Assembly (NCBI RefSeq): GCF_022829545.1
Contig: NZ_JAKSYM010000410.1
Coordinates: 1 to 64,000, forward strand
Source of the DNA: Methylobacterium sp. J-030
GTDB lineage: Bacteria; Pseudomonadota; Alphaproteobacteria; Rhizobiales; Beijerinckiaceae
DNA: 64,000 nt
Direction of reading: 5' to 3'
Of the stretch, positions 1 to 64,000 are shown piece by piece. Each line of letters starts with the position of its first letter. Positions within the stretch are counted from its first letter, which is position 1. The notes beneath the pieces were generated by a model. That model saw nothing but the letters and a program-made list of their open reading frames with translations, had not been told where the DNA came from and did not search any database. The position numbers and the translations under genes were made by a program.

Positions 1-1
1 C

Positions 2-94
2 CCGGCCGTGCCGCTGCCGGGGCGTACGGTTCGGGTGCTCACCAGCACGGAGACGGAGGGCGGGAGCAGGGGCGGGTGCGTGCCGGGGCCGTAG
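2..94 (+). CDS. possible 3' end of an upstream gene (GlgX-type tail?)
   Basis: Frame 2 is open from the window edge to a TAG at 92-94. It gives about 30 residues beginning PAVPLPGRTVRVL. A proline/leucine-rich, 'arginine-then-valine/leucine' tail of this kind resembles the C-termini of GH13 debranching enzymes (GlgX), and glgX often lies upstream of treZ. The piece is too short to prove it, and the last residues are low in complexity. It could equally be non-coding. Confidence 0.25.
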   Translation, partial: PAVPLPGRTVRVLTSTETEGGSRGGCVPGP

Positions 95-140
95 GGGGCG
101 GCATCGTTCCAGAAAAGGATCGGTGACGGCCCCACGTGCT

Positions 141-168
141 CTCCCTCCCCCGCAGAGGGGGGAGGGAG
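141..168. repeat. G+C-rich palindrome upstream of treZ
   Basis: An 11-bp arm CTCCCTCCCCC is followed by a short spacer and its complement GGGGGAGGGAG. Close relatives lie at 7049-7078 and 16317-16345, so this is one member of a small intergenic family that flanks the trehalose/glycogen genes. It may act as a terminator for the gene that ends before treZ. The rest of 95-319 shows nothing recognisable apart from the treZ ribosome-binding site. Confidence 0.6.
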
Positions 169-319
169 ACGCGGAGCCCTCCGTCCCCCCATTGCCACAC
201 CCCGCGCCCGCCATAGCTGCGCTGCGGGAACCGGATCGACCCCGGGGCCTTCTCCCACGACGGATGATCTGCTGCGCTTGCGCCCTTGGCGCGCGGCCAA
301 TGACGAGGAATGTGGCCCA

Positions 320-2125
320 ATGCGGCGCGCCCACAGCATGGATTTCGGGGCCGAGATGGTCGGGGGCGGGGTCCGCTTCGCCCTCTGGGCGCCTACCGCG
401 CAGCGCGTGGAACTCGTCGTCGACGGCATCGATCACCCGTTGCCCGAATCCGGCGGCGGCTGGCGGCGCACCGCCCTGCCCGGGGTGAAGCCCGGCGCCC
501 GCTACGGCTTCCGCATCGACGGCGACCTCGTCGCCCCCGATCCCGCCTCCCGCTTCCAGCCGGAGGACGTGTCGGGTCTCAGCGAGGTGATCGACCCGCG
601 CGGTTTCGCATGGTCCGACGCGGGCTGGGCCGGGCGGCCGTTCGAGGAGGCGGTGATCTACGAGTGCCATGTCGGCACCGCGACGCCGGAGGGTACCTAT
701 GCCGGCCTGCAGGCCCGGCTGCCGGACCTGAAGGCGCTCGGCGTCACCGCCATCGAGCTTCTGCCGCTCGCCGACTTCAAGGGCTCGCGCAACTGGGGCT
801 ACGACGGCGTGCTGCCCTACGCGCCGGACGGGGCCTACGGCCGCCCGGACGACCTCAAGCGCCTGATCGACGCCGCCCACGGGCTCGGCCTGATGGTCTA
901 TCTCGACGCGGTCTATAACCATTTCGGCCCGGCCGGAAACTACCTCCACGCCTACGCCAAGACCTTCTTCACCGAGCGCCACCACACGCCCTGGGGCGCC
1001 GGCATCAATTTCGACGGCAAGGAGAGCGGCCCGACGGTGCGGCAGTTCTTCATCCAGAACGCCCTGTACTGGCTGGAGGAGTACCGGTTCGACGGCCTGC
1101 GCTTCGACGCCGTCCACGCGATTCTCGACGATTCGCCTCGCCACTTCCTGGCCGAACTCGGCGAGACGATCCGGAAGACGTTTCCGGACCGGCAGATCCA
1201 CCTGATGCTGGAGAACGAGGCCAACCAGGCCCGCTGGCTGGAGCGCGACGCCGCCGGCCGCCCGAAGATGCACGACGCCCAGTGGGCCGACGACCTGCAC
1301 CATTGCTGGCACGTCCTGCTGACCGGCGAGGATGCCGGCTATTATAAGAGCTTTGCCAACAAACCGGTCGCGCACCTTGCCCGCTGCCTCGCGGAGGGCT
1401 TTGCCTATCAGGGCGAGCCCTTCTCCACGCTGGACAACCACCCGCGCGGCGAGCCCTCCGGGCACCTGCCGCCCTCGGCCTTCGTAACCTTCCTCCAGAA
1501 CCACGATCAGGTCGGCAACCGCGCCTTGGGCGAGCGCCTCAACCATCTGGCGGACCCAAAAAAGCTTGATCTCGCCCGGGCCGGCTTCCTGCTGGCACCG
1601 CAGATCCCGATGCTCTGGATGGGCGAGGAATGGTCGGCCTCGGCGCCGTTCCTGTTCTTCGTCGACTTCGCGCCGGACGAAGAGCTGAACACGGCGGTGC
1701 GCGACGGCCGTCGCCGGGAATTCAAAAGCTTTGCCGCCTTCGCGGATGACACCGGGAAGATCCCCGATCCCACGGAGCGCGAGACCTTCGAGGCCTCGAA
1801 GCTCGACTGGTCCGAGCGGGAGCGTTCGCCGCACCGGGAGGTGCTGGCCGAGACGACCCGGCTCCTGGGTCTGCGCCGCGACGTGGTCGTGCCGCTGGCG
1901 AAGTCCGGCTACGCGGGCGCCGCCGCCACCCTGCCGCGGGCGGACGTGGTCGATTGCACGTGGCGCTTCGGCGCCGGCACCCTGCGCTTCGTCGCCAATC
2001 TCGGGACCGAGCCCTTCGCGCTCGATCCGGGCGGCGCCCGCGTGGTCTGGACCAACGCCCCGGACGGGGCGGGACGCGATCTGCCGTCCTGGACGGGCGT
2101 GTTCCTGACGGAGGCCCGGTCGTGA
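320..2125 (+). CDS. treZ: malto-oligosyltrehalose trehalohydrolase
   Basis: TreZ cleaves the alpha-1,4 bond next to the terminal trehalosyl unit of maltooligosyltrehalose and releases free trehalose; it is cytoplasmic. The protein has an N-terminal early-set domain (FALWAPTAQRVELVVDG) and then a GH13 barrel. Visible motifs are YECHVGTATPEG, DAVYNHFGP, DGLRFDAVHAI (nucleophile D263), LMLENEAN (acid/base E298) and FLQNHDQVGN. The ATG at 320 is chosen because GAGGAA lies about 10 bases upstream. An in-frame ATG at 278 would add 14 residues, and one at 338 starts MDFGAEM. The stop overlaps the GTG of malQ-treY, so the two are translationally coupled. About 601 residues, normal for the family. Confidence 0.93.
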   Translation: MRRAHSMDFGAEMVGGGVRFALWAPTAQRVELVVDGIDHPLPESGGGWRRTALPGVKPGARYGFRIDGDLVAPDPASRFQPEDVSGLSEVIDPRGFAWSDAGWAGRPFEEAVIYECHVGTATPEGTYAGLQARLPDLKALGVTAIELLPLADFKGSRNWGYDGVLPYAPDGAYGRPDDLKRLIDAAHGLGLMVYLDAVYNHFGPAGNYLHAYAKTFFTERHHTPWGAGINFDGKESGPTVRQFFIQNALYWLEEYRFDGLRFDAVHAILDDSPRHFLAELGETIRKTFPDRQIHLMLENEANQARWLERDAAGRPKMHDAQWADDLHHCWHVLLTGEDAGYYKSFANKPVAHLARCLAEGFAYQGEPFSTLDNHPRGEPSGHLPPSAFVTFLQNHDQVGNRALGERLNHLADPKKLDLARAGFLLAPQIPMLWMGEEWSASAPFLFFVDFAPDEELNTAVRDGRRREFKSFAAFADDTGKIPDPTERETFEASKLDWSERERSPHREVLAETTRLLGLRRDVVVPLAKSGYAGAAATLPRADVVDCTWRFGAGTLRFVANLGTEPFALDPGGARVVWTNAPDGAGRDLPSWTGVFLTEARS

Positions 2126-5100
2126 GCGCCCTCGAACAGCTGGCCGATCTCGTCGGCGTCGCCGGCGGCTACACCGACGCCTTCGGCAAGCCCGTCGAGA
2201 CCTCGCTGGAGGTGCGCCGCGGCCTGCTCGCGGCCCTCGGCTTCGCGGTGGACGACGAGGCGGCGATCGCCGGGAGCCTCGCTGATGTCGAGCGCCTGCG
2301 CCGCGGCCTGATCCCGCCGCTCCTGCCCGTGGAGGCCCGCCGGTCGGCCCGCGTGCCGGTGCACCCGCAGAACGGCGTGCCGCACACGCTGGTTTGGCGC
2401 CTCATCGACGAGCGCGGCACCGCCCGCGAGGGACGGGCCAATCCTCAGGGGTCCGATCCCGGCTTCGAGCTGCCGCCGCTGACGCCGGGCTATCACCGCC
2501 TCATCGTGCAGGCCGGGCAGACCCGCACCGAGGCCTGGGTGATCGCCGCGCCGCAGCGCTGCTGGCGCCCGCGCCCCTACACGGAGGAGGGGGCCTCCGA
2601 CTGGGGGCTGGCCGCTCAGCTCTACGGCCTGCGCTCGGCCACCAATATCGGCATCGGCACCTACGCGGATGCCGGCGAGGCCGCCCGCGAGGCCGCCCTG
2701 CGCGGGGCGGCCTTTTTGGGCCTCAGCCCGGTCCACGCCCTGTTCGGCTCCGACCGGACCAAGATCTCGCCCTACTCGCCGTCCTCGCGCCTGTTCCTCG
2801 AGACGCTGTTCATCGCCCCGCGCAGCCTGCCGGGGCTTGCCGGCTCCCGGGCCGAGGCGCTGCTCGCCGAGCGGCAGGACGCGATCACGGCTTTGCGCGA
2901 AGCCGCCCTCGTCGACCACCAGGGCGTGCACGACGTGCTCGATCCGGTGCTGCGCGCCCTCTGGGCGGACTCGCCCGCCCGGGCCGGCACCGATGCCGGC
3001 TTCGAGCACTTCCGCCGGGAGGGCGGCGCGGATCTCGAAGCCCACGCGATCTTCGAGGCCCTGTCGGAGCATTTCCGGGGGCAGGGCGCGCACTGGCTGG
3101 GCGACTGGCCCGAAGATTATCGCCGCGCCGGCACGGAGGCGGTGCGGGCCTTCGCGGCCGGGAACGCCGAGGCGGTCGGCTACCATGCCTGGCTGCAATA
3201 CCTCGCCGACCGGCAGCTCGCCGAGGCGTCCGCGGCGGCGCTCGGCACCGGCATGCGGGTCGGGCTCTACCGCGACCTCGCGGTCGGCGCCGACCGGGGC
3301 GGCTCCGAGATCTGGTCGCATCCGGAGCGCTTCGCCGACAAGGTCTCGATCGGCGCGCCGCCGGACCTGCTGGCGCCGAAGGGCCAGAACTGGGGCCTGC
3401 CGGCTTTCGACCCGCTGGCGATGGAGCGCGACGGGCTCGCGGCCTTCCGCGCCCTGGTCCAGGCCAACATGCGCCACGCGGGCGCGATCCGGATCGACCA
3501 CGCCTTCCAGCTCGCCCGGCTCTACCTGATCCCCCTCGGGCAGGGCGCCCAGGCCGGCGCCTATGTGGCCATGCCGTTCGAGCCGATGCTGGCGGTGCTG
3601 CGGCTGGAGAGCCACCGCAACAAGTGCCTCGTCATCGCCGAGGATCTCGGCACGGCACCGGAGGGGTTCTCCGACGCCCTGATGCGGGCCGGGGTGCTCA
3701 GCTACCGGATCCTCGCCTTCGAGCGGGAAGCGGACGGACGATTCAAGGCCCCCTCGGCCTATCCGCGGGACGCCCTCACCGCCATCACCACCCACGACCT
3801 GCCGACCTTCGTCGGCTGGTGGCGCGGGGTCGACAGCGACACCCGCCAGTCGCTCGGCCTCTACGATCAGGAGCGAGCCGAGGCCGAGCGGGCCGAGCGC
3901 GTCGTCGAGCGCCGCCGCCTCGCCGAGGCGCTGGCGGCCGAGCAGCTCATCCCCTCCGCCGAGCCCCCGGAGGCCGCGCCCTTCGAGGCCGCCGCCCGCT
4001 ACCTCGCCCGTGCGCCCGCGATGCTCACGGCCGTCCAGTACGAGGACGTGGTCTCGGAACTCGCCCAGGCCAACGTGCCGGGCTCGACCGAGGGCTACCC
4101 GAACTGGCGGCGCAAGCTCGACCGGGATCTCGCCGACATCGCCGCCCCCGGCGGCCCACTGGCGAAGCTCGCCGCCGCCCTGTCGTCCGAGGCACGGGGC
4201 CCGCGCTCGGGCACGGCGCGGCTGGCGGCGCCGCCGCCGCGCTCGACCTACCGGCTGCAGTTCCACAAGGAATTCACCTTCGCGGATGCGGGCCGGATCG
4301 TCCCGTATCTGAAGACACTCGGGATCAGCCACATCTACGCCTCGCCGCTCCAGAAGGCGCGGCCGGGCTCGACCCACGGCTACGACATCGTCGATCACGG
4401 GGCGATCAACCCGGAGCTCGGCGGCGAGGAGGACTTCATCCGGTTCTCGGAGACGCTGCACGCCCACGGGCTGAAGCTGCTGCTCGACATCGTCCCGAAC
4501 CACATGGGCGTCGGCGGGTCCGACAACCCGTGGTGGCTCTCGGTGCTCGAATGGGGCTCGCTCTCGCCCTACGCCGACGCCTTCGACATCGACTGGCAGC
4601 GCCTCGGGGCCGGGCGCAACCTCGTGATCCCGTTCCTCGGCGACCGCTACGGCGAGGCCCTGGAGAAGGGCACGCTGGAATTGAAGTTCGACGCCGAGAC
4701 CGGCGCCTTCAGCGTCTGGCACTACGAGCACCAGCTCCCGATCCGGCCCTTGAGCTACCCGACCATCCTCAACCGGGTGATCGCCGCCATCGGCGCGGTC
4801 GACGACGACACCACCGCGGAGTTGCTCGCCATCTCCGAGCGGCTGCGGGCGATGGCGATCGACGCCGACGAGACTCGCCGCAAGGGGTTTCCCGAGGAGG
4901 CCGAGGGGCTGAAGCGCCGGCTCGCCGAGATCTACGGCGTGTCGCCGCTGATCCAGGAGGCCACCGCCAGCACGCTCGCGCTGCTCAACGGCTTCAAGGG
5001 CCGCCCGGACAGCTTCGGGCCGCTGCACCGTCTCCTGGAGGCGCAGGCCTACCGGCTCGCCCATTGGCGGGTGGCGTCGAGCGACATCAACTACCGCCGC

Positions 5101-7029
5101 TTCTTCGACGTGAATTCCCTGGCCGGCCTGCGGGTCGAGCTGTCCGACATCTTCCACCGCTCGCACGAGACCGTGTTCCGGCACGTCCGCGAGGGCCGGA
5201 TCGACGGGCTGCGCATCGACCACATCGACGGCCTGGCCGACCCGCTGGGCTACGCGCGGGCGCTGCAGGCGGCGGTCGGGCCGGGCTTCTACGTGGTGGT
5301 GGAAAAAATCCTGGAGCCGGGGGAGCGGCTGCGGCCCTGGCCGGTGGCCGGGACCACGGGCTACGACGTGCTCAACCAGCTCGACGGGATCCTGGTCGAC
5401 AAGACCCGGCGCGGGAAGGTCGAGCGGCTCTACACCTGGGCCACCGGCTTCGACGAGCCCTACGGCTTCCAGCTCCGCGCCGCCAAGGCGGAGATCCTCG
5501 AGATCAGCTTCGCGAGCGAACTGGAGGTGCTGACCTCCGATCTCAAGGAGGTCGCCGATGCCGACCGGCGCACCCGCGACTTCACCGTCAACGCCCTGCG
5601 CCGGGCGCTGATCGAGATCATCGCGCGCTTTCCCACCTACCGGAGCTACCTGCCGGCGGAGCTGGAGGAGGGCGAGGTCGAGCCGGAGGATGTCCGCCTG
5701 ATCGAGGGCGCGGTCGCCAAGGCCAAGCGCTGGTCGAGCCTGCCCGATCGCTCGGTCCACGACTTCGCCGCCGAGGTCCTGCTCGGGCGGATCGAGACGG
5801 TCGGACCGGGCCGGCCGGATCCGCGGGTGGTGCTGCGCTTCCGCCGCCGGTTCCAGCAGCTCACCGGCCCGGTCATGGCCAAGAGCCTGGAGGATACGCT
5901 GTTCTACCGGTACAGCTGCCTGCTCGGCCTCAACGAGGTCGGCGGCGATCCGGGCGAGTACGGCATCGACGCGGAGCATTTCCACGACCTGCAGGTCGCC
6001 CGCGCCCGGGACTGGCCGAACGCCATGATCACCACGGCGACCCACGACACCAAGCGCGGCGAGGATGCCCGCACCCGGCTGCTCGCCCTCTCGGAGATCC
6101 CCGAGGAATGGGCCGGCGCCTGGGACCTGTGGCAGCGGACGGCCGGACCGCACCTCGCCCGGATCGACGGCGAGCCGGCCCCCGACGCCAACGACCAGTG
6201 GATGTTCTTCCAGGGAATCCTCGGCGCCTGGCCGCTCGAACTTCTGGAGCGGGACGAGCCCGGGGCGATCGAGGATTTCCGCGATCGGCTGATCGCCTAC
6301 GGCGAGAAGGCCATGCGCGAGGGCAAGCGCCGGTCGAGCTGGGTCAATGTCGACGCGGTCTACGAGGGCGCGGTCAAGAAGCTCTTTTCCGCGCTGATCG
6401 CCCCGGGCTCGAATTTCTTAAGCGAGCTCCGGCCCTTCGCCCGGCGGCTCGCCCATCTCGGCATGCTGGCGAGCCTCGGCCGGACGGTCCTGAAATGCAC
6501 CCTGCCGGGCCTGCCCGACACCTACCAGGGCACGGAGATCTGGGATTTCTCGTTCGTCGATCCCGACAACCGCCGGCCGGTGGATTACCCGGCGCTGGAA
6601 CGGATGCTCGAACAGGGCGGCGAACCGGCGGCCCTGCTGGCCGACTGGCCGGACGGGCGGGTGAAGCAGGCGACGCTCACGCGGCTCCTCACCGAGCGGG
6701 CCGAGCGCCCGGACTTCTACGCCAGCGCCGCTCACGAGCCGGTCGACGCAACGGGTCCGCGAGCCGGCAGCGTCATCGCCTATAGGCGGACCGATCCTGG
6801 CCAGGAAAGCGGCGACCTGTTCGTGGCGGTGCCGCGGCTCTTCGCGGGCCTCGTCGGCGAGGCGGTCTGGTCGGGCGAGGCGTTTGCGGGCACCCGGGTC
6901 GATCTCGGGGCCGGGACACGCTGGCGGGATCTCGCGACGGGGCGGGTCGTGGTGAGCGAAGGGGAGGGGGCCGACCTCGGCGACCTCCTGCGCGCGCTGC
7001 CCTACGTGGTGCTGCGGCGGGAGGCGTGA
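2122..7029 (+). CDS. malQ-treY: fused 4-alpha-glucanotransferase / malto-oligosyltrehalose synthase
   Basis: One 1635-residue polypeptide joins two enzymes. Residues 1 to about 690 are MalQ (GH77), which shuffles alpha-1,4-glucan segments. Its motifs include GLAAQLYGLRSATNIGIG, IRIDHAFQLARLYL (nucleophile D459), IAEDLGTAPEGF (E507) and TTHDLPTFVGWW. From about residue 704 a complete TreY (GH13) begins at STYRLQF. It converts the reducing end of maltooligosaccharides to a trehalosyl unit, with IVPNHMG, DGLRIDHIDGLADP (D1033), YVVVEKILEPGERL (E1061), TATHDTKRGEDARTR and DTYQGTEIWD. The GTG start overlaps the treZ stop (GTGA). The reading frame is open further upstream, but that is inside treZ. 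No frame break separates the halves, so this is a true fusion. TreY's product feeds TreZ upstream. Confidence 0.92.
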   Translation: MSALEQLADLVGVAGGYTDAFGKPVETSLEVRRGLLAALGFAVDDEAAIAGSLADVERLRRGLIPPLLPVEARRSARVPVHPQNGVPHTLVWRLIDERGTAREGRANPQGSDPGFELPPLTPGYHRLIVQAGQTRTEAWVIAAPQRCWRPRPYTEEGASDWGLAAQLYGLRSATNIGIGTYADAGEAAREAALRGAAFLGLSPVHALFGSDRTKISPYSPSSRLFLETLFIAPRSLPGLAGSRAEALLAERQDAITALREAALVDHQGVHDVLDPVLRALWADSPARAGTDAGFEHFRREGGADLEAHAIFEALSEHFRGQGAHWLGDWPEDYRRAGTEAVRAFAAGNAEAVGYHAWLQYLADRQLAEASAAALGTGMRVGLYRDLAVGADRGGSEIWSHPERFADKVSIGAPPDLLAPKGQNWGLPAFDPLAMERDGLAAFRALVQANMRHAGAIRIDHAFQLARLYLIPLGQGAQAGAYVAMPFEPMLAVLRLESHRNKCLVIAEDLGTAPEGFSDALMRAGVLSYRILAFEREADGRFKAPSAYPRDALTAITTHDLPTFVGWWRGVDSDTRQSLGLYDQERAEAERAERVVERRRLAEALAAEQLIPSAEPPEAAPFEAAARYLARAPAMLTAVQYEDVVSELAQANVPGSTEGYPNWRRKLDRDLADIAAPGGPLAKLAAALSSEARGPRSGTARLAAPPPRSTYRLQFHKEFTFADAGRIVPYLKTLGISHIYASPLQKARPGSTHGYDIVDHGAINPELGGEEDFIRFSETLHAHGLKLLLDIVPNHMGVGGSDNPWWLSVLEWGSLSPYADAFDIDWQRLGAGRNLVIPFLGDRYGEALEKGTLELKFDAETGAFSVWHYEHQLPIRPLSYPTILNRVIAAIGAVDDDTTAELLAISERLRAMAIDADETRRKGFPEEAEGLKRRLAEIYGVSPLIQEATASTLALLNGFKGRPDSFGPLHRLLEAQAYRLAHWRVASSDINYRRFFDVNSLAGLRVELSDIFHRSHETVFRHVREGRIDGLRIDHIDGLADPLGYARALQAAVGPGFYVVVEKILEPGERLRPWPVAGTTGYDVLNQLDGILVDKTRRGKVERLYTWATGFDEPYGFQLRAAKAEILEISFASELEVLTSDLKEVADADRRTRDFTVNALRRALIEIIARFPTYRSYLPAELEEGEVEPEDVRLIEGAVAKAKRWSSLPDRSVHDFAAEVLLGRIETVGPGRPDPRVVLRFRRRFQQLTGPVMAKSLEDTLFYRYSCLLGLNEVGGDPGEYGIDAEHFHDLQVARARDWPNAMITTATHDTKRGEDARTRLLALSEIPEEWAGAWDLWQRTAGPHLARIDGEPAPDANDQWMFFQGILGAWPLELLERDEPGAIEDFRDRLIAYGEKAMREGKRRSSWVNVDAVYEGAVKKLFSALIAPGSNFLSELRPFARRLAHLGMLASLGRTVLKCTLPGLPDTYQGTEIWDFSFVDPDNRRPVDYPALERMLEQGGEPAALLADWPDGRVKQATLTRLLTERAERPDFYASAAHEPVDATGPRAGSVIAYRRTDPGQESGDLFVAVPRLFAGLVGEAVWSGEAFAGTRVDLGAGTRWRDLATGRVVVSEGEGADLGDLLRALPYVVLRREA

Positions 7030-7048
7030 GGGAGCCGCCGCATCCGCC

Positions 7049-7078
7049 TCTCCCTCCCCCCTTTGCGGGGGAGGGAGG
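7049..7078. terminator. G+C-rich hairpin after malQ-treY
   Basis: CTCCCTCCCCC and GGGGGAGGGAG form a stem of about 11 bp with a short loop, 20 bases after the malQ-treY stop. No T-run follows, so if it terminates transcription it would do so without the classic U-tract. The same palindrome sits after glgB and before treZ. Confidence 0.5.
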
Positions 7079-7205
7079 GCGCGCGGTTGGCAGCACTCTC
7101 CGCAGCCCTGTCATGTAACTCTGGTGAGACACGTCCCGCCAGATCGCGCGGCACACCCGTGCGCTTCGGGCGTTACGACACAGGGAACGGGAGCCGACGG
7201 GCCGC

Positions 7206-10200
7206 ATGAACGCACCGACCAAAGCCGCCGCGACGTCCGGAGCCGAGGCCGTCCTGCCGGCTTCGCTCGCGCCCCGGGCCGAAGGGCCGCGGATCTACAA
7301 CCTGTTCCCGCTCCTGGTCGGACGCGTTTCGGACTGGATCGCCGAACTGCCACGGATCGCGAGCCTCGGTTTCGACTGGGTCTATCTCAACCCGTTCCAC
7401 CAGACCGGCGGCTCGAAGAGCCTCTACGCGGTGGCCGATCCCGAACGTCTCGACGAGCGCTTCCGCGACCCCGACGGCACGCCCGACGACGAGCAGATCC
7501 GCCGCTTCTGCACCGCCGCGCAGGCTTTGGGCCTGTCGGTGATGACCGACCTCGTCATCAACCACACCGCCGACAACGCGCGCCTCGCCACCGAGCGGCC
7601 CGACCTGTTCATGAAGGAGCCCGACGGCTCGATCATGCACCCGGCCGCGGTCGATCCGGACGATCCGTCGATCCGCACCGTCTGGGGCGATCTCGCCGAG
7701 CTCGACTACCACACGCCGGCCGCCCGGGACGAGCTGACCCGGATCTGGGGCGCCTACGTGGCACATCTCCAGGAACTCGGCGTGGCGGGCTTCCGCTGTG
7801 ACGCGGCCTACAAGGTGCCGCCGGAGACGTGGCGCATCCTGATCGGGCAGGCCAAGGAGCGCGACGCCGCCTGCCTGTTCGCCGCAGAGACCCTGGGCTG
7901 CACCTTCGAGGAGGCCAGGGCCACGGCCGGCGCCGGCTTCGACTACCTGTTCAACTCCTTCGCGTGGTGGGACCTGAAGAAGCCCTGGGCGCTCGAGCAG
8001 TACGAGCGCCTGCGGGTGCTGGCGCCCTCGATCGCCTTCCCCGAGAACCACGACATGAAGCGCCTCGCCGCCGAGATCGGCGGCGGCCCGGAGGCGGTGG
8101 CGGCCCATCTGCGCACCCGCTACACGCTCGCCGCCTTCTTCTCGGCCGGCGTGCTGATGCCGATCGGATACGAGTGGGGCTACCGCCGGGCGCTGCACGT
8201 GGTCGAGACCACCCCGCGCGACCGCGAGAACGAGACCGGCCTCGACATCTCGGCCTCGATCCGGGCGATCAACGCCCTGCGGGCGGAGCTGCCGGCCGCC
8301 AATGTCGAGGGCGCGCAGATCCGGATCTCGTCGCCCGACAGCGATCTGGTGGCGCTCGCCCGCTTCGACACCGGCCATCCGGCCTCGGCGCAGCACAGCC
8401 TGATCGTGCTCTACAACCCGACCGACAAGCCGGTGCCCGTGGAGGCCGGCGCGCTCATCGCCCGCACCGGCGGGATGCTCGGCACCTTCGTCGACCGGAC
8501 CCCGGAGGCCGAGCCGATCGCCTTCCATCCCGGCAGCGCCATCGACCTGATGCCGGGCGAGCTGCGCATCCTCGCCGCCAGCGCCCAGGCGGTCGCCCGT
8601 CAGCCGACGCGGGGCACCCCGGACGGCGAGGGCCGCGTGGTGATCGAGGCCGTGAGCCCGGAGATCGACGGCGGCCGCTCGGCGGTGAAGCGGATCGTCG
8701 GCGAATCCCTGCGGGTCGAGGCCGACATTTTCTCCGACGGCCACGAGGTCATCGACGCCGCGATCCTGTCGCGGGTCGCCGGCAATGAGGTGTGGCGCGA
8801 GGACCCGATGGTCTTCGTCGACAACGACCGCTGGGCCGGGCAATTCCCCCTGGAGCAGAACGCCCGCTACGAGTTCACCCTGATCGCGTGGCGCGACGCC
8901 TTCTCGTCCTGGGTGCGTGACACCCTGAAGAAGCGCGCCGCCGGCGTCGATGTCCGCCTGGAGACGATCGAGGGCGTGACGCTCGTCGGGACCGCCGCCG
9001 CCCTGGCCCGCACCCGCGGCGGCCGCGACGCCGAGCGCCTCGCCGCGCTCGTGGCAGCGCTGGCCGCCGAGGAGACCGGCTCCGCCACCCAGCTCGACCG
9101 GATCCTCCAGCCCGACGCGTCGAGCCTCGTGCGGCGGAACGCCGAGCGGGTGAACCTCACCCGCTATCCCGTGACGCTGCCGGTGATCGCCGACCGCCTC
9201 GCGGCCCGGTTCTCCGCCTGGTACGAGATCTTTCCGCGCTCCCAGTCGATGGACGTGAACCGCCACGGCACCTTCGACGACGTGATCCGGCGCCTGCCCG
9301 AGATCCGCGAGCTCGGCTTCGACGTCCTCTACTTCACGCCGATCCACCCCGTGGGCCGGACCAATCGCAAGGGGAAGAACAACACCCTGAAGGCCGAGCC
9401 CGGCGATGTCGGCTCGGTCTACGCGGTGGGCTCGGAGGAGGGCGGCCACGAGGCCGTGCATCCCGACCTCGGCACGCTCCAGGATTTCGAACGGCTGGTG
9501 GCGGCGAGCCACGCCTACGGGATGGAGATCGCGCTGGATTTCGCGATCCAGTGCTCGCCGGACCATCCCTGGATCAAGAACCACCCGGAATGGTTCGAGT
9601 GGCGCCCCGACGGCACGCTGAAATTCGCCGAGAACCCCCCGAAGAAGTACGAGGACATCTCGAACGTCCATTTCTACGGGGGCGCCCTGCCCTCGCTCTG
9701 GATCGAGCTGCGCGACATCCTGCTCGGCTGGTGCGCGCGGGGCGTGCGCATCTTCCGGGTCGACAATCCGCACACCAAGCCGATCCCGTTCTGGGAATGG
9801 GTGATCGGCGAGGTCAACGGCCAGTATCCAGACGCGATCTTCCTCGCCGAGGCCTTCACCCGGCCGAAGATGATGAAGAAGCTCGCCAAGGCCGGCTATC
9901 AGCAGAGCTACACCTACTTCACGTGGCGCAACACGAAGCAGGAGCTCACCGACTACGCCCTGGAGCTGGCCGGCGAGATGGGCGAGTATTACCGCCCGAA
10001 TTTCTTTGCGAATACGCCCGACATCAACCCGTACTTCCTCCAGACCAGTGGGCGAGCCGGATTCATCATCCGGGGTACGTTGGCCGCCACCCTGTCGTCG
10101 GTCTACGGCATCTATAACGGCTTCGAGCTGTGCGAGGCGGCGCCTTATCCCGGCAAGGAAGAGTACCTGAACTCGGAAAAATACGAGCTGAAGGCCTGGG

Positions 10201-10586
10201 ACTACGACCGGCCCGGCAACATCCGCGAGCACATCGTCAAGCTGAACAAGATCCGGCGCGAAAACCCCGCCCTCTGGGATTTTCGCAATGTCACCTTCAC
10301 GGGCGCCTTCAACGACAGCATCATCGCCTACGCCAAGGCGACGCCGGAGCGCGACAACTGCGTCTTCACCATGGTCAACCTCGACCCGAAGAACCGCCAG
10401 GAATGCACCTACGAGGTCCCGCTCTGGCTGTTCGGCCTGCCCGACGACGGCGCCGTCGAGGTCGAGGACCTGCTCCAGGGCTACACGTTCGAGCTGCGCG
10501 GCAGGACCCACCGGATCGCCCTCGATCCGGCCGAGCGATCCTGCATCATCTGGCGCCTTCGGGCGCCGCGGCGGGTTGCGGGTTGA
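7206..10586 (+). CDS. glgE: maltose-1-phosphate maltosyltransferase with an extra N-terminal GH13 domain
   Basis: The C-terminal two thirds (about residues 470-1126) is GlgE, which transfers maltose from maltose-1-phosphate to alpha-1,4-glucan. It has the N-terminal beta domain (about 475-590), then YEIFPRSQS, FTPIHPVGRTNRKGKNN, IALDFAIQCSPDHPW, RIFRVDNPHTKP (nucleophile D853) and FLAEAFTRPKMM (acid/base E882). GlgE is normally about 660-700 residues; this protein has 1126. Residues 1 to about 450 form a separate GH13-like domain with LVINHTADN, GFRCDAAYKVPPE (D199), FAAETLGC (E228) and ENHDMKRLA (D283), so its catalytic triad looks intact. Its substrate cannot be told from the sequence. ATG 7206 follows a weak GGGAG. 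It lies between malQ-treY and treS-mak, as expected for the GlgE route. Confidence 0.9.
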   Translation: MNAPTKAAATSGAEAVLPASLAPRAEGPRIYNLFPLLVGRVSDWIAELPRIASLGFDWVYLNPFHQTGGSKSLYAVADPERLDERFRDPDGTPDDEQIRRFCTAAQALGLSVMTDLVINHTADNARLATERPDLFMKEPDGSIMHPAAVDPDDPSIRTVWGDLAELDYHTPAARDELTRIWGAYVAHLQELGVAGFRCDAAYKVPPETWRILIGQAKERDAACLFAAETLGCTFEEARATAGAGFDYLFNSFAWWDLKKPWALEQYERLRVLAPSIAFPENHDMKRLAAEIGGGPEAVAAHLRTRYTLAAFFSAGVLMPIGYEWGYRRALHVVETTPRDRENETGLDISASIRAINALRAELPAANVEGAQIRISSPDSDLVALARFDTGHPASAQHSLIVLYNPTDKPVPVEAGALIARTGGMLGTFVDRTPEAEPIAFHPGSAIDLMPGELRILAASAQAVARQPTRGTPDGEGRVVIEAVSPEIDGGRSAVKRIVGESLRVEADIFSDGHEVIDAAILSRVAGNEVWREDPMVFVDNDRWAGQFPLEQNARYEFTLIAWRDAFSSWVRDTLKKRAAGVDVRLETIEGVTLVGTAAALARTRGGRDAERLAALVAALAAEETGSATQLDRILQPDASSLVRRNAERVNLTRYPVTLPVIADRLAARFSAWYEIFPRSQSMDVNRHGTFDDVIRRLPEIRELGFDVLYFTPIHPVGRTNRKGKNNTLKAEPGDVGSVYAVGSEEGGHEAVHPDLGTLQDFERLVAASHAYGMEIALDFAIQCSPDHPWIKNHPEWFEWRPDGTLKFAENPPKKYEDISNVHFYGGALPSLWIELRDILLGWCARGVRIFRVDNPHTKPIPFWEWVIGEVNGQYPDAIFLAEAFTRPKMMKKLAKAGYQQSYTYFTWRNTKQELTDYALELAGEMGEYYRPNFFANTPDINPYFLQTSGRAGFIIRGTLAATLSSVYGIYNGFELCEAAPYPGKEEYLNSEKYELKAWDYDRPGNIREHIVKLNKIRRENPALWDFRNVTFTGAFNDSIIAYAKATPERDNCVFTMVNLDPKNRQECTYEVPLWLFGLPDDGAVEVEDLLQGYTFELRGRTHRIALDPAERSCIIWRLRAPRRVAG

Positions 10587-10735
10587 GGCCGCCCGTGGCA
10601 CTCGATCATGGCAGTTGAGGCCGGCGGCGGGCATCCCCGTCACCGGCCCTGGTCCCCGCGCGGCGGCCGCCCGCCCGCGCCCCGGTTGGTTCCCCCGCCG
10701 GTCCCGTCCGATTTGACCGATGAGGCAGCGACGCG

Positions 10736-14010
<3,275 letters not shown>

Positions 14011-14014
<4 letters not shown>

Positions 14015-16296
14015 CGGCGATCGACGAGACCTTCGCAGGACGGGCCGACCCGGAAGCGGGAGCGGCGCGGCATGCGGACGTCCCGGGCTCCGGCGGCGCC
14101 GCGGCGGCCCCGAGCGTCCACCCGGACGCGATCGCGTCCCTGATGGGGGCGAGCCACGGCGATCCCTTCGCGGTGCTCGGCCCTCACCGGGTCGGGCCGC
14201 AGGCCTGGGAGGTCCGCGCCGTTCTGCCGGAAGCGCGCTCCGCCACCCTGGTGATGGACGGCCGCACCGCGCCGTTCGAGAAGCGCCACCCGGACGGGTT
14301 CTTCGTCGCCCGGGTCGAGGGCGAGCACCGGCCCCTCTACGAGATCGAGGTCGAGTCCTGGGACGGGTCGAAGCGCCGTCGCTACGATCCCTATGGCTTC
14401 GGCTCCTCGATCGAGCAGTATGACGTGGCCGCGCTCCGCGAGGTCGGCACCAACCTCGTCCAGCGGATCCTCGGCGCCCAGTCGGGCCAGCTCGACGGGA
14501 TCGACGGCTTCCGCTTCGCCGTCTGGGCGCCCAATGCCCGCAAGGTCAGCGTGGTCGGCGACTTCAACGACTGGGACGGGCGGCGCCACCCGATGCGCCT
14601 CTGGCAGGACGGCGGCATCTGGGAGCTGTTCGTCCCCGGGCTCACGGCCGGGGTGCGCTACAAGTTCGAGATCCGCGGCCCCGACGGGTCGCTGATCCCG
14701 CTCAAGGCCGACCCGGTCGCCTTCGCGGCCCAGCACCCGCCCGAGACCGCCTCGGTCACGCACGGGGCCGGCGAGTTCGACTGGCGCGATTCCGGCTGGA
14801 TGAGCACTCGCGGCGCCAAGGACCCGCGCCACGCGGCGATCTCGGTCTACGAGGTCCATCTCGGCTCCTGGGCGCGGGTGCCCGAGGAGGGCAACCGCTA
14901 CCTGACCTACCGGGAGCTGGCCTCCCGGCTGATCCCCTACGTCAAGGATATGGGCTTCACCCATATCGAGATGCTGCCGATCACCGAGTTCCCGTTCGAC
15001 GGCTCCTGGGGCTACCAGCCGGTGTCGCTGTTCGCGCCGACGAGCCGCTTCGGCAGCCCCGAGGACTTCGCCGTCTTCGTGGACGCCGCCCACGAGGCCG
15101 GCATCGGCGTGCTGCTCGACTGGGTGCCGGGCCACTTCCCGCTGGACGCCCACGGCCTCGGCCTGTTCGACGGCACGCATCTCTACGAGCACGCCGACCC
15201 GCGCCAGGGCTTCCACCAGGATTGGGGCACCTACATCTACAATTTCGGACGGACCGAGGTGGCGACCTTCCTGGCCGCCAACGCCCGGTTCTGGCTGGAG
15301 CACTACCACCTCGACGGCCTGCGCGTGGATGCCGTCGCGTCGATGCTCTACCTCGACTACTCGCGCCGCCAGGGCGAGTGGATCCCGAACCGCTACGGCG
15401 GCAACGAGAACCTCGACGCCATCGACTTCCTGCGCAAGACCAACGAGGCGACCTACAGCCACGCCCCGGGCACGATCACGGTGGCGGAGGAATCGACCTC
15501 CTGGCCGGGCGTCTCGCACCCGACCTATACGGGCGGGCTGGGCTTCGGCTTCAAGTGGAACATGGGCTGGATGCACGACACCCTGCATTTCATGCAGGAG
15601 AATCCGATCCACCGCCGCTACCACCACCACAACCTGACCTTCGGACTGCTCTACGCCTTCTCAGAGAATTTCATCCTGCCGCTGTCCCACGACGAGGTGG
15701 TGCACGGGAAGGGCTCGCTGCTCGGCAAGATGCCGGGCGACCGCTGGCAGAAATTCGCGAATCTCCGGGCCTATTACGGCTTCATGTGGGGGCATCCCGG
15801 CAAGAAGCTGCTGTTCATGGGCGGTGAGTTCGGCCAGGAGCGGGAGTGGAACCACGACCACAGCCTGGACTGGCACCACTTGGAGGATCCCCTGCACAAG
15901 GGCGTCCAGAGCGTGGTGCGGGACCTGAACCATCTCTACGTCTCGACGCCGGCGCTCTACAGCCGCGACGTGGAGCATACCGGCTTCCAGTGGCTGGTGG
16001 CGGACGATCAGGACAACAGCGTGATCGCCTGGGCGCGCAAGGGGGCTAAACCCGGCGAGGTCGCGATCGTGGTGTCGAACTTCACGCCGGTGCCGCGGGA
16101 GAGCTACCGGATCGGCGTGCCGCAGAAGGGCTTCTACCGCGAGGCGTTCAACTCGGATGCCGGTGTGTACGGCGGCTCGAACCTGGGCAATGCGGGTGGG
16201 AGCCACACCGACGATCAGGCGAGCCACGGCCAGGGACAGAGCCTGTCGCTCACCCTGCCGCCGCTGGCGACGATGATCTTCCTGCTGGAGGGGTGA
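14011..16296 (+). CDS. glgB: 1,4-alpha-glucan branching enzyme
   Basis: GlgB introduces alpha-1,6 branches into glycogen. The 761-residue protein has the N1 and N2 beta domains (MGASHGDPFAVLGPH; FAVWAPNARKVSVVGDFNDWDG), then the GH13 barrel with EVHLGSW, LDGLRVDAVASMLYLDYSR (nucleophile D440) and TVAEESTSWPGV (E493). The D-to-E spacing of 53 equals that of the E. coli enzyme (D405/E458). SHDEVVHGKGSL and GHPGKKLLFMGGEFGQ are also present. ATG 14011 overlaps the treS-mak stop by four bases. A G+C hairpin follows the stop. It branches glucan made both by GlgE and by GlgA, which converges from the other side. Confidence 0.95.
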
Positions 16297-16316
16297 GGGC
16301 GGTTCAGCGCGCCGGT

Positions 16317-16345
16317 CTCCCTCCCCCCTCTGCGGGGGAGGGTGG
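16317..16345. terminator. G+C-rich hairpin after glgB
   Basis: CTCCCTCCCCCC pairs with GGGGGAGGGTGG, 20 bases after the glgB stop. It is the third member of the palindrome family at 141 and 7049. Together with the larger inverted repeat at 16521-16644 it occupies the gap between the convergent glgB and glgA genes. A perfect 14-bp palindrome (GCCTTCATGAAGGC) lies at 16413-16426. Confidence 0.5.
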
Positions 16346-16520
16346 CCCAATGGGCGCCCTCTGCGTCAGCAGGGGTCGGGAGAGAGGAACCCGGTTTCAG
16401 AAAGGGGCGCTAGCCTTCATGAAGGCCGGCGCCTCAAACCTTTGAAGGTGTTTGGCCGAGCTGACGGCGTGAGGTTGGCATACCCCAACGGCATGGCGCA
16501 CCCCTTTCCCGGGCAGGTGG

Positions 16521-16644
16521 AGCGACAGCGGATCCCGATCCGGGATCCAGCACACAAAGCGCCGCGAAAGCGGCTCGGGTTGATTCCGGTAGACGCTGCG
16601 CGGAGTCCTGCGCTGGATCCCGGGTCGCATTCCGCTGTCGCTGC
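16521..16644. repeat. long imperfect inverted repeat between glgB and glgA
   Basis: The left arm (16521-16551, with GCGACAGCGGA and CCGGGATCCAGC) is nearly the reverse complement of the right arm (16610-16644, GCTGGATCCCGGG and TCCGCTGTCGC). The arms are about 31-34 bp and the loop about 60 bp. It lies between two convergent genes, so it could end transcription in both directions. Its size and dyad form also fit a miniature repeat element. It has no coding content. Confidence 0.6.
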
Positions 16645-16675
16645 ATGCGCCCAGGAAAAGGCCGTGGCGAAATCC

Positions 16676-18214
16676 CTACGCCGCCCGCCAGCGGAGCGCG
16701 ATGCTGTTGCCGATCGCCCGGCCATACATCGCGGCGTAGTTGTCGGCGGCCTGGTCCCAGCCGAAGCGGGCCGCCATCGCCCGCCGCCGCATGGCGTTGA
16801 GGCGCTTCTTCTGGCCGAACGCCTCCAGCGCCCGCCGCACCGCCATCCCGAAGGAGGAGGCGGACGGCTCCGCGAAGGTAAAGCCCGTCACCCCGTCCTC
16901 GACCGTGTCGGCCAGCCCCCCGGTGCGGCGCACGATCGGCAGGGAGCCGAAGCGCTGGGCGTACATCTGGGCGAGGCCACAGGGCTCGAAGCGCGAGGGC
17001 ATCAGCAGGAAGTCGCTGCCCGCGAACATCCGCCGGGCCTGCGCCTCCTCGAAGCCGACATGCACGCCGACCGCGTCCGGGTGGCGCCGGGCGAGGCCGT
17101 GGAGGGCCTGCTCGAACCGGCCCTCGCCCTGGCCGATCACCACCAACTGCCCGCCCCCGGCCACGATGGTCTCGGCGGCCTGGAGGCTGAGGTCGATGCC
17201 CTTCTGGTGTACGAGGCGCGAGACGATCGCGAAGAGCGGCCCGCGGGAGACCGCAAGGCCGAATTGCCGACGCACCGCCTCGGCATTGGCGCGCTTGCCT
17301 TTCCAGTCGTCGACCTCGAATCGCGTGGCGAGGTGCGGATCGGTGCTCGGGTCCCAGGTCTCGTCGATGCCGTTGAGAATGCCGGCGAGGCGACCCTGGG
17401 CGGCGCGGGTGCGCAGCAGCCCGTCCAGGCCGCAGCCCATCTCGGGGGTCTGGATCTCCTTCGCGTAGGTCTCGCTCACCGTGGTGACCTGCGAGGCGTA
17501 GTAGATCCCGGCCTTCAGGAAGGAGAGCTGCCCGTAGAACTCCGCACCGTCCACCTGGAAGGCGGAATCCGGCACGCCGAGCCGCGGCAGGGCGTCCCGG
17601 GGGAACAGGCCCTGATAGGCGAGGTTGTGGATCGTCAGCACGCTCGGCACCCGCCGGCCGCGCCAGGCGCAGTAAGCGGGGGCGAGCGCCGCCTGCCAGT
17701 CGTTGAGGTGCAGGAGGTCGGCCGCCCAGTCGGGATCGGCCCCGGCGGCGAGTTCGGCCGCCGCGAGGCTGAGGCGGGCGAAGCGCAGGTCGTTGTCGCC
17801 GAAATCCCCGTGCTGGTCGCCGTAGGGCGTGCCGTCGCGCTCGTAGAGATCGGGGCTGAGGAGAACGTAGATGCGCAGGCCGTCGGCGGCCTCGACGAGG
17901 CCGAGGTCGCAGGGCGGCACGCCCGCGAAACCGTCGAGGCGCGCCACCACCGTGATCTCCGGGAAGGCGGCGCGAACCTGCCGGTAGCCGGGGATCAGCA
18001 CGCGGATGTCGTAATGCGCCACCAGAGCCCGGGGCAGGGCAGCCGAGACTTCGCCGAGGCCGCCGGTCTTCACGAAATCGGCCATCTCGGGGGTGGCGTA
18101 GAGGATGCGGCGCCGCAGCGAGGCCGGTCGGGCAGCCTGGGTGATGGGCGGGGCCGCGTCGTCCGCGCCGGACGACCAGTCCCCGAAGGACCCACCACGG
18201 CGCGCATCGAGCAT
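16676..18214 (-). CDS. glgA: glycogen synthase (ADP-glucose, GT5)
   Basis: GlgA elongates alpha-1,4-glucan from ADP-glucose. The N-terminal signature ILYATPEMADFVKTGGLGEV holds the K-T-G-G-L ADP-glucose-binding motif. The C-terminal GT-B half has AIVSRLVHQKGIDL, MPSRFEPCGLAQMYAQRFG and VRRTGGLADTV. ATG 18214 is preferred because AGGA lies about nine bases upstream, giving 512 residues with a roughly 37-residue extension before the catalytic core. A GTG at 18292 would add 26 more. E. coli GlgA has 477 residues. The gene converges on glgB and lies downstream of the alpha-glucosidase on the same strand, separated by 255 bp. No glgC (ADP-glucose pyrophosphorylase) is in the window. Confidence 0.93.
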   Translation of the reverse strand: MLDARRGGSFGDWSSGADDAAPPITQAARPASLRRRILYATPEMADFVKTGGLGEVSAALPRALVAHYDIRVLIPGYRQVRAAFPEITVVARLDGFAGVPPCDLGLVEAADGLRIYVLLSPDLYERDGTPYGDQHGDFGDNDLRFARLSLAAAELAAGADPDWAADLLHLNDWQAALAPAYCAWRGRRVPSVLTIHNLAYQGLFPRDALPRLGVPDSAFQVDGAEFYGQLSFLKAGIYYASQVTTVSETYAKEIQTPEMGCGLDGLLRTRAAQGRLAGILNGIDETWDPSTDPHLATRFEVDDWKGKRANAEAVRRQFGLAVSRGPLFAIVSRLVHQKGIDLSLQAAETIVAGGGQLVVIGQGEGRFEQALHGLARRHPDAVGVHVGFEEAQARRMFAGSDFLLMPSRFEPCGLAQMYAQRFGSLPIVRRTGGLADTVEDGVTGFTFAEPSASSFGMAVRRALEAFGQKKRLNAMRRRAMAARFGWDQAADNYAAMYGRAIGNSIALRWRAA

Positions 18215-18469
18215 CGGCAAAGATCCTGGCCGGGTGGGATGCCCCGGTCTGGCAGACGATCGGGCAGACACGGCTGTCGCGATCTCAACCACGGTTAATG
18301 CTCCTCCGCCGCGCCGGTTCCGTTGCGACGCACAAAATAGGCCATCCGCAGCGTTAAGCTTCGGTTACGCCATAGTGCAACGCCGCAAGAGTCGCACCCG
18401 AAACAAGAGTCGCACCCAAAACGAGTTTTTCGGCCGACCGGACGCTTCTATTCGCGCTGCGGCGGGCGT

Positions 18470-20053
18470 TCAGGCCTGCCGCAGGATCACGCCCTCGGCC
18501 GGGTCGAGGGCGAGTCTCGCGCGGATCGCGTCGCCCGCACGGCCCGCGCGCGTCGAGAGCAGCACCGTCCAGCCGCCCTCCGGCAGCGGCAGGCTCTGCG
18601 GCGCTGCACCGAAGTTCAGCACCACGCGCACGATCTCATCACCGGCGAAGCGCTCGTAGGCAAAGACCTCTGCGGCCCCGAGGGGCACGCCGCGATACTC
18701 GCCGACCGCGAGCGCCGCGTGGTCGCGGCGGAGAGCCAGCAGCCGCCGGTGCAGGGTGAGCATCGAGGCCGGGTCGGAGCGCTGGCCCTCGACGTTGCGG
18801 GTCGGCCAGTCCTCCGAGAGCGGCAGCCAGGGCTCGGTGGTGGAGAAGCCCGCGTTCGGGCTCTCGTCCCACTGCATCGGCGTGCGCTCCGGGTCGCGGC
18901 CGTGCCCGGGCTCGTTGCGCTCCCAGGGATCCTGCGCGCGGCCCGGCGGGATCGGTATGGGACCGAGCCCGATCTCGTCGCCGTAATAGAGAGTCGGCGT
19001 GCCCCGCAGGGTCAGGAGCAGCATCGCGGCGACGCGGGCCTGGGCCTCGCCCACCCGGGCGGCGATGCGCGGCTGGTCGTGGTTGCCCAGCACCCAGTTC
19101 GGCCAGCCGCCCGGGGGCAGGGCCGCCTCGTAGCGCGAAACGAGCTCGGACACCGCCTCGGCCCGCCACGGGGTCTGGATCAGCTGGAAGTTGAACGGCA
19201 GGTCGGCGCCCGAGAGGTCCGGCCCGTAATAGGCGACCAGCCGCTCCACCGGCAGGTAGATCTCGCCGATCAGCACCCGCTCGCCGTAGGCGCGCAGGAC
19301 ATCCCGCATGCCGGCGATCACGTCAAAGATCTCCGGCCGGTCGGCGGAGTAGACCTGCTGGAAGCGGGTGATCTCCGGCGCGCCCGGGGCGTAGTCGGGG
19401 TTGACCGGGTTGTCGCGGAATCCGGCATCCTTCATCAGGTGCCAGATCACGTCGACCCGGAACCCGTCGACCCCGCGCTCCAGCCAGAAGCGGAGCACGG
19501 CGTGCATGGCCTCCCGCACCGCGGGGTTGCGCCAGTTCAGGTCCGGCTGCTCGCGCAGGAAGGCGTGGTAGTAGTACTGGCCGGTGGCCGCATCGAGGGT
19601 CCAGGCCGGGCCGCCGAAATTCGACACCCAGTTGTTGGGCGGGCCGCCATCGGGTCCGGGATCGCGCCAGATGTACCAGTCCCGCTTCGGGCTCGCGCGC
19701 GACGACCGGCTCTCGGCGAACCAGGGGTGGGCGATCGACGAGTGGTTGGGCACGAAATCGAGGATCACCTTCAGCTTGCGGCGGTGGGCCTCGGCGATCA
19801 GCGCGTCGAACTGCGCGAGCGTGCCGAACAGCGGGTCGATGCCGCAATAATCGGCCACGTCGTAGCCGAAATCCGCCATGGGGGAGGGGTAGATCGGCGA
19901 GATCCACACCGCGTCGACCCCGAGCCAGGCGAGGTAATCGAGCCGCGCCGTGATGCCCGGCAGGTCGCCGACCCCATCGCCGTTCGTGTCCTGAAAGGAG
20001 CGCGGATAGACCTGATAGACGGTCCCGCGCTTCCACCAGACGGTGTCGTTCAT
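18470..20053 (-). CDS. GH13 alpha-glucosidase (oligo-1,6-glucosidase/maltase family)
   Basis: This 527-residue GH13 enzyme should hydrolyse terminal alpha-glucosidic bonds in short malto- or isomalto-oligosaccharides. It opens with WWKRGTVYQVYPRSFQDTNG and has WISPIYPSPMADFGYDVADY, DFVPNHSS, DGFRVDVIWHLMKD (nucleophile D201), VLIGEIYLPVERLV (E264) and VLGNHDQPRIAAR. It lacks a signal peptide, so it is cytoplasmic. ATG 20053 follows a GAGGGG box. It is divergent from glgP and lies upstream of glgA on the same strand. It probably trims oligosaccharides from glycogen or trehalose turnover. The exact bond specificity is not readable by eye; an amylosucrase or trehalose hydrolase is less likely from the motifs. 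Confidence 0.88.
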   Translation of the reverse strand: MNDTVWWKRGTVYQVYPRSFQDTNGDGVGDLPGITARLDYLAWLGVDAVWISPIYPSPMADFGYDVADYCGIDPLFGTLAQFDALIAEAHRRKLKVILDFVPNHSSIAHPWFAESRSSRASPKRDWYIWRDPGPDGGPPNNWVSNFGGPAWTLDAATGQYYYHAFLREQPDLNWRNPAVREAMHAVLRFWLERGVDGFRVDVIWHLMKDAGFRDNPVNPDYAPGAPEITRFQQVYSADRPEIFDVIAGMRDVLRAYGERVLIGEIYLPVERLVAYYGPDLSGADLPFNFQLIQTPWRAEAVSELVSRYEAALPPGGWPNWVLGNHDQPRIAARVGEAQARVAAMLLLTLRGTPTLYYGDEIGLGPIPIPPGRAQDPWERNEPGHGRDPERTPMQWDESPNAGFSTTEPWLPLSEDWPTRNVEGQRSDPASMLTLHRRLLALRRDHAALAVGEYRGVPLGAAEVFAYERFAGDEIVRVVLNFGAAPQSLPLPEGGWTVLLSTRAGRAGDAIRARLALDPAEGVILRQA

Positions 20054-20355
20054 GCTGCGCCCCTCGCGTTGCCGGCACGGATCTAGGGGGGCCCGTCCAC
20101 GGGCGACCGGCGATGCGGACTACCTATCCGGCAGGTGTGACTGGAATGTCACGATGACCTGTCATATGCTGGGCGCCGTGCCCGTGCGCTCTATCGGGGC
20201 AGCGCTGCCACGACTTCGCCGGAAGCGTCCCGCACAGTCGGACGCTTCGGGGCCGGATTGCCCGCCCGTTCATGAGGCGGAAATCCACACAAGAGATAAT
20301 CGGCCCACGATTTCCCCGGCAACGATCCGGGACGCAGACTTTGGGGGACCCGCAC
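20054..20355. promoter_or_regulatory. divergent promoter region, alpha-glucosidase / glgP
   Basis: About 300 bp separate two divergent genes. A perfect 9-bp inverted repeat, GAAGCGTCC (20222-20230) and GGACGCTTC (20240-20248), is a candidate operator or hairpin. A run GGGGGA at 20343-20348 is the likely ribosome-binding site of glgP at GTG 20356. The ATG at 20272 is in frame with glgP but has no such site. I could not assign a -10/-35 pair with confidence. Confidence 0.45.
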
Positions 20356-22893
<2,538 letters not shown>

Positions 22894-22966
22894 CCGGCGC
22901 AACCTCGGATCCGGCGGCGCCTGGACGGGCAGTTACCGGCCCGGCGGGCGCTATTGCCTAATAATG

Positions 22967-22982
22967 TGGCACACGACTTGCG
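22967..22982 (+). promoter_or_regulatory. sigma-54 (RpoN) promoter of urtA
   Basis: TGGCAC, five bases, then TTGC (22967-22972 and 22978-22981) matches the sigma-54 consensus, with GG and GC separated by exactly ten bases. It lies about 43 bases upstream of the urtA ATG. This promoter class needs an NtrC-type activator, so nitrogen limitation should induce the urea transporter. I did not find a convincing NtrC dyad between glgP and this site. Confidence 0.8.
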
Positions 22983-23024
22983 AGCCCTCGGGCCGTCTCA
23001 ACGAAGACGACGAAGGGCACCGCC

Positions 23025-24320
23025 GTGAAAGCATTTGGAACGTGGGCGTCAGCCGCCGCGCTGGCCACCGGGCTCGCGCTGAGCACGCTTGGGGCGGGCG
23101 CCGCCCGGGCGCAGGAGACCATCAAGGTCGGCATCCTGCACTCGCTGTCGGGCACGATGGCGATCTCGGAGACCACCCTCAAGGACGTGATGCTGATGCT
23201 GATCGCCGAGCAGAACGCCAAGGGCGGCGTGCTCGGCAAGAAGTTGGAGCCGGTGGTGGTCGATCCGGCCTCGAACTGGCCGCTCTTCGCCGAGAAGGCC
23301 CGCGAGCTGATCAGCAAGGACAAGGTCGCGGCCGTGTTCGGCTGCTGGACCAGCGTCTCGCGCAAGTCGGTGCTGCCGGTGTTCAAGGAACTCGACAACA
23401 TCCTGTTCTACCCCGTCCAGTACGAGGGCGAGGAGAGCGAGCGGAACGTGTTCTACACCGGCGCCGCCCCGAACCAGCAGGCGATCCCGGCGGTCGACTA
23501 CCTGATGTCGGAGGATGGCGGCGGGGCCAAGCGCTGGGTGCTGGAGGGGACCGACTACGTCTACCCGCGTACCACCAACAAGATCCTCGAAGCCTACCTG
23601 AAGTCCAAGGGGGTGAAGGATGAGGACATCCTGATCAACTACACGCCGTTCGGCTTCTCGGACTGGCAGACCGAGGTGTCGAAGATCAAGGCGTTCGGCT
23701 CGGCCGGCAAGAAGACCGCCGTGGTCTCGACCATCAACGGCGACGCCAACGTGCCGTTCTACAAGGAACTCGGCAACCAGGGCATCAAGGCCACCGACAT
23801 CCCGGTGGTGGCCTTCTCGGTGGGCGAGGAGGAACTTGCCGGCATCGACGCCAAGCCGCTGGTCGGCCACCTCGCCGCCTGGAACTACTTCGAGTCGATC
23901 AAGACGCCGGAGAACGAAGAGTTCATCAAGAAGTGGCAGGCGTTCCGGAAGAACCCGAAGGCCGTCACCAACGACCCGATGGAGGCCAGCTATATCGGCT
24001 TCAACATGTGGGTGAAGGCGGTCGAGAAGGCCGGCACCACCGACCCCGACAAGGTGATCGCGGCGCTGCCGGGCATCGAGCAGAAGAACCTCACCGGCGG
24101 CACCGCCACCATGCTGCCGAACCACCACATCACCAAGCCGGTCTTCATCGGCGAGATCGAGGCGAACGACCAGTTCGACGTGGTCTGGAAGACCGACAAG
24201 CTGATCCCCGGCGAGGCGTGGTCGAAGCAGCTTGAGGGCTCGAAGGACCTCGAGGCCGACTGGGTCAAGCTCAAGTGCGGCAACTACAACACCAAGACCA
24301 AGACCTGCGGCGGCGCGTAA
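23025..24320 (+). CDS. urtA: urea ABC transporter, periplasmic urea-binding protein
   Basis: UrtA captures urea (or short amides) and hands it to the UrtBC permease. A Sec signal peptide covers about residues 1-29 and ends at GAARAQ. The mature protein follows the Leu/Ile/Val-binding fold and carries UrtA-typical segments: KVGILHSLSGTMAISE, VFGCWTSVSRKSVLPVF, FYPVQYEGEESERNVFYTG, EGTDYVYPRTTNKI and NGDANVPFYKEL. 431 residues is the usual length. It is preceded by a sigma-54 promoter and followed by urtB after 259 bp of palindromic repeat. That repeat may hold UrtA mRNA at a higher level than the rest of the operon. Confidence 0.95.
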   Translation: MKAFGTWASAAALATGLALSTLGAGAARAQETIKVGILHSLSGTMAISETTLKDVMLMLIAEQNAKGGVLGKKLEPVVVDPASNWPLFAEKARELISKDKVAAVFGCWTSVSRKSVLPVFKELDNILFYPVQYEGEESERNVFYTGAAPNQQAIPAVDYLMSEDGGGAKRWVLEGTDYVYPRTTNKILEAYLKSKGVKDEDILINYTPFGFSDWQTEVSKIKAFGSAGKKTAVVSTINGDANVPFYKELGNQGIKATDIPVVAFSVGEEELAGIDAKPLVGHLAAWNYFESIKTPENEEFIKKWQAFRKNPKAVTNDPMEASYIGFNMWVKAVEKAGTTDPDKVIAALPGIEQKNLTGGTATMLPNHHITKPVFIGEIEANDQFDVVWKTDKLIPGEAWSKQLEGSKDLEADWVKLKCGNYNTKTKTCGGA

Positions 24321-24330
24321 GCCCAGCACT

Positions 24331-24523
24331 CCCTCTCCCCGCACGCGGGGAGAGGGCTCCGGCGACCGCGTCGTCGCCGGAGCGAGGCGGCAGCCGAAGG
24401 TGAGGGGGCTTCGACGGACGAGACTTCTCCGGAGCTGCCCCCTCACCGCCGCTCCGGCTTCGCCTCCGCTTCCCGCTTGGACGACAGGGTCCAAGACGGC
24501 CTCTCCCCGCACGCGGGGAGAGG
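24331..24523. repeat. composite palindromic element between urtA and urtB
   Basis: Two near-identical short palindromes, CTCTCCCCGCACGCGGGGAGAG at their core, stand at 24331-24356 and 24500-24523. Between them the sequence folds on itself again: a GGCGACC...GTCGCC hairpin, and a GGTGAGGGGGC / GCCCCCTCACC pair around 24399-24456. The whole unit looks like a BIME-type extragenic palindrome. It can form strong RNA structure inside the operon. A weaker relative lies at 29046-29073. Confidence 0.65.
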
Positions 24524-24579
24524 GGATACGCGCCTCACACGTGTCGGGCGCATCGCTTTCGGCTTGCAGAACGGCCCCG

Positions 24580-26151
24580 ATGCTCCGTCTCCTCACCCTC
24601 TTGCTCCTGCTCCTCACCGCCCCCGCACAGGCGCAGGCGCCCGCCCCCTACGCGCAGCTCGCCGGCGACGGCTATGCCGAGATCGAGGCTGGCGTCGTCG
24701 GTCTCGCGGCCAGCGGCGACCCGCGTGCCGACGCGATCCTCTCAGCCCTGTCGGATGGCCGGCTGCTGGTGAGCCCGGACAAGACCCTGCTCATCCGGCA
24801 GGGCAACGCCGTCGTGGATGCGAGGACCGGCGCCCCGGCCGCCGACAGCGCCGACCTCAAGCCGGTGCGCGCCAACAACAGGGTCCGCCGGGCGATCGAG
24901 GCCGCCCGCGGGCAGCTCGACCTCGCGAGCCCCGATCCGGCCAAGCGCCGTGCCGCCGCCGACGTGGTGTTCAAGGCCCGGGACGCGGCCGCGCTGCCGG
25001 CCCTCGACACCGCCCTGGCGCACGAGACCAACGCAGGCGTCCGCCAGGCCCTGACCGAGGCCCGCGCCGCCGTGCTCCTCGCCAAGCCCGGCACGGCGGA
25101 CACCGACCGGCTTGCCGCAATTCCCGCCATCCAGGCCCGGGGCGATGGCGACGCGATGGGCATCCTGCGCGGTCTCGCGGCGGATCCGAGCGAGGCGGTC
25201 CGCGCCGCCGCCGCCCGGGGCATCGCGGCGATCGAGACCCGGCTCGCGATCCTCGGCGCCCTCCAGAACATCTGGTACGGGATCTCGCTCGGCTCGGTCC
25301 TGCTGCTCGCCGCCATCGGGCTCGCCATCACCTTCGGGGTGATGGGCGTGATCAATATGGCCCACGGCGAGATGGTGATGCTCGGCGCCTACACGACCTA
25401 CGGCGTGCAGGAGCTGATCCGCACCAAGGCGCCGTCCCTGTTCGGCTGGTCGCTGGCGATCAGCATCCCCTGTGCGTTCCTGGTCGCCGGGCTCGTCGGC
25501 GTGCTGATCGAGCGGTTCATCATCCGCTTCCTGTACGGGCGGCCCCTGGAGACGCTGCTCGCCACCTTCGGGGTCAGCCTCGCCCTGCAGCAGGGGGTGC
25601 GCTCGCTGTTCGGCCCGACCAACCGCGAGGTCGGCGCCCCCGCCTTCATGAGTGGCGCCTTCGACTTCTACGGTCTGTCGATCACCTGGGGCCGGATGTG
25701 GATCATCGTGTTCGCGATGGCCGTGTTCCTGGGCCTGCTGTTCGTGCTGCGGAAGACGTCCTTCGGCCTGAAGACCCGGGCGGTCACCCAGAACCGCCGC
25801 ATGGCCGCCGCCATGGGCATCCGCACGCCCTACGTCGACGCCCTGACCTTCGGGCTCGGCTCCGGCATCGCGGGGATCGCCGGGGTGGCGCTGTCGCAGA
25901 TCGACAACGTCTCGCCCAATCTCGGCCAGGGCTACATCATCGACTCGTTCCTCGTGGTGGTGTTCGGCGGCGTCGGCAACCTCTGGGGGACGCTGGTGGC
26001 GGCGCTGACGCTCGGCGTCGTGAACAAGCTCGCCGAGCCGTATATCGGCGCGGTGCTGGCCAAGATCGGCCTCCTGATCTTCATCATCCTGTTCATCCAG
26101 AAGCGCCCGCGCGGCCTGTTCGCGCTCAAGGGCCGGGCGGTGGAATCGTGA
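24580..26151 (+). CDS. urtB: urea ABC transporter permease UrtB
   Basis: UrtB is one of the two inner-membrane subunits of the urea importer. An N-terminal signal-like segment (LLTLLLLLLTAPAQAQ) is followed by a domain of roughly 200 residues that should be periplasmic and is typical of UrtB. Then come the LivH-like membrane helices from about residue 225: NIWYGISLGSVLLLAAIG, GVMGVINMAHGEMVMLGA, ETLLATFGVSLALQQG and the loop NRRMAAAMGIRTPYVD. The end is FIQKRPRGLFALKGR. The ATG at 24580 fits the signal peptide; the frame is open further upstream through the repeat, but that part is not protein-like. 523 residues. It is followed by urtC after only five bases. Confidence 0.93.
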   Translation: MLRLLTLLLLLLTAPAQAQAPAPYAQLAGDGYAEIEAGVVGLAASGDPRADAILSALSDGRLLVSPDKTLLIRQGNAVVDARTGAPAADSADLKPVRANNRVRRAIEAARGQLDLASPDPAKRRAAADVVFKARDAAALPALDTALAHETNAGVRQALTEARAAVLLAKPGTADTDRLAAIPAIQARGDGDAMGILRGLAADPSEAVRAAAARGIAAIETRLAILGALQNIWYGISLGSVLLLAAIGLAITFGVMGVINMAHGEMVMLGAYTTYGVQELIRTKAPSLFGWSLAISIPCAFLVAGLVGVLIERFIIRFLYGRPLETLLATFGVSLALQQGVRSLFGPTNREVGAPAFMSGAFDFYGLSITWGRMWIIVFAMAVFLGLLFVLRKTSFGLKTRAVTQNRRMAAAMGIRTPYVDALTFGLGSGIAGIAGVALSQIDNVSPNLGQGYIIDSFLVVVFGGVGNLWGTLVAALTLGVVNKLAEPYIGAVLAKIGLLIFIILFIQKRPRGLFALKGRAVES

Positions 26152-26156
26152 GCCCC

Positions 26157-27311
26157 ATGCCCCCCCGCACCCCCCTCATCGACCGGAAGGGCTGGGTCTT
26201 CCTCGCCGTGCTGGCGCTGGTCTGCATCGCCGTTCCGGTGCTGAACCTCGCGGTGCCGGAGGGCTCCGGCCTGCATGTGCCGACCTACCTCGTCTCGCTG
26301 TTCGGCAAGTACCTCGCCTACGCGCTGCTCGCGGTCAGCCTCGACCTCGTCTGGGGCTATTGCGGCATCCTCTCGCTCGGCCACGGCGCGTTCTTCGCCC
26401 TCGGCGGCTACGCGATCGGCATGTACCTGATGCGCCAGATCGGATCCCGGGGCGTCTACGGCAATCCGGTCCTGCCCGACTTCATGGTGTTCCTGAACTA
26501 CAAGGCCCTGCCCTGGTACTGGCAGGGCTTCGACCACTTCGCCTTCGCGGCCCTGATGGTGCTGCTGGTGCCGGGCCTCCTCGCCTTCGTGTTCGGCTGG
26601 CTCGCCTTCCGGTCGCGGGTGACGGGCGTCTACCTGTCGATCATCACCCAGGCGCTGACCTACGCGCTGATGCTCGCCTTCTTCCGCAACGACATGGGGC
26701 TCGGCGGCAACAACGGGCTGACCGATTTCAAGGATCTCCTGGGCTTCTCCGTTCAGGCGCAGGGTTTTCGCGTCGGCATCTTCGTGGCGACCGGGATGGC
26801 GCTGGCGCTCGGCTACCTGATCGCCCGGGTCATGACGGTCTCGGCCTATGGAAAAATCCTGATCGCCGTGCGCGATGCCGAGAGCCGGACCCGCTTCCTC
26901 GGCTACCGGCCGGAGCACTTCAAGACGCTGGCCTTCACGGTCTCGGCCATGATGGCCGGCGTCGCCGGCGCGCTCTACGTGCCGCAGGTCGGCATCATCA
27001 ACCCGGGGGAGTTCGCCCCGACCAACTCCATCGAGACGGTGATCTGGGTGGCGGTGGGCGGGCGCGGCACGCTGGTCGGGGCGGCGCTCGGCGCCGTGCT
27101 GGTCAACTACGCCAAGACCGTGCTCACCGGCGCGATGCCCGACGCGTGGCTGTTCGCGCTCGGCGGCCTGTTCGTGGTCGTGACGCTGTTCCTGCCGCGC
27201 GGTCTCGTCGGCACCGCGATCGAGCGGTTCGGCAGCCGGCGCGCGGCCGCCAAGCTGCCGCCGGAGCCCGAGATCGCCCCGAAACTCGCGGAAGAAGGGC
27301 AGGGCCCGTGA
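26157..27311 (+). CDS. urtC: urea ABC transporter permease UrtC
   Basis: UrtC is the second permease, LivM-like, with about eight to ten membrane segments (VFLAVLALVCIAVPVLNL; YLAYALLAVSLDLVWGYCG; SLGHGAFFALGGYAIGMYL). The cytoplasmic loop RVMTVSAYGKILIAVRDAE carries the EAA-like contact with the ATPases. It ends VTLFLPRGLVGTAIERFG. ATG 26157 is preferred because GGAA is about 11 bases upstream. A GTG at 26148, overlapping the urtB stop, is the alternative and adds three residues. 384 residues. It overlaps urtD by four bases. Confidence 0.93.
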   Translation: MPPRTPLIDRKGWVFLAVLALVCIAVPVLNLAVPEGSGLHVPTYLVSLFGKYLAYALLAVSLDLVWGYCGILSLGHGAFFALGGYAIGMYLMRQIGSRGVYGNPVLPDFMVFLNYKALPWYWQGFDHFAFAALMVLLVPGLLAFVFGWLAFRSRVTGVYLSIITQALTYALMLAFFRNDMGLGGNNGLTDFKDLLGFSVQAQGFRVGIFVATGMALALGYLIARVMTVSAYGKILIAVRDAESRTRFLGYRPEHFKTLAFTVSAMMAGVAGALYVPQVGIINPGEFAPTNSIETVIWVAVGGRGTLVGAALGAVLVNYAKTVLTGAMPDAWLFALGGLFVVVTLFLPRGLVGTAIERFGSRRAAAKLPPEPEIAPKLAEEGQGP

Positions 27312-28111
27312 GCACCGACCTCCTCGAACCTCCGGACGCCGCCACCCGCGGCCCCGCCAACCGAAGGCGCGAGACGGACGCGCTCCTCTACCTCGACGAC
27401 CTGCGGGTGACCTTCGACGGCTACAAGGCCCTGCGCGGCCTGTCGCTGACGCTGGCCCGGGGCGAGTTGCGGGCGATCATCGGCCCGAACGGCGCCGGCA
27501 AGACCACGATGATGGACTGCGTCACCGGCAAGACCCGGCCGGACAGCGGCATCGCCCTGTTCGACGGCACCCACGACCTGCTTAAGAGCGACGAGCCGTC
27601 GATCGCCGACCTCGGCATCGGCCGCAAGTTCCAGAAGCCGACCGTGTTCGAGAGCCATACGGTGGCCGACAACATCCTGCTGGCCCTGAAGGGTCCGCGC
27701 GCGGCCTTCGCGTCCCTGTTCGGCTGGCGCAACCGGGTGGCGCGGGAGCGGATCGACGCCCTGCTGGAGACCGTCGGCCTGCTGGCCCACCGGGGCCGGC
27801 CGGCGGCGGATCTCAGTCACGGCCAGAAGCAGTGGCTGGAGATCGGGATGCTGCTCGCGCAGGATCCGAAGCTCCTGCTCGTCGACGAGCCGGTCGCCGG
27901 CATGACCGACGCCGAGACCGCCGAGACCGCCCTGCTGCTCCGGCGGATCGCCGGTGAGCACGCCGTCCTCGTGGTGGAGCACGACATGCACTTCGTCCGG
28001 GATCTCGGCTGCCGGGTCACCTGCCTGCACGAGGGCGCGGTGCTGGCCGAGGGTTCGATCGAGGCGGTCTCGGCCGACCCGCGGGTGGTCGAGGTGTATC
28101 TGGGGCGATGA
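27308..28111 (+). CDS. urtD: urea ABC transporter ATP-binding protein UrtD
   Basis: UrtD is the LivG-like ATPase that powers urea import. Motifs are Walker A IIGPNGAGKTTMMD, Q-loop IGRKFQKPTVFESHTV, ABC signature LSHGQKQWLE (an H in place of the usual G), Walker B LLLVDEPVAGMTD and H-loop VVEHDMHFV. UrtD proteins normally show this HGQKQ variant. The GTG start overlaps the urtC stop (GTGA). 267 residues, with an N-terminal extension of about 25 residues before the ABC fold. A long mosaic repeat separates it from urtE, which it should pair with. Confidence 0.94.
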   Translation: MSTDLLEPPDAATRGPANRRRETDALLYLDDLRVTFDGYKALRGLSLTLARGELRAIIGPNGAGKTTMMDCVTGKTRPDSGIALFDGTHDLLKSDEPSIADLGIGRKFQKPTVFESHTVADNILLALKGPRAAFASLFGWRNRVARERIDALLETVGLLAHRGRPAADLSHGQKQWLEIGMLLAQDPKLLLVDEPVAGMTDAETAETALLLRRIAGEHAVLVVEHDMHFVRDLGCRVTCLHEGAVLAEGSIEAVSADPRVVEVYLGR

Positions 28112-28116
28112 CCACA

Positions 28117-28252
28117 ATCATGGTTTCAAAAGGTCGAGACCTTTTGCGGGTGCAGGGCGGAGCCCTGCTGTCGGGCCGCGCCCGAGGCGGTCAGGGCTTC
28201 GCCCTGACGACCCACCGAAGGGACTTGGTCCCTTTGGAATCCCGGTTTCCGC
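28117..28252 (+). repeat. mosaic intergenic repeat, copy 1
   Basis: A row of small hairpins: AAAGGTCGAGACCTTT, then GCGGGT, AGGGCGGAGCCCT, CAGGGCTTCGCCCTG, and AAGGGACTTGGTCCCTT. It is bordered by ATGGTTTC on the left and GGAATCCCGGTTT on the right. Further copies lie at about 30.3 kb (inverted), 45.3 kb (direct) and 58.3 kb (inverted). It interrupts the urtD-urtE interval and leaves only about 25 bases before urtE. Confidence 0.7.
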
Positions 28253-28277
28253 CCTCACAGTCCGATGGTGAACCTCC

Positions 28278-28973
28278 ATGCTGAGCGTCGAGGGCATCGA
28301 CCTCTATTACGGCGCCGCGCAGGCGCTCCGCGGCGTCTCGCTGACGGCCGAGGCCGGGCAGGTCACGACGGTTCTGGGCCGCAACGGCGTCGGCAAGACC
28401 TCGCTGATGCGGGCGATCGTCGGCCAGCAGCCTGTGCGCGGCGGCGCGATCCGGCTCGGCGGCCGCCCGATCCAGGGGCTTGCCCCCTACGACCGGGCGC
28501 GGGCCGGCATCGCCTTCGTGCCCCAGGGCCGGGAGATCTTCCCGCTGCTCACCGTCAGGGAGAACCTCGAGACCGGCTTCGCCCCGCTGAGGCGGCGGGA
28601 CCGCCACATCCCGGGGGAGATCTACGACCTGTTCCCGGTGCTCAAGGACATGCTGCACCGGCGCGGCGGCGACCTCTCGGGGGGCCAGCAGCAGCAGCTC
28701 GCCATCGCCCGGGCGCTGGTGACGCGGCCGAAGCTCCTGGTGCTCGACGAGCCCACCGAGGGCATCCAGCCCTCGATCATCAAGGATATCGGCCGGGCGA
28801 TCACCTATCTGCGCGGCAAGGGCGAGATGGCGATCGTCCTGGTGGAGCAGTATTTCGAGTGGGCCCGCGACCTCTGCGATACCTATGCCGTGATGGATCG
28901 CGGGCAGGTGGTGCTGGCCGGCCCCCGGGCCGGCATGGTCGAGGCCGATGTGCTCCGGTGGATGTCGGTGTAG
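28278..28973 (+). CDS. urtE: urea ABC transporter ATP-binding protein UrtE
   Basis: UrtE is the LivF-like second ATPase of the urea importer. It has Walker A VLGRNGVGKTSLMRAI, Q-loop FVPQGREIFPLLTV, signature LSGGQQQQLAIARAL, Walker B LLVLDEPTEGIQPS and the H-loop region in which VEQYFEWA replaces the usual H with Q. That substitution is typical of the LivF/UrtE group. 231 residues, ATG 28278. It completes urtABCDE. No urease accessory genes follow here. Confidence 0.94.
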   Translation: MLSVEGIDLYYGAAQALRGVSLTAEAGQVTTVLGRNGVGKTSLMRAIVGQQPVRGGAIRLGGRPIQGLAPYDRARAGIAFVPQGREIFPLLTVRENLETGFAPLRRRDRHIPGEIYDLFPVLKDMLHRRGGDLSGGQQQQLAIARALVTRPKLLVLDEPTEGIQPSIIKDIGRAITYLRGKGEMAIVLVEQYFEWARDLCDTYAVMDRGQVVLAGPRAGMVEADVLRWMSV

Positions 28974-29255
28974 GACCGGCCCCGCTTCCGTGCGGGCTTG
29001 CGGATTCACACCGCGCCGGCTGTGCCGCGACGAGGGCCGCTGAGCCCCCCTCGCCCCGCTTGCGGGGAGAGCGCGACGGTCATGCCCTGCCGCCCGCATC
29101 AAGCACCGTGCGAAAACGAATATTTAGGCGTCTATTCAGAAATCATGGGACGCATCCGCGGCACAAACTCCGCGAAAACTGTGAATATGGCCCCGGACGG
29201 CCAAGGTTAAACCACATTTCGGGCCTGCCATGGCGGCCTGCCGCAGGAGCGCCCC
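28974..29255. other. intergenic region after urtE
   Basis: It contains a degenerate G+C palindrome at 29046-29073 (CGCCCCGCTTGCGGGGAGAGCG), which could terminate urtE. An A+T-richer stretch at about 29105-29215 probably holds a promoter for the small ORFs that follow. No tRNA or longer ORF that looks real was seen. Confidence 0.35.
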
Positions 29256-29336
29256 ATGACGATCCTCGATCCCACCACCGGCGAGTTGGTCACCATCTCC
29301 GTGCCGAGGCCGCGTCCGCAGCCTGGTCCGCGCTGA
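29256..29336 (+). CDS. possible 26-residue small protein
   Basis: The ATG is preceded by AGGAG at a spacing of about seven bases, a better site than most in this window. The peptide begins MTILDPTTGELVTI and ends in a proline/arginine-rich tail. I do not recognise it. It has no membrane segment. It could be a real microprotein, or a leader for the ORF that starts 17 bases after it. Confidence 0.35.
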   Translation: MTILDPTTGELVTISVPRPRPQPGPR

Positions 29337-29353
29337 CGGAGCGAAGACGGCCC

Positions 29354-29596
29354 ATGGAGAACGCGATCGATCCGGGCCCGGGTCGCCCGAAGGCGCGGGC
29401 CGAGCGGCTCCGCGTCCGGACGACGCCGCCGGGCTTGTGGCTGGTCAGGGGTTGCCCGACGTCGGAAGACGCGCCGCTGGCCGCCGCCGATCTGATCGCG
29501 CTGGCCCGGGCGGCACGCGCGACCGCCCCGGCGGGCACGGCCGGAGAGCCTGCGGAGCCGGCGCGAGGACGTGCGCGCAGCATCCCGGAGAGCTGA
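29354..29596 (+). CDS. hypothetical protein, 80 residues
   Basis: The ATG follows GGAGCG by about ten bases. The protein is basic at the N-terminus (RPKARAERLRVR), has a hydrophobic centre (GLWLVRG, AAADLIALARAA) and a Pro/Ala/Arg tail. No family is recognised. The frame stays open upstream into urtE, but that part is an antiparallel shadow of the ATPase. It may form a pair with the 26-residue ORF before it. Confidence 0.4.
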   Translation: MENAIDPGPGRPKARAERLRVRTTPPGLWLVRGCPTSEDAPLAAADLIALARAARATAPAGTAGEPAEPARGRARSIPES

Positions 29597-29677
29597 TCGG
29601 ACGCGGTCGCACGCGCGTTGTGGGCTGGTCCCGGCTTGGCGCACGTTGAACCGGGACGGGGAACGCCCCGGGGCCCC

Positions 29678-30181
29678 TCAGCAGCCCGTGCAGATCGGCT
29701 TGGCGGCGCGACGGCCTTCCTTTTCCAGGCGCGCCATCATCGCCTCGCGATCGTACGAGGACACCTCGAAGCTGGCGATGCGCTTGCCGGCGTCGATCGT
29801 CCCCGTCTCAGCCACGGAACGCGCGAGCGCGTCCCTGTTCCGCACGAAGGCCGGCCGCGTCAGCTCCGTCGGGCGCAGGATCTGCCAGCCCAGCCGCGCG
29901 CGCGCCGAGGCCGCGAGAACGTCCGTGGGGTTCACCCGCGCGCCCTGGCCCTCGCCGGGACTCTCGGCGCCGCGCGCCAGGGCCGTGCCCGGAATGCGGA
30001 TCACCGGCAGGGCCGCCGCCGGGACGGCCGGTGCCACCGGGCCCGGGACCGCCTTCAGAGCGGCATCGTGCTCGGACCTGAGGCCCGGCAGGGAGCTGTA
30101 CGCGGTGGGCACGTTCGGCAGCCGTGAACAGGCGCCGGCCGTGAGCAGGATGAACCCTAGAACCGCGATCCGCGACACCAT
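29678..30181 (-). CDS. putative lipoprotein
   Basis: The N-terminus MVSRIAVLGFILLTAGAC looks like a lipoprotein signal, with the cysteine at residue 18 as lipidation site. The lipobox is not perfect (A-G-A-C in place of L-A-G-C). The rest is Pro/Ala-rich for about 70 residues, then mixed helical, ending in CTGC. The start at 30181 follows GGGTGG; an ATG six codons further upstream is the alternative. No function can be assigned. It stands alone, with the mosaic repeat behind its promoter. Confidence 0.6.
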   Translation of the reverse strand: MVSRIAVLGFILLTAGACSRLPNVPTAYSSLPGLRSEHDAALKAVPGPVAPAVPAAALPVIRIPGTALARGAESPGEGQGARVNPTDVLAASARARLGWQILRPTELTRPAFVRNRDALARSVAETGTIDAGKRIASFEVSSYDREAMMARLEKEGRRAAKPICTGC

Positions 30182-30316
30182 ATTGCCACCCGAGACCAAT
30201 ACTCGGCCATTCTGGCCAAGCTTGTTAACCGTACTATAGCAGCGCGTCCGCAGTGTCCAACGGCCGGGACCGTTGTCCCCTGCCGCGTGCGCCGCCGGCC
30301 CGGTCCGTGGTCACCG

Positions 30317-30456
30317 TGACCGCGGGATTCCGAAGGGCGCGAACCCTCTGGCGGGATGTCGGGGCGGACCCCGAGCTCGGGCTTCCCCCCGGCCCAGCAG
30401 GGCTCGGCCCCGCCATCCCGCAACAGGGCGCGCCCGCATGAAACCATGATCTTCGC
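30317..30456 (-). repeat. mosaic intergenic repeat, copy 2 (inverted)
   Basis: Read on the minus strand it starts CATGGTTTCA, continues with the GCGGG / CCCGC and GGGGC / GCCCC hairpins and ends GGAATCCCGCGG, matching the borders of the copies at 28.1, 45.3 and 58.3 kb. It is more diverged than copies 1 and 3. It lies just after the stop of the LysR gene and may serve as its terminator. Confidence 0.55.
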
Positions 30457-30459
30457 CGG

Positions 30460-31344
30460 TCAGGCCCGCAGTTGCGCCACGAAGGCCCGGATGAACGGCG
30501 GCAGCCCGTCGAGGTCGCGCAGGCACAGGGTCAGGTCGCGCCGCGCCCAGGGGTCGGTCAGCGGCACCACCGCGAGGGCGAGGCCCTGGGCGGCCCGGGC
30601 GGCCGCGCTCTCGGGTAGGATCGCCAGCCCGACCCGGGCCTCCACCAGCCGACACACGGCGTCGAACCCGCGCAGTTGCACCCGCAGGCGCATCGGGCGG
30701 CCCTCCCGGGCCGCCTGGGCGACGAGGAACCGGCTGATGGCGCTGCGCCGGTCGAGTCCCACGAGGTCGTGGCCAAGCACCTCGGCGAAGGAGATCGCCC
30801 CGCGCCCCGCCAGGGGATGGTCCCGAGCCGCCACCAGCACGAACCGGTCCTCCCGGAACGGGAAGGTCCGGAGCGAGCCGGTATCCACCGTGCCCGACAG
30901 GATGCCGAGATCGGCCACCCCCTCGGCCACCAGCCCGACGATCTCCTCGGAGGTGCGCTCCTCCACCTCGACGCCGATCCCGGGATGATCGCCCAGGAAG
31001 GCCGAGAGCGCCTCCGGCAGGAATTCGGTGAGCGCGTTGGTGTTGGCCAGAACCCGGATCTGGCCGAAGGCGCCCCCGGAGAAGGCCGACATCTCCTCGC
31101 GCAGGCGCTCGACCGCGGCCAGCACCTCCCGGGCGTGGACGAGGAGCGCACGCCCGGCCGCGGTCGGGCTGACGCCCTGGCGCCCCCGGGTCAGCAGCGC
31201 GGACCCGAGCGACTCCTCCATCAGCCGGATCCGCGTGGAGGCCGCCGCCAGGGCGAGATTCGTCCGCGCAGCCCCATGGGTGATCGAGCCGGCCTCGACC
31301 ACGTGCCGGAACAGGCCGAGATCGGTGAGATCGAACCGCATCAT
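30460..31344 (-). CDS. LysR-family transcriptional regulator
   Basis: Residues 1-60 hold the winged helix-turn-helix (LFRHVVEAGSITHGAA..NLALAAASTRIRLMEESLG). Residues about 90-294 form the periplasmic-binding-protein-like effector domain (GQIRVLANTNALTEFLPEAL, GVADLGILSG, VGLAILPESA). The length of 294 is typical. It is related to LysR proteins with the MRFDLTDLxLF start. No divergent target gene is adjacent: on its promoter side there is about 540 bp before the HD-GYP gene. Its regulon cannot be inferred from context. Confidence 0.88.
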   Translation of the reverse strand: MMRFDLTDLGLFRHVVEAGSITHGAARTNLALAAASTRIRLMEESLGSALLTRGRQGVSPTAAGRALLVHAREVLAAVERLREEMSAFSGGAFGQIRVLANTNALTEFLPEALSAFLGDHPGIGVEVEERTSEEIVGLVAEGVADLGILSGTVDTGSLRTFPFREDRFVLVAARDHPLAGRGAISFAEVLGHDLVGLDRRSAISRFLVAQAAREGRPMRLRVQLRGFDAVCRLVEARVGLAILPESAAARAAQGLALAVVPLTDPWARRDLTLCLRDLDGLPPFIRAFVAQLRA

Positions 31345-31882
31345 CGCCCCGCCCCCTCCCGACAGGCCTCCGGTGCCGGCCTGCCGGACACGATGCGGGC
31401 GGGCGGGCGACGGTAGCCCGGGCCCGGGCCCGTGTCAGCGCTCGCGGACGGGCAAGCCGCCGCCCGGGACTGATGGCCCCTGCGGCGATCAATCCTGTTC
31501 AAGGCCGCGCCTCCGTTTGAGCGCGATATTCACTATCTGAGCGCAGTCCGATTTCAAATGCACGCAACTAAACGCTCCGATACGCAGATTGTCTGCCGAT
31601 ATCTTCAGAACTTTGCCCGGATACCGAACTATTTCTACTTGACTCGACAGAATAATTATTTACCTTCTTTTAACACGATTCCATCCAAATCTGTCGGACA
31701 GTCCCTGGATCGTTGGCATCAATGATAAATCTCTCATGCGATCCTGTCCCGGGATCAAGTCCGACATGCCCGGACCAGCACGGGTCCGGACCGGGACGTT
31801 CGACGGCCCTCGGGATGGACCGCCCTCGGCAGCGTTCGGCGCGCAGCCCCGCGCTCGGCGCAACGAAGCCGCCCGGGAGCCC
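31345..31882. promoter_or_regulatory. long divergent intergenic region, LysR / HD-GYP
   Basis: The first 190 bases are G+C-rich. Bases 31530-31730 are clearly A+T-richer, with ACTTGACTCGAC near 31638 as a possible -35 region. The ATG at 31736 is in frame with the HD-GYP gene, but its first 49 codons are not protein-like. The start is placed at 31883 instead, where GGGAG precedes ATGATG. No RNA gene was recognised. Confidence 0.4.
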
Positions 31883-33286
31883 ATGATGGACGCACTCCTG
31901 GTTGACGACAGCGCGACCATGCGCCAGCGCCTGCGACGGCTGCTGGAGGCCAAGCCGGACGTGAGCGTGACCGACTGCGCCGATCCGGGCGCCGCGCTCA
32001 TCGAGGCGCAGATCCGGGCCTTCGACCTCATCCTGGTCGATTGCCGCCTGCGCGCCATGGACGGGATCGCCTTCATCCGGTGCATGCGGACCATCCCGCA
32101 CTACGCCCAGGTGCCGATCGTGATGATGGCCGACGACATCTCGGACGCGGTGCGGCTCTCCGCTCTGGAGGCCGGGGCGACCGACTTCCTGGACCTGTCG
32201 ATGCAGGGCATCGAGCTGACCGTGCGCCTGCGCAACGTGATCCGCCTCGCCAAGGCGGTGCGGCGGCTGGCCGAGCAGGCGGCCTGGCTCGACGGCGAGG
32301 TCGAGGCGGCCCTGCGCCACATGCGCGAGCGCGAGGAGGAAATCATCTTCCGCCTCGCGCTCGCGGTCGAGTACCGCGACAACGACACCGGGGACCATAC
32401 CTGGCGGGTCGCCCGCTACAGCCAGATCATCGCCGAGGGACTCGGGCTCGGCCCGGATGTCTGCCGCAACCTCTACCTCGCGGCGCCGCTGCACGATGTC
32501 GGCAAGGTCGGCGTCCCGGACGGCATCCTGCTGAAGCCCGGGCGGCTCGATCCGGACGAGTTCGCCGTGATCCAGACGCATACCACCATCGGCAAGCGCA
32601 TCCTGGGCGGAAGCGAATCCGAGCTGATCCGCCTCGCCGCCGAGATCGCCGAAGCCCATCACGAGCGCTGGGACGGCAGCGGATACCCGAACGGACTCGC
32701 CGGAACCGGGATCCCCCTCGCCGCCCGGATCGTCGCGGTGGCGGACGTGTTCGACGCCCTGACCACGCAGCGCCCCTACAAGGCCGCGATGCCCTTCGAG
32801 GCGGCCCTGGACAGCCTGCGCGCCGAGAGCGGCCGCCATTTCGACCCGGACTGCGTCGCGGCCTTCTGCGCCCGCTGGGCGGATATCCGCGTCGCCGGGG
32901 GGCAGGAGCGGACCGCGATCCGCGCGATCATCGAACCCTGGGCACGGGTCCCGACCCTGCTCCGCGAGATCGCGGCCGAGCCGCCGGGGCCGTCCGGCTG
33001 GCTCGTGCGCGATCCGCACAGCCTCATCGCCCCGGACGACGCGCCGGTGAACCCGCCGCCGATCCCGCCGTTGACCCGGCATCCGAATGGATCACGCAGG
33101 GAGCCTCGACATGAACGCGCGCTGGATGACGCTGCCGGAGATCGCCCAAGCCCGCCACATCTCCCTGGACGCGGCCCGGCGCCTGGTCGACGCGACGGAC
33201 TGCCCCAAGGTGTTCCGCACCGACGGAACGGTCTACCTCATCTGATCGCCGCGCGGCCGGACGATCCAACGCTCGGGCGGTCCTGA
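31883..33286 (+). CDS. response regulator with HD-GYP domain (c-di-GMP phosphodiesterase)
   Basis: Residues 1-125 are a receiver domain (LLVDDSATMRQRL; phosphoacceptor D53 in LVDCRLRAMDG). A coiled linker follows (about 125-155). The HD-GYP domain follows (about 155-345) with RDNDTGDHTWRV, HDVGKVGVPDG and the signature AHHERWDGSGYPNGL, so metal and c-di-GMP residues are present. It should hydrolyse c-di-GMP under control of an unknown sensor kinase. From about residue 410 the reading frame becomes Arg/Pro-rich and runs antiphase over a small ORF at 33111-33245. The normal C-terminus has probably been lost and the frame reads on to 33286. Confidence 0.85.
   Translation: MMDALLVDDSATMRQRLRRLLEAKPDVSVTDCADPGAALIEAQIRAFDLILVDCRLRAMDGIAFIRCMRTIPHYAQVPIVMMADDISDAVRLSALEAGATDFLDLSMQGIELTVRLRNVIRLAKAVRRLAEQAAWLDGEVEAALRHMREREEEIIFRLALAVEYRDNDTGDHTWRVARYSQIIAEGLGLGPDVCRNLYLAAPLHDVGKVGVPDGILLKPGRLDPDEFAVIQTHTTIGKRILGGSESELIRLAAEIAEAHHERWDGSGYPNGLAGTGIPLAARIVAVADVFDALTTQRPYKAAMPFEAALDSLRAESGRHFDPDCVAAFCARWADIRVAGGQERTAIRAIIEPWARVPTLLREIAAEPPGPSGWLVRDPHSLIAPDDAPVNPPPIPPLTRHPNGSRREPRHERALDDAAGDRPSPPHLPGRGPAPGRRDGLPQGVPHRRNGLPHLIAARPDDPTLGRS
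33111..33245 (+). CDS. small HTH-like protein overlapping the HD-GYP gene
   Basis: A 44-residue ORF starts at an ATG preceded by GGGAG. It reads MTLPEIAQARHISLDAARRL followed by a short wing ending DGTVYLI. The pattern fits a helix-turn-helix of the kind seen in small rhizobial DNA-binding proteins. It lies entirely inside the 3' end of the HD-GYP frame. Codon use fits this frame better than the HD-GYP frame. It could be a truncated regulator or a whole mini-protein. Confidence 0.45.
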   Translation: MNARWMTLPEIAQARHISLDAARRLVDATDCPKVFRTDGTVYLI

Positions 33287-33309
33287 GACGAAGCATTCCG
33301 GTTTCCGGG

Positions 33310-33712
33310 CGCGGGGATGTCCTGACGGTCTCGGTCCATGCTGACCCGTCGGACTACGTCCCGTTCTACGCCGGCTGCGCCGACGAGACCGGCATCGGGG
33401 AGGGGGCCGGCTTCAACCGCAACCTGCCGCTGCCCCCGGGCTCAGGCGACGCCCCCTGGCTGGAAGCCGTGGCGGTGGGCCTCGCGGGCGGTCGCCGCCA
33501 CGGCCCCGGAGCTGGTGATGGCGCTGGGCCTCGACGCCGCGGCGGACGATCCGATCGGCGCCCTCACGGTGACCCGGGCGGGCTTCGCCGGCGCGGCGGA
33601 GCCCGCCCGGGCCGGGCTGCCCACCGCCCTCGTCCAGGAGGGCGGCTACCTCTGCGCGGCCCTGCCGGAGACCCTGACGGCGTTCCTGGCCGCCTTCGAC
33701 GCGGCCCGGTAG
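33310..33712 (+). pseudogene. remnant of a histone deacetylase-family (acetylpolyamine aminohydrolase-like) gene
   Basis: In one frame, 33310-33480 reads VLTVSVHADPSDYVPFYAG, then GEGAGFNRNLPLPPGSGD. Near 33480-33490 the frame shifts by one and continues APELVMALGLDAAADDPIG, GLPTALVQEGGYL, to the stop at 33712. These are the middle and C-terminal blocks of bacterial histone deacetylase-like amidohydrolases, in the right order. The N-terminal half with its His pair is missing; the remnant begins directly after the HD-GYP stop. It is therefore truncated and frameshifted, and non-functional. Confidence 0.7.
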
Positions 33713-33728
33713 GGCCGCGGGCGCCTCA

Positions 33729-34439
33729 TCAGTCCTCGTCGTCCTCGTCCTGGTGCCGGCCCTTGAGCTTGGCGAACACGGAATCGGCGTCGAGCCGCTC
33801 CTCGCGGCCGCCATGCTCCTCCTCGTGCACGCCCTCGCCCGCGTCGCGGGCCGTGGAGACCTCCGTCGGGAGCAGGGAGGCGCCGGGCTCGGCCGCCACC
33901 GCGGCCGGGCGGTCGGCCGCCGCGCGCTGGACCTCGAAATCGAGGTTGATCTGGGTGGCCAGGCCCAGGGTCACCGGGTCCATGGGCTGGAGCGAGCCCG
34001 AGTTCCAGTGGGTGCGCTCGCGGATCTGCTGGATCGTCGACTTGGTGGTGCCGACGAGCCGGATGATCTGCGCATCCTTCAGCTCCGGATGGTTGCGCAA
34101 CAGCCAGAGGATGGCGTTCGGCCGGTCCTGGCGGCGCGACAGCGGGGTGTAGCGCGGCCCCTTGGTGGTGCGCTTCACCTCCGGCAGCTTCACCTTAGAG
34201 ACGGCGGGCTTGAGCCTGTAGTGCGGCGCCTTCTGGGCCTTCTCGATCTCGTCCCGGGTGAGCTGACCGGTGGAGACCGGATCGAGCCCCTTGATGCCGG
34301 CCGCGACCTCGCCGTCGGCGATGCCCTTCACCTCCAGCGGGTGCAGCTTGCAGAAATCGGCGATCTGCTCGAAGGCGAGCGAGGTGTTCTCGACCAGCCA
34401 GACGGCGGTCGCCTTGGGCATCAGCGGACCCTGGGACAT
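33729..34439 (-). CDS. trcR: TrcR/DUF1013 cell-cycle transcriptional regulator
   Basis: The DUF1013 family, restricted to Alphaproteobacteria and named TrcR after work in Caulobacter/Sinorhizobium, is recognised from LMPKATAVWLVENTSLAFEQIADFC, RPNAILWLLRNHPELKDAQI and LVGTTKSTIQQIRERTHWN. The last two form a helix-turn-helix. From about residue 180 the tail is low-complexity and very acidic, ending QDEDDED. 236 residues. The start is supported by GGAG about ten bases upstream; an ATG at codon 7 also has a box. It probably acts with RNA polymerase; the mechanism is not visible here. Confidence 0.85.
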   Translation of the reverse strand: MSQGPLMPKATAVWLVENTSLAFEQIADFCKLHPLEVKGIADGEVAAGIKGLDPVSTGQLTRDEIEKAQKAPHYRLKPAVSKVKLPEVKRTTKGPRYTPLSRRQDRPNAILWLLRNHPELKDAQIIRLVGTTKSTIQQIRERTHWNSGSLQPMDPVTLGLATQINLDFEVQRAAADRPAAVAAEPGASLLPTEVSTARDAGEGVHEEEHGGREERLDADSVFAKLKGRHQDEDDED

Positions 34440-34894
34440 GTCTTCTCGTGCTCCGGCCTGGCGGGACGGGGGCCGGGCATCGGGCCGCGGGCTCCGGATG
34501 GTCGATCCGGATGTCCCGTCTCACGCTGTTGAATGGGGATGACTTACTATAGGCCGGGGCTCGGGGGGGCGCAATCGCGCGTTCGGGCGCCGGGCCTGGA
34601 TTCTCCCGCCCCCGGCGATACGGCTAAGCTTCACGCCGTGAGCGTGACCGACTCACCCGCGAAGGCCGCACGCGGCCGGTTGCGGCCGGGAGTGTGGAGA
34701 GATGGTCTTCTCTCTGGCAGTCTCAAGAAACGGAAATGGCGAGTGGAGAATCCAGCTCCGACTCGCCATTCACCCGGTGTTCTTGAGTTGGCTAAACCCT
34801 AACGGGTAATTGCCAGGGATCGGCGGTGGCACCCGCCGATCCCACTCCCGAATATACCGCAGCCTGGACCGCCCAACAACGGTCCGGTCGACGG
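34440..34894. other. intergenic region with a long perfect hairpin
   Basis: Two nested perfect arms occur at 34722-34729/34780-34787 (CTCAAGAA/TTCTTGAG) and 34735-34744/34761-34770 (AATGGCGAGT/ACTCGCCATT). They give a stable stem-loop of 66 bases. No long T-run follows. It lies between the trcR promoter and the tetR stop. It may be a terminator for tetR (minus strand), a small RNA or a mobile palindrome. The rest of the region shows no ORF worth reporting. Confidence 0.5.
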
Positions 34895-35569
34895 TCAGCG
34901 CGGGCGCACTCCGTCGAGGAACAGCCGCACCGCCGCCCGCCGCCGCCGCTCCTGCGCCTCCGGGTCGGTGGCGATGCCGTAGAGGCTCGCCTGGGACGAC
35001 CGGCCGAGGACGAGGCTGAGGAACAGGTCGGCCGCGATCTCGGGATCGGTCACCGTGATCCGGCCGCGCCGGGCGAGGGCATCAAGCATTTGCGCCACCG
35101 CGCGCACGCCGCGCAGCCAGCCCTCCTCGTGGGCGAGGCGGGCGAGTTCCGGGAAGTGCAGCGCCTGGGCCACGAGGTTGCGCTTGAGCATCGCCGCCCC
35201 CGGCGATTGCCCGTGGGCCAGCAGGGTGCGGCTCAGATCATCCAAGGTCGCCTCGACATCGTCGGTCCCGGCCTGCGCGGCCTGCGCCTCGGCGGCGGCG
35301 GCCAGCGGCGCCAGCCACGCGGCGATCCGCTCGCGCAGCACCGCCTCGAACAGAGCCCGCTTGTCGCGGTAGCGGGCATAGACCGTCGGCTTGCTCATCC
35401 CGGCGGCCTCGGCGACCGCGTCGATGGAGGTGGCGTCGAAGCCGCGCTCCAGGAACAGGGTCGTCGCCACGGCGATCAGGTGCGCCTCGCGCCGGGCCGC
35501 CTCGGCACGGGTCGGCCGGCCGCCGCGTCGCTGTCCCGCCTCCGCCGCATCGATCTCCGTGACCGCCAC
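34895..35569 (-). CDS. TetR-family repressor
   Basis: The helix-turn-helix is at about residues 25-65 (ATTLFLERGFDATSIDAVAE, AGMSKPTVYARYRDK), preceded by RRGGRPTRAEA. The C-terminal ligand domain has a TetR_C-type pattern (LFLSLVLGRSSQASLYG). The GTG at 35569 is chosen because GGAGG is seven bases upstream; the frame is open to 35656, but that would cross the operator. 224 residues. It diverges from the emrAB-type pair and should repress both promoters through the palindrome at 35607-35631. Confidence 0.88.
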   Translation of the reverse strand: MAVTEIDAAEAGQRRGGRPTRAEAARREAHLIAVATTLFLERGFDATSIDAVAEAAGMSKPTVYARYRDKRALFEAVLRERIAAWLAPLAAAAEAQAAQAGTDDVEATLDDLSRTLLAHGQSPGAAMLKRNLVAQALHFPELARLAHEEGWLRGVRAVAQMLDALARRGRITVTDPEIAADLFLSLVLGRSSQASLYGIATDPEAQERRRRAAVRLFLDGVRPR

Positions 35570-35606
35570 GCGCGATCCTCCTTGCCCGAAACCGCCGCTC
35601 GTATTA

Positions 35607-35631
35607 TCAAAACGATACCGTACCGTTTTGA
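35607..35631. promoter_or_regulatory. TetR operator palindrome
   Basis: A 25-bp near-perfect dyad has outer arms TCAAAACG and CGTTTTGA and partly matching inner bases. It lies in the 77-bp gap between tetR and the efflux genes, where both promoters must be. It is the only strong dyad there. Confidence 0.7.
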
Positions 35632-35646
35632 TTCTGGCCAGACCCC

Positions 35647-36846
35647 ATGGACGCACGTCGCAGCGACAGCTTCAAGAGCGCCGAGCCGATCGGGGCCGGC
35701 GCGGCCCTCGCCGCCGCACCGCCCGTTTCGGCACCGAAGCCGCGACGTCGGGCGCGGATCATCCTGCCGGTCGTCGGGCTGCTCGCGCTCGGCGGGGCCG
35801 GGACCTATGGCTGGCACTGGTGGACCATCGGGCGTTTCCTTGAGGTCACCGACGACGCCTATCTCCAGTCCGACAAGGTCACGGTGGCGCCGCGCATCGC
35901 CGGCATCGTCGCCGCGGTGATGGTCGGCGACAACCAGCCGGTGAAGGCCGGAGACGTGGTCGCCCGCCTCGACGACCGATCCTACCGGGTCCAGCTCAAG
36001 CAGGCCGAGGCCGAGGTCGACAAGGACAAGGCGCAGATCCTCGGCGTCGCCGCGGCGATCGTCCAGCAGCAGGCGCAGGTCGCCTCGTCCCGGGCCGACC
36101 TCGCCAATGCCGAGGCCGCGCTGACCTTTTCCGGGCAGGAATACACCCGCTACCAGAACCTGCTGCAGACCGGCTCCGGCACGGTCCAGCGCCAGCAGCA
36201 GGCGGATGCCGACCTGCGGCAGCGCCACGCCGCCCGCGACAAGGCCGCCGCCTCCCTCGACGCCGCGCAGAAGCAGATCGACAGCCTGAAGGCGCTCGAA
36301 GCCAGCACCCGGGCGAGCCTGGAGGGCGCCGAGGCCAAGGTCGAGGGCGTGAAGCTCGATCTCAGCTACACCATCATCCTGGCGCCGATCGACGGCGTGG
36401 CCGGCGACCGGGCGCTGCGGGTCGGCCAAGTGGTCTCTCCCGGCACCGGCCTCCTGACCCTCGTGCCGATGAGCCGCGACATCTACTGCGTGGCGAACTT
36501 CAAGGAGACCCAGACCGGCCGCATGGTGGAAGGTCAGCACGTCACCTTCACGGTGGATGCGCTCGGCGACCACGCGTTCCAGGGCCGGATCGAGAGCTTC
36601 TCTCCCGGTACGGGCTCGCAGTTCGCGCTGCTGCCGCCGGAGAACGCCACCGGCAACTTCACCAAGGTGGTGCAGCGCGTGCCCGTGCGCGTCGCCCTCG
36701 ATCCCACGGACCCGCTGGTTGCGCGCCTGCGCCCCGGCCTGTCGGTGGAGGCCACGGTCCACACCGCCGACCCGGTGGAACCGGCGAGCCCCGCCCGGCC
36801 GAAGCCCGCCCCGACGGCCCTCGTCAGCGAGGCCCTGCCCCGATGA
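35647..36846 (+). CDS. EmrA/HlyD-type membrane fusion protein
   Basis: This periplasmic adaptor connects the DHA2 pump to an outer-membrane channel. One membrane helix lies at about residues 38-58 (IILPVVGLLALGGAG). It is followed by the biotinyl-lipoyl half (VAPRIAGIVAAVMVGDNQPV), a long coiled-coil hairpin rich in Ala/Gln (about 115-235) and the second lipoyl/beta-barrel half (YTIILAPIDGVAGDRALRVGQ, NFKETQTGRMVEGQ). The Pro-rich tail is PASPARPKPAP. 399 residues. The stop overlaps the pump gene by four bases. Regulation by the divergent TetR protein is likely; the substrates are unknown. Confidence 0.9.
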   Translation: MDARRSDSFKSAEPIGAGAALAAAPPVSAPKPRRRARIILPVVGLLALGGAGTYGWHWWTIGRFLEVTDDAYLQSDKVTVAPRIAGIVAAVMVGDNQPVKAGDVVARLDDRSYRVQLKQAEAEVDKDKAQILGVAAAIVQQQAQVASSRADLANAEAALTFSGQEYTRYQNLLQTGSGTVQRQQQADADLRQRHAARDKAAASLDAAQKQIDSLKALEASTRASLEGAEAKVEGVKLDLSYTIILAPIDGVAGDRALRVGQVVSPGTGLLTLVPMSRDIYCVANFKETQTGRMVEGQHVTFTVDALGDHAFQGRIESFSPGTGSQFALLPPENATGNFTKVVQRVPVRVALDPTDPLVARLRPGLSVEATVHTADPVEPASPARPKPAPTALVSEALPR

Positions 36847-38414
36847 GTTCGGCTCCGCCCGTGCCCGACGCCAAGGCGAGCGCCCGGGACTGGCTCGCCG
36901 TGTTCGGCGCGATCCTCGGCGCCTTCACGGCGATCCTCGACATCCAGATCACCAACGCCTCGCTCGCCGACATCCAGGGGGCGCTCGGCGCCTCCACGGA
37001 GGAGGGGAGCTGGATCTCGACCGCCTACCTGATGGCCGAGATCATCGTGATCCCGCTCACCGGCTGGCTCGCCTCGGTGATCGGCCTGCGCCGCTACCTC
37101 GCGGTGAACACAATGCTGTTCACCGCCTTCTCGCTGGCCTGCGCGCTCTCGACCACCCTGAGCCAGATGATCCTGTTCCGGGCCGGCCAGGGCTTTACCG
37201 GCGGCGTGCTGATTCCCACGGCCATCGTGATCGTGCGCACGCGCCTGCCGAAGAGCCAGCAGGCGGTCGGCATCGCGCTGTTCGGGCTCACCGCGACCTT
37301 CGCCCCGGCGATCGGCCCGACGGTGGGCGGCTGGCTCACCGACAACCTGTCCTGGCACTACATCTTCTACCTGAACCTGATCTTCGGTCCGATCGCGGCC
37401 GCGATCCAGCTCGGCGCCTTCGAGAAGGCCCCGGCGCGCTGGGGGGAATTGCTCAAGGGCGACTGGATCGGCATCGGCCTGATGGCGACCGGGCTGCCGG
37501 CCCTGACTTTCGTGCTGGAGGAGGGGCAGCGCAAGGACTGGTTCGGATCCCCGGTGATCGTCGAGGCGAGCTGGCTCGCGGTGGCCGGCATTGCCGGGTT
37601 CATCATCCGCGAGCTGACGGCGGCGAGGCCGTTCATCAACCTGCGGGTGCTGGCCAACCGCTCGGTCGGGGGGGCCTGCGTGCTGATGACCGTGCTCGGC
37701 GCGGTCTCGTACGGGTCGATCTACATCATCCCGGTCTACTGCGCGCAGATCCAGGGCTACAACGCCGAGCAGATCGGCACCGTGGTGATGTGGTCGGGCC
37801 TGCCGCAATTGCTGCTGTTCCCGATGATGCCGTTCATCATGCGCGCCGTGGATGCGCGGCTCCTCGTCGTCACCGGCACGCTGTTCTTCATCGCGAGCTG
37901 CTGGATCAATGTCGGCCTGACCCACGATGTCGGCGCCGACCAGTTGATCCTGCCGCAGGTGATGCGCGCCATCGGCCAGCCGCTGTTCACGATTCCGCTC
38001 TCGCAGCTCTCGACCGTGGGCCTGAGCCCGCGCGACACCGCCGACGCCTCGGCTCTGTCCAACATGATGCGCAACCTCGGCGGCTCGATCGGCATCGCGC
38101 TCCTCTCGACCATGATCGACCGGCGCGAGCACTTCCACTTCTCGGTGCTGGCCGAGGCGATCACCGTCAACGCCACCCGCACGCAGGACCGGCTCGCGGC
38201 GCTCGCCGCCGGGATGCACAGCCACATCGCCGACCCGCTGACCGCCAAGGGGACGGCGCTCGGGATGCTGGCGGCCCAGGTGCGCCGGGAGGCGACCGTG
38301 ATGGCCTATGCGGACGGGTTCTGGCTGGTGGGGGTGAGCCTCGTGGCGAGCCTCGCCGTGGTGGCGATCCTCAAGAAGCCGCAGCGCGCCGCCGCACCGG
38401 TCGAGGCGCACTGA
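36843..38414 (+). CDS. DHA2-family MFS efflux pump (EmrB-like)
   Basis: A 523-residue drug:proton antiporter with about 14 membrane helices. Diagnostic parts are TAILDIQITNASLADIQGAL (motif D1), EEGSWISTAYLMAEIIVIPL, GLRRYLAVNT (motif A), RAGQGFTGGVLIPTAI (motif B) and FGLTATFAPAIGPTVGGWL (motif C). It exports toxic hydrophobic compounds together with the adaptor upstream. The last 60 residues (QDRLAALAAGMHSHIADPLT, then YADGFWLVGV) and some bases after the stop recur, decayed, at 42245-42480 beyond the A+T-rich island. Confidence 0.92.
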   Translation: MSSAPPVPDAKASARDWLAVFGAILGAFTAILDIQITNASLADIQGALGASTEEGSWISTAYLMAEIIVIPLTGWLASVIGLRRYLAVNTMLFTAFSLACALSTTLSQMILFRAGQGFTGGVLIPTAIVIVRTRLPKSQQAVGIALFGLTATFAPAIGPTVGGWLTDNLSWHYIFYLNLIFGPIAAAIQLGAFEKAPARWGELLKGDWIGIGLMATGLPALTFVLEEGQRKDWFGSPVIVEASWLAVAGIAGFIIRELTAARPFINLRVLANRSVGGACVLMTVLGAVSYGSIYIIPVYCAQIQGYNAEQIGTVVMWSGLPQLLLFPMMPFIMRAVDARLLVVTGTLFFIASCWINVGLTHDVGADQLILPQVMRAIGQPLFTIPLSQLSTVGLSPRDTADASALSNMMRNLGGSIGIALLSTMIDRREHFHFSVLAEAITVNATRTQDRLAALAAGMHSHIADPLTAKGTALGMLAAQVRREATVMAYADGFWLVGVSLVASLAVVAILKKPQRAAAPVEAH

Positions 38415-38836
38415 GACCCGTTCCGGTCTGTCCAGCACGGACGGAGGCGATCGATCGCCCCGGCGCCGCGTTCCGGGCGGCACGACATTCGAAAGCCGAG
38501 CCACGGCCGTCGCTGCGCCAAACGGCGGGGTCCCCGTGAGGCGAACGGGTGGGCTTTGCCGTTGCACCGGCTCCGACCGACGGCGGCGAGGCAACTGCCG
38601 GTGTCGAGGGGCCTGTCGCGAGATCAGCGTCTGTTGCGCCGGGCTCTGGATCGGATCCGCCAAATGATCTTGGGCTCATCCGCGCGATCACCGTCGATTT
38701 TCCAAGACAAACATCGTTAAGCGTTGACTCGCAGGCGCGGACTATGCATTAGGATGCTCGGTCGCTGACGTTTTGTGTCAGGAATCAATCTTCTTACACC
38801 GCTTGATTTCCAATCTATTAGAATAGATACCGCATC
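38415..38836. other. intergenic transition into the A+T-rich island
   Basis: Up to about 38690 the base composition is that of the chromosome, with no ORF I would defend. From about 38700 the sequence becomes A+T-richer and leads into the glycosyltransferase gene. The short dyad AGACC/GGTCT straight after the emrB stop may end that operon. No ribosome-binding site is visible before the ATG at 38837. Confidence 0.4.
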
Positions 38837-40753
38837 ATGGTGCAGGAAAAAATTTATTCGCGAGATATCTTCAAGCCATACGCCGCGTATGTCGAACAAT
38901 CGGCGCATAAAATTCGAACCTACTTCAATGCGACCAAACCAGCGCGCCCGATCGGTCGAAAAATCCTTGTCGATGGCCCAGTGGCCGGGACATATAGTCT
39001 CGCGATTGTAAACAGACACTTTTCACTGGAACTGATGCGGCTTGGCTTCGATGTCTATTTGACTCAGAACGAAGGCCCCGATCCACAGACCGATATCTAT
39101 TTTCAATCCTATCCAGAGCTCGCGGAGAAATACATCAGCCGCGAGCGGGTGCCGTCATTGTCGTTCGATATTCATACAAAGAACGACTGGCCGATTCAGG
39201 CAAGTCCACGCCTCGCACCCGTATTGACCGCCCATTGTTATGCCTGGGAAGAAAGCATATTTCCGGTATCGGTCGCCTCAGAGTTGGAAAAATTCGACGC
39301 TATATTTTGTACTTCTCAATATACGATCGATGCCTTGCGTTGCAGCGGCTATACCAAGCCGACATTCTACGTCGGGAACGGGGTCGAACATATCGAGCCC
39401 ACGATCAACCGGGCGGCGCCGAAGAGCCCGCGCGACAGCCGCCGCGTTCATTTTGTCCATGTCTCCTCAGGCCTGCCACGGAAGGGAATGCGCGAGGGCC
39501 TGGCTGCCTTTCTTGAAGAATTCCGCGACGTCGACGACGTCCATTTGACGATCAAGACGCACCATAGCTTCGATAACGAGCTTTATGAACTTGTCGACAA
39601 TTTGGATCCGACAGAGCGCAGCAAGGTCACATTCGACGACAGTTACATGTCGTCCGTCGCCATCCGGGATCTGATCGCAGCTGCGGATTGCTGCTTCCTT
39701 CCGAGCCACGGGGAGGGCTTTTGCCTGCCCGCCGCTGAAGCGATGCGGCTCAGAACCCTGGTGTGCACGACCGATTCGGGTGGAAACAGAGAGTTTTGCA
39801 CACCCGAGACCTGCATTCTGATACCGACCCGTTTCGTGCCTTCGCGATCGGCGATCGGGCAGGGCAGATCCGCTTGGCTGCAAGCGAGCCGCAGCGATCT
39901 CCGGGCCGGTCTCCGGCGAGCCTACGCGCTGTCGAAGCGCTCTGATCACAGCCTGCAGCGCAGGGCCTATCACCGCATCAAAAAGTTCACGTGGCTGCAG
40001 GCGGCGAAGAAATTCGTCGCCGGCGTGAATGCTCTTTCGACAGGGGCTCAGCCCCTAAAAAATGGACTGTCGAAGCAACGCATCTGTCTCATAAGCACAT
40101 TCAATCAAAGATGCGGCATAGCAACGTATTCGGCGGCCTTGCAGGACGCCATGGAAAAGGCTGGATCCGCTCCGTCCGTCATCATTACGGAAGATATTGC
40201 AAAATCTTTGTGCACAAAACCCGACGATTCGAAAATCATTCGGCTTTGGGACCGCACGAGCGAGAGTATCGATAAACTGATCCGCTACGCTCAGTCTCAC
40301 GAAATTGGATCGACTTTCATCATCCAGCACCATCCCGCAATTTTCGGTTGGAACGATCTGACAAAACTATGCGATGGACTCAAGGAATTTTCAAATGACA
40401 TCGCGATCGAGCTTCATTCCACGGACGGCAAAATTCACCAGTTGGAATCATTTGTTAAGAAAATCTCACCTTATGCAAAAATTGTCGTGCACAACAATAT
40501 AGACTATCTAAAAGTGGTCGCTCAATCACCGAGCACCGATAGAATCTTTCTATTCCCCCACCCGACATCCGTTCATCAAGGACGCCCCTTACAGCCAAAG
40601 CATAAATTTTCTCTCTTTACGTTCGGTTTTTGTTGTCCGCACAAGCGGTTCGAGGATGCTTTCGCGATAGCCCATGAACTCAAGCTCAGACATCGCGATG
40701 TGAAGCTCAGAGTTTTTACCGCTATTGATGGCTCAGTACAGAAAAACATATAA
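38837..40753 (+). CDS. two-domain glycosyltransferase (GT4-like), cut short by an in-frame stop
   Basis: The first GT-B domain covers about residues 45-395 (VAGTYSLAIVNRHFSLELMR, FCTSQYTIDALRCSGY, HVSSGLPRKGMREGLAAF, DCCFLPSHGEGFCLPAAEAMR). The last block is the E-x7-E donor-binding signature of GT4 enzymes. A second domain begins at about 415 (ICLISTFNQRCGIATYSAAL, FTFGFCCPHKRFEDAFAI), but TAA at 40751 ends the frame after 638 residues. The same frame continues to 41233 with the missing second-domain C-terminus. A first-domain sugar transferase may still be made. Composition is much A+T-richer than the flanks, which points to transfer. Likely role: surface polysaccharide or glycoprotein glycosylation. 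Confidence 0.75.
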   Translation: MVQEKIYSRDIFKPYAAYVEQSAHKIRTYFNATKPARPIGRKILVDGPVAGTYSLAIVNRHFSLELMRLGFDVYLTQNEGPDPQTDIYFQSYPELAEKYISRERVPSLSFDIHTKNDWPIQASPRLAPVLTAHCYAWEESIFPVSVASELEKFDAIFCTSQYTIDALRCSGYTKPTFYVGNGVEHIEPTINRAAPKSPRDSRRVHFVHVSSGLPRKGMREGLAAFLEEFRDVDDVHLTIKTHHSFDNELYELVDNLDPTERSKVTFDDSYMSSVAIRDLIAAADCCFLPSHGEGFCLPAAEAMRLRTLVCTTDSGGNREFCTPETCILIPTRFVPSRSAIGQGRSAWLQASRSDLRAGLRRAYALSKRSDHSLQRRAYHRIKKFTWLQAAKKFVAGVNALSTGAQPLKNGLSKQRICLISTFNQRCGIATYSAALQDAMEKAGSAPSVIITEDIAKSLCTKPDDSKIIRLWDRTSESIDKLIRYAQSHEIGSTFIIQHHPAIFGWNDLTKLCDGLKEFSNDIAIELHSTDGKIHQLESFVKKISPYAKIVVHNNIDYLKVVAQSPSTDRIFLFPHPTSVHQGRPLQPKHKFSLFTFGFCCPHKRFEDAFAIAHELKLRHRDVKLRVFTAIDGSVQKNI

Positions 40754-41233
40754 TATAGCAACTTTCTATATAATCTCAGGAATCAGCTCGGCCTGCGCAA
40801 GGAAATCGATTTAGAGTTCGGATTCAAGCCGATATCCGACGTCCTTGCTGCCTCGCGGGAGGCAACAGTCGCGCTCTTTTGCTATGCCGACCTCAGCGAA
40901 GGAGGAAGCGGTGCCGTGCGCGTTCCCTTGAGTTGCGGCATACCGACAATCACCTCGCGCTCATCGATCTTTTCGGATCTTACGGGCATATGCCACCAAA
41001 TCGATACACACGAGACAGTCAGCGCGGCAGATCATATCGAAGATCTTGTATCAGACGCCGGCAAGAGGAAGAAATTAATTGACAAACAATCGGACTACAT
41101 AAATTTTTCAACCTGGGGCAACCATTCATCGAGAATGATTGGGATTTTGGACGGCGGACATTCCAAGAATACAGCCGCATCAGCCCATATTTTGAATCAA
41201 AAAACCATCCCGCTCGAGCAGATTTCAATATGA
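40754..41233 (+). pseudogene. severed C-terminal part of the glycosyltransferase
   Basis: The codons straight after the TAA, in the same frame, read YSNFLYNLRNQLGLRKEIDL, then LFCYADLSEGGSGAVRVPLS, CGIPTITSRSS and on to the stop at 41233. The EGGSGAVRVPLSCG block is the donor-site region of the second GT domain. There is no frameshift, only one stop codon. A GTG at 40916 could allow separate translation, but the piece would not fold alone. It overlaps the DUF4214 gene by four bases, so the original operon was tightly coupled. Confidence 0.75.
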
Positions 41234-42183
41234 CCCGCAGCGAATTCAGGTCGATATCGTTGTCATATTTCGATAAAGAAGTCGATCATATTGCTTGGAT
41301 TAGACAAAACGTTTTCCTTGACATGGGAGCAGATTGGATAGCCACCAGAAAGCGAAACTATAAACTGCGGACCGCTCGCATGGTGTTCAATCATTTGTCC
41401 CGTGTTTGGCCAGGAACAATCTTTCTTGGAAATCCGGCACGGATCGTGAGCCGGCATCATACAAGTCGCGATTATCTTAAAACAGTTCCTGAAGACATGT
41501 TCATCAATGCACTGTACGTCGTTTTGCTGGGACGAATGCCGGATGAAACCGGGCGCGCGCATTACGAGAAGGAACTTCGTCGGGGTGAATCCCGAGATGC
41601 CTTAATTGACAGCATAATGCGGTCACAGGAGTTTAAGCTTATCAACAAAAAGAGCCTCTTGTCGCCTGAGGAAGGCGACCTGATAAATTTTCGACGCTTC
41701 GTCCAAGACGACTTTATGATCTACAGAACGCAGAGTGCGTCAGTCGGTTTCTTCGATCGCCCGAACACTGCGATCGACGGCCTGTCGACGTCCGCTTGGA
41801 GTTCACTCCTTCATGTGGCCGGCGATGACACGAGGCCGTTTTTGTTTCCAGGGCTCATGCTGATCGGACGTTATGATGCCGATAGGAACTTTATCTGCGA
41901 CAAAGATTGGATCGTCTACGGCCCCAAGATCAGCCTGCCAAATGGCGTTTATGATGTCCTGATCGATGTCGAGGCGCCACAGGATTTTTGCTACAAATTC
42001 GATGTCAGCATCAATGAAGGCGCGGAGGTCTTATTCTCCACCTTTCTCGTCGGCAATGTGCGAGCGAGTTTCCGCATCGTTGTTCCGGAAGACGCACAGA
42101 GCTTCGAGACGCGGATCCTTAATGTTCATCACAACGAGTCCATCATGAGGTTCAAGAATATTGGGCTGCGGCTCTGTCAGTGA
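41230..42183 (+). CDS. DUF4214 domain-containing protein
   Basis: The 317-residue protein has a DUF4214 core at about residues 90-140 (FINALYVVLLGRMPDETGRAHYEK..RRGESRDALIDSIMRSQEF). This domain occurs in secreted or surface-associated proteins and next to glycosyltransferases; its molecular role is not established. The N-terminal 80 residues and the C-terminal 170 (beta-rich, e.g. GVYDVLIDVEAPQDFCYKFD) match nothing I recognise; the latter could be a carbohydrate-binding fold. No signal peptide is seen. The ATG overlaps the glycosyltransferase stop (ATGA). It shares that gene's A+T-rich composition. Confidence 0.7.
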   Translation: MTRSEFRSISLSYFDKEVDHIAWIRQNVFLDMGADWIATRKRNYKLRTARMVFNHLSRVWPGTIFLGNPARIVSRHHTSRDYLKTVPEDMFINALYVVLLGRMPDETGRAHYEKELRRGESRDALIDSIMRSQEFKLINKKSLLSPEEGDLINFRRFVQDDFMIYRTQSASVGFFDRPNTAIDGLSTSAWSSLLHVAGDDTRPFLFPGLMLIGRYDADRNFICDKDWIVYGPKISLPNGVYDVLIDVEAPQDFCYKFDVSINEGAEVLFSTFLVGNVRASFRIVVPEDAQSFETRILNVHHNESIMRFKNIGLRLCQ

Positions 42184-42244
42184 GTTCGCCGGCCCGGGCG
42201 TAATCGGGCGTGTCGTTCTCTCCGGGACAGACGGCATGACCGAT

Positions 42245-42480
42245 TTGTGGCGCCCGCGGTCGAGGGACAGGCTGACCGCGCCGATTCAATCGCCGCCAAG
42301 GGCGCGGTGCTCGGGGTGCTGGCCGCCCGGATCTGCCGGGAGGCCAGTGTCGTGGCCCGTGCGGACGGGTTCCGTCTGGTAGGGTAAGCCGCCGCCGGGG
42401 TGCTGATCCTCAGGACGCCCCCGGCGCGCCGCCGGACCTGTGGCGGCGCCAGGACGGGCGGAGGTTCGCCGGCCCCGTCA
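42245..42480 (+). pseudogene. decayed copy of the 3' end of the emrB-type pump gene
   Basis: The bases at 42285-42390 translate to AAKGAVLGVLAARICREASV, then ADGFRLVG and a stop. The intact pump reads TAKGTALGMLAAQVRREATV and ADGFWLVGV. Upstream RSRDRLTA parallels TRTQDRLAA. After the premature stop, the next frame codons (AAAGVLILRTPP) still echo the pump's VVAILKKP. Similarity appears to run past the pump's stop codon into non-coding sequence up to about 42480. It is therefore a duplicated segment, not just a paralogous protein. It lies at the right edge of the A+T-rich island. Confidence 0.65.
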
Positions 42481-42556
42481 TGGTTTGGAGCGATCCGGGA
42501 TCGTCGCGGGTGCGGGACAATGCCCCGAAGTCGGGCGTCGCCGGAGGGATGAGGTT

Positions 42557-43549
42557 CTAATCGATGATCTCATCGGCCCGGGCGAGGAGCGCCGGCGCGA
42601 TGGTCAGGTCCAGATTCTCCGCGACCGTCGCGTTCAGGATGAAGCTCAGCCGATTCGGCCCTTGGATCGGAAGATCGCTCGGCTTGGCGCCGTGCAGGAT
42701 GCGATTCACGTAGTCGCCCGCCTGCTGGAACCAGACGGCCTCCTCGGACCCGTAGGAGGCCAGTCCTCCCGCCGTCACGAAGTAACGGAACGGGTAGAGG
42801 GCCGAGATCCGATAGCGGGCCGCCAGGGACGTGATCAGGCTGCGATTCGAGAGGGTGAAGGCGCCCGGCGCGACCAGAAGCCCGACCTGACCCAGGGCGC
42901 TCAGGCGCGCGAAGGTCGGCTCCAGATCCGCCCGCTCGCGCAGCGGTATGATCAGGGGCTCCAGCCCCAGGGACCGGCTGACCTGCTCGATCGCCTCCGC
43001 CAGCGCCAGGGAGACCGGGCTGCTCGCCCCGTGCTGCAGGAAGGCGATCCGTTTCACATCCGGAGCGATCTCCCGGAGCAATTCCACCCACTTGCCGCCC
43101 ACGGACGGCTCCAGCACCGTGAAGCCGGTCATGTTGCCCCCCGGCTTCTGCATCGTCGAGACGATGCCCTGCGCGACCGGATCGCTGACCTGCAGGAAGA
43201 CCACCGGCGTTTCCTGCGCGCGGCGGCGCAGGGCCAGGGCCACCGCGGTCGAGCGGCTGACGATGACGTCCGGCTCCGGTTGCAGGACCTCGGGCAGCAC
43301 CGTTTCGATCCGGGCCGGATCGCTGCCCACGGAGGCGAAGGTCAGCGTGAGGTTCTGTCCCGCCTCCCAGCCGTATTTGCGAAGGGATTCTTTCAGGACC
43401 CGCTCGTTTTCGACGAAGTAGGGATCGCTCTTCGGCATGGGGAAGAGCACGGTCACGCGGCGAAACCGTTCAGGGGCAGCGCAGGTGGCCGACCGCCCCG
43501 AAACCAGGACAAGACCCGCGACAAGCCCGATGATGTTCCGCCGCCGCAT
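42557..43549 (-). CDS. ABC transporter substrate-binding protein (PF04392-type)
   Basis: The 330-residue protein has an N-terminal signal (RRRNIIGLVAGLVLVSG) and a periplasmic-binding-protein-I-like fold of the 'ABC_sub_bind' family: RVTVLFPMPKSDPYFVENER, DPVAQGIVSTMQKPGGNMTGFT, KWVELLREIAPDVKRIAFL, GLASYGSEEAVWFQQAGDYVNRIL. The start at 43549 is fixed by GAGGCG just upstream; the open frame extends 36 codons further without protein character. Members bind amino acids or aromatic compounds, but many are orphan. No permease or ATPase is adjacent. Confidence 0.82.
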   Translation of the reverse strand: MRRRNIIGLVAGLVLVSGRSATCAAPERFRRVTVLFPMPKSDPYFVENERVLKESLRKYGWEAGQNLTLTFASVGSDPARIETVLPEVLQPEPDVIVSRSTAVALALRRRAQETPVVFLQVSDPVAQGIVSTMQKPGGNMTGFTVLEPSVGGKWVELLREIAPDVKRIAFLQHGASSPVSLALAEAIEQVSRSLGLEPLIIPLRERADLEPTFARLSALGQVGLLVAPGAFTLSNRSLITSLAARYRISALYPFRYFVTAGGLASYGSEEAVWFQQAGDYVNRILHGAKPSDLPIQGPNRLSFILNATVAENLDLTIAPALLARADEIID

Positions 43550-43725
43550 GATTCGCCTCTGCTTGACGGCTGCTTGCCGCCAAGGACGCGCGATTTGAAA
43601 TGGTTCGGGCGCGATGGCAACATGCGGTCGCGCGGGTCGGCCGGCAGCTTGGCACAACCGTCAGACCTGGACCGCGTTCGACCGCGCCGTGACGGAGGCC
43701 CCCGGCGAGCCGTATCGGCGCGTGC

Positions 43726-44790
43726 CTACCGGCCCGGCAACCCGTGGACGATCGGGAAGAACGTGTCCTTCCAGTCCTTGGGCTCGGTCTTGATGGTCTT
43801 CATCGCGTAGAAGTGCCGGGCCTGGAGCATGATGCCGTAGGGCGTGGTCGAGAAGTTGGTCCCGGGCTGCTTCATGATCGCCACCAGGGTCTCGGGCGGG
43901 GTCTTCTCGTTGGTGGCCGCCACGTAGTCCTTGGCGGCCTGGAGCGGATCCTTGGCGATCTCAGCATCGGCCTCGTCGATGGCGGCCACGATGGCGGCCG
44001 CGAGCTTCGGGTTGCGGGTGTACCAGCCGGTCCGGGCGTAGAAGATCGCGTTGCTCACCGGCTCGCCGACCAGCTCGTAGGAGTTCAGCACCGCGTGGAT
44101 CGCCGGGTCCTGCAATTCGCGCTGCTGGAACGGCGGCAGGGAGAAGTGGCTGTTGACGTCGTTGTGGGGGCTGGCCAGGGCCGCCACCGCGTCGGGATGG
44201 CCGAGCTGGACGGTGAGCGGGTCGAGCTTGGTCGCGTTCTCGGGGCCGAACGCCTTCTTGGCGGCGATCTGCAGCAGCACCGCCTGGGACGAGACCTTCA
44301 CGGAGGGCAGGGCGATCTTGTCCTTGCCGGAAAAATCCTTGAGCGTCTTCACGTCCGGGTCGCGGGTGAGCAGCAGCATCGGCGTGGTGCCGACGCCGCA
44401 CAGGCCCTTCACGTCGCCCCGGGTGCGGTCGTTGAGCAGCAGCATGTTGGTCGAGCCGCTGTCGACGATGTCGATGTTGCCCGAGAGCAGGGCGTCGTTG
44501 CCGGCGGCGCCGCTCGTCAGGTTGACCCATTCCACCGCCACGTCCCCGAGGCCCGCGGCCTTGGCGTGCTTCTCGATGAGCTTGTGCTGCTCGGCGAGCA
44601 CGGCGGGGAGGTAGACGAAGCCCGGCTGCCGGCTGATCCGGACCCTGGCATCGTCGGCCCGGGCAGGGACGACGAGGATCTGGGCGACGAGCGCCAGACC
44701 GGCCGGCAGGAGGGCGGCTCCTCGCCGGAGGAGGCGGCGGAACCGCGACGAACCCGGCCGCGACGAGCCCATACGCGACGCACGCACCAT
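43726..44790 (-). CDS. SsuA/NitT/TauT-type substrate-binding protein
   Basis: A periplasmic binding protein of the nitrate/sulfonate/taurine family. An arginine-rich n-region and hydrophobic stretch (GAALLPAGLALVAQILVVPARA) form the signal, with cleavage near PARADD. The body has VRISRQPGFVYLPAVLAEQH, VNLTSGAAGNDALLSGNIDI, IALPSVKVSSQAVLLQIAAK and the C-terminal TEPKDWKDTFFP seen in aliphatic-sulfonate proteins. ATG 44790 is preceded by AGGGAG. 354 residues. There are no ssuB/ssuC homologues beside it, so the partners must be elsewhere. Confidence 0.82.
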   Translation of the reverse strand: MVRASRMGSSRPGSSRFRRLLRRGAALLPAGLALVAQILVVPARADDARVRISRQPGFVYLPAVLAEQHKLIEKHAKAAGLGDVAVEWVNLTSGAAGNDALLSGNIDIVDSGSTNMLLLNDRTRGDVKGLCGVGTTPMLLLTRDPDVKTLKDFSGKDKIALPSVKVSSQAVLLQIAAKKAFGPENATKLDPLTVQLGHPDAVAALASPHNDVNSHFSLPPFQQRELQDPAIHAVLNSYELVGEPVSNAIFYARTGWYTRNPKLAAAIVAAIDEADAEIAKDPLQAAKDYVAATNEKTPPETLVAIMKQPGTNFSTTPYGIMLQARHFYAMKTIKTEPKDWKDTFFPIVHGLPGR

Positions 44791-44937
44791 GACACTTCTC
44801 CCTGCGGCCCGGCGGCTTCGTCTCCGATCCGGGCTCGTCGTTGCGCGCGAGTGGACAGCCTCGCACAAGCTTGCGCAAGAGCCCGTCTGCACGCTCGGCT
44901 AACGCTGAAGTCGCATTATCACGCGATCGAGAGCGTC

Positions 44938-45305
44938 ATGCCGGACGGTGGACTCCGCATCTCGGAGAACGATGCGGCGGCCTCGATGATCGCGGGGGCG
45001 CGGGTGAGAATCGGCATCGGGGCGAAGCTTCGCACCATCACGGCGGCCGCGCTGGTCGGCGTTATCGCAGTCTCGGGCGTCGGACTCGTCAGCCTGAACT
45101 CCCAGGTCGCGCAGGACCGGATGGCCAAGACCCGCAACCTCGCGGATGCGGCCTACGGCGGCGTCCTATCTCGAGGGCAAGGAGCGGGCCGGGCACCTGT
45201 CGAAGGCGGGCGGCCCAGGGCGCCGCGATCAGGGCCCTCAAGGGCCTGCGCTACGACGGCCAGGAATATTTCTGGATCAACGAGCGGCCTGAGCGCCCGT
45301 CCTGG
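44938..45305 (+). pseudogene. remnant of a methyl-accepting chemotaxis protein
   Basis: The first frame gives RIGIGAKLRTITAAALVGVI, SVGLVSLNS-like membrane helix and RMAKTRNLADAAYGG, the start of a Cache-type chemoreceptor. Near 45160 the frame shifts (SYLEGKERAGHLSKAG), and near 45210 it shifts again (AAIRALKGLRYDGQEYFWIN). The last block is the conserved single-Cache motif. The gene then stops at the mosaic repeat that begins at about 45305. The HAMP and signalling domains are absent. At least two frameshifts plus truncation make this a pseudogene. Confidence 0.7.
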
Positions 45306-45396
45306 ATTCGAAAGGTCCGAGACCTTTGGCGGGTCCGGGGCAGAGCCCCGGTGACCCGCCAAAGGGCTTAAGCCCTTTGGGGACCCGGGATTTGGA
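45305..45396 (+). repeat. mosaic intergenic repeat, copy 3
   Basis: AAAGGTCCGAGACCTTT, GGCGGGTC...GACCCGCC, CCGGGGCAGAGCCCCGG and AAAGGGCTTAAGCCCTTT stand in the same order as in copy 1, ending GGGACCCGGGATTT. It is the shortest and most symmetrical copy. It lies exactly at the breakpoint of the chemoreceptor remnant. Confidence 0.7.
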
Positions 45397-45413
45397 TCAA
45401 AGCCGCGCTCTGC

Positions 45414-46301
45414 TCAGAGGCGACCGTCCAGGAAGCCGGCCACGGCCTTGGAGAATTCCGGCGTGCGCAGGTAGCCGTAGGACTTGTGCCGATTCTCGGT
45501 GCCGTCCGGCCTCCGGTAGGCGTTGATCACCGGCACGTCCCGGACCCGCGCGCCGGCGGCGTTCGGCGCGTAGATCTCCGCGAAGTCATCGCCCACCGTG
45601 GCGATGTCCTGGCGGTCCATCAGGTTCGTCCAGGCATGGAGCGCCGCCGGCACGCGCAGGGTTCCGTGCTCGTCGGCGAGCTTCCGCTTCAGTTCGGCGA
45701 GCCCCAGCGGCGAGCCGAGGGTGACCAGGGCACAGCGGGGCAGGGGCGTCCCGTCCGCCTCGGCGGCGCGCAGCACGTCATAGGCGATCAGGCCCCCCAT
45801 CGAGTGCGCGGCGATCAGCACGTCGTCGGACGCGGCCTCGGCGAGCGCCGCCCGCAGGCGCTCCCGGGCGGCGGCCCGGAACGTCGCGTCCTCGTAGTAG
45901 CCCCAGAGGTCGTCGAGTCGATATTCCAGGATCAGGTCGTCCACCGGCGTCAGCCCGGCGGACTCCTGCAGGTAGGAGAGGCCCCGGTAGATCCGGTCGG
46001 TGAGCGTCGGCACGGCGCTGGCGGGGTCCCCAACGGGCGAGGGGAACGGGCCCAGACCGTAATCGGGGCGGTAGGGCTCGCGGTTGCGGTCGCCGGACAG
46101 CGGCTGCGGGTAGCGGAGATCCGCCCAGTAGACGAAGGTGAAGGGCAGGCCGCCCTCCGGCAGCCCCATCCCGAGATTGCGATCGAGCCCCTCTCGGATC
46201 GCGGCCTGCCACCAGGCCGACTTCTCGTCGCGCGGCGGCTTGTTGGCGAGCCCGTGGATGCCGATGATGCGCGCCCGACCCAGTGTCCGCTCCCTGACCA
46301 A
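45414..46301 (-). CDS. alpha/beta-hydrolase (lipase-like)
   Basis: A 295-residue cytoplasmic hydrolase. It opens with RARIIGIHGLANKPPRDEK, where the HG is the oxyanion region. The nucleophile elbow is IAAHSMGGLIAYD (serine at about 168). The late histidine is probably in ENRHKSYGYL. No signal peptide. The start codon at 46301 is a TTG; no ATG or GTG lies between it and the conserved part. Related proteins are widespread in Rhizobiales as uncharacterised hydrolases; the substrate is unknown. It is downstream of prs on the same strand, with a gap of 73 bp. Confidence 0.72.
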   Translation of the reverse strand: MVRERTLGRARIIGIHGLANKPPRDEKSAWWQAAIREGLDRNLGMGLPEGGLPFTFVYWADLRYPQPLSGDRNREPYRPDYGLGPFPSPVGDPASAVPTLTDRIYRGLSYLQESAGLTPVDDLILEYRLDDLWGYYEDATFRAAARERLRAALAEAASDDVLIAAHSMGGLIAYDVLRAAEADGTPLPRCALVTLGSPLGLAELKRKLADEHGTLRVPAALHAWTNLMDRQDIATVGDDFAEIYAPNAAGARVRDVPVINAYRRPDGTENRHKSYGYLRTPEFSKAVAGFLDGRL

Positions 46302-46374
46302 CGCCCCGATCGGCTCAGCCAGATAGGGCCGTCGCGCGCGGGTTGTACTGCGGCCCAGTTTCCCGGTGTGCCGC

Positions 46375-47319
46375 TCAGTCGAACAGGCTGGAGACGCTGG
46401 ATTCCGTCGCGGTCCGCCCGATCGCCTCGCCGAGCAGCGGCGCGATGGTCGCCACCCGGATGTTGCGGGCGAGCTTCACCGCCTGCGTCGGCTGGATCGA
46501 ATCGGTGATCACCAGCTCCTTCATCCGCGAGGCGGCGATGCGCGAGACCGCGCCGCCCGACAGCACCCCGTGGGTGATGTAGGCCGAGACGTCCTTGGCG
46601 CCGGCGTTGAGCAGGGCCTCGGCGGCGTTGACCAGGGTGCCGCCGGAATCGACGATGTCGTCGACCAGGATGCAGGAACGGCCCTCGACCTCGCCGATGA
46701 TGTTCATCACCTCGGACTCGCCCGGGCGCTCCCGGCGCTTGTCGACGATGGCGAGCGGGCAGTCGATCCGCTTGGCGATGGCCCGCGCCCGGACCACGCC
46801 ACCGACGTCGGGGGAGACCACCATGCGGTCCCCGCTCGGCAGCCGCTCCTTGATGTCGCGCACCATCACGGGGGCGGAGAACAGATTGTCGGTGGGGATG
46901 TCGAAGAAGCCCTGGATCTGCCCCGCGTGGAGATCGAGGGTCAGGACGCGGTCCGCGCCCGCCTCGGTGATCAGGTTCGCCACCAGCTTGGCCGAGATCG
47001 GGGTGCGGCCCGAGGTGCGCCGGTCCTGCCGGGCGTAGCCGAAATACGGGATCACCGCCGTGATGCGCCGCGCCGAGGACCGGCGCGCGGCGTCGATCAT
47101 GATCAGCAGCTCCATCAGGTGGTCGTTCGCCGGGAACGAGGTCGACTGGACGATGAACACGTCCTCGCCGCGCACGTTCTCCTGGAGTTCGACGAAGATC
47201 TCCATGTCGGCGAAGCGCCGGACCATGCACTTGGCGAGCGGCAGTTCGAGATAGGCCGCGATCGCCTCGGCCAGGGGCCGGCTGGCATTCCCGGCGACGA
47301 TCTTGATCGAGGACTTCAT
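46375..47319 (-). CDS. prs: ribose-phosphate pyrophosphokinase
   Basis: PRPP synthetase makes phosphoribosyl pyrophosphate from ribose-5-phosphate and ATP for nucleotide, histidine and NAD synthesis. The protein has [24 protein letters not shown]-like [31 protein letters not shown] (ATP site), [27 protein letters not shown] and the PRPP loop [13 protein letters not shown]. 314 residues, full length. It is essential in most bacteria. Upstream, 47320-47559 must hold its promoter. Confidence 0.96.
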
Positions 47320-47559
47320 GAGGAGGACTTCATGGGCGGCCGCTCAATCGCGGCCGGTCTGCCCGCCGCGCTCCGATGACCGGTCCCCTGCAGGGCCGGA
47401 ACGATGCGATGACGGGTGAGGCTCTTAGCAGCGGGCCGGAAGTGTCACAATGCCTTCACGTAATCCGCACCGTGGCCGCGCACACGTCACGCCCTCGGCC
47501 GTTCCCGATCGCGTTACGATCGGCAGCGGCTTCGAACCGTCGCTCTGATGCGCGCGCGG

Positions 47560-47796
47560 TCAGACCGCCGGCGGCTCCAGCAGCCGGTGCAGGTGGACCA
47601 CGAAGTAGCGGGTCTGGGCGCTGTCCACGGTGGCCTGCGCCTTGGCCCGCCACGCGGCCTGCGCCGAGGCGTAGTCCGGGAAGATGCCGACGATGTCGAG
47701 ATTCGCGATGTCCCGGAACCGGACGCCGTCGAGATCCTGCAACTCGCCGCCGAAGACCAAGTGAAGCTTCTGGTCGCTGTCGATCGCCGTTGCCAT
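47560..47796 (-). CDS. DUF4170 domain-containing protein
   Basis: A 78-residue protein, short and compact: KLHLVFGGELQDLDGVRFRD, IVGIFPDYASAQAAWRAKAQ, TRYFVVHLHRLLEP. This is the DUF4170 family, found in Alphaproteobacteria and of unknown function. The ATG at 47796 has GGGAGG upstream; the frame is open 15 codons further. It often lies near prs in related genomes, as here, but this is context and no proof of a link. Confidence 0.8.
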   Translation of the reverse strand: MATAIDSDQKLHLVFGGELQDLDGVRFRDIANLDIVGIFPDYASAQAAWRAKAQATVDSAQTRYFVVHLHRLLEPPAV

Positions 47797-48055
47797 GGCC
47801 ACGCCTCCCTCGCCCTTCGATACCCAATGGGCCGCTCGCAAATGGCGGCGCTGCGGTCAAGCCTGAACGCCGCATTCGAGCCCTGCCGTCGCCGCAGGCC
47901 GCCGGAACCGTGCCCGATCGCGGTCCCACCACGCACGGCTCCGCGCCTGTGTTGAGACACGCTCTACTTGTGCCGAGCCGGTATCCCCGCCGGCGCAGCG
48001 CGCGCGTCGCACGCGGCAGGCGCGAACCACCCGCCCGGCGTGCTACGAGCGGGGC

Positions 48056-48448
48056 ATGATACGCGTATTTCTCCGCCTCTCCGTGGTGGCGCTGGGCCTC
48101 GCGACGGCGCCCGCCCTGGGCCAGCAGGGAGGCCGGCCGCCGGGCCGGGGCGCTCCGGACAAGGCCGCGGCCGACCGGCGCGGCGGGCCGCCGGTGATCG
48201 GCTGCCCATCGCTGGCCAATTACCGGATGCTGATGCGGGGCGGCCCGCAGACCGCCGCCGGCCAGCTCGCCGATCCGAAGGCGGACCATCTCGGCTGCAT
48301 CGTCCTGCCACGCGCGGACATCACCGGCATCGCCGACCGGGTCACGCTCGGCGGGCAGAGCTACGATTGTGCCAGCCTGCGGGCGACCACCGCCTGCCAC
48401 TGGGTCGAGGCCGGGGCTGTCGACCGCCCCGGGCCTGCCGGGCGCTGA
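48056..48448 (+). CDS. small secreted hypothetical protein
   Basis: 130 residues with a signal peptide at about 1-22 (FLRLSVVALGLATAPALGQQ). The mature part starts with a Gly/Pro/Arg-rich stretch, then CPSLANYRMLMRGGPQ, LGCIVLPRADITGIADRVTL and YDCASLRATTACHWVEAG. Four cysteines suggest two disulfides in the periplasm. I do not recognise the family. Confidence 0.6.
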   Translation: MIRVFLRLSVVALGLATAPALGQQGGRPPGRGAPDKAAADRRGGPPVIGCPSLANYRMLMRGGPQTAAGQLADPKADHLGCIVLPRADITGIADRVTLGGQSYDCASLRATTACHWVEAGAVDRPGPAGR

Positions 48449-48456
48449 ACGCCGTT

Positions 48457-48693
48457 TCAGCGCAGATGGCCGCTGGCGCGCAGGTCCCGCTCCACCGCCT
48501 CGTGGACGGCCTGGAGCGGATTGTCGTTCGTTGCGGCCGGCGGGGCGACGACCGGCATCGGTGCGGGTCTCGGGTCGAGGTCCGGCATGAGGGTCGGGCC
48601 GGCCTGCGCACGGCCGGCGGGCGGCCGCTTCGTCAGGGTGCGCAGCACCCCGCGGAGACCGGATGGGAAGAGCGCGACGAGCGTGTCCAGCAT
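48457..48693 (-). CDS. hypothetical protein, 78 residues
   Basis: The protein begins MLDTLVALFPSGLRGVLRTL, has a Pro/Ala-rich centre, and ends ATNDNPLQAVHEAVERDLR, an amphipathic helix. GAGG lies about ten bases before the ATG. It converges on the secreted protein before it, with nine bases between the stops. No function is recognised. Confidence 0.5.
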   Translation of the reverse strand: MLDTLVALFPSGLRGVLRTLTKRPPAGRAQAGPTLMPDLDPRPAPMPVVAPPAATNDNPLQAVHEAVERDLRASGHLR

Positions 48694-48920
48694 CGGCCGG
48701 CCTCAGCGTTCGCGGCCGGCGGCCGGTGGGGTCGGGAGGGCGAAGGGGGCGGACCAGGTCTTCACGGAGGCACCAGCGCGGATCGAGCCATCGCGGAGAA
48801 GCGGGGGCGCCGCCGTTCCAACAACTCAGAATTGCCGATTTTGTCGCGCGTGTCGCCCCGTAATCGATAAAGACTCGGTTACCGGTCTGGTCGATCGAGG
48901 ACTTGGTGAAATCAGAAACT

Positions 48921-49013
48921 TGGCGGAAGCGGATGGGAATCGAACCCACCGTACGCTGTTGGCGTACCGCTGGTTTTGAAGACCAGGAGGGCCACCAGAC
49001 CCCGTTCGCCTCC
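48921..49013 (-). tRNA. selC: tRNA-Sec (anticodon TCA)
   Basis: On the minus strand a 93-base sequence starts GGAGGCGA and ends ATCCGCTTCC-G-CCA, with the CCA encoded. The anticodon arm is CTGGTCTTCAAAACCAG (loop with TCA). A long extra arm has the 6-bp stem GTACGC/GCGTAC, and the T arm contains GGTTCGATTCC. The acceptor stem pairs over about eight bases. The long extra arm, TCA anticodon and long acceptor identify a selenocysteine tRNA. A G-U pair occurs in the acceptor stem. Confidence 0.9.
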
Positions 49014-49115
49014 GGGATCGGGGTTACGGGCCGCCGCCATCGGGGTCAAGGCCCCGGCGGCAGGAGGCGTGCGCACCCCCCTGGGCGCGCGGAAAGGTCG
49101 CGCCCGGACCGCCCC

Positions 49116-50177
49116 TCAGTTCCCCCGCTCGTCAGGCGCAAGTGACGGCTCGACCGACGCCCCCGTCCGGGCCGACGTGAGGGCCGCCTCGAGACAGGCC
49201 ATCACGCGGACGGCCTCCAGCGCGGCCGTGCCGTCGATCGCGCCCCGGGCGATCGTCTCCGCCACACCCTGGTAGAACCGACGCTGATCCCCGGCCACGG
49301 CCGGCTGATGCGTCACCCGCCCACTCCCGTCGTGGATCTCCAAGCCGTCTGGATCCGTGCCCCATCCCGGCGCGCCGGGGGCGAGGCCCGTCAGCAATTG
49401 CTGCTCCTGACGGTCCGCGCCGCGCTTGATCAGGCTGCCGGCCTCGCCGTGCACCAGGAAGCGGGGCGATCCGCCGGCGACCAGCATGCTGGCGTGCAGC
49501 ACCACCCGCAGATCCGGATAATCCAGCACCACGTGGGCCCAGTCGTCCGATCGCGCCCCGGCGCGGAGCCGCGCGAGGTGGGCGGTCACGCGTTCGGGCA
49601 GGCCGAACAGCAGGAGCGCCTGATCGAGGAGGTGGGGCCCAAGATCGTACCAGATCCCGCTGCCGGGACCGGCGCCCTCGCGCCAGCGGTCGCGGACCTC
49701 GGGGCGGAACCGGTCGAAATGCGATTCGAAATGTCGAACCGGACCGATGACGCCGTCTGTGATCGCCGCGCGAACGGTCAGGACGTCGCTGTCCCAGCGC
49801 CGGTTGTGGAACACCGCGAGCAGCCGGCCCCGGCTCCCGGCCTCCGCGCGCAGGGCGCGCGCCTCCGCGAGGGTGAGGGTGAAGGGCTTGTCGACCACGA
49901 CGTGCTTGCCGGCCGCGAGCGCGGCCCGCGCCAGGGGGGCATGGGTGTCGTTGGGAGCGGCGATCACCACGAGGTCGACCGCTTCCGCCGTGGCGACCGC
50001 ATAGGGGTCGGCGATGACCGCCACATCGGGCCGGTCGGCCGCGACCCGGGTGGGATCGCTGGAGCCGATCAGCCGCAGATCGAGCCCCGGGACGGCGCGG
50101 ATCAGGGGCGCGTGAAAAGTCCGGCCGGCGTAGCCGTAGCCGATCAGGCCGACCCGGATCGCAGGCGCGCGCGTCAT
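49116..50177 (-). CDS. Gfo/Idh/MocA-family oxidoreductase
   Basis: An NAD(P)-dependent sugar or polyol dehydrogenase. Residues 1-120 form the Rossmann fold (RVGLIGYGYAGRTFHAPLI; VIAAPNDTHAPLARAAL; GKHVVVDKPFTLTLAEA, with the D-K-P variant of the E-K-P motif). The C-terminal half has FESHFDRFRPEVRDRWRE and GSGIWYDLGPHLLDQALLLF, with the D..H pair of the active site. It is closest in pattern to the YdgJ-like subgroup. ATG 50177 has GGGAGG seven bases upstream. 353 residues. The substrate is unknown; it stands alone. Confidence 0.87.
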   Translation of the reverse strand: MTRAPAIRVGLIGYGYAGRTFHAPLIRAVPGLDLRLIGSSDPTRVAADRPDVAVIADPYAVATAEAVDLVVIAAPNDTHAPLARAALAAGKHVVVDKPFTLTLAEARALRAEAGSRGRLLAVFHNRRWDSDVLTVRAAITDGVIGPVRHFESHFDRFRPEVRDRWREGAGPGSGIWYDLGPHLLDQALLLFGLPERVTAHLARLRAGARSDDWAHVVLDYPDLRVVLHASMLVAGGSPRFLVHGEAGSLIKRGADRQEQQLLTGLAPGAPGWGTDPDGLEIHDGSGRVTHQPAVAGDQRRFYQGVAETIARGAIDGTAALEAVRVMACLEAALTSARTGASVEPSLAPDERGN

Positions 50178-50261
50178 CGCCGCAACCTCCCTGCGCCGCG
50201 CGGACAGCGTCGGGCGACACGTCCGGAACACCCGATCGCCATGCTCGACCTCGCTCGTCGC

Positions 50262-50384
50262 CTAGCGCCTGCGCTCAGGAGCGCCGTGCCGGTCCCGTCG
50301 ACCCGTAGACCAGGGGACGAAGCCCGCGGCGGCCATGAGCATCAGGGGGGCGATGATGGCAGCAGGCAGGAAACCGCCCGTCAT
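50262..50384 (-). CDS. possible 40-residue membrane protein
   Basis: An ATG at 50384 has GGAGG seven bases upstream. The peptide MTGGFLPAAIIAPLMLMAAA has one membrane helix, and the tail is basic (GRRDRHGAPERRR). Such single-helix proteins are easily missed. No family is recognised. Confidence 0.4.
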   Translation of the reverse strand: MTGGFLPAAIIAPLMLMAAAGFVPWSTGRRDRHGAPERRR

Positions 50385-50817
50385 TCCGCGATCCTCCGCA
50401 AGACGCGCCGCCCAACCAGAGGTTGGGCCACGCTCAGGGACAACCAAGTCATCACCGGGACATTCAGACCCGTGAGCGCGATCGACGCCGTTGACGTGAT
50501 GGATGTCACGATCGAAGCAAAGCATCCGACCGCGCGGGCGGCCACGGTCGCACCGTTCAAGCACGTCGCGGTAAGCGTGATGCGTTCGTTCCGCGCGGCT
50601 TTGTTCATGGCGACGTCTATGACGACCTTCCAGCGCAGCTTACCGTAAAGCTTGCCGCCGCGCCAAGGATGCGGGTGAAGTCTGGGCAGTTCGGTGCGTG
50701 AGCCGAGGCTGCAACGCTCCGCGCGGTGGCAGACCCGCAACGAATTCAACCTGTGCGCGTCATCGCGACAGGCTATTCGTATTAATTCCGCCACACTGTT
50801 GTGGCCCTGCACCAGTG
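50385..50817. promoter_or_regulatory. region upstream of ntrY
   Basis: No convincing gene was found in these 430 bases. A short dyad CGTGA/TCACG (50495-50499, 50506-50510) is present. The ntrY promoter is expected in the A+T-richer part at 50755-50800 (CTATTCGTATTAATTCC). A sigma-54 signature was looked for and not seen. Confidence 0.3.
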
Positions 50818-53193
50818 ATGCCGTTCCTGCAGCGCTCACCCACAGAGGAAGGCCCTGTGCCGGACCCGGAAGGGCCGGGCGAGGGCGCCGGTCCGGACGC
50901 GGCTTTGGCCGAGTCGCTGCGGCCGGGCCCCCGCGGCCCGGGCTGGATCGGCGCGGCCGTGGTGGTCACCGCCCTGGTCTCGGCGCTCGCGACCTTCCTG
51001 ATCCTGGCCGGCGTGATCCGGGTGACGCCGACGCCCGCCTATGGGGTGACGCTGCTCGGCATCAACGCCGCCCTGGTGCTCGGCCTCGCCTTCATCATCG
51101 CCTGGGAGGCGCGGGTCTTCCTGCACGCCCGCAAGGCCAACGCCGCGGTGGCGCGCCTGCACACCCGCATCGTCGGCCTGTTCTCGCTGATCGCGATCCT
51201 GCCCACGATCCTGCTCGCGGTGGTGGCCTCCGTGACCATCGACCGGGGCCTGTCGCTCGGCTTCACCGATCGGGTCCGCGATGTGGTGCTGAAATCCGTG
51301 GAGGTGGCCGACGCCTACCAGGAGAACCAGTGCCAGAGCCTCGCCCGGGAGATCCGCATCCTGGCCGACGACCTCACCCGGGCCCGGCCGAACTTCGACG
51401 TGAACCGGGACTGGTTCCAGAACTTCCTGACGACGCGCGCCTCCAATCTCGGCCTGCCGGTCGCCCAGATCATGCGCGGGCCGACCGAGGTGGTGGCCCG
51501 GGCCAAGATCGACGTGCTGAAGACCAACCGCCTGCCCTCGGCGGCGGCGTTCGAGGACGCGGCGAGCTCGGCCGACCCGATCTGCCTGCTGCCCACCGAG
51601 GGCCGGGTCTTCGCCGCCCTGGTGCGGATGCCCGCCTACGACGATGCCGTGCTGATGGTGCAGCGGGAGGTGAGCCAGCTCGCCATCGACTTCCCCGGCG
51701 TGTCCCGGGCGGCGGCGGCCGAGTACCTCACCTACGATTCGCTGCGCCGCTCGATCCAGATCACCTTCGCGTCGGTGTTCCTGCTGATCGCCCTGATCGC
51801 GCTCCTGTCGGCCGTGTGGTTCGGCATGAACTTCGCCAACCGGTTCGTGGCGCCGATCCGGCGGCTGATCAATGCCGCCGATCAGGTCGCCTCGGGCAAT
51901 TTCTACGCCCAGGTGCCGACCCGGAAGACCAGCGGCGACCTCGCCCATCTCGGCGAGGCGTTCAACAAGATGACGCAGGAGCTGCGCCGCCAGCACGCCG
52001 GCCTGATCGCGGCGAGCGACCTGATCGACACCCGCCGCCGCTTCACCGAGGCCGTGCTCTCGGGGGTTTCGCCCGGGGTGATCGGCCTCGACGCGGCGGG
52101 CTTCGTCACCATCGCCAACCCGGCGGCGGAGCGGATGCTCGACCTCGACAGCGACGCCCTCGTCGGCCAGCCCCTCGGCCGCGCGGTGCCGGAACTCGCC
52201 CCCGTGCTCGCCGAGAGCGAGGCTCGCCCGCGCAGCCTGCAGCAGCAGCAGATCCAGCTCGCCCGGTCGCGCGGCGAGCGGACCATCACGGTGCGGGTCA
52301 CGAGCGAGCAGGCGCAAGGGTCGTCCCGCGGCTGGGTGGTGACCCTCGACGACATCACCGACCTCGTCCAGGCGCAGCGCAGCTCCGCCTGGGGCGACGT
52401 GGCGCGCCGCATCGCCCACGAGATCAAGAACCCGCTGACCCCGATCCAGCTCTCGGCCGAGCGGATCCGGCGCAAGTACGGGAAGGTCATCACCGCCGAC
52501 AAGGAGGTGTTCGACCAGTGCACCGCCACGATCGTGCGGCAGGTCGACGAGATCAAGCGCATGGTCGACGAGTTCTCGGCCTTCGCGCGGATGCCCAAGC
52601 CCGCCATCGCCCAGAACGATCTCACCGAGATCGCCAAGCAGAACCTGTTCATGATGCGGGTCGCGCACCCGGACATCGACTTCGCCTTCTCGGCACAGAC
52701 GGGCTCGGCGGAGGGCGGCGCGGCGAACTCGGAAAAAATCGTGGCGGCCTTCGACATCCGGCTGCTCAGCCAGGTGATCACCAACATCCTCAAGAACGCC
52801 GTCGAGGCGGTGGCCGAGGTGCCGGAGGCCGAGCTCGGCAAGGGCAAGATCTCGCTCAGCCTCGCCGTCGAGGACGGGTTCGCGGTGATCGCCGTCACCG
52901 ACAACGGCAAGGGTTTCCCCGCCGAGGGACGCCAGCGGCTGCTCGAGCCCTACATGACCACCCGCGAGGGCGGGACCGGGCTGGGGCTTGCCATCGTGAG
53001 CAAGGTGCTTGAGGAGCACGGCGGCGGGATCGAGCTGAACGACAATCCCGCCGGCCGTGGCGGGCAGGTGCGGATGCGGGTTCCCCGCGAGCACGGGTCC
53101 GAGCCGTCGGTTTCCCCCGAGACCCGTCCCGTCACGACAGAGGAGAAGGGCGCCGCACCGACGGCCCCCCGGATCGCGGAGATGCACGCATGA
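50818..53193 (+). CDS. ntrY: NtrY sensor histidine kinase
   Basis: NtrY senses nitrogen or redox state and phosphorylates NtrX. The N-terminal part has three membrane helices (about 42-66, 76-96, 115-138), a periplasmic domain, a fourth helix (about 318-340), a HAMP domain (ANRFVAPIRRLINAADQVA), a PAS domain (TEAVLSGVSPGVIGLDAAGF) and the kinase: ARRIAHEIKNPLTPIQLSAE (phosphorylated H534), NILKNAVEAVAE (N box), VTDNGKGF and GTGLGLAIV. 791 residues. The ATG at 50818 lacks a strong ribosome-binding site; a GTG at 50857 with AGGAAGG is the alternative. ntrX overlaps by four bases. nifR3-ntrBC, often upstream, is absent here. Confidence 0.92.
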   Translation: MPFLQRSPTEEGPVPDPEGPGEGAGPDAALAESLRPGPRGPGWIGAAVVVTALVSALATFLILAGVIRVTPTPAYGVTLLGINAALVLGLAFIIAWEARVFLHARKANAAVARLHTRIVGLFSLIAILPTILLAVVASVTIDRGLSLGFTDRVRDVVLKSVEVADAYQENQCQSLAREIRILADDLTRARPNFDVNRDWFQNFLTTRASNLGLPVAQIMRGPTEVVARAKIDVLKTNRLPSAAAFEDAASSADPICLLPTEGRVFAALVRMPAYDDAVLMVQREVSQLAIDFPGVSRAAAAEYLTYDSLRRSIQITFASVFLLIALIALLSAVWFGMNFANRFVAPIRRLINAADQVASGNFYAQVPTRKTSGDLAHLGEAFNKMTQELRRQHAGLIAASDLIDTRRRFTEAVLSGVSPGVIGLDAAGFVTIANPAAERMLDLDSDALVGQPLGRAVPELAPVLAESEARPRSLQQQQIQLARSRGERTITVRVTSEQAQGSSRGWVVTLDDITDLVQAQRSSAWGDVARRIAHEIKNPLTPIQLSAERIRRKYGKVITADKEVFDQCTATIVRQVDEIKRMVDEFSAFARMPKPAIAQNDLTEIAKQNLFMMRVAHPDIDFAFSAQTGSAEGGAANSEKIVAAFDIRLLSQVITNILKNAVEAVAEVPEAELGKGKISLSLAVEDGFAVIAVTDNGKGFPAEGRQRLLEPYMTTREGGTGLGLAIVSKVLEEHGGGIELNDNPAGRGGQVRMRVPREHGSEPSVSPETRPVTTEEKGAAPTAPRIAEMHA

Positions 53194-54554
53194 GCGCCGA
53201 TATCCTGATCGTCGATGACGAGGCCGACATCCGCGACCTCGTGGCCGGGATCCTGGACGACGAGGGCCACCGCTGCCGCACGGCCGGCGGCTCGGACGAG
53301 GCGCTGGCCGCCATCGAGGCGCGCCGGCCGCACCTCGTCTTCCTCGACATCTGGCTGCAGGGCTCGAGGCTCGACGGCCTGCAGGTGCTCGACCTGATCA
53401 AGGCGGCCAACCCCGACCTGCCGGTGGTGATGATCTCGGGCCACGGCAACATCGAGACCGCGGTCTCGGCCATCAAGGCGGGGGCCTACGACTTCATCGA
53501 GAAGCCGTTCAAGGCCGACCGGCTGATCCTGGTGGCCGAGCGGGCGCTGGAGGCCTCGCGGCTCCGGCGCGAGGTCCGCGACCTGACGGCGCGCTCCGGC
53601 AACGCCAACCGCATCGTCGGCGGCTCGCTCGCCATCAACCAGCTCCGCCAGACCCTTGACCGGGTGGCGCCCACCAACGCCCGGGTGATGATCACCGGGG
53701 CGCTCGGCGCCGGCAAGGAACTCGCCGCGCGCAGCCTGCACAAGGCCTCGGCGCGCTCGAACGGCCCGTTCGTGCTGCTCAACGCCGCCGCGATCCTGCC
53801 CGAGACCATGGAGGCGGAGCTGTTCGGCGTCGAGGGCGAGAGCGGCCGGCGGGTCGGCGCCCTGGAGGAGGCCCATGGCGGCACCCTCTACCTCGACGAG
53901 GTCGCCGACATGCCGCGGGAGACCCAGAGCCGGATCCTGCGCGTCCTGGTCGATCAGAACTTCCAGCGGGTCGGCGGCACGACGCGGGTGCACGTCGATG
54001 TCCGGATCATCTCCTCGTCCTCCCGGGATCTCCAAGACGAAATCGCCGCCGGCCGGTTCCGCGAGGACCTGTTCCACCGCCTCTCGGTGGTGCCGATCCG
54101 GGTGCCGGCCCTGTCGGAGCGCCGGGAGGACGTGCCCGAGCTGATCCAGTTTTTCATGGACAACATCTCGTCTCAGACCGGCCTGCCCAAGCGCCGGATC
54201 GCCGAGGACGCGATGGCGGTGCTGCAGTCGCACAACTGGCCGGGCAACGTCCGCCAGCTCAAGAACAACGTCGAGCGGCTGATGATCCTGACCCAGGCCG
54301 ACCCGGAGCAGGAGGTGACCTCCGAGATGCTGCCCTCCGAGATCGGCGCCCTGGTGCCGACCACGCCGGGCGGCGCGGGCGGCGAGAAGCTGATGAGCCT
54401 CGCCCTCCGGGAGGCCCGCGAGATCTTCGAGCGCGAGTACCTCGTGGCGCAGATCGCCCGGTTCTCGGGCAACATCTCGCGCACCGCCGAGTTCATCGGC
54501 ATGGAGCGCTCGGCCCTGCACCGCAAGTTGAAGTCGCTGGGCATCGGCCCCTGA
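53190..54554 (+). CDS. ntrX: NtrX response regulator
   Basis: The receiver domain (LIVDDEADIRDLVAGIL, phosphoacceptor D53 in LVFLDIWLQ, then KPFKADRL) is followed by an AAA+ domain with Walker A ITGALGAGKE, Walker B GTLYLDEVADMP and the sensor region NWPGNVRQLKNNVERL. A Fis-type helix-turn-helix ends the protein (ISRTAEFIGMERSALHRKLK). The sigma-54 contact loop is missing: ELFGVEGESGRRVGALEEA stands where ELFG...GAFTGA would be. This is usual for alphaproteobacterial NtrX and suggests it does not activate sigma-54. 454 residues. A perfect hairpin follows. Confidence 0.92.
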   Translation: MSADILIVDDEADIRDLVAGILDDEGHRCRTAGGSDEALAAIEARRPHLVFLDIWLQGSRLDGLQVLDLIKAANPDLPVVMISGHGNIETAVSAIKAGAYDFIEKPFKADRLILVAERALEASRLRREVRDLTARSGNANRIVGGSLAINQLRQTLDRVAPTNARVMITGALGAGKELAARSLHKASARSNGPFVLLNAAAILPETMEAELFGVEGESGRRVGALEEAHGGTLYLDEVADMPRETQSRILRVLVDQNFQRVGGTTRVHVDVRIISSSSRDLQDEIAAGRFREDLFHRLSVVPIRVPALSERREDVPELIQFFMDNISSQTGLPKRRIAEDAMAVLQSHNWPGNVRQLKNNVERLMILTQADPEQEVTSEMLPSEIGALVPTTPGGAGGEKLMSLALREAREIFEREYLVAQIARFSGNISRTAEFIGMERSALHRKLKSLGIGP

Positions 54555-54585
54555 ACCCGCGGGGCAAAAGGACGCGTTGAGGCCT

Positions 54586-54610
54586 CCGCCGATCCGTCAC
54601 GGATCGGCGG
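54586..54610 (+). terminator. hairpin after ntrX
   Basis: A perfect 11-bp stem, CCGCCGATCCG and CGGATCGGCGG, with a three-base loop, 31 bases after the ntrX stop. There is no T-run. It separates ntrYX from hfq. Confidence 0.6.
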
Positions 54611-54747
54611 GGTACGGGGGTTGCTTGCGCCCACGCTTTGACGACGTCATGTTGTATACACGGCGGCGGACGGGATGATCGGACGATCCGGCCCGCGGCA
54701 TACCCATCCCGGACGGAGCGAGCCGGGACAACAAGAAGGCCAAGAAG

Positions 54748-54999
54748 ATGGCGGGCGAACGCGCACAGAACCTTCAGGACACCTTTCTCAATCATGTCCG
54801 CAAGAACAAGATCCCGCTGACGATCTTCCTGGTCAACGGCGTCAAGCTCCAGGGTGTCGTAACCTGGTTCGACAACTTCTGCGTGCTGCTGCGCCGGGAC
54901 GGGCACTCGCAGCTCGTCTACAAGCACGCGATCTCGACGATCATGCCGGGCCACCCAGTGCAGTTGTTCGAGCCGGACGAGACCGCCGAGAAGGCGTGA
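54748..54999 (+). CDS. hfq: RNA chaperone Hfq
   Basis: Hfq is a hexameric Sm-like RNA chaperone that pairs small RNAs with mRNAs. The 83-residue protein has [20 protein letters not shown] (Sm1), [20 protein letters not shown] and [14 protein letters not shown] (Sm2, with the conserved K-H). The acidic tail EPDETAEKA is short. A possible -10 (GTATACA) lies at about 54654. It is followed by hflX, the usual alphaproteobacterial order. Confidence 0.97.
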
Positions 55000-55105
55000 G
55001 GTTTTGAGGGGGCGCAGCCGGGCTCTGCGGATATCTGCGGCCGCACCGTCCCGCCATCTTGGCTGAGGTCAACCGAATCCCCATTTTATTGGATCCGACC
55101 TCTCC

Positions 55106-55131
55106 AAAAAAGCCGCCGGCCGTCCGGCGGC
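55106..55131 (-). terminator. hairpin with A-run before hflX (terminator in the minus direction)
   Basis: A perfect 8-bp stem, GCCGCCGG and CCGGCGGC, with a four-base loop occupies 55112-55131. Six A's precede it on the plus strand, so on the minus strand it reads as a hairpin followed by six T's, a textbook intrinsic terminator. No minus-strand gene ends here. In the sense direction it ends four bases before the AAAGG of hflX and could shelter the ribosome-binding site. Confidence 0.55.
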
Positions 55132-55143
55132 GCTAAAGGCCGT

Positions 55144-56556
55144 ATGACCGAAACGCTGACGTCCGGCGAAGCCCGCCTCCAGGCGCAGGCCGCCCCCGAG
55201 GGCGAGATCGCCGCGGCGACCCACACGCTGGTGATCGGCCCCTATCTGGCGCGCGGCGCCTACGGGGCCGGCCACAGCCCGGCCGCACCCACGCGCTCCG
55301 TGGAGGCGCGCCTCGACGAGGCCACCGGGCTTGCCGCCGCGATCGAGCTCGACGTGATCGAGAGCCTCGCGGTCAGCCTGCCGCGGATCCGCCCCGCGAC
55401 CTATCTCGGCAAGGGCCGGGTGGACGAGATCGCCGGCCTGATCCGCGCCCGGGAGATCGGCCTCGTGGTGATGGACTGCGCGCTCTCGCCGGTGCAGCAG
55501 CGCAACCTCGAGAAGGAATGGGGTGCCAAGGTCATCGACCGCACCGGCCTGATCCTGGAAATATTCGGTCGCCGCGCCTCCACGCGGGAGGGCACCCTCC
55601 AGGTCGAGCACGCCCACCTCGCCTACCAGAAATCGCGCCTCGTCCGCTCTTGGACCCACCTGGAGCGCCAGCGCGGCGGCTTCGGCTTCCTGGGCGGCCC
55701 CGGCGAGACCCAGATCGAGGCCGACCGGCGGATGATCCAGGAGCGCATGACCCGGATCGAGCGCGACCTCGACGCAGTGGTGCGCACCCGCGGCCTGCAC
55801 CGGCAGAGCCGGGCGCGGGTGCCGTACCCGATCGTGGCGCTCGTCGGCTACACGAATGCCGGCAAGTCGAGCCTGTTCAACACGCTGACCCGGGCCGAGG
55901 TCACCGCCAAGGACATGCTGTTCGCGACCCTCGACCCCACCGCACGGGCGACCAAGCTGCCCCACGGTGAGACCGTGATCCTGTCCGACACGGTGGGCTT
56001 CATCTCCGACCTGCCGACCCCGCTGATCGCGGCCTTCCGGGCGACGCTTGAGGACGCCATCGAGGCCGACGTGCTGCTCCACGTGCGCGACGTCAGCCAC
56101 GTCGATTCCGAGGCGCAGGCCGAGGATGTCGGCGAGGTCCTGCGCGAACTCGGCATCGAGACCAGCGCCGACCGGATCATCGAGGTCTGGAACAAGGCCG
56201 ACCTGCTGGACGACGACGAGCGTACGCGGTTGATGAACCTCAGCGGCCAGGACAAGGCCCGCAACGACCGCGACAGCGCCGCGCCGGTCCTGGTCTCGGC
56301 CGTGACCGGGGAGGGGCTCTCGGCCCTCACCAGCCGGATCGAGGCGCGGATCGGGCGCAACCGCGCGAGCTTCGCGGTGGCCCTGCCGCCGGAGGACGGG
56401 GCGGCCCTGAACTGGCTCTACGAGAACGCCGAGATTCTGGACCGCCGGTCAGAGGCCGACGGCACCCTGCATCTGGCGGTGCGGATCGCCCCCGAGAAGG
56501 AGCCGCGCTTCCTCAACCGCTTCGCGGCGGCCCGGCGCCTCGGCCGGGGCGGCTGA
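55144..56556 (+). CDS. hflX: ribosome-associated GTPase HflX
   Basis: HflX splits stalled ribosomes in stress. The N-terminal HflX domain has [32 protein letters not shown] and [21 protein letters not shown] coiled segment carries [20 protein letters not shown]. The G domain has G1 [12 protein letters not shown]2 [10 protein letters not shown]3 [10 protein letters not shown] and G4 NKAD, then a C-terminal domain. 470 residues, somewhat longer than the E. coli protein (426), the extra residues being at both ends. The stop overlaps the cyclase start (TGATG). Confidence 0.95.
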
Positions 56557-57932
56557 TGGCCTCGGCCGGCGCCGGCAACCCGCCGCTCACAGGCCTGCGG
56601 GCCGCGCGGGCGGCGGTCGCGGTGCCGCCGGACCAGGACGAGGACGCGGTGCTGCGGACCATGCAGGCGGGCGGCGGCCTGCGCCTGCTCGGTCTGCGCA
56701 TCGTCATCGTGCTGGTGCTGCTGATGGCGGCCCAGGCCTATGACGGCTCGCTGCATGCCCTGAGCCACTGGTTCATCCTCGCCCTCTACGGCCTCGGCAC
56801 GGCCTGGTTCGGGCTCCGCGAGCGGGGCGGCGGGCCCCTGGCCAACGCCTATAGCTGGGCCGGCACCGGCCTGAACGCCGGGCTCGCCGTCTACGTGCTG
56901 ATCGAGCACATGCTGGCCGGGGGCGGGGCGGGCCTCGGTGCCGACACGGTGAGCCGCCTGCCGGCCTTCCTGCTCCTGCTCCAGACCGGCCTGAGCATGC
57001 GGGTGGCCCAGACCGTGGTGTTCTGCGGCCTCGTCGCCGCCTGCTGGAGCGCGATGTTCCTGATCGGGCTGATGCATCCGGAGCTGGTCCCCAACGCGGA
57101 GACGTTTCCGACCGCGCAGCTCACGGGGCTGGCCACCTTCGCGGCGGCGGGCCTCCTGGTCGTGGACGGGGTGATCCGCCTGCGTGGGGCGGTGGCGCGG
57201 GCCCTGCGCATGGAGCACGAGCGGACCCTGCTCGCCCGCTTCGTCCCGGACGCGGTCGCCCTCGACCTCTCGGCCGAGGGCGGCGATTCGGCACTCGGAA
57301 TCCACCGGCGCCACGCCTGCTTGATGATCCTCGACATCCGCGGCTTCTCCCGGCTCTCGGGCGAGCACCCGCCGGAGACCATGGTGGCGGCGCTGCTGGC
57401 CGTGCGCGCGGCCGCGCAGGCGGCGGTGGCCGAGGCGGGCGGCCTCGTGGACAAGTATATCGGCGACGCGGTGCTGGTGCAGTTCGTGGTCGGCCGCCCG
57501 GACGCGCAGGCGCGGGCGGCGCTCGCCTGCGCCCTGTCGCTCCGCCGCCGGATCGCCGCGCTCAACGCGGCGCGGGACGCGGAGGGGCTGTTCACGCTCC
57601 GGGTCGTGGTCGCCCTGCACGCGGGCGACCTGCTGGTCGGGGTGTTCGACGACGGGGTCCGGGCTGAATACACGGTGCTGGGCCCGGCCATGAACGCCCT
57701 GTCGCGGATCGAGGCCCAGGCCAAGGCGGCCGAACTCGATCTCGCCGCCTCGGGGGATTTCTTGGACCTGCTCGGGAGCGTGCTGCCGGACGGCATCCGG
57801 GCGGTCCCGGTACCGGGAGCGGTGCTGCCCGAACCGCTCACCCTGTTCGCCGTCGCGGCGGACCGGGATCCCGATCCGGCCGCTTCGGTCCCGGCGAGCG
57901 AGAGGATACCGGCCGCCCGCGCCGCCTCCTGA
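56556..57932 (+). CDS. membrane adenylate/guanylate cyclase (class III)
   Basis: The N-terminal 215 residues contain about five or six membrane helices (LRLLGLRIVIVLVLLMAAQA; WFILALYGLGTAWFGL; LPAFLLLLQTGLSMRVA; VVFCGLVAACWSAMFLIGL). The cyclase domain runs from about 235: LMILDIRGFSRLSGEHPPE (first metal D), DKYIGDAVLVQFV (second metal D), LHAGDLLVGVF and YTVLGPAMNALSRIEAQAK, with the N and R of the transition-state motif. All catalytic residues appear present, so cAMP (less likely cGMP) synthesis is expected. It is coupled to hflX by a one-base overlap. The ligand is unknown. 458 residues. Confidence 0.87.
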   Translation: MASAGAGNPPLTGLRAARAAVAVPPDQDEDAVLRTMQAGGGLRLLGLRIVIVLVLLMAAQAYDGSLHALSHWFILALYGLGTAWFGLRERGGGPLANAYSWAGTGLNAGLAVYVLIEHMLAGGGAGLGADTVSRLPAFLLLLQTGLSMRVAQTVVFCGLVAACWSAMFLIGLMHPELVPNAETFPTAQLTGLATFAAAGLLVVDGVIRLRGAVARALRMEHERTLLARFVPDAVALDLSAEGGDSALGIHRRHACLMILDIRGFSRLSGEHPPETMVAALLAVRAAAQAAVAEAGGLVDKYIGDAVLVQFVVGRPDAQARAALACALSLRRRIAALNAARDAEGLFTLRVVVALHAGDLLVGVFDDGVRAEYTVLGPAMNALSRIEAQAKAAELDLAASGDFLDLLGSVLPDGIRAVPVPGAVLPEPLTLFAVAADRDPDPAASVPASERIPAARAAS

Positions 57933-58019
57933 GGCGATGCGGCGCCGGGGGGGCCGGAACCCGAAGGATTCTAATCCGTTCGGTCGTCGCGGCGCAAAGT
58001 CGCGGAGAACGGATCAACC

Positions 58020-58250
58020 ATGAACAAGCTCATCCTCGGCGCGGCGCTCACGCTCGGCCTCGTCGTCGGCGCCGCCAGCCCGACCCTGGCGGCCCCCGGC
58101 GACGGCCTCAGCCCGAACGCCGCCGCACAGGGCAACGGCAATTTCGGCGGCATGCACCGCAATGCCCGGATGCAGTCGCAGATGATGCGCCACCGCATGA
58201 TGCACCGGCACCACCGCCGGCACCACATGATGCGCCGCCACATGCGCTGA
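58020..58250 (+). CDS. small secreted His/Met/Arg-rich protein
   Basis: 76 residues. A signal peptide covers 1-24 (LILGAALTLGLVVGAASPTLAA). The mature part is Gly/Asn-rich, then turns into an extreme C-terminus of only Met, His, Arg and Gln (QSQMMRHRMMHRHHRRHHMM, followed by RRHMR). Histidine and methionine stand in groups as in periplasmic copper- or nickel-binding peptides, while the many arginines could bind nucleic acid or lipid. A GGAGAACGG box precedes the ATG. I cannot name a family. Confidence 0.65.
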   Translation: MNKLILGAALTLGLVVGAASPTLAAPGDGLSPNAAAQGNGNFGGMHRNARMQSQMMRHRMMHRHHRRHHMMRRHMR

Positions 58251-58261
58251 GCGTCTATCCG

Positions 58262-58386
58262 CTGGGATCACGGGTTTCCAGAGGGCAAGCCCTTTGGCGG
58301 GTTCTCAGGGCGGAGCCTTGAGACCTCGACCGGGGCTCTGCCCTGGACCCGCGAAAGGTCTCGACCTTTCGAAACCACGACTTCAG
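58262..58386 (-). repeat. mosaic intergenic repeat, copy 4 (inverted)
   Basis: Read on the minus strand: TGGTTTCGAAAGGTCGAGACCTTTC, shortened here to its core AAAGGTCGAGACCTTT, then GCGGGTCCAGGGCAGAGCCC, GAACCCGCCAAAGGG and a right end GGAAACCCG. The order and borders match copies 1-3. It lies between the secreted His/Met/Arg protein and the ABC-transporter pseudogene. Confidence 0.65.
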
Positions 58387-58430
58387 ATCCGGAACGCTTT
58401 GCGCTCCGGTCGAACAGCTCCGGTACGCCG

Positions 58431-58995
58431 ATGCCGGCCGGTGCGGCTTCTGCTACGCCCCGTGTGTTCCAGCGCCCCTCGAAGCGGGCGCGGCACAGCG
58501 CGGATTCGATGCTGGGATCGGGTCGGTTCGCGCAGGGATGCGGCGCGGGGCTCGCCGGCATCGCCCCCGCGCAGGCCCAGACCAACCCGGCCCCACCCCT
58601 CCTCTTCACCGGCATCCCCGGTCAGGACGAGAGCCGCCGCGTCAAGCGCTTCGGCAAGGCCGCCACCACTCTCGAAGCCAAGCTCGGCGTGCCGGTGCAC
58701 TCCCGCCCGGTGACGAGCCACCCGGCTTCGGTCACCCCCTTCGCGGACGGGCAGGTGCAGCACGCCTGGTGGCAGCTTCACCGGCGTCCAGGCCCGCCGG
58801 GCGGTGCCGGGCTCCCGGGCGATCGCGCAGGGCGCCGCGGACGCGACGGTCAGGTCCTATATCCGCGCCAACGCCGCCACATGGCCCGGAGCCACGAGAC
58901 CCTGATCCTGGCGCTCCATGACGTCGCCGACCCATACCGATCGGATCGTGGTGCTGGAGGCGGGCCGGCTCAGCCCTGTCTACGAGGCTGCCGAG
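58431..58995 (+). pseudogene. mosaic remnant of a phosphonate-type ABC transporter (binding protein plus ATPase tail)
   Basis: The first frame reads LLFTGIPGQDESRRVKRFGK, LEAKLGVPVHSRPVTSHPA and FADGQVQHAWW. The frame then shifts and goes on GSFTGVQARRAVPGSRAIAQ. These are consecutive blocks of PhnD-like phosphonate/phosphite-binding proteins. Without the rest of that protein, the sequence jumps at about 58880 to ETLILALHDVA and, after another shift, THTDRIVVLEAGRLSPVYEA, the H-loop and C-terminus of an ABC ATPase. A deletion has joined two former neighbours. The precise substrate of the lost transporter is uncertain. Confidence 0.6.
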
Positions 58996-59004
58996 AGGAG
59001 GGCG

Positions 59005-59277
59005 TCAGGTCCCGGCGCCGCGCTCGCGCACCTGCTCGGCCTGCAGGGCATTGAGATAACCGGTCAGGCGCCCGCTGACCGCAGGATCGGCGCATTGCAC
59101 CCAGAGCGGAGCCGGCAGGGCCCGGACGGGCAGGCGCAGCAGGAACGCCTCGGCCGACAGGGCCGCTTCCCGCTCGGAGGCGGCGGCCAGCAGGCGAGCC
59201 CCCGCCTGCGTACCGATCAGGATCGCGATCGTGGCCATGATGACGATCCACGGTAATGAAACATCCCGGGACGACAA
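59005..59277 (-). CDS. small single-helix membrane protein
   Basis: Up to 90 residues. One helix near the N-terminus (WIVIMATIAILIGTQAGARLL), then a mixed domain with SEREAALSAEAFLLRLPVRA and a short tail. The start at 59277 is a TTG; an ATG at 59238 gives 77 residues and keeps most of the helix. I do not recognise the family. It runs in the same direction as the next small ORF and the GT2 gene. Confidence 0.45.
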   Translation of the reverse strand: MSSRDVSLPWIVIMATIAILIGTQAGARLLAAASEREAALSAEAFLLRLPVRALPAPLWVQCADPAVSGRLTGYLNALQAEQVRERGAGT

Positions 59278-59311
59278 CGACGCGGACGCGTGAAGCGTTG
59301 CGCCGGCGTCA

Positions 59312-59557
59312 TCAGCTGGTCGGGCGGATGCAGAGCGGCTCCCAGGCCAGGGCGAGGCCGAACGACCACAGGATCCGCCCGAGGGGATCGGTCAGCACCG
59401 CCCCGGTCAGGAGCATCCCGGCGGCGTTGCGGCAGAGGTCCCGGGCGCCGCGGATCGCGGCTTCCGCGTCGTCCGCCTCCAGGCTGTCGCTGGCGAAGGC
59501 GAGGCCGCTGCGGCCATCCGCGTGCTCCATCGTGCGGCGGCGATGATAGGCCGGCAC
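59312..59557 (-). CDS. hypothetical protein, 81 residues
   Basis: The protein starts at a GTG (59557), with DGRSGLAFASDSLEADDAEAA, a helix RGARDLCRNAAGMLLTG and the hydrophobic end PLGRILWSFGLALAWEPL. The arrangement faintly recalls the DUF6894 small proteins that are plentiful in Methylobacterium, but the hallmark N-terminus is not there. It may be a diverged copy or a false ORF. Confidence 0.35.
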   Translation of the reverse strand: MPAYHRRRTMEHADGRSGLAFASDSLEADDAEAAIRGARDLCRNAAGMLLTGAVLTDPLGRILWSFGLALAWEPLCIRPTS

Positions 59558-59649
59558 CGCTCAGATCTCCCCGCAAACGCGTCGCCATCGGCCCCTGCGC
59601 CGGCACCGTCCCAGCATAGGCGCACCCCGTCCGGTCCGACTGATCGCGG

Positions 59650-61626
59650 TTAAGGGACGGCGCGTTTCCCGTCCGCCGTGAGGCCGCCGGGCCGCCCTTG
59701 ACGTCGCAGACGGCCGCTCCGGGAGGTGCGCGCCAGGCCGTGCCGGGTCTTGTTCCAGCGCTCCGGGGCGCGGACCAGCTCGACCAGCGCCAGCCACGCA
59801 GCCACGCTGACGAGCAGGAAGTAGACCGGCATCCCCAGGGCCCAGGGGGTGAGGTCGCCCCAGCCGCGGCGGATGCCGCCGATCAGGGCCGGGAGGACGA
59901 GGGCCCCGAGCCCCGTCCCGAACAGGGTGAGCGCGAGCCCCGTGCCGAGATTGTCCAGGAAGGCGGGGGCGGCCGGGATCTCGAGGACCAGGAAGGACCA
60001 GATCGCGCCGATGAGGCAGGCCGGGTAGGCCAGGGCCGAGACCACCGTGCCGGGGACCAGGGCCACGGCGCAGAGCACCTCCAGCCCGCCGAGTCGGCGC
60101 GCGCTGGCCAGGGGGCTGCGCCCGTGGGTGAGACTCGTCTGCGCGAGCCCCTTGAGCCAGCGGATCCGCTGGCCGAGCCACGGCCTGAACCGGCTGGGCG
60201 CCTCCTCGGTGGTGGCGCTCGGCAGGTCGCCGACCGTGTAGCCCGCGAGCGCCAGCCGCATCCCGAGATCGGCGTCCTCGGTGACGTTGTAGGAATCCCA
60301 GCCGCCGAGCGCCCGGAGCACCCGGACGCGCAGGTGCATCGAAGTGCCGCCGAGCGGGATCGGCAGGCGGCACCGGGCGAGGGCCGGGTTCAGGACGTCG
60401 AACAGGCCGGCATATTCCAGGGCGTGGGCGCGGGTCAGCCAGGAATCGTCGGCGTTGTCGATCACGAGCCGGCCCTGGAGGCAGGCGGTCCGCTCGGGCA
60501 GGCGGGCGAACAGCGCGGCAGCCAGGCGCAGTTGCCCGGGATCGGGATCGTCCTCGGCGTCGTAGACCGTGAGCAGGTCCCCACGGGCCAGCGGCAGGCC
60601 GGCGTTGAGCGCCCGCGGCTTGGTGCGCGGGCTGCCCGGCGGCACCGTGATCACCTCGAACCGAGCGGGCAGGGCGATCGGCGCGAGCGCCGCCCGCGTC
60701 TCCCGATCGCCGGCCTCGACCAGCAGCTTGATGTCGAGCTTGGCCGGGGGGTAGTCGAGGGCCGCCAGGGCCCGCAGCAGGGCCGGAACCACCGCGGCCT
60801 CCCGGTAGAGCGGGACCAGGACGGTGTAGACGGGCAGGGCGGTATCCGCGAGCGGCGGCGCCTCGACCGTGACCGGGGCCTTGATCGCCACGGCGGCGAG
60901 GCGGAAGACCGTCATGGCGAGGAACAGGCTCTGCGCCGACAGCGCCACCATGCGGGCGAACGGCGCCGGGAGCGCGGCGCAGAGACAGAGCGCCGCGGTG
61001 AGGGTCAGCGCCAGGACCAGCAGCCACCAGACCGTCGGTTCGCGCGCGGTCGCCCGCTCGGGTGCGCGCCGCGCGAGATCGTGCGCCGCATGATCCGCCA
61101 CCTGCACAGGGATCGCGGCGAAGACCGCCTCGCGCAGGTGGGTCGGGCTGGTGATGGCGATCGGCCCGATCCGGCGCGGGCTGCCGAGCAGGCTCGCGAT
61201 GATCCGGCCGCGCGGCGCAAGCACCCAGGGCGCCACCGAGCCGGGCGCCAGCGGCGCGTGACCGGCAACCAGAGTGTCGGGAAAGCGCAGGCCCGGACCG
61301 AACGGGATCGGCCCGTCGAGGTAGGGGGCGCCGAGCGCCCGGGCGAGGGCCCGGTAATACGCCGCCTCCGCCATCAGGCCGGCATTCAGCAGCGCGGTCG
61401 CGGCATCCGTGCCGGCCTGGACCGCGTCGGCGGCGGCCTGGATCAGCAGCCGGTCCGCGATCCCCTCCGCGCGCAGGAAGGCGATCTCCGGCGGCAGGTC
61501 GGCCAGCCCCGCCGACGAGCCCTGGACCGGCACGCCGCGCTCCCCCGGTGGCCTCAGGACGTGGTAGGGACGGTGGGTGAGCCAGTCCCCGCCCCCGCGC
61601 TCCGGCAGGAGCACCGCCCCCGCCAC
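59650..61626 (-). CDS. processive family-2 glycosyltransferase with N-terminal GspE/MshEN-like domain
   Basis: A membrane polysaccharide synthase. About residues 42-190 resemble the N-terminal domain of GspE/MshE ATPases (PEIAFLRAEGIADRLLIQAA, YYRALARALGAPYLD), which in some proteins binds c-di-GMP. Two helices (about 200-245) lead to the GT2 domain: VYTVLVPLYREAAVVPALLR, KPRALNAGLPLARGDLLTVY-DAEDDPD, VTEDADLGMRL and GQRIRWLKG, the D,D,D,QxxRW set of processive enzymes. Further helices follow. The product could be an exopolysaccharide; NfrB has the same parts. The start is uncertain: GTG at 61626 or 61614; the longer open frame runs through the divergent gene and is not coding. Confidence 0.82.
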   Translation of the reverse strand: MAGAVLLPERGGGDWLTHRPYHVLRPPGERGVPVQGSSAGLADLPPEIAFLRAEGIADRLLIQAAADAVQAGTDAATALLNAGLMAEAAYYRALARALGAPYLDGPIPFGPGLRFPDTLVAGHAPLAPGSVAPWVLAPRGRIIASLLGSPRRIGPIAITSPTHLREAVFAAIPVQVADHAAHDLARRAPERATAREPTVWWLLVLALTLTAALCLCAALPAPFARMVALSAQSLFLAMTVFRLAAVAIKAPVTVEAPPLADTALPVYTVLVPLYREAAVVPALLRALAALDYPPAKLDIKLLVEAGDRETRAALAPIALPARFEVITVPPGSPRTKPRALNAGLPLARGDLLTVYDAEDDPDPGQLRLAAALFARLPERTACLQGRLVIDNADDSWLTRAHALEYAGLFDVLNPALARCRLPIPLGGTSMHLRVRVLRALGGWDSYNVTEDADLGMRLALAGYTVGDLPSATTEEAPSRFRPWLGQRIRWLKGLAQTSLTHGRSPLASARRLGGLEVLCAVALVPGTVVSALAYPACLIGAIWSFLVLEIPAAPAFLDNLGTGLALTLFGTGLGALVLPALIGGIRRGWGDLTPWALGMPVYFLLVSVAAWLALVELVRAPERWNKTRHGLARTSRSGRLRRQGRPGGLTADGKRAVP

Positions 61627-61630
61627 AACG

Positions 61631-61661
61631 CCGTCTCTGAGCGCGCTGCCCTCAGAGACGG
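61631..61661. promoter_or_regulatory. perfect inverted repeat between the GT2 and binding-protein genes
   Basis: CCGTCTCTGAG and CTCAGAGACGG, 11 bp each and nine bases apart, in the roughly 100-bp divergent gap. The size and spacing suit a dimeric regulator acting on both promoters. It could also be a hairpin in the 5' leader of the GT2 mRNA. Confidence 0.55.
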
Positions 61662-61726
61662 TTGTAAGCCCTTGTTTAGGCCCGCTCTCTTGCGCTGACC
61701 TTGCGTCCCGCCCGGACCGCGTTCGC

Positions 61727-62614
61727 GTGTCGGGAGGCGGCTCGCGGCGCGCTTCCGCCCGGCTCGCGGCGATGGTGATCGCCCTGTGCGCCGTATGGGG
61801 TGGACCGCCGCGGAGCACCGCCGCGGAAGCCCCGGCCGCGACGCCCGCCGTCACGGTGCCGGATTTCTGGAACCCGCGCAGCCGCGGCGAGCGGGTGGAG
61901 GCGCCCCAGACCGGCCGGGCGGTCCGCTTCCTCACGGACGACGAGTTCCCGCCGCTGCACTTCGCCGGCCCCGACGGCAACCCGACGGGCTTCGTCGTCG
62001 AGCTCGCCCGCGCGGTGTGCGAGAAGCTGGCGATCACCTGCACGGTGCAGGCGCGCCGCTTCGACACCCTGCTGGACGCGCTGGACAGCAAGCAGGGCGA
62101 CGTGGTCGCCGCCGCGATCCCGCTGACGGCGAAGCTGCGGGAGAAATTTCTGGCGACCCGGCCGTATTTCCGCTGGCCGGCGCGGTTCGCGGCCCGGACC
62201 GACCGGGGCCTGCCGGTCCCCTCGGCGGCGGCGCTCGCCGGCCGCAGCGTCGGGGTGCTCGGCAACAGCGCGCATGCGGCCTACCTGAAGACGTTCTTCC
62301 CGAAGGCCGTGGCGAAAGACTTCACTGATCTCGCGGCGGCCGAGGGCGCGCTCAAGCGCGGCGAGATCGACTACCTGTTCGCCGACGGCCTGAACCTCGC
62401 CCTCTATGTCGGCGGCCAGGATGCGGAAAACTGCTGCGCGCTCATCGGCGGCGACTACCTGGAGAACCGCTATTTCGGGGAGGGGATCGGGCTGATCACG
62501 CGCCAGGAGGACGCGGCCCTCTCCCGGGCGCTGGACGACGCGCTCCAGCGGGTCTGGGACGACGGGAAATACACCGAGCTGTACCTGCGGTTCTTCCCCG
62601 TCAGCCCGTTCTGA
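61727..62614 (+). CDS. family-3 periplasmic substrate-binding protein
   Basis: An amino-acid/polar-solute binding protein of the SBP_bac_3 type. After a signal region (ARLAAMVIALCAVWGGPPRS) come VRFLTDDEFPPLHFAGPDGN, GFVVELARAVCEKLAITCTV, DVVAAAIPLTAKLREKFLAT, GRSVGVLGNSAHAAYLKTFF and EGIGLITRQEDAALSRALDD. The GTG at 61727 keeps the Arg-rich n-region; an ATG at 61772 would shorten it. About 295 residues. No permease or ATPase is beside it. The divergent GT2 gene and shared dyad suggest it might sense rather than transport. Confidence 0.8.
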   Translation: MSGGGSRRASARLAAMVIALCAVWGGPPRSTAAEAPAATPAVTVPDFWNPRSRGERVEAPQTGRAVRFLTDDEFPPLHFAGPDGNPTGFVVELARAVCEKLAITCTVQARRFDTLLDALDSKQGDVVAAAIPLTAKLREKFLATRPYFRWPARFAARTDRGLPVPSAAALAGRSVGVLGNSAHAAYLKTFFPKAVAKDFTDLAAAEGALKRGEIDYLFADGLNLALYVGGQDAENCCALIGGDYLENRYFGEGIGLITRQEDAALSRALDDALQRVWDDGKYTELYLRFFPVSPF

Positions 62615-62678
62615 GGGCTTTCATCGCCCGCGGGAATCGGGGATCCTGCCTGGAGTGCTTCGGCCGTCGGAGGGCACC

Positions 62679-62906
62679 ATGACGGATCTGCTCGAAAAGG
62701 CCGTGGCGAAGGCGCGCGACCTGTCTCCGGACCTGCAGGACGCGATCGCGCGCCTCATGCTGGCCTTCGTGGGGGATGAGGACTCGGTCTACCGGTTCAC
62801 GCCGGAGGAGGCGGCGGAGCAGGACGAAGCCGACGCCGAGGAGGCCCGCGGCGAGTATGCCACCGATGCGGAAGTCCGCGCCATCTGGGCGAAGTATGGC
62901 CTGTGA
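62679..62906 (+). CDS. antitoxin of a ParE/RelE-type pair
   Basis: 75 residues, very acidic after residue 35 (FTPEEAAEQDEADAEEARGE). The N-terminal helix pair is LLEKAVAKARDLSPDLQDAI. It starts MTDLLEKA behind a strong GGAGGG box. The end [15 protein letters not shown] is typical of antitoxins that wrap their C-terminus round a ParE toxin. The stop overlaps the toxin GTG. The pair should be autoregulated. Confidence 0.75.
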   Translation: MTDLLEKAVAKARDLSPDLQDAIARLMLAFVGDEDSVYRFTPEEAAEQDEADAEEARGEYATDAEVRAIWAKYGL

Positions 62907-63181
62907 GGCTGCGGCTGACCCGCATCGCCGCGCGCCAGCTCGATCACGTGCTGGCCGATATCACGCGCCATCATCCGGCGGGTGCCGACGCCGTCCTGCA
63001 GCGGATCGGCGCGTGCTTCGAGCTCCTTCTCCGACATCCCTATGCTGGCCAGACGACTGACCGGCGTGGCATACGGCGCATCGTCGTGACACCTTACCCC
63101 TACATCATGACCTATCGCGTCGGTTCCGATGAAGTCATCGTACGCAGCATCCGGCACACGGCGCGGCGGCCGATAGCCTGA
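62903..63181 (+). CDS. ParE/RelE-family toxin
   Basis: 92 residues in the RelE/ParE fold: [66 protein letters not shown]. The pattern (R-x-x-x-x-P-Y..I.Y) fits ParE more than RelE, so the target would be gyrase, but this is inference. The GTG start overlaps the antitoxin stop by four bases. It stands directly before lysK. Confidence 0.82.
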
Positions 63182-63303
63182 GCGGCACGCCCGCTACAGG
63201 GCGCCTACGGGTGAGCGGGTCTTCGCATTGCACACCCGGGCGTTCCGCTCCGGGGCGAACCGCTCTAGGGTGGCACGTCCACTTCGCGTTCATCCCAGAA
63301 GAC

Positions 63304-64000
63304 ATGCAAGCCGCTCCCCCAGCCCTGACCCTCGATCCCGACACCATCGAGGCCGCCGCCAACGCCGCCGCATGGCCCTTCGAGGAGGCGCGCAAGCTCG
63401 TGGCGCGGCTGGAGAAATCCGGCAAGACGGAGGTGCTGTTCGAGACCGGCTACGGCCCCTCGGGCCTGCCGCATATCGGGACCTTCGGCGAGGTCGCCCG
63501 CACCTCCATGGTGCGCCACGCCTTCCGGGTGCTCACCCGCGACGCGGTGCCGACCCGGCTGATCGCCTTCTCGGACGACATGGACGGGCTGCGCAAGGTT
63601 CCGGATAACGTGCCCAACCGCACGATGCTGACCGCCCATCTCAACCAGCCGCTGACCCGCGTGCCGGACCCGTTCGGCACCCATGACAGCTTCGGGGCGC
63701 ACAACAACGCCGAATTGCGCCGCTTCCTGGACACCTTCGGGTTCAGTTACGAGTTCCGGTCAGCCACCGAATGCTACCGCTCCGGCGTGTTCGACGCGGC
63801 GCTCCTGCGCGTGCTCGAACGCTACGACGCCGTGATGGAGATCATGCTACCGTCCCTGCGCGCCGAGCGCTCGGCCAGCTACTCGCCGTTCCTGCCGCTC
63901 CACCCGGTCACCGGCCTCGTGATGCAGGTGCCGATCGACGAGGTGAAGGCGGAGAGCGGCACCATCGTGTGGCGCGATCCCGACACGGGCGAGCGCTACG
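63304..64000 (+). CDS. lysK: class I lysyl-tRNA synthetase (partial, 5' part)
   Basis: Residues 1-232 are present; the gene runs off the window. LysRS-I charges tRNA-Lys. Visible motifs are [40 protein letters not shown] (HIGH-type motif in PHIG), [16 protein letters not shown] and [17 protein letters not shown]. The class I form replaces the class II enzyme in Alphaproteobacteria. ATG 63304 is the first in frame; its ribosome-binding site is weak (AGAAG). Confidence 0.93.

What the first reader, a model, noticed from the sequence alone, without database searches (positions are those of the whole stretch)
38760..42480. A+T-rich glycosyltransferase/DUF4214 island held between two copies of the emrB tail
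The composition changes abruptly at about 38,700 and again at about 42,180. To the left is intact emrB. At 42245-42480 is a decayed copy of its last 45-60 codons and apparently some bases after its stop. Because similarity extends beyond the coding region, a duplicated target or recombination between tandem copies fits better than a chance paralogue. No integrase or transposase is present, so the mechanism of entry is open.
Basis: partly seen in the sequence, partly recalled or inferred. Interest (0 to 1): 0.62.

Follow-up and report, generated by a model that had tools for sequence, protein, structure and literature searches.

The report
Sugar-gene insert with duplicated emrB end
In a Methylobacterium chromosome, two foreign-looking genes of a kind linked to sugar polymers sit behind a drug-pump gene, next to a decayed second copy of that gene's end, which is the scar of an ordinary DNA insertion that one related species also carries in a much diverged form.

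Summary
An A+T-rich segment (GC 0.507, change points 38645 and 42162) with a GT4-type glycosyltransferase and a DUF4214 gene lies between intact emrB and a decayed copy of the emrB tail (42234-42449, 70% identity, E 2e-25; 0 of 1000 shuffles). Relatives show the empty site: of 13 other loci where emrB faces the same neighbour, 12 have no island and no detectable second tail. One species (G092, apparently Methylobacterium sp. E-005) has the island in the same place, with a more decayed remnant starting at nearly the same emrB position. Best reading: single-crossover integration of DNA carrying about 230 bp of emrB end; such partial duplications are documented in E. coli (PMC3240628, passages). 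Unexpected: the island genes differ between the two species six- to sevenfold more (dS 1.28-1.60) than the median of 35 neighbours (0.215), so the haplotypes may predate the species or have been exchanged; and the glycosyltransferase has a different premature stop in each. Ordinary mechanism, interesting history.

The parts
36843..38414 (+). intact emrB (DHA2 efflux permease), left flank
   Evidence: TIGR00711 369.2 bits, cut-off 230.2
38183..38414 (+). emrB tail, left (intact) copy of the duplicated segment
   Evidence: direct repeat with 42234-42449
38415..38836 (.). spacer between emrB stop and glycosyltransferase; GC 0.69 up to about 38700, then 0.46; its first 120 bases match G092 but not the flank of the right copy
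38837..40753 (+). GT4-type glycosyltransferase ORF, 638 aa, ended by TAA at 40751-40753
   Evidence: PF00534 41 bits and PF13692 40.5 bits, both over cut-off; frame continues afterwards
40754..41233 (+). remainder of the glycosyltransferase frame after the premature stop (end of the second half)
   Evidence: open to 41233 and aligned to G092; pN 0.249, pS 0.78; no Pfam match on its own
41230..42183 (+). DUF4214 protein, 317 aa, with a C-terminal predicted beta-sandwich resembling, among others, carbohydrate-binding modules
   Evidence: PF13946 42.1 bits, cut-off 23.2; low-confidence model and fold comparison
42184..42233 (.). junction piece between DUF4214 gene and remnant, no similarity to emrB upstream of the repeat
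   Evidence: 459 of 1000 shuffles reach the score
42234..42449 (+). decayed copy of the emrB tail (codons about 448-523)
42450..42556 (.). old downstream flank of emrB: both ends match the emrB-ABC spacer of G084, and the first 56 bases match the emrB-NMT1 junction of five relatives
42557..43657 (-). ABC-transporter substrate-binding protein gene, also present in this slot in G034, G084, G092
   Evidence: PF04392 117.2 bits
43726..44892 (-). NMT1-like substrate-binding protein gene, right border of the variable slot
   Evidence: PF13379 25.7 bits, cut-off 24.7; within 13-26 bp of emrB in 8 relatives

Best explanation
A DNA molecule carrying the glycosyltransferase and DUF4214 genes and about 230 bp of an emrB 3' end entered an ancestor of this Methylobacterium and integrated by a single homologous crossover (most simply a circle, or a circularised fragment) in the emrB tail. 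emrB kept a full tail on the left; the displaced original tail, cut off at the edge of the shared segment, stayed on the right with the old downstream flank and decayed. Shown: the repeat, the empty sites, an old flank behind the right copy, a nearly shared remnant edge in G092. Inferred: a circular donor, a single event, homology as the cause. The gene pair most likely serves a surface or exported polysaccharide (inferred from family and one relative's neighbourhood); its glycosyltransferase is interrupted by a stop in both genomes.
For: Repeat. Empty sites: 8 relatives with 13-26 bp between emrB and NMT1, 2 with 220-271 bp, 2 (G034, G084) with only the ABC gene; no second emrB tail in the five longer spacers tried (59 to 970 of 1000 shuffles as good). 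Right flank old: 42450-42505 against G084, G094, G098, G097 (0 of 1000 each), G043 and G017 (4 and 5 of 1000), and 42500-42553 against the far end of the G084 spacer (22, 0 of 1000). Left flank: among 19 relatives only G092 matches at 0 of 300 shuffles. G092: island in the same place, remnant score 37 (0 of 1000), aligned from emrB 38187 against 38183 here; the two remnants group 95/89 inside the clade of these species' emrB tails, 99/97. Precedent: partial duplications of 109-950 bp by single crossover of circles with shortened homology in E. coli (PMC3240628, passages).
Against: No donor or circular form was found; no match to the DUF4214 protein in 72,556 plasmid records. The old-flank match is short, and 11 of the 17 relatives tried do not show it (19 to 862 of 1000), among them G027 and G088, where emrB and NMT1 are adjacent; G034, left out, does not show it either (94 of 300). 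The left flank has marginal matches to G071, G084 and G067 (13-14 of 300). The emrB tail shows no clear foreign affinity (poorly resolved). Separate duplications in the two species are not rejected on this short alignment (AU p 0.27 and 0.29). rpoB+gyrB neither group nor separate the two genomes (p 0.507). The island genes diverge six- to sevenfold more than the median neighbour, which one insertion followed by plain vertical descent does not explain.
Confidence: 0.6

Rival explanations
1. Homology-facilitated illegitimate recombination: linear foreign DNA anchored by homology in the emrB tail, its other end joined illegitimately to a sister copy upstream of the crossover, duplicating the tail.
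For: Would give the same anatomy (inference); a mechanism of this type was proposed for displaced 3' ends in Vibrio T6SS arrays (PMC5361080, passages).
Against: Generally deletes about as much as it inserts and is rare (PMC3240628, passages); in that study the duplications came from single crossovers instead.
Confidence: 0.2
2. Tandem duplication of the whole emrB gene, followed by entry of the island into the second copy and loss of its first 447 codons or so.
For: Also leaves a tail with the old flank on the right.
Against: No second complete emrB in the fetched stretches of 19 relatives; needs more steps.
Confidence: 0.1
3. Separate acquisitions of diverged forms of the cassette in the two species (about history; not exclusive of the mechanisms above).
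For: dS 1.28 and 1.60, dN 0.165 and 0.204 for the island genes against dS 0.13-0.29 and dN at most 0.092 for 35 neighbours; divergence jumps at the emrB stop and drops at NMT1.
Against: Nearly the same remnant edge in both; remnants group together, though weakly. Exchange of whole old haplotypes through the flanks explains both.
Confidence: 0.2
4. Transposon or integrase-borne island with an unusually long target duplication.
For: Direct repeat at both ends.
Against: About 230 bp is far beyond usual target duplications (general knowledge); no inverted-repeat pair has one arm at each end of the insert; no tRNA at the ends; neither island ORF is an integrase or transposase.
Confidence: 0.03

Closest known systems
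Single-crossover integrants with partial duplication of the target gene, E. coli lacZ (PMC3240628, passages read)
   Same: One full copy and one shortened copy of a gene end flank the inserted DNA; duplicated length in the same range (109-950 bp there, about 230 bp here).
   Different: Here the event is natural and old, the right copy is decayed, and the donor is unknown.
Displaced 3' ends in Vibrio T6SS effector arrays and Rhs loci (PMC5361080, passages read)
   Same: A module inserted behind a homologous anchor is thought to leave old gene ends downstream.
   Different: Here the anchor is an efflux gene unrelated to the insert, and no toxin or immunity gene was recognised.
Polysaccharide locus of Neorhizobium lilium (L159)
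   Same: A relative of the glycosyltransferase (30%) followed by a gene sharing the C-terminal domain of the DUF4214 protein, among WcbI, GSCFA, glycosyltransferase, PMM and mannose-phosphate genes.
   Different: The partner has no DUF4214 match there; the locus is larger than a two-gene insert.

Membership tests
Single-crossover integrant with duplicated homology | Direct repeat of the target on both sides of the insert | tested here: met
Single-crossover integrant with duplicated homology | Single copy in genomes without the insert | tested here: met
   12 of 13 other loci with emrB facing NMT1 lack the island and a detectable second tail
Single-crossover integrant with duplicated homology | Original downstream flank behind the far copy | tested here: met
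   G084, G094, G098, G097 at 0 of 1000; but only about 100 bp, and 11 of 17 relatives tried do not match
Single-crossover integrant with duplicated homology | Circular donor carrying the homology | not testable with these tools
   no donor found
Integrase- or transposase-borne genomic island | Integrase/transposase gene, tRNA target or terminal inverted repeats | tested here: not met
   only the two island ORFs (and the frame after the stop) were searched for protein families
DHA2 / EmrB efflux permease (left gene) | TIGR00711 above its cut-off | tested here: met
   369.2 bits against 230.2
Glycosyltransferase family 4 type, two-domain form | GT group 1 domain above cut-off | tested here: met
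   PF00534 41 against 26.4, PF13692 40.5 against 27
Glycosyltransferase family 4 type, two-domain form | Complete second half in one reading frame | tested here: not met
   stop at 40751-40753 here, a different stop in G092; the L157 relative is open over 734 codons
DUF4214 (PF13946) | Domain above gathering score | tested here: met
   42.1 bits against 23.2
Carbohydrate-binding module (C-terminal domain of the DUF4214 protein) | CBM-type beta-sandwich | tested here: inconclusive
   mean pLDDT 55.7; blocks 57-86 for 221-317 but 35-45 for 191-220; CBM4/16/61 and beta domains of unrelated toxins and other proteins are mixed at Z 7.6-9.6 among the 50 rows shown

The most novel reading that the evidence does not exclude
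The gap between the convergent genes emrB and NMT1 is a variable slot in which old, strongly diverged haplotypes of a glycan cassette (with their insertion scar) are exchanged between Methylobacterium species by recombination in the conserved flanks, with repeated independent truncation of the same glycosyltransferase, as expected for a surface-variation locus under changing selection.
Probability: 0.35. Interest if true: 0.45.

Novelty: new member of a known kind. Interest (0 to 1): 0.3.

Why it matters
It is a clean natural example of gene acquisition without a recognised mobile-element gene, with the scar, the empty sites and a second carrier all at hand. The excess divergence of the cassette over its flanks makes a testable case for cross-species exchange of glycan-gene alleles in Methylobacterium. 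Otherwise it is ordinary genome flux.

Tried and rejected
Two species trees were wrong because loci of both strands were mixed; one search replaces them. Search for the DUF4214 protein on plasmids: none at E 1e-5. PADLOC: neither island protein matches at E 0.01, so no sign of a known defence system. Papers: no held paper has both DUF4214 and glycosyltransferase, none has both Methylobacterium and E-005; some searches gave listings in which no title concerns this locus, and none of those papers was opened. Lower codon bias alone as the cause of the high dS was considered: dN is raised by about as much as dS (dN/dS 0.13 in both island genes, median of 35 neighbours 0.13), so older divergence fits better, but no low-GC control gene was available. 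A separate origin of the two remnants was tested and is neither accepted nor rejected. That G034 or G084 lost the island by recombination between the two tails is not excluded. The 220-271 bp spacers of G071 and G103, the two longer spacers of G084 and the ABC-NMT1 spacer of G034 were checked for a second emrB tail: none. The fold comparison lists beta domains of several insecticidal and clostridial toxins beside carbohydrate-binding modules; at 3-17% identity this is a common sandwich fold and was not followed.

Full report
Observation. The window lies in a 6.92 Mb genome of 411 contigs. Behind emrB (36843-38414, TIGR00711 above cut-off) the base composition drops from GC 0.700 to 0.507 between 38645 and 42162. 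The segment holds a glycosyltransferase of the GT4 type (38837-40753) and a DUF4214 protein (41230-42183). GC3 is 0.59 in both, 0.97 in emrB. At 42234-42449 is a decayed copy of emrB 38183-38409: 162 of 230 columns identical, E 2e-25, score 90 against at most 35 in 1000 dinucleotide shuffles. Before 42234 there is no emrB similarity (459 of 1000 shuffles as good).

Relatives. Of 111 genomes of the genus, the window's own included, 40 have an emrB-like match at E 1e-100 or better. I fetched longer stretches for 19 of the 39 others, mostly the closest (the G088 stretch begins inside emrB at a contig edge; a twentieth stretch, G079, has no emrB). In 13 of the 19 the NMT1-like gene follows emrB in convergent orientation; in 6 it was not found in the stretch. 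Of the 13: 8 have 13-26 bp in between, 2 have 220-271 bp, 2 (G034, G084) have only the ABC substrate-binding gene, and 1 (G092) has island, remnant and ABC gene. The five longer spacers of the four genomes G071, G103, G034 and G084 hold no second emrB tail (59 to 970 of 1000 shuffles as good). So the empty site exists, with one tail. The island genes occur at ortholog level only here and in G092: DUF4214 protein 73%, glycosyltransferase 71%; the other 5 of 7 and 6 of 8 genomes with matches are at 29-44%, some over short stretches only. A scan of genome contigs found 12 relatives of the glycosyltransferase; the nearest is Methylobacterium sp. E-005, on a contig whose length (113,494) equals that of G092's contig; the next, a Beijerinckiaceae metagenome bin, likewise equals G079. 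In a sample of 298 genomes of the family the DUF4214 ortholog was found in 1, the window's own (G092 would have matched, so it was evidently not drawn). 72,556 plasmid records gave none.

The second carrier. In G092 the island lies at the same place and a remnant of emrB sits behind it: score 37 against at most 27 in 1000 shuffles, aligned from emrB position 38187 on, against 38183 in the window. In a tree of emrB tails the two remnants group (95/89), inside the clade of these species' emrB (99/97). The alignment is short, and trees that place each remnant with its own host's emrB are not rejected (p 0.27 and 0.29). A species tree of 23 genomes from rpoB and gyrB is nearly a star here; window plus G092 as sisters is neither supported nor rejected (p 0.507).

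Which copy is where. The sequence behind the right copy, 42450-42556, matches the emrB downstream spacer of G084 at both its ends (18 and 22, each 0 of 1000), with a roughly 300 bp element of imperfect inverted repeats lying between them in G084. Its first 56 bases also match the emrB-NMT1 junction of G094, G098, G097 (0 of 1000 each), G043 and G017 (4 and 5 of 1000). The other 11 of 17 relatives tried do not match (19 to 862 of 1000); six of these lack NMT1 behind emrB, but G027 and G088 have it adjacent. G034 and G092 were left out; they gave 94 and 26 of 300. The match to the window's own NMT1 end is weak (61 of 1000). For the left copy's downstream spacer only G092 of 19 relatives matches at 0 of 300; G071, G084 and G067 are marginal (13-14 of 300). 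So the right copy most likely stands at the old junction, and what follows the left copy belongs to the insert.

Mechanism. This is the anatomy of a single crossover between emrB and incoming DNA with about 230 bp of an emrB end. In E. coli conjugation experiments designed to catch homology-facilitated illegitimate recombination, 56 of 60 clones instead carried partial duplications (109-950 bp in the 14 sequenced), ascribed to single crossovers of circles with shortened homology (PMC3240628, passages read). A one-sided illegitimate event could give the same picture; it has been proposed for displaced gene ends in Vibrio (PMC5361080, passages read). Tandem duplication of whole emrB is possible but unseen. 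The donor is unknown.

History. Between window and G092, 38 genes in the compared stretch passed my filter (the frame at 11935-16293 is probably wrong). 35 have dS 0.131-0.291 (median 0.215) and dN 0.005-0.092 (median 0.028). The ABC gene has dS 0.463, dN 0.178; the DUF4214 gene 1.281 and 0.165; the glycosyltransferase 1.602 and 0.204. Identity is 0.94 at 38000-38199, 0.88 at 38200-38399, 0.64 at 38400-38599 and 0.97 again from 43757 in NMT1. Spacer 38412-38836 is 0.67 identical against 0.71-0.95 for other stretches outside the called genes that align over half or more of their length, the slot itself aside. dN/dS of the island genes (0.13) equals the neighbours' median (0.13), so older divergence is likelier than relaxed constraint: old haplotypes kept or exchanged through their flanks, or separate acquisitions. 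This is inference; a low-GC control gene was lacking.

Function. The glycosyltransferase frame is cut by a TAA at 40751 here and by a TAG at another place in G092; beyond each stop the frame is otherwise open, and its divergence shows past constraint on the protein. A relative in L157 is open over 734 codons. Sequencing error is not excluded. Four of the 12 loci have a downstream gene matching my profile of the DUF4214 protein; two of them (L156, L157) are members of that profile, so only L158 and L159, which match in the C-terminal domain alone, are independent (2 of 10). L159 lies among polysaccharide genes. The C-terminal domain is predicted as a beta-sandwich, like carbohydrate-binding modules among others (low confidence). 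A role in a surface or exported polysaccharide is the best guess; with the second half of the glycosyltransferase cut short the pair may be failing.

Verdict. A real, well-delimited insertion with a duplicated gene end; mechanism of a known kind; the divergence of the haplotypes is the part worth following.

Noticed in passing
window 40751-40753, and the glycosyltransferase of G092 (L156): Two species carry different premature stops in the same glycosyltransferase, each with an open frame behind it.
   Followed up: partly
window 48921-49013 (-): Selenocysteine tRNA gene predicted by ARAGORN, the only tRNA gene reported in the window.
   Followed up: no
L083 about 5936-6255 (G084, between emrB and the ABC gene): Roughly 300 bp element with long imperfect inverted repeats in the emrB-ABC spacer of G084.
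   Followed up: no
window 42557-43657: The ABC substrate-binding gene is itself patchy in the emrB-NMT1 slot (4 of 14 loci with emrB facing NMT1, window included), with dS 0.20-0.46 between the four species.
   Followed up: partly
window 44657-45106: The start of the NMT1 gene and its upstream spacer are only 66-85% identical to three relatives, although the rest of the gene is 91-98%.
   Followed up: no
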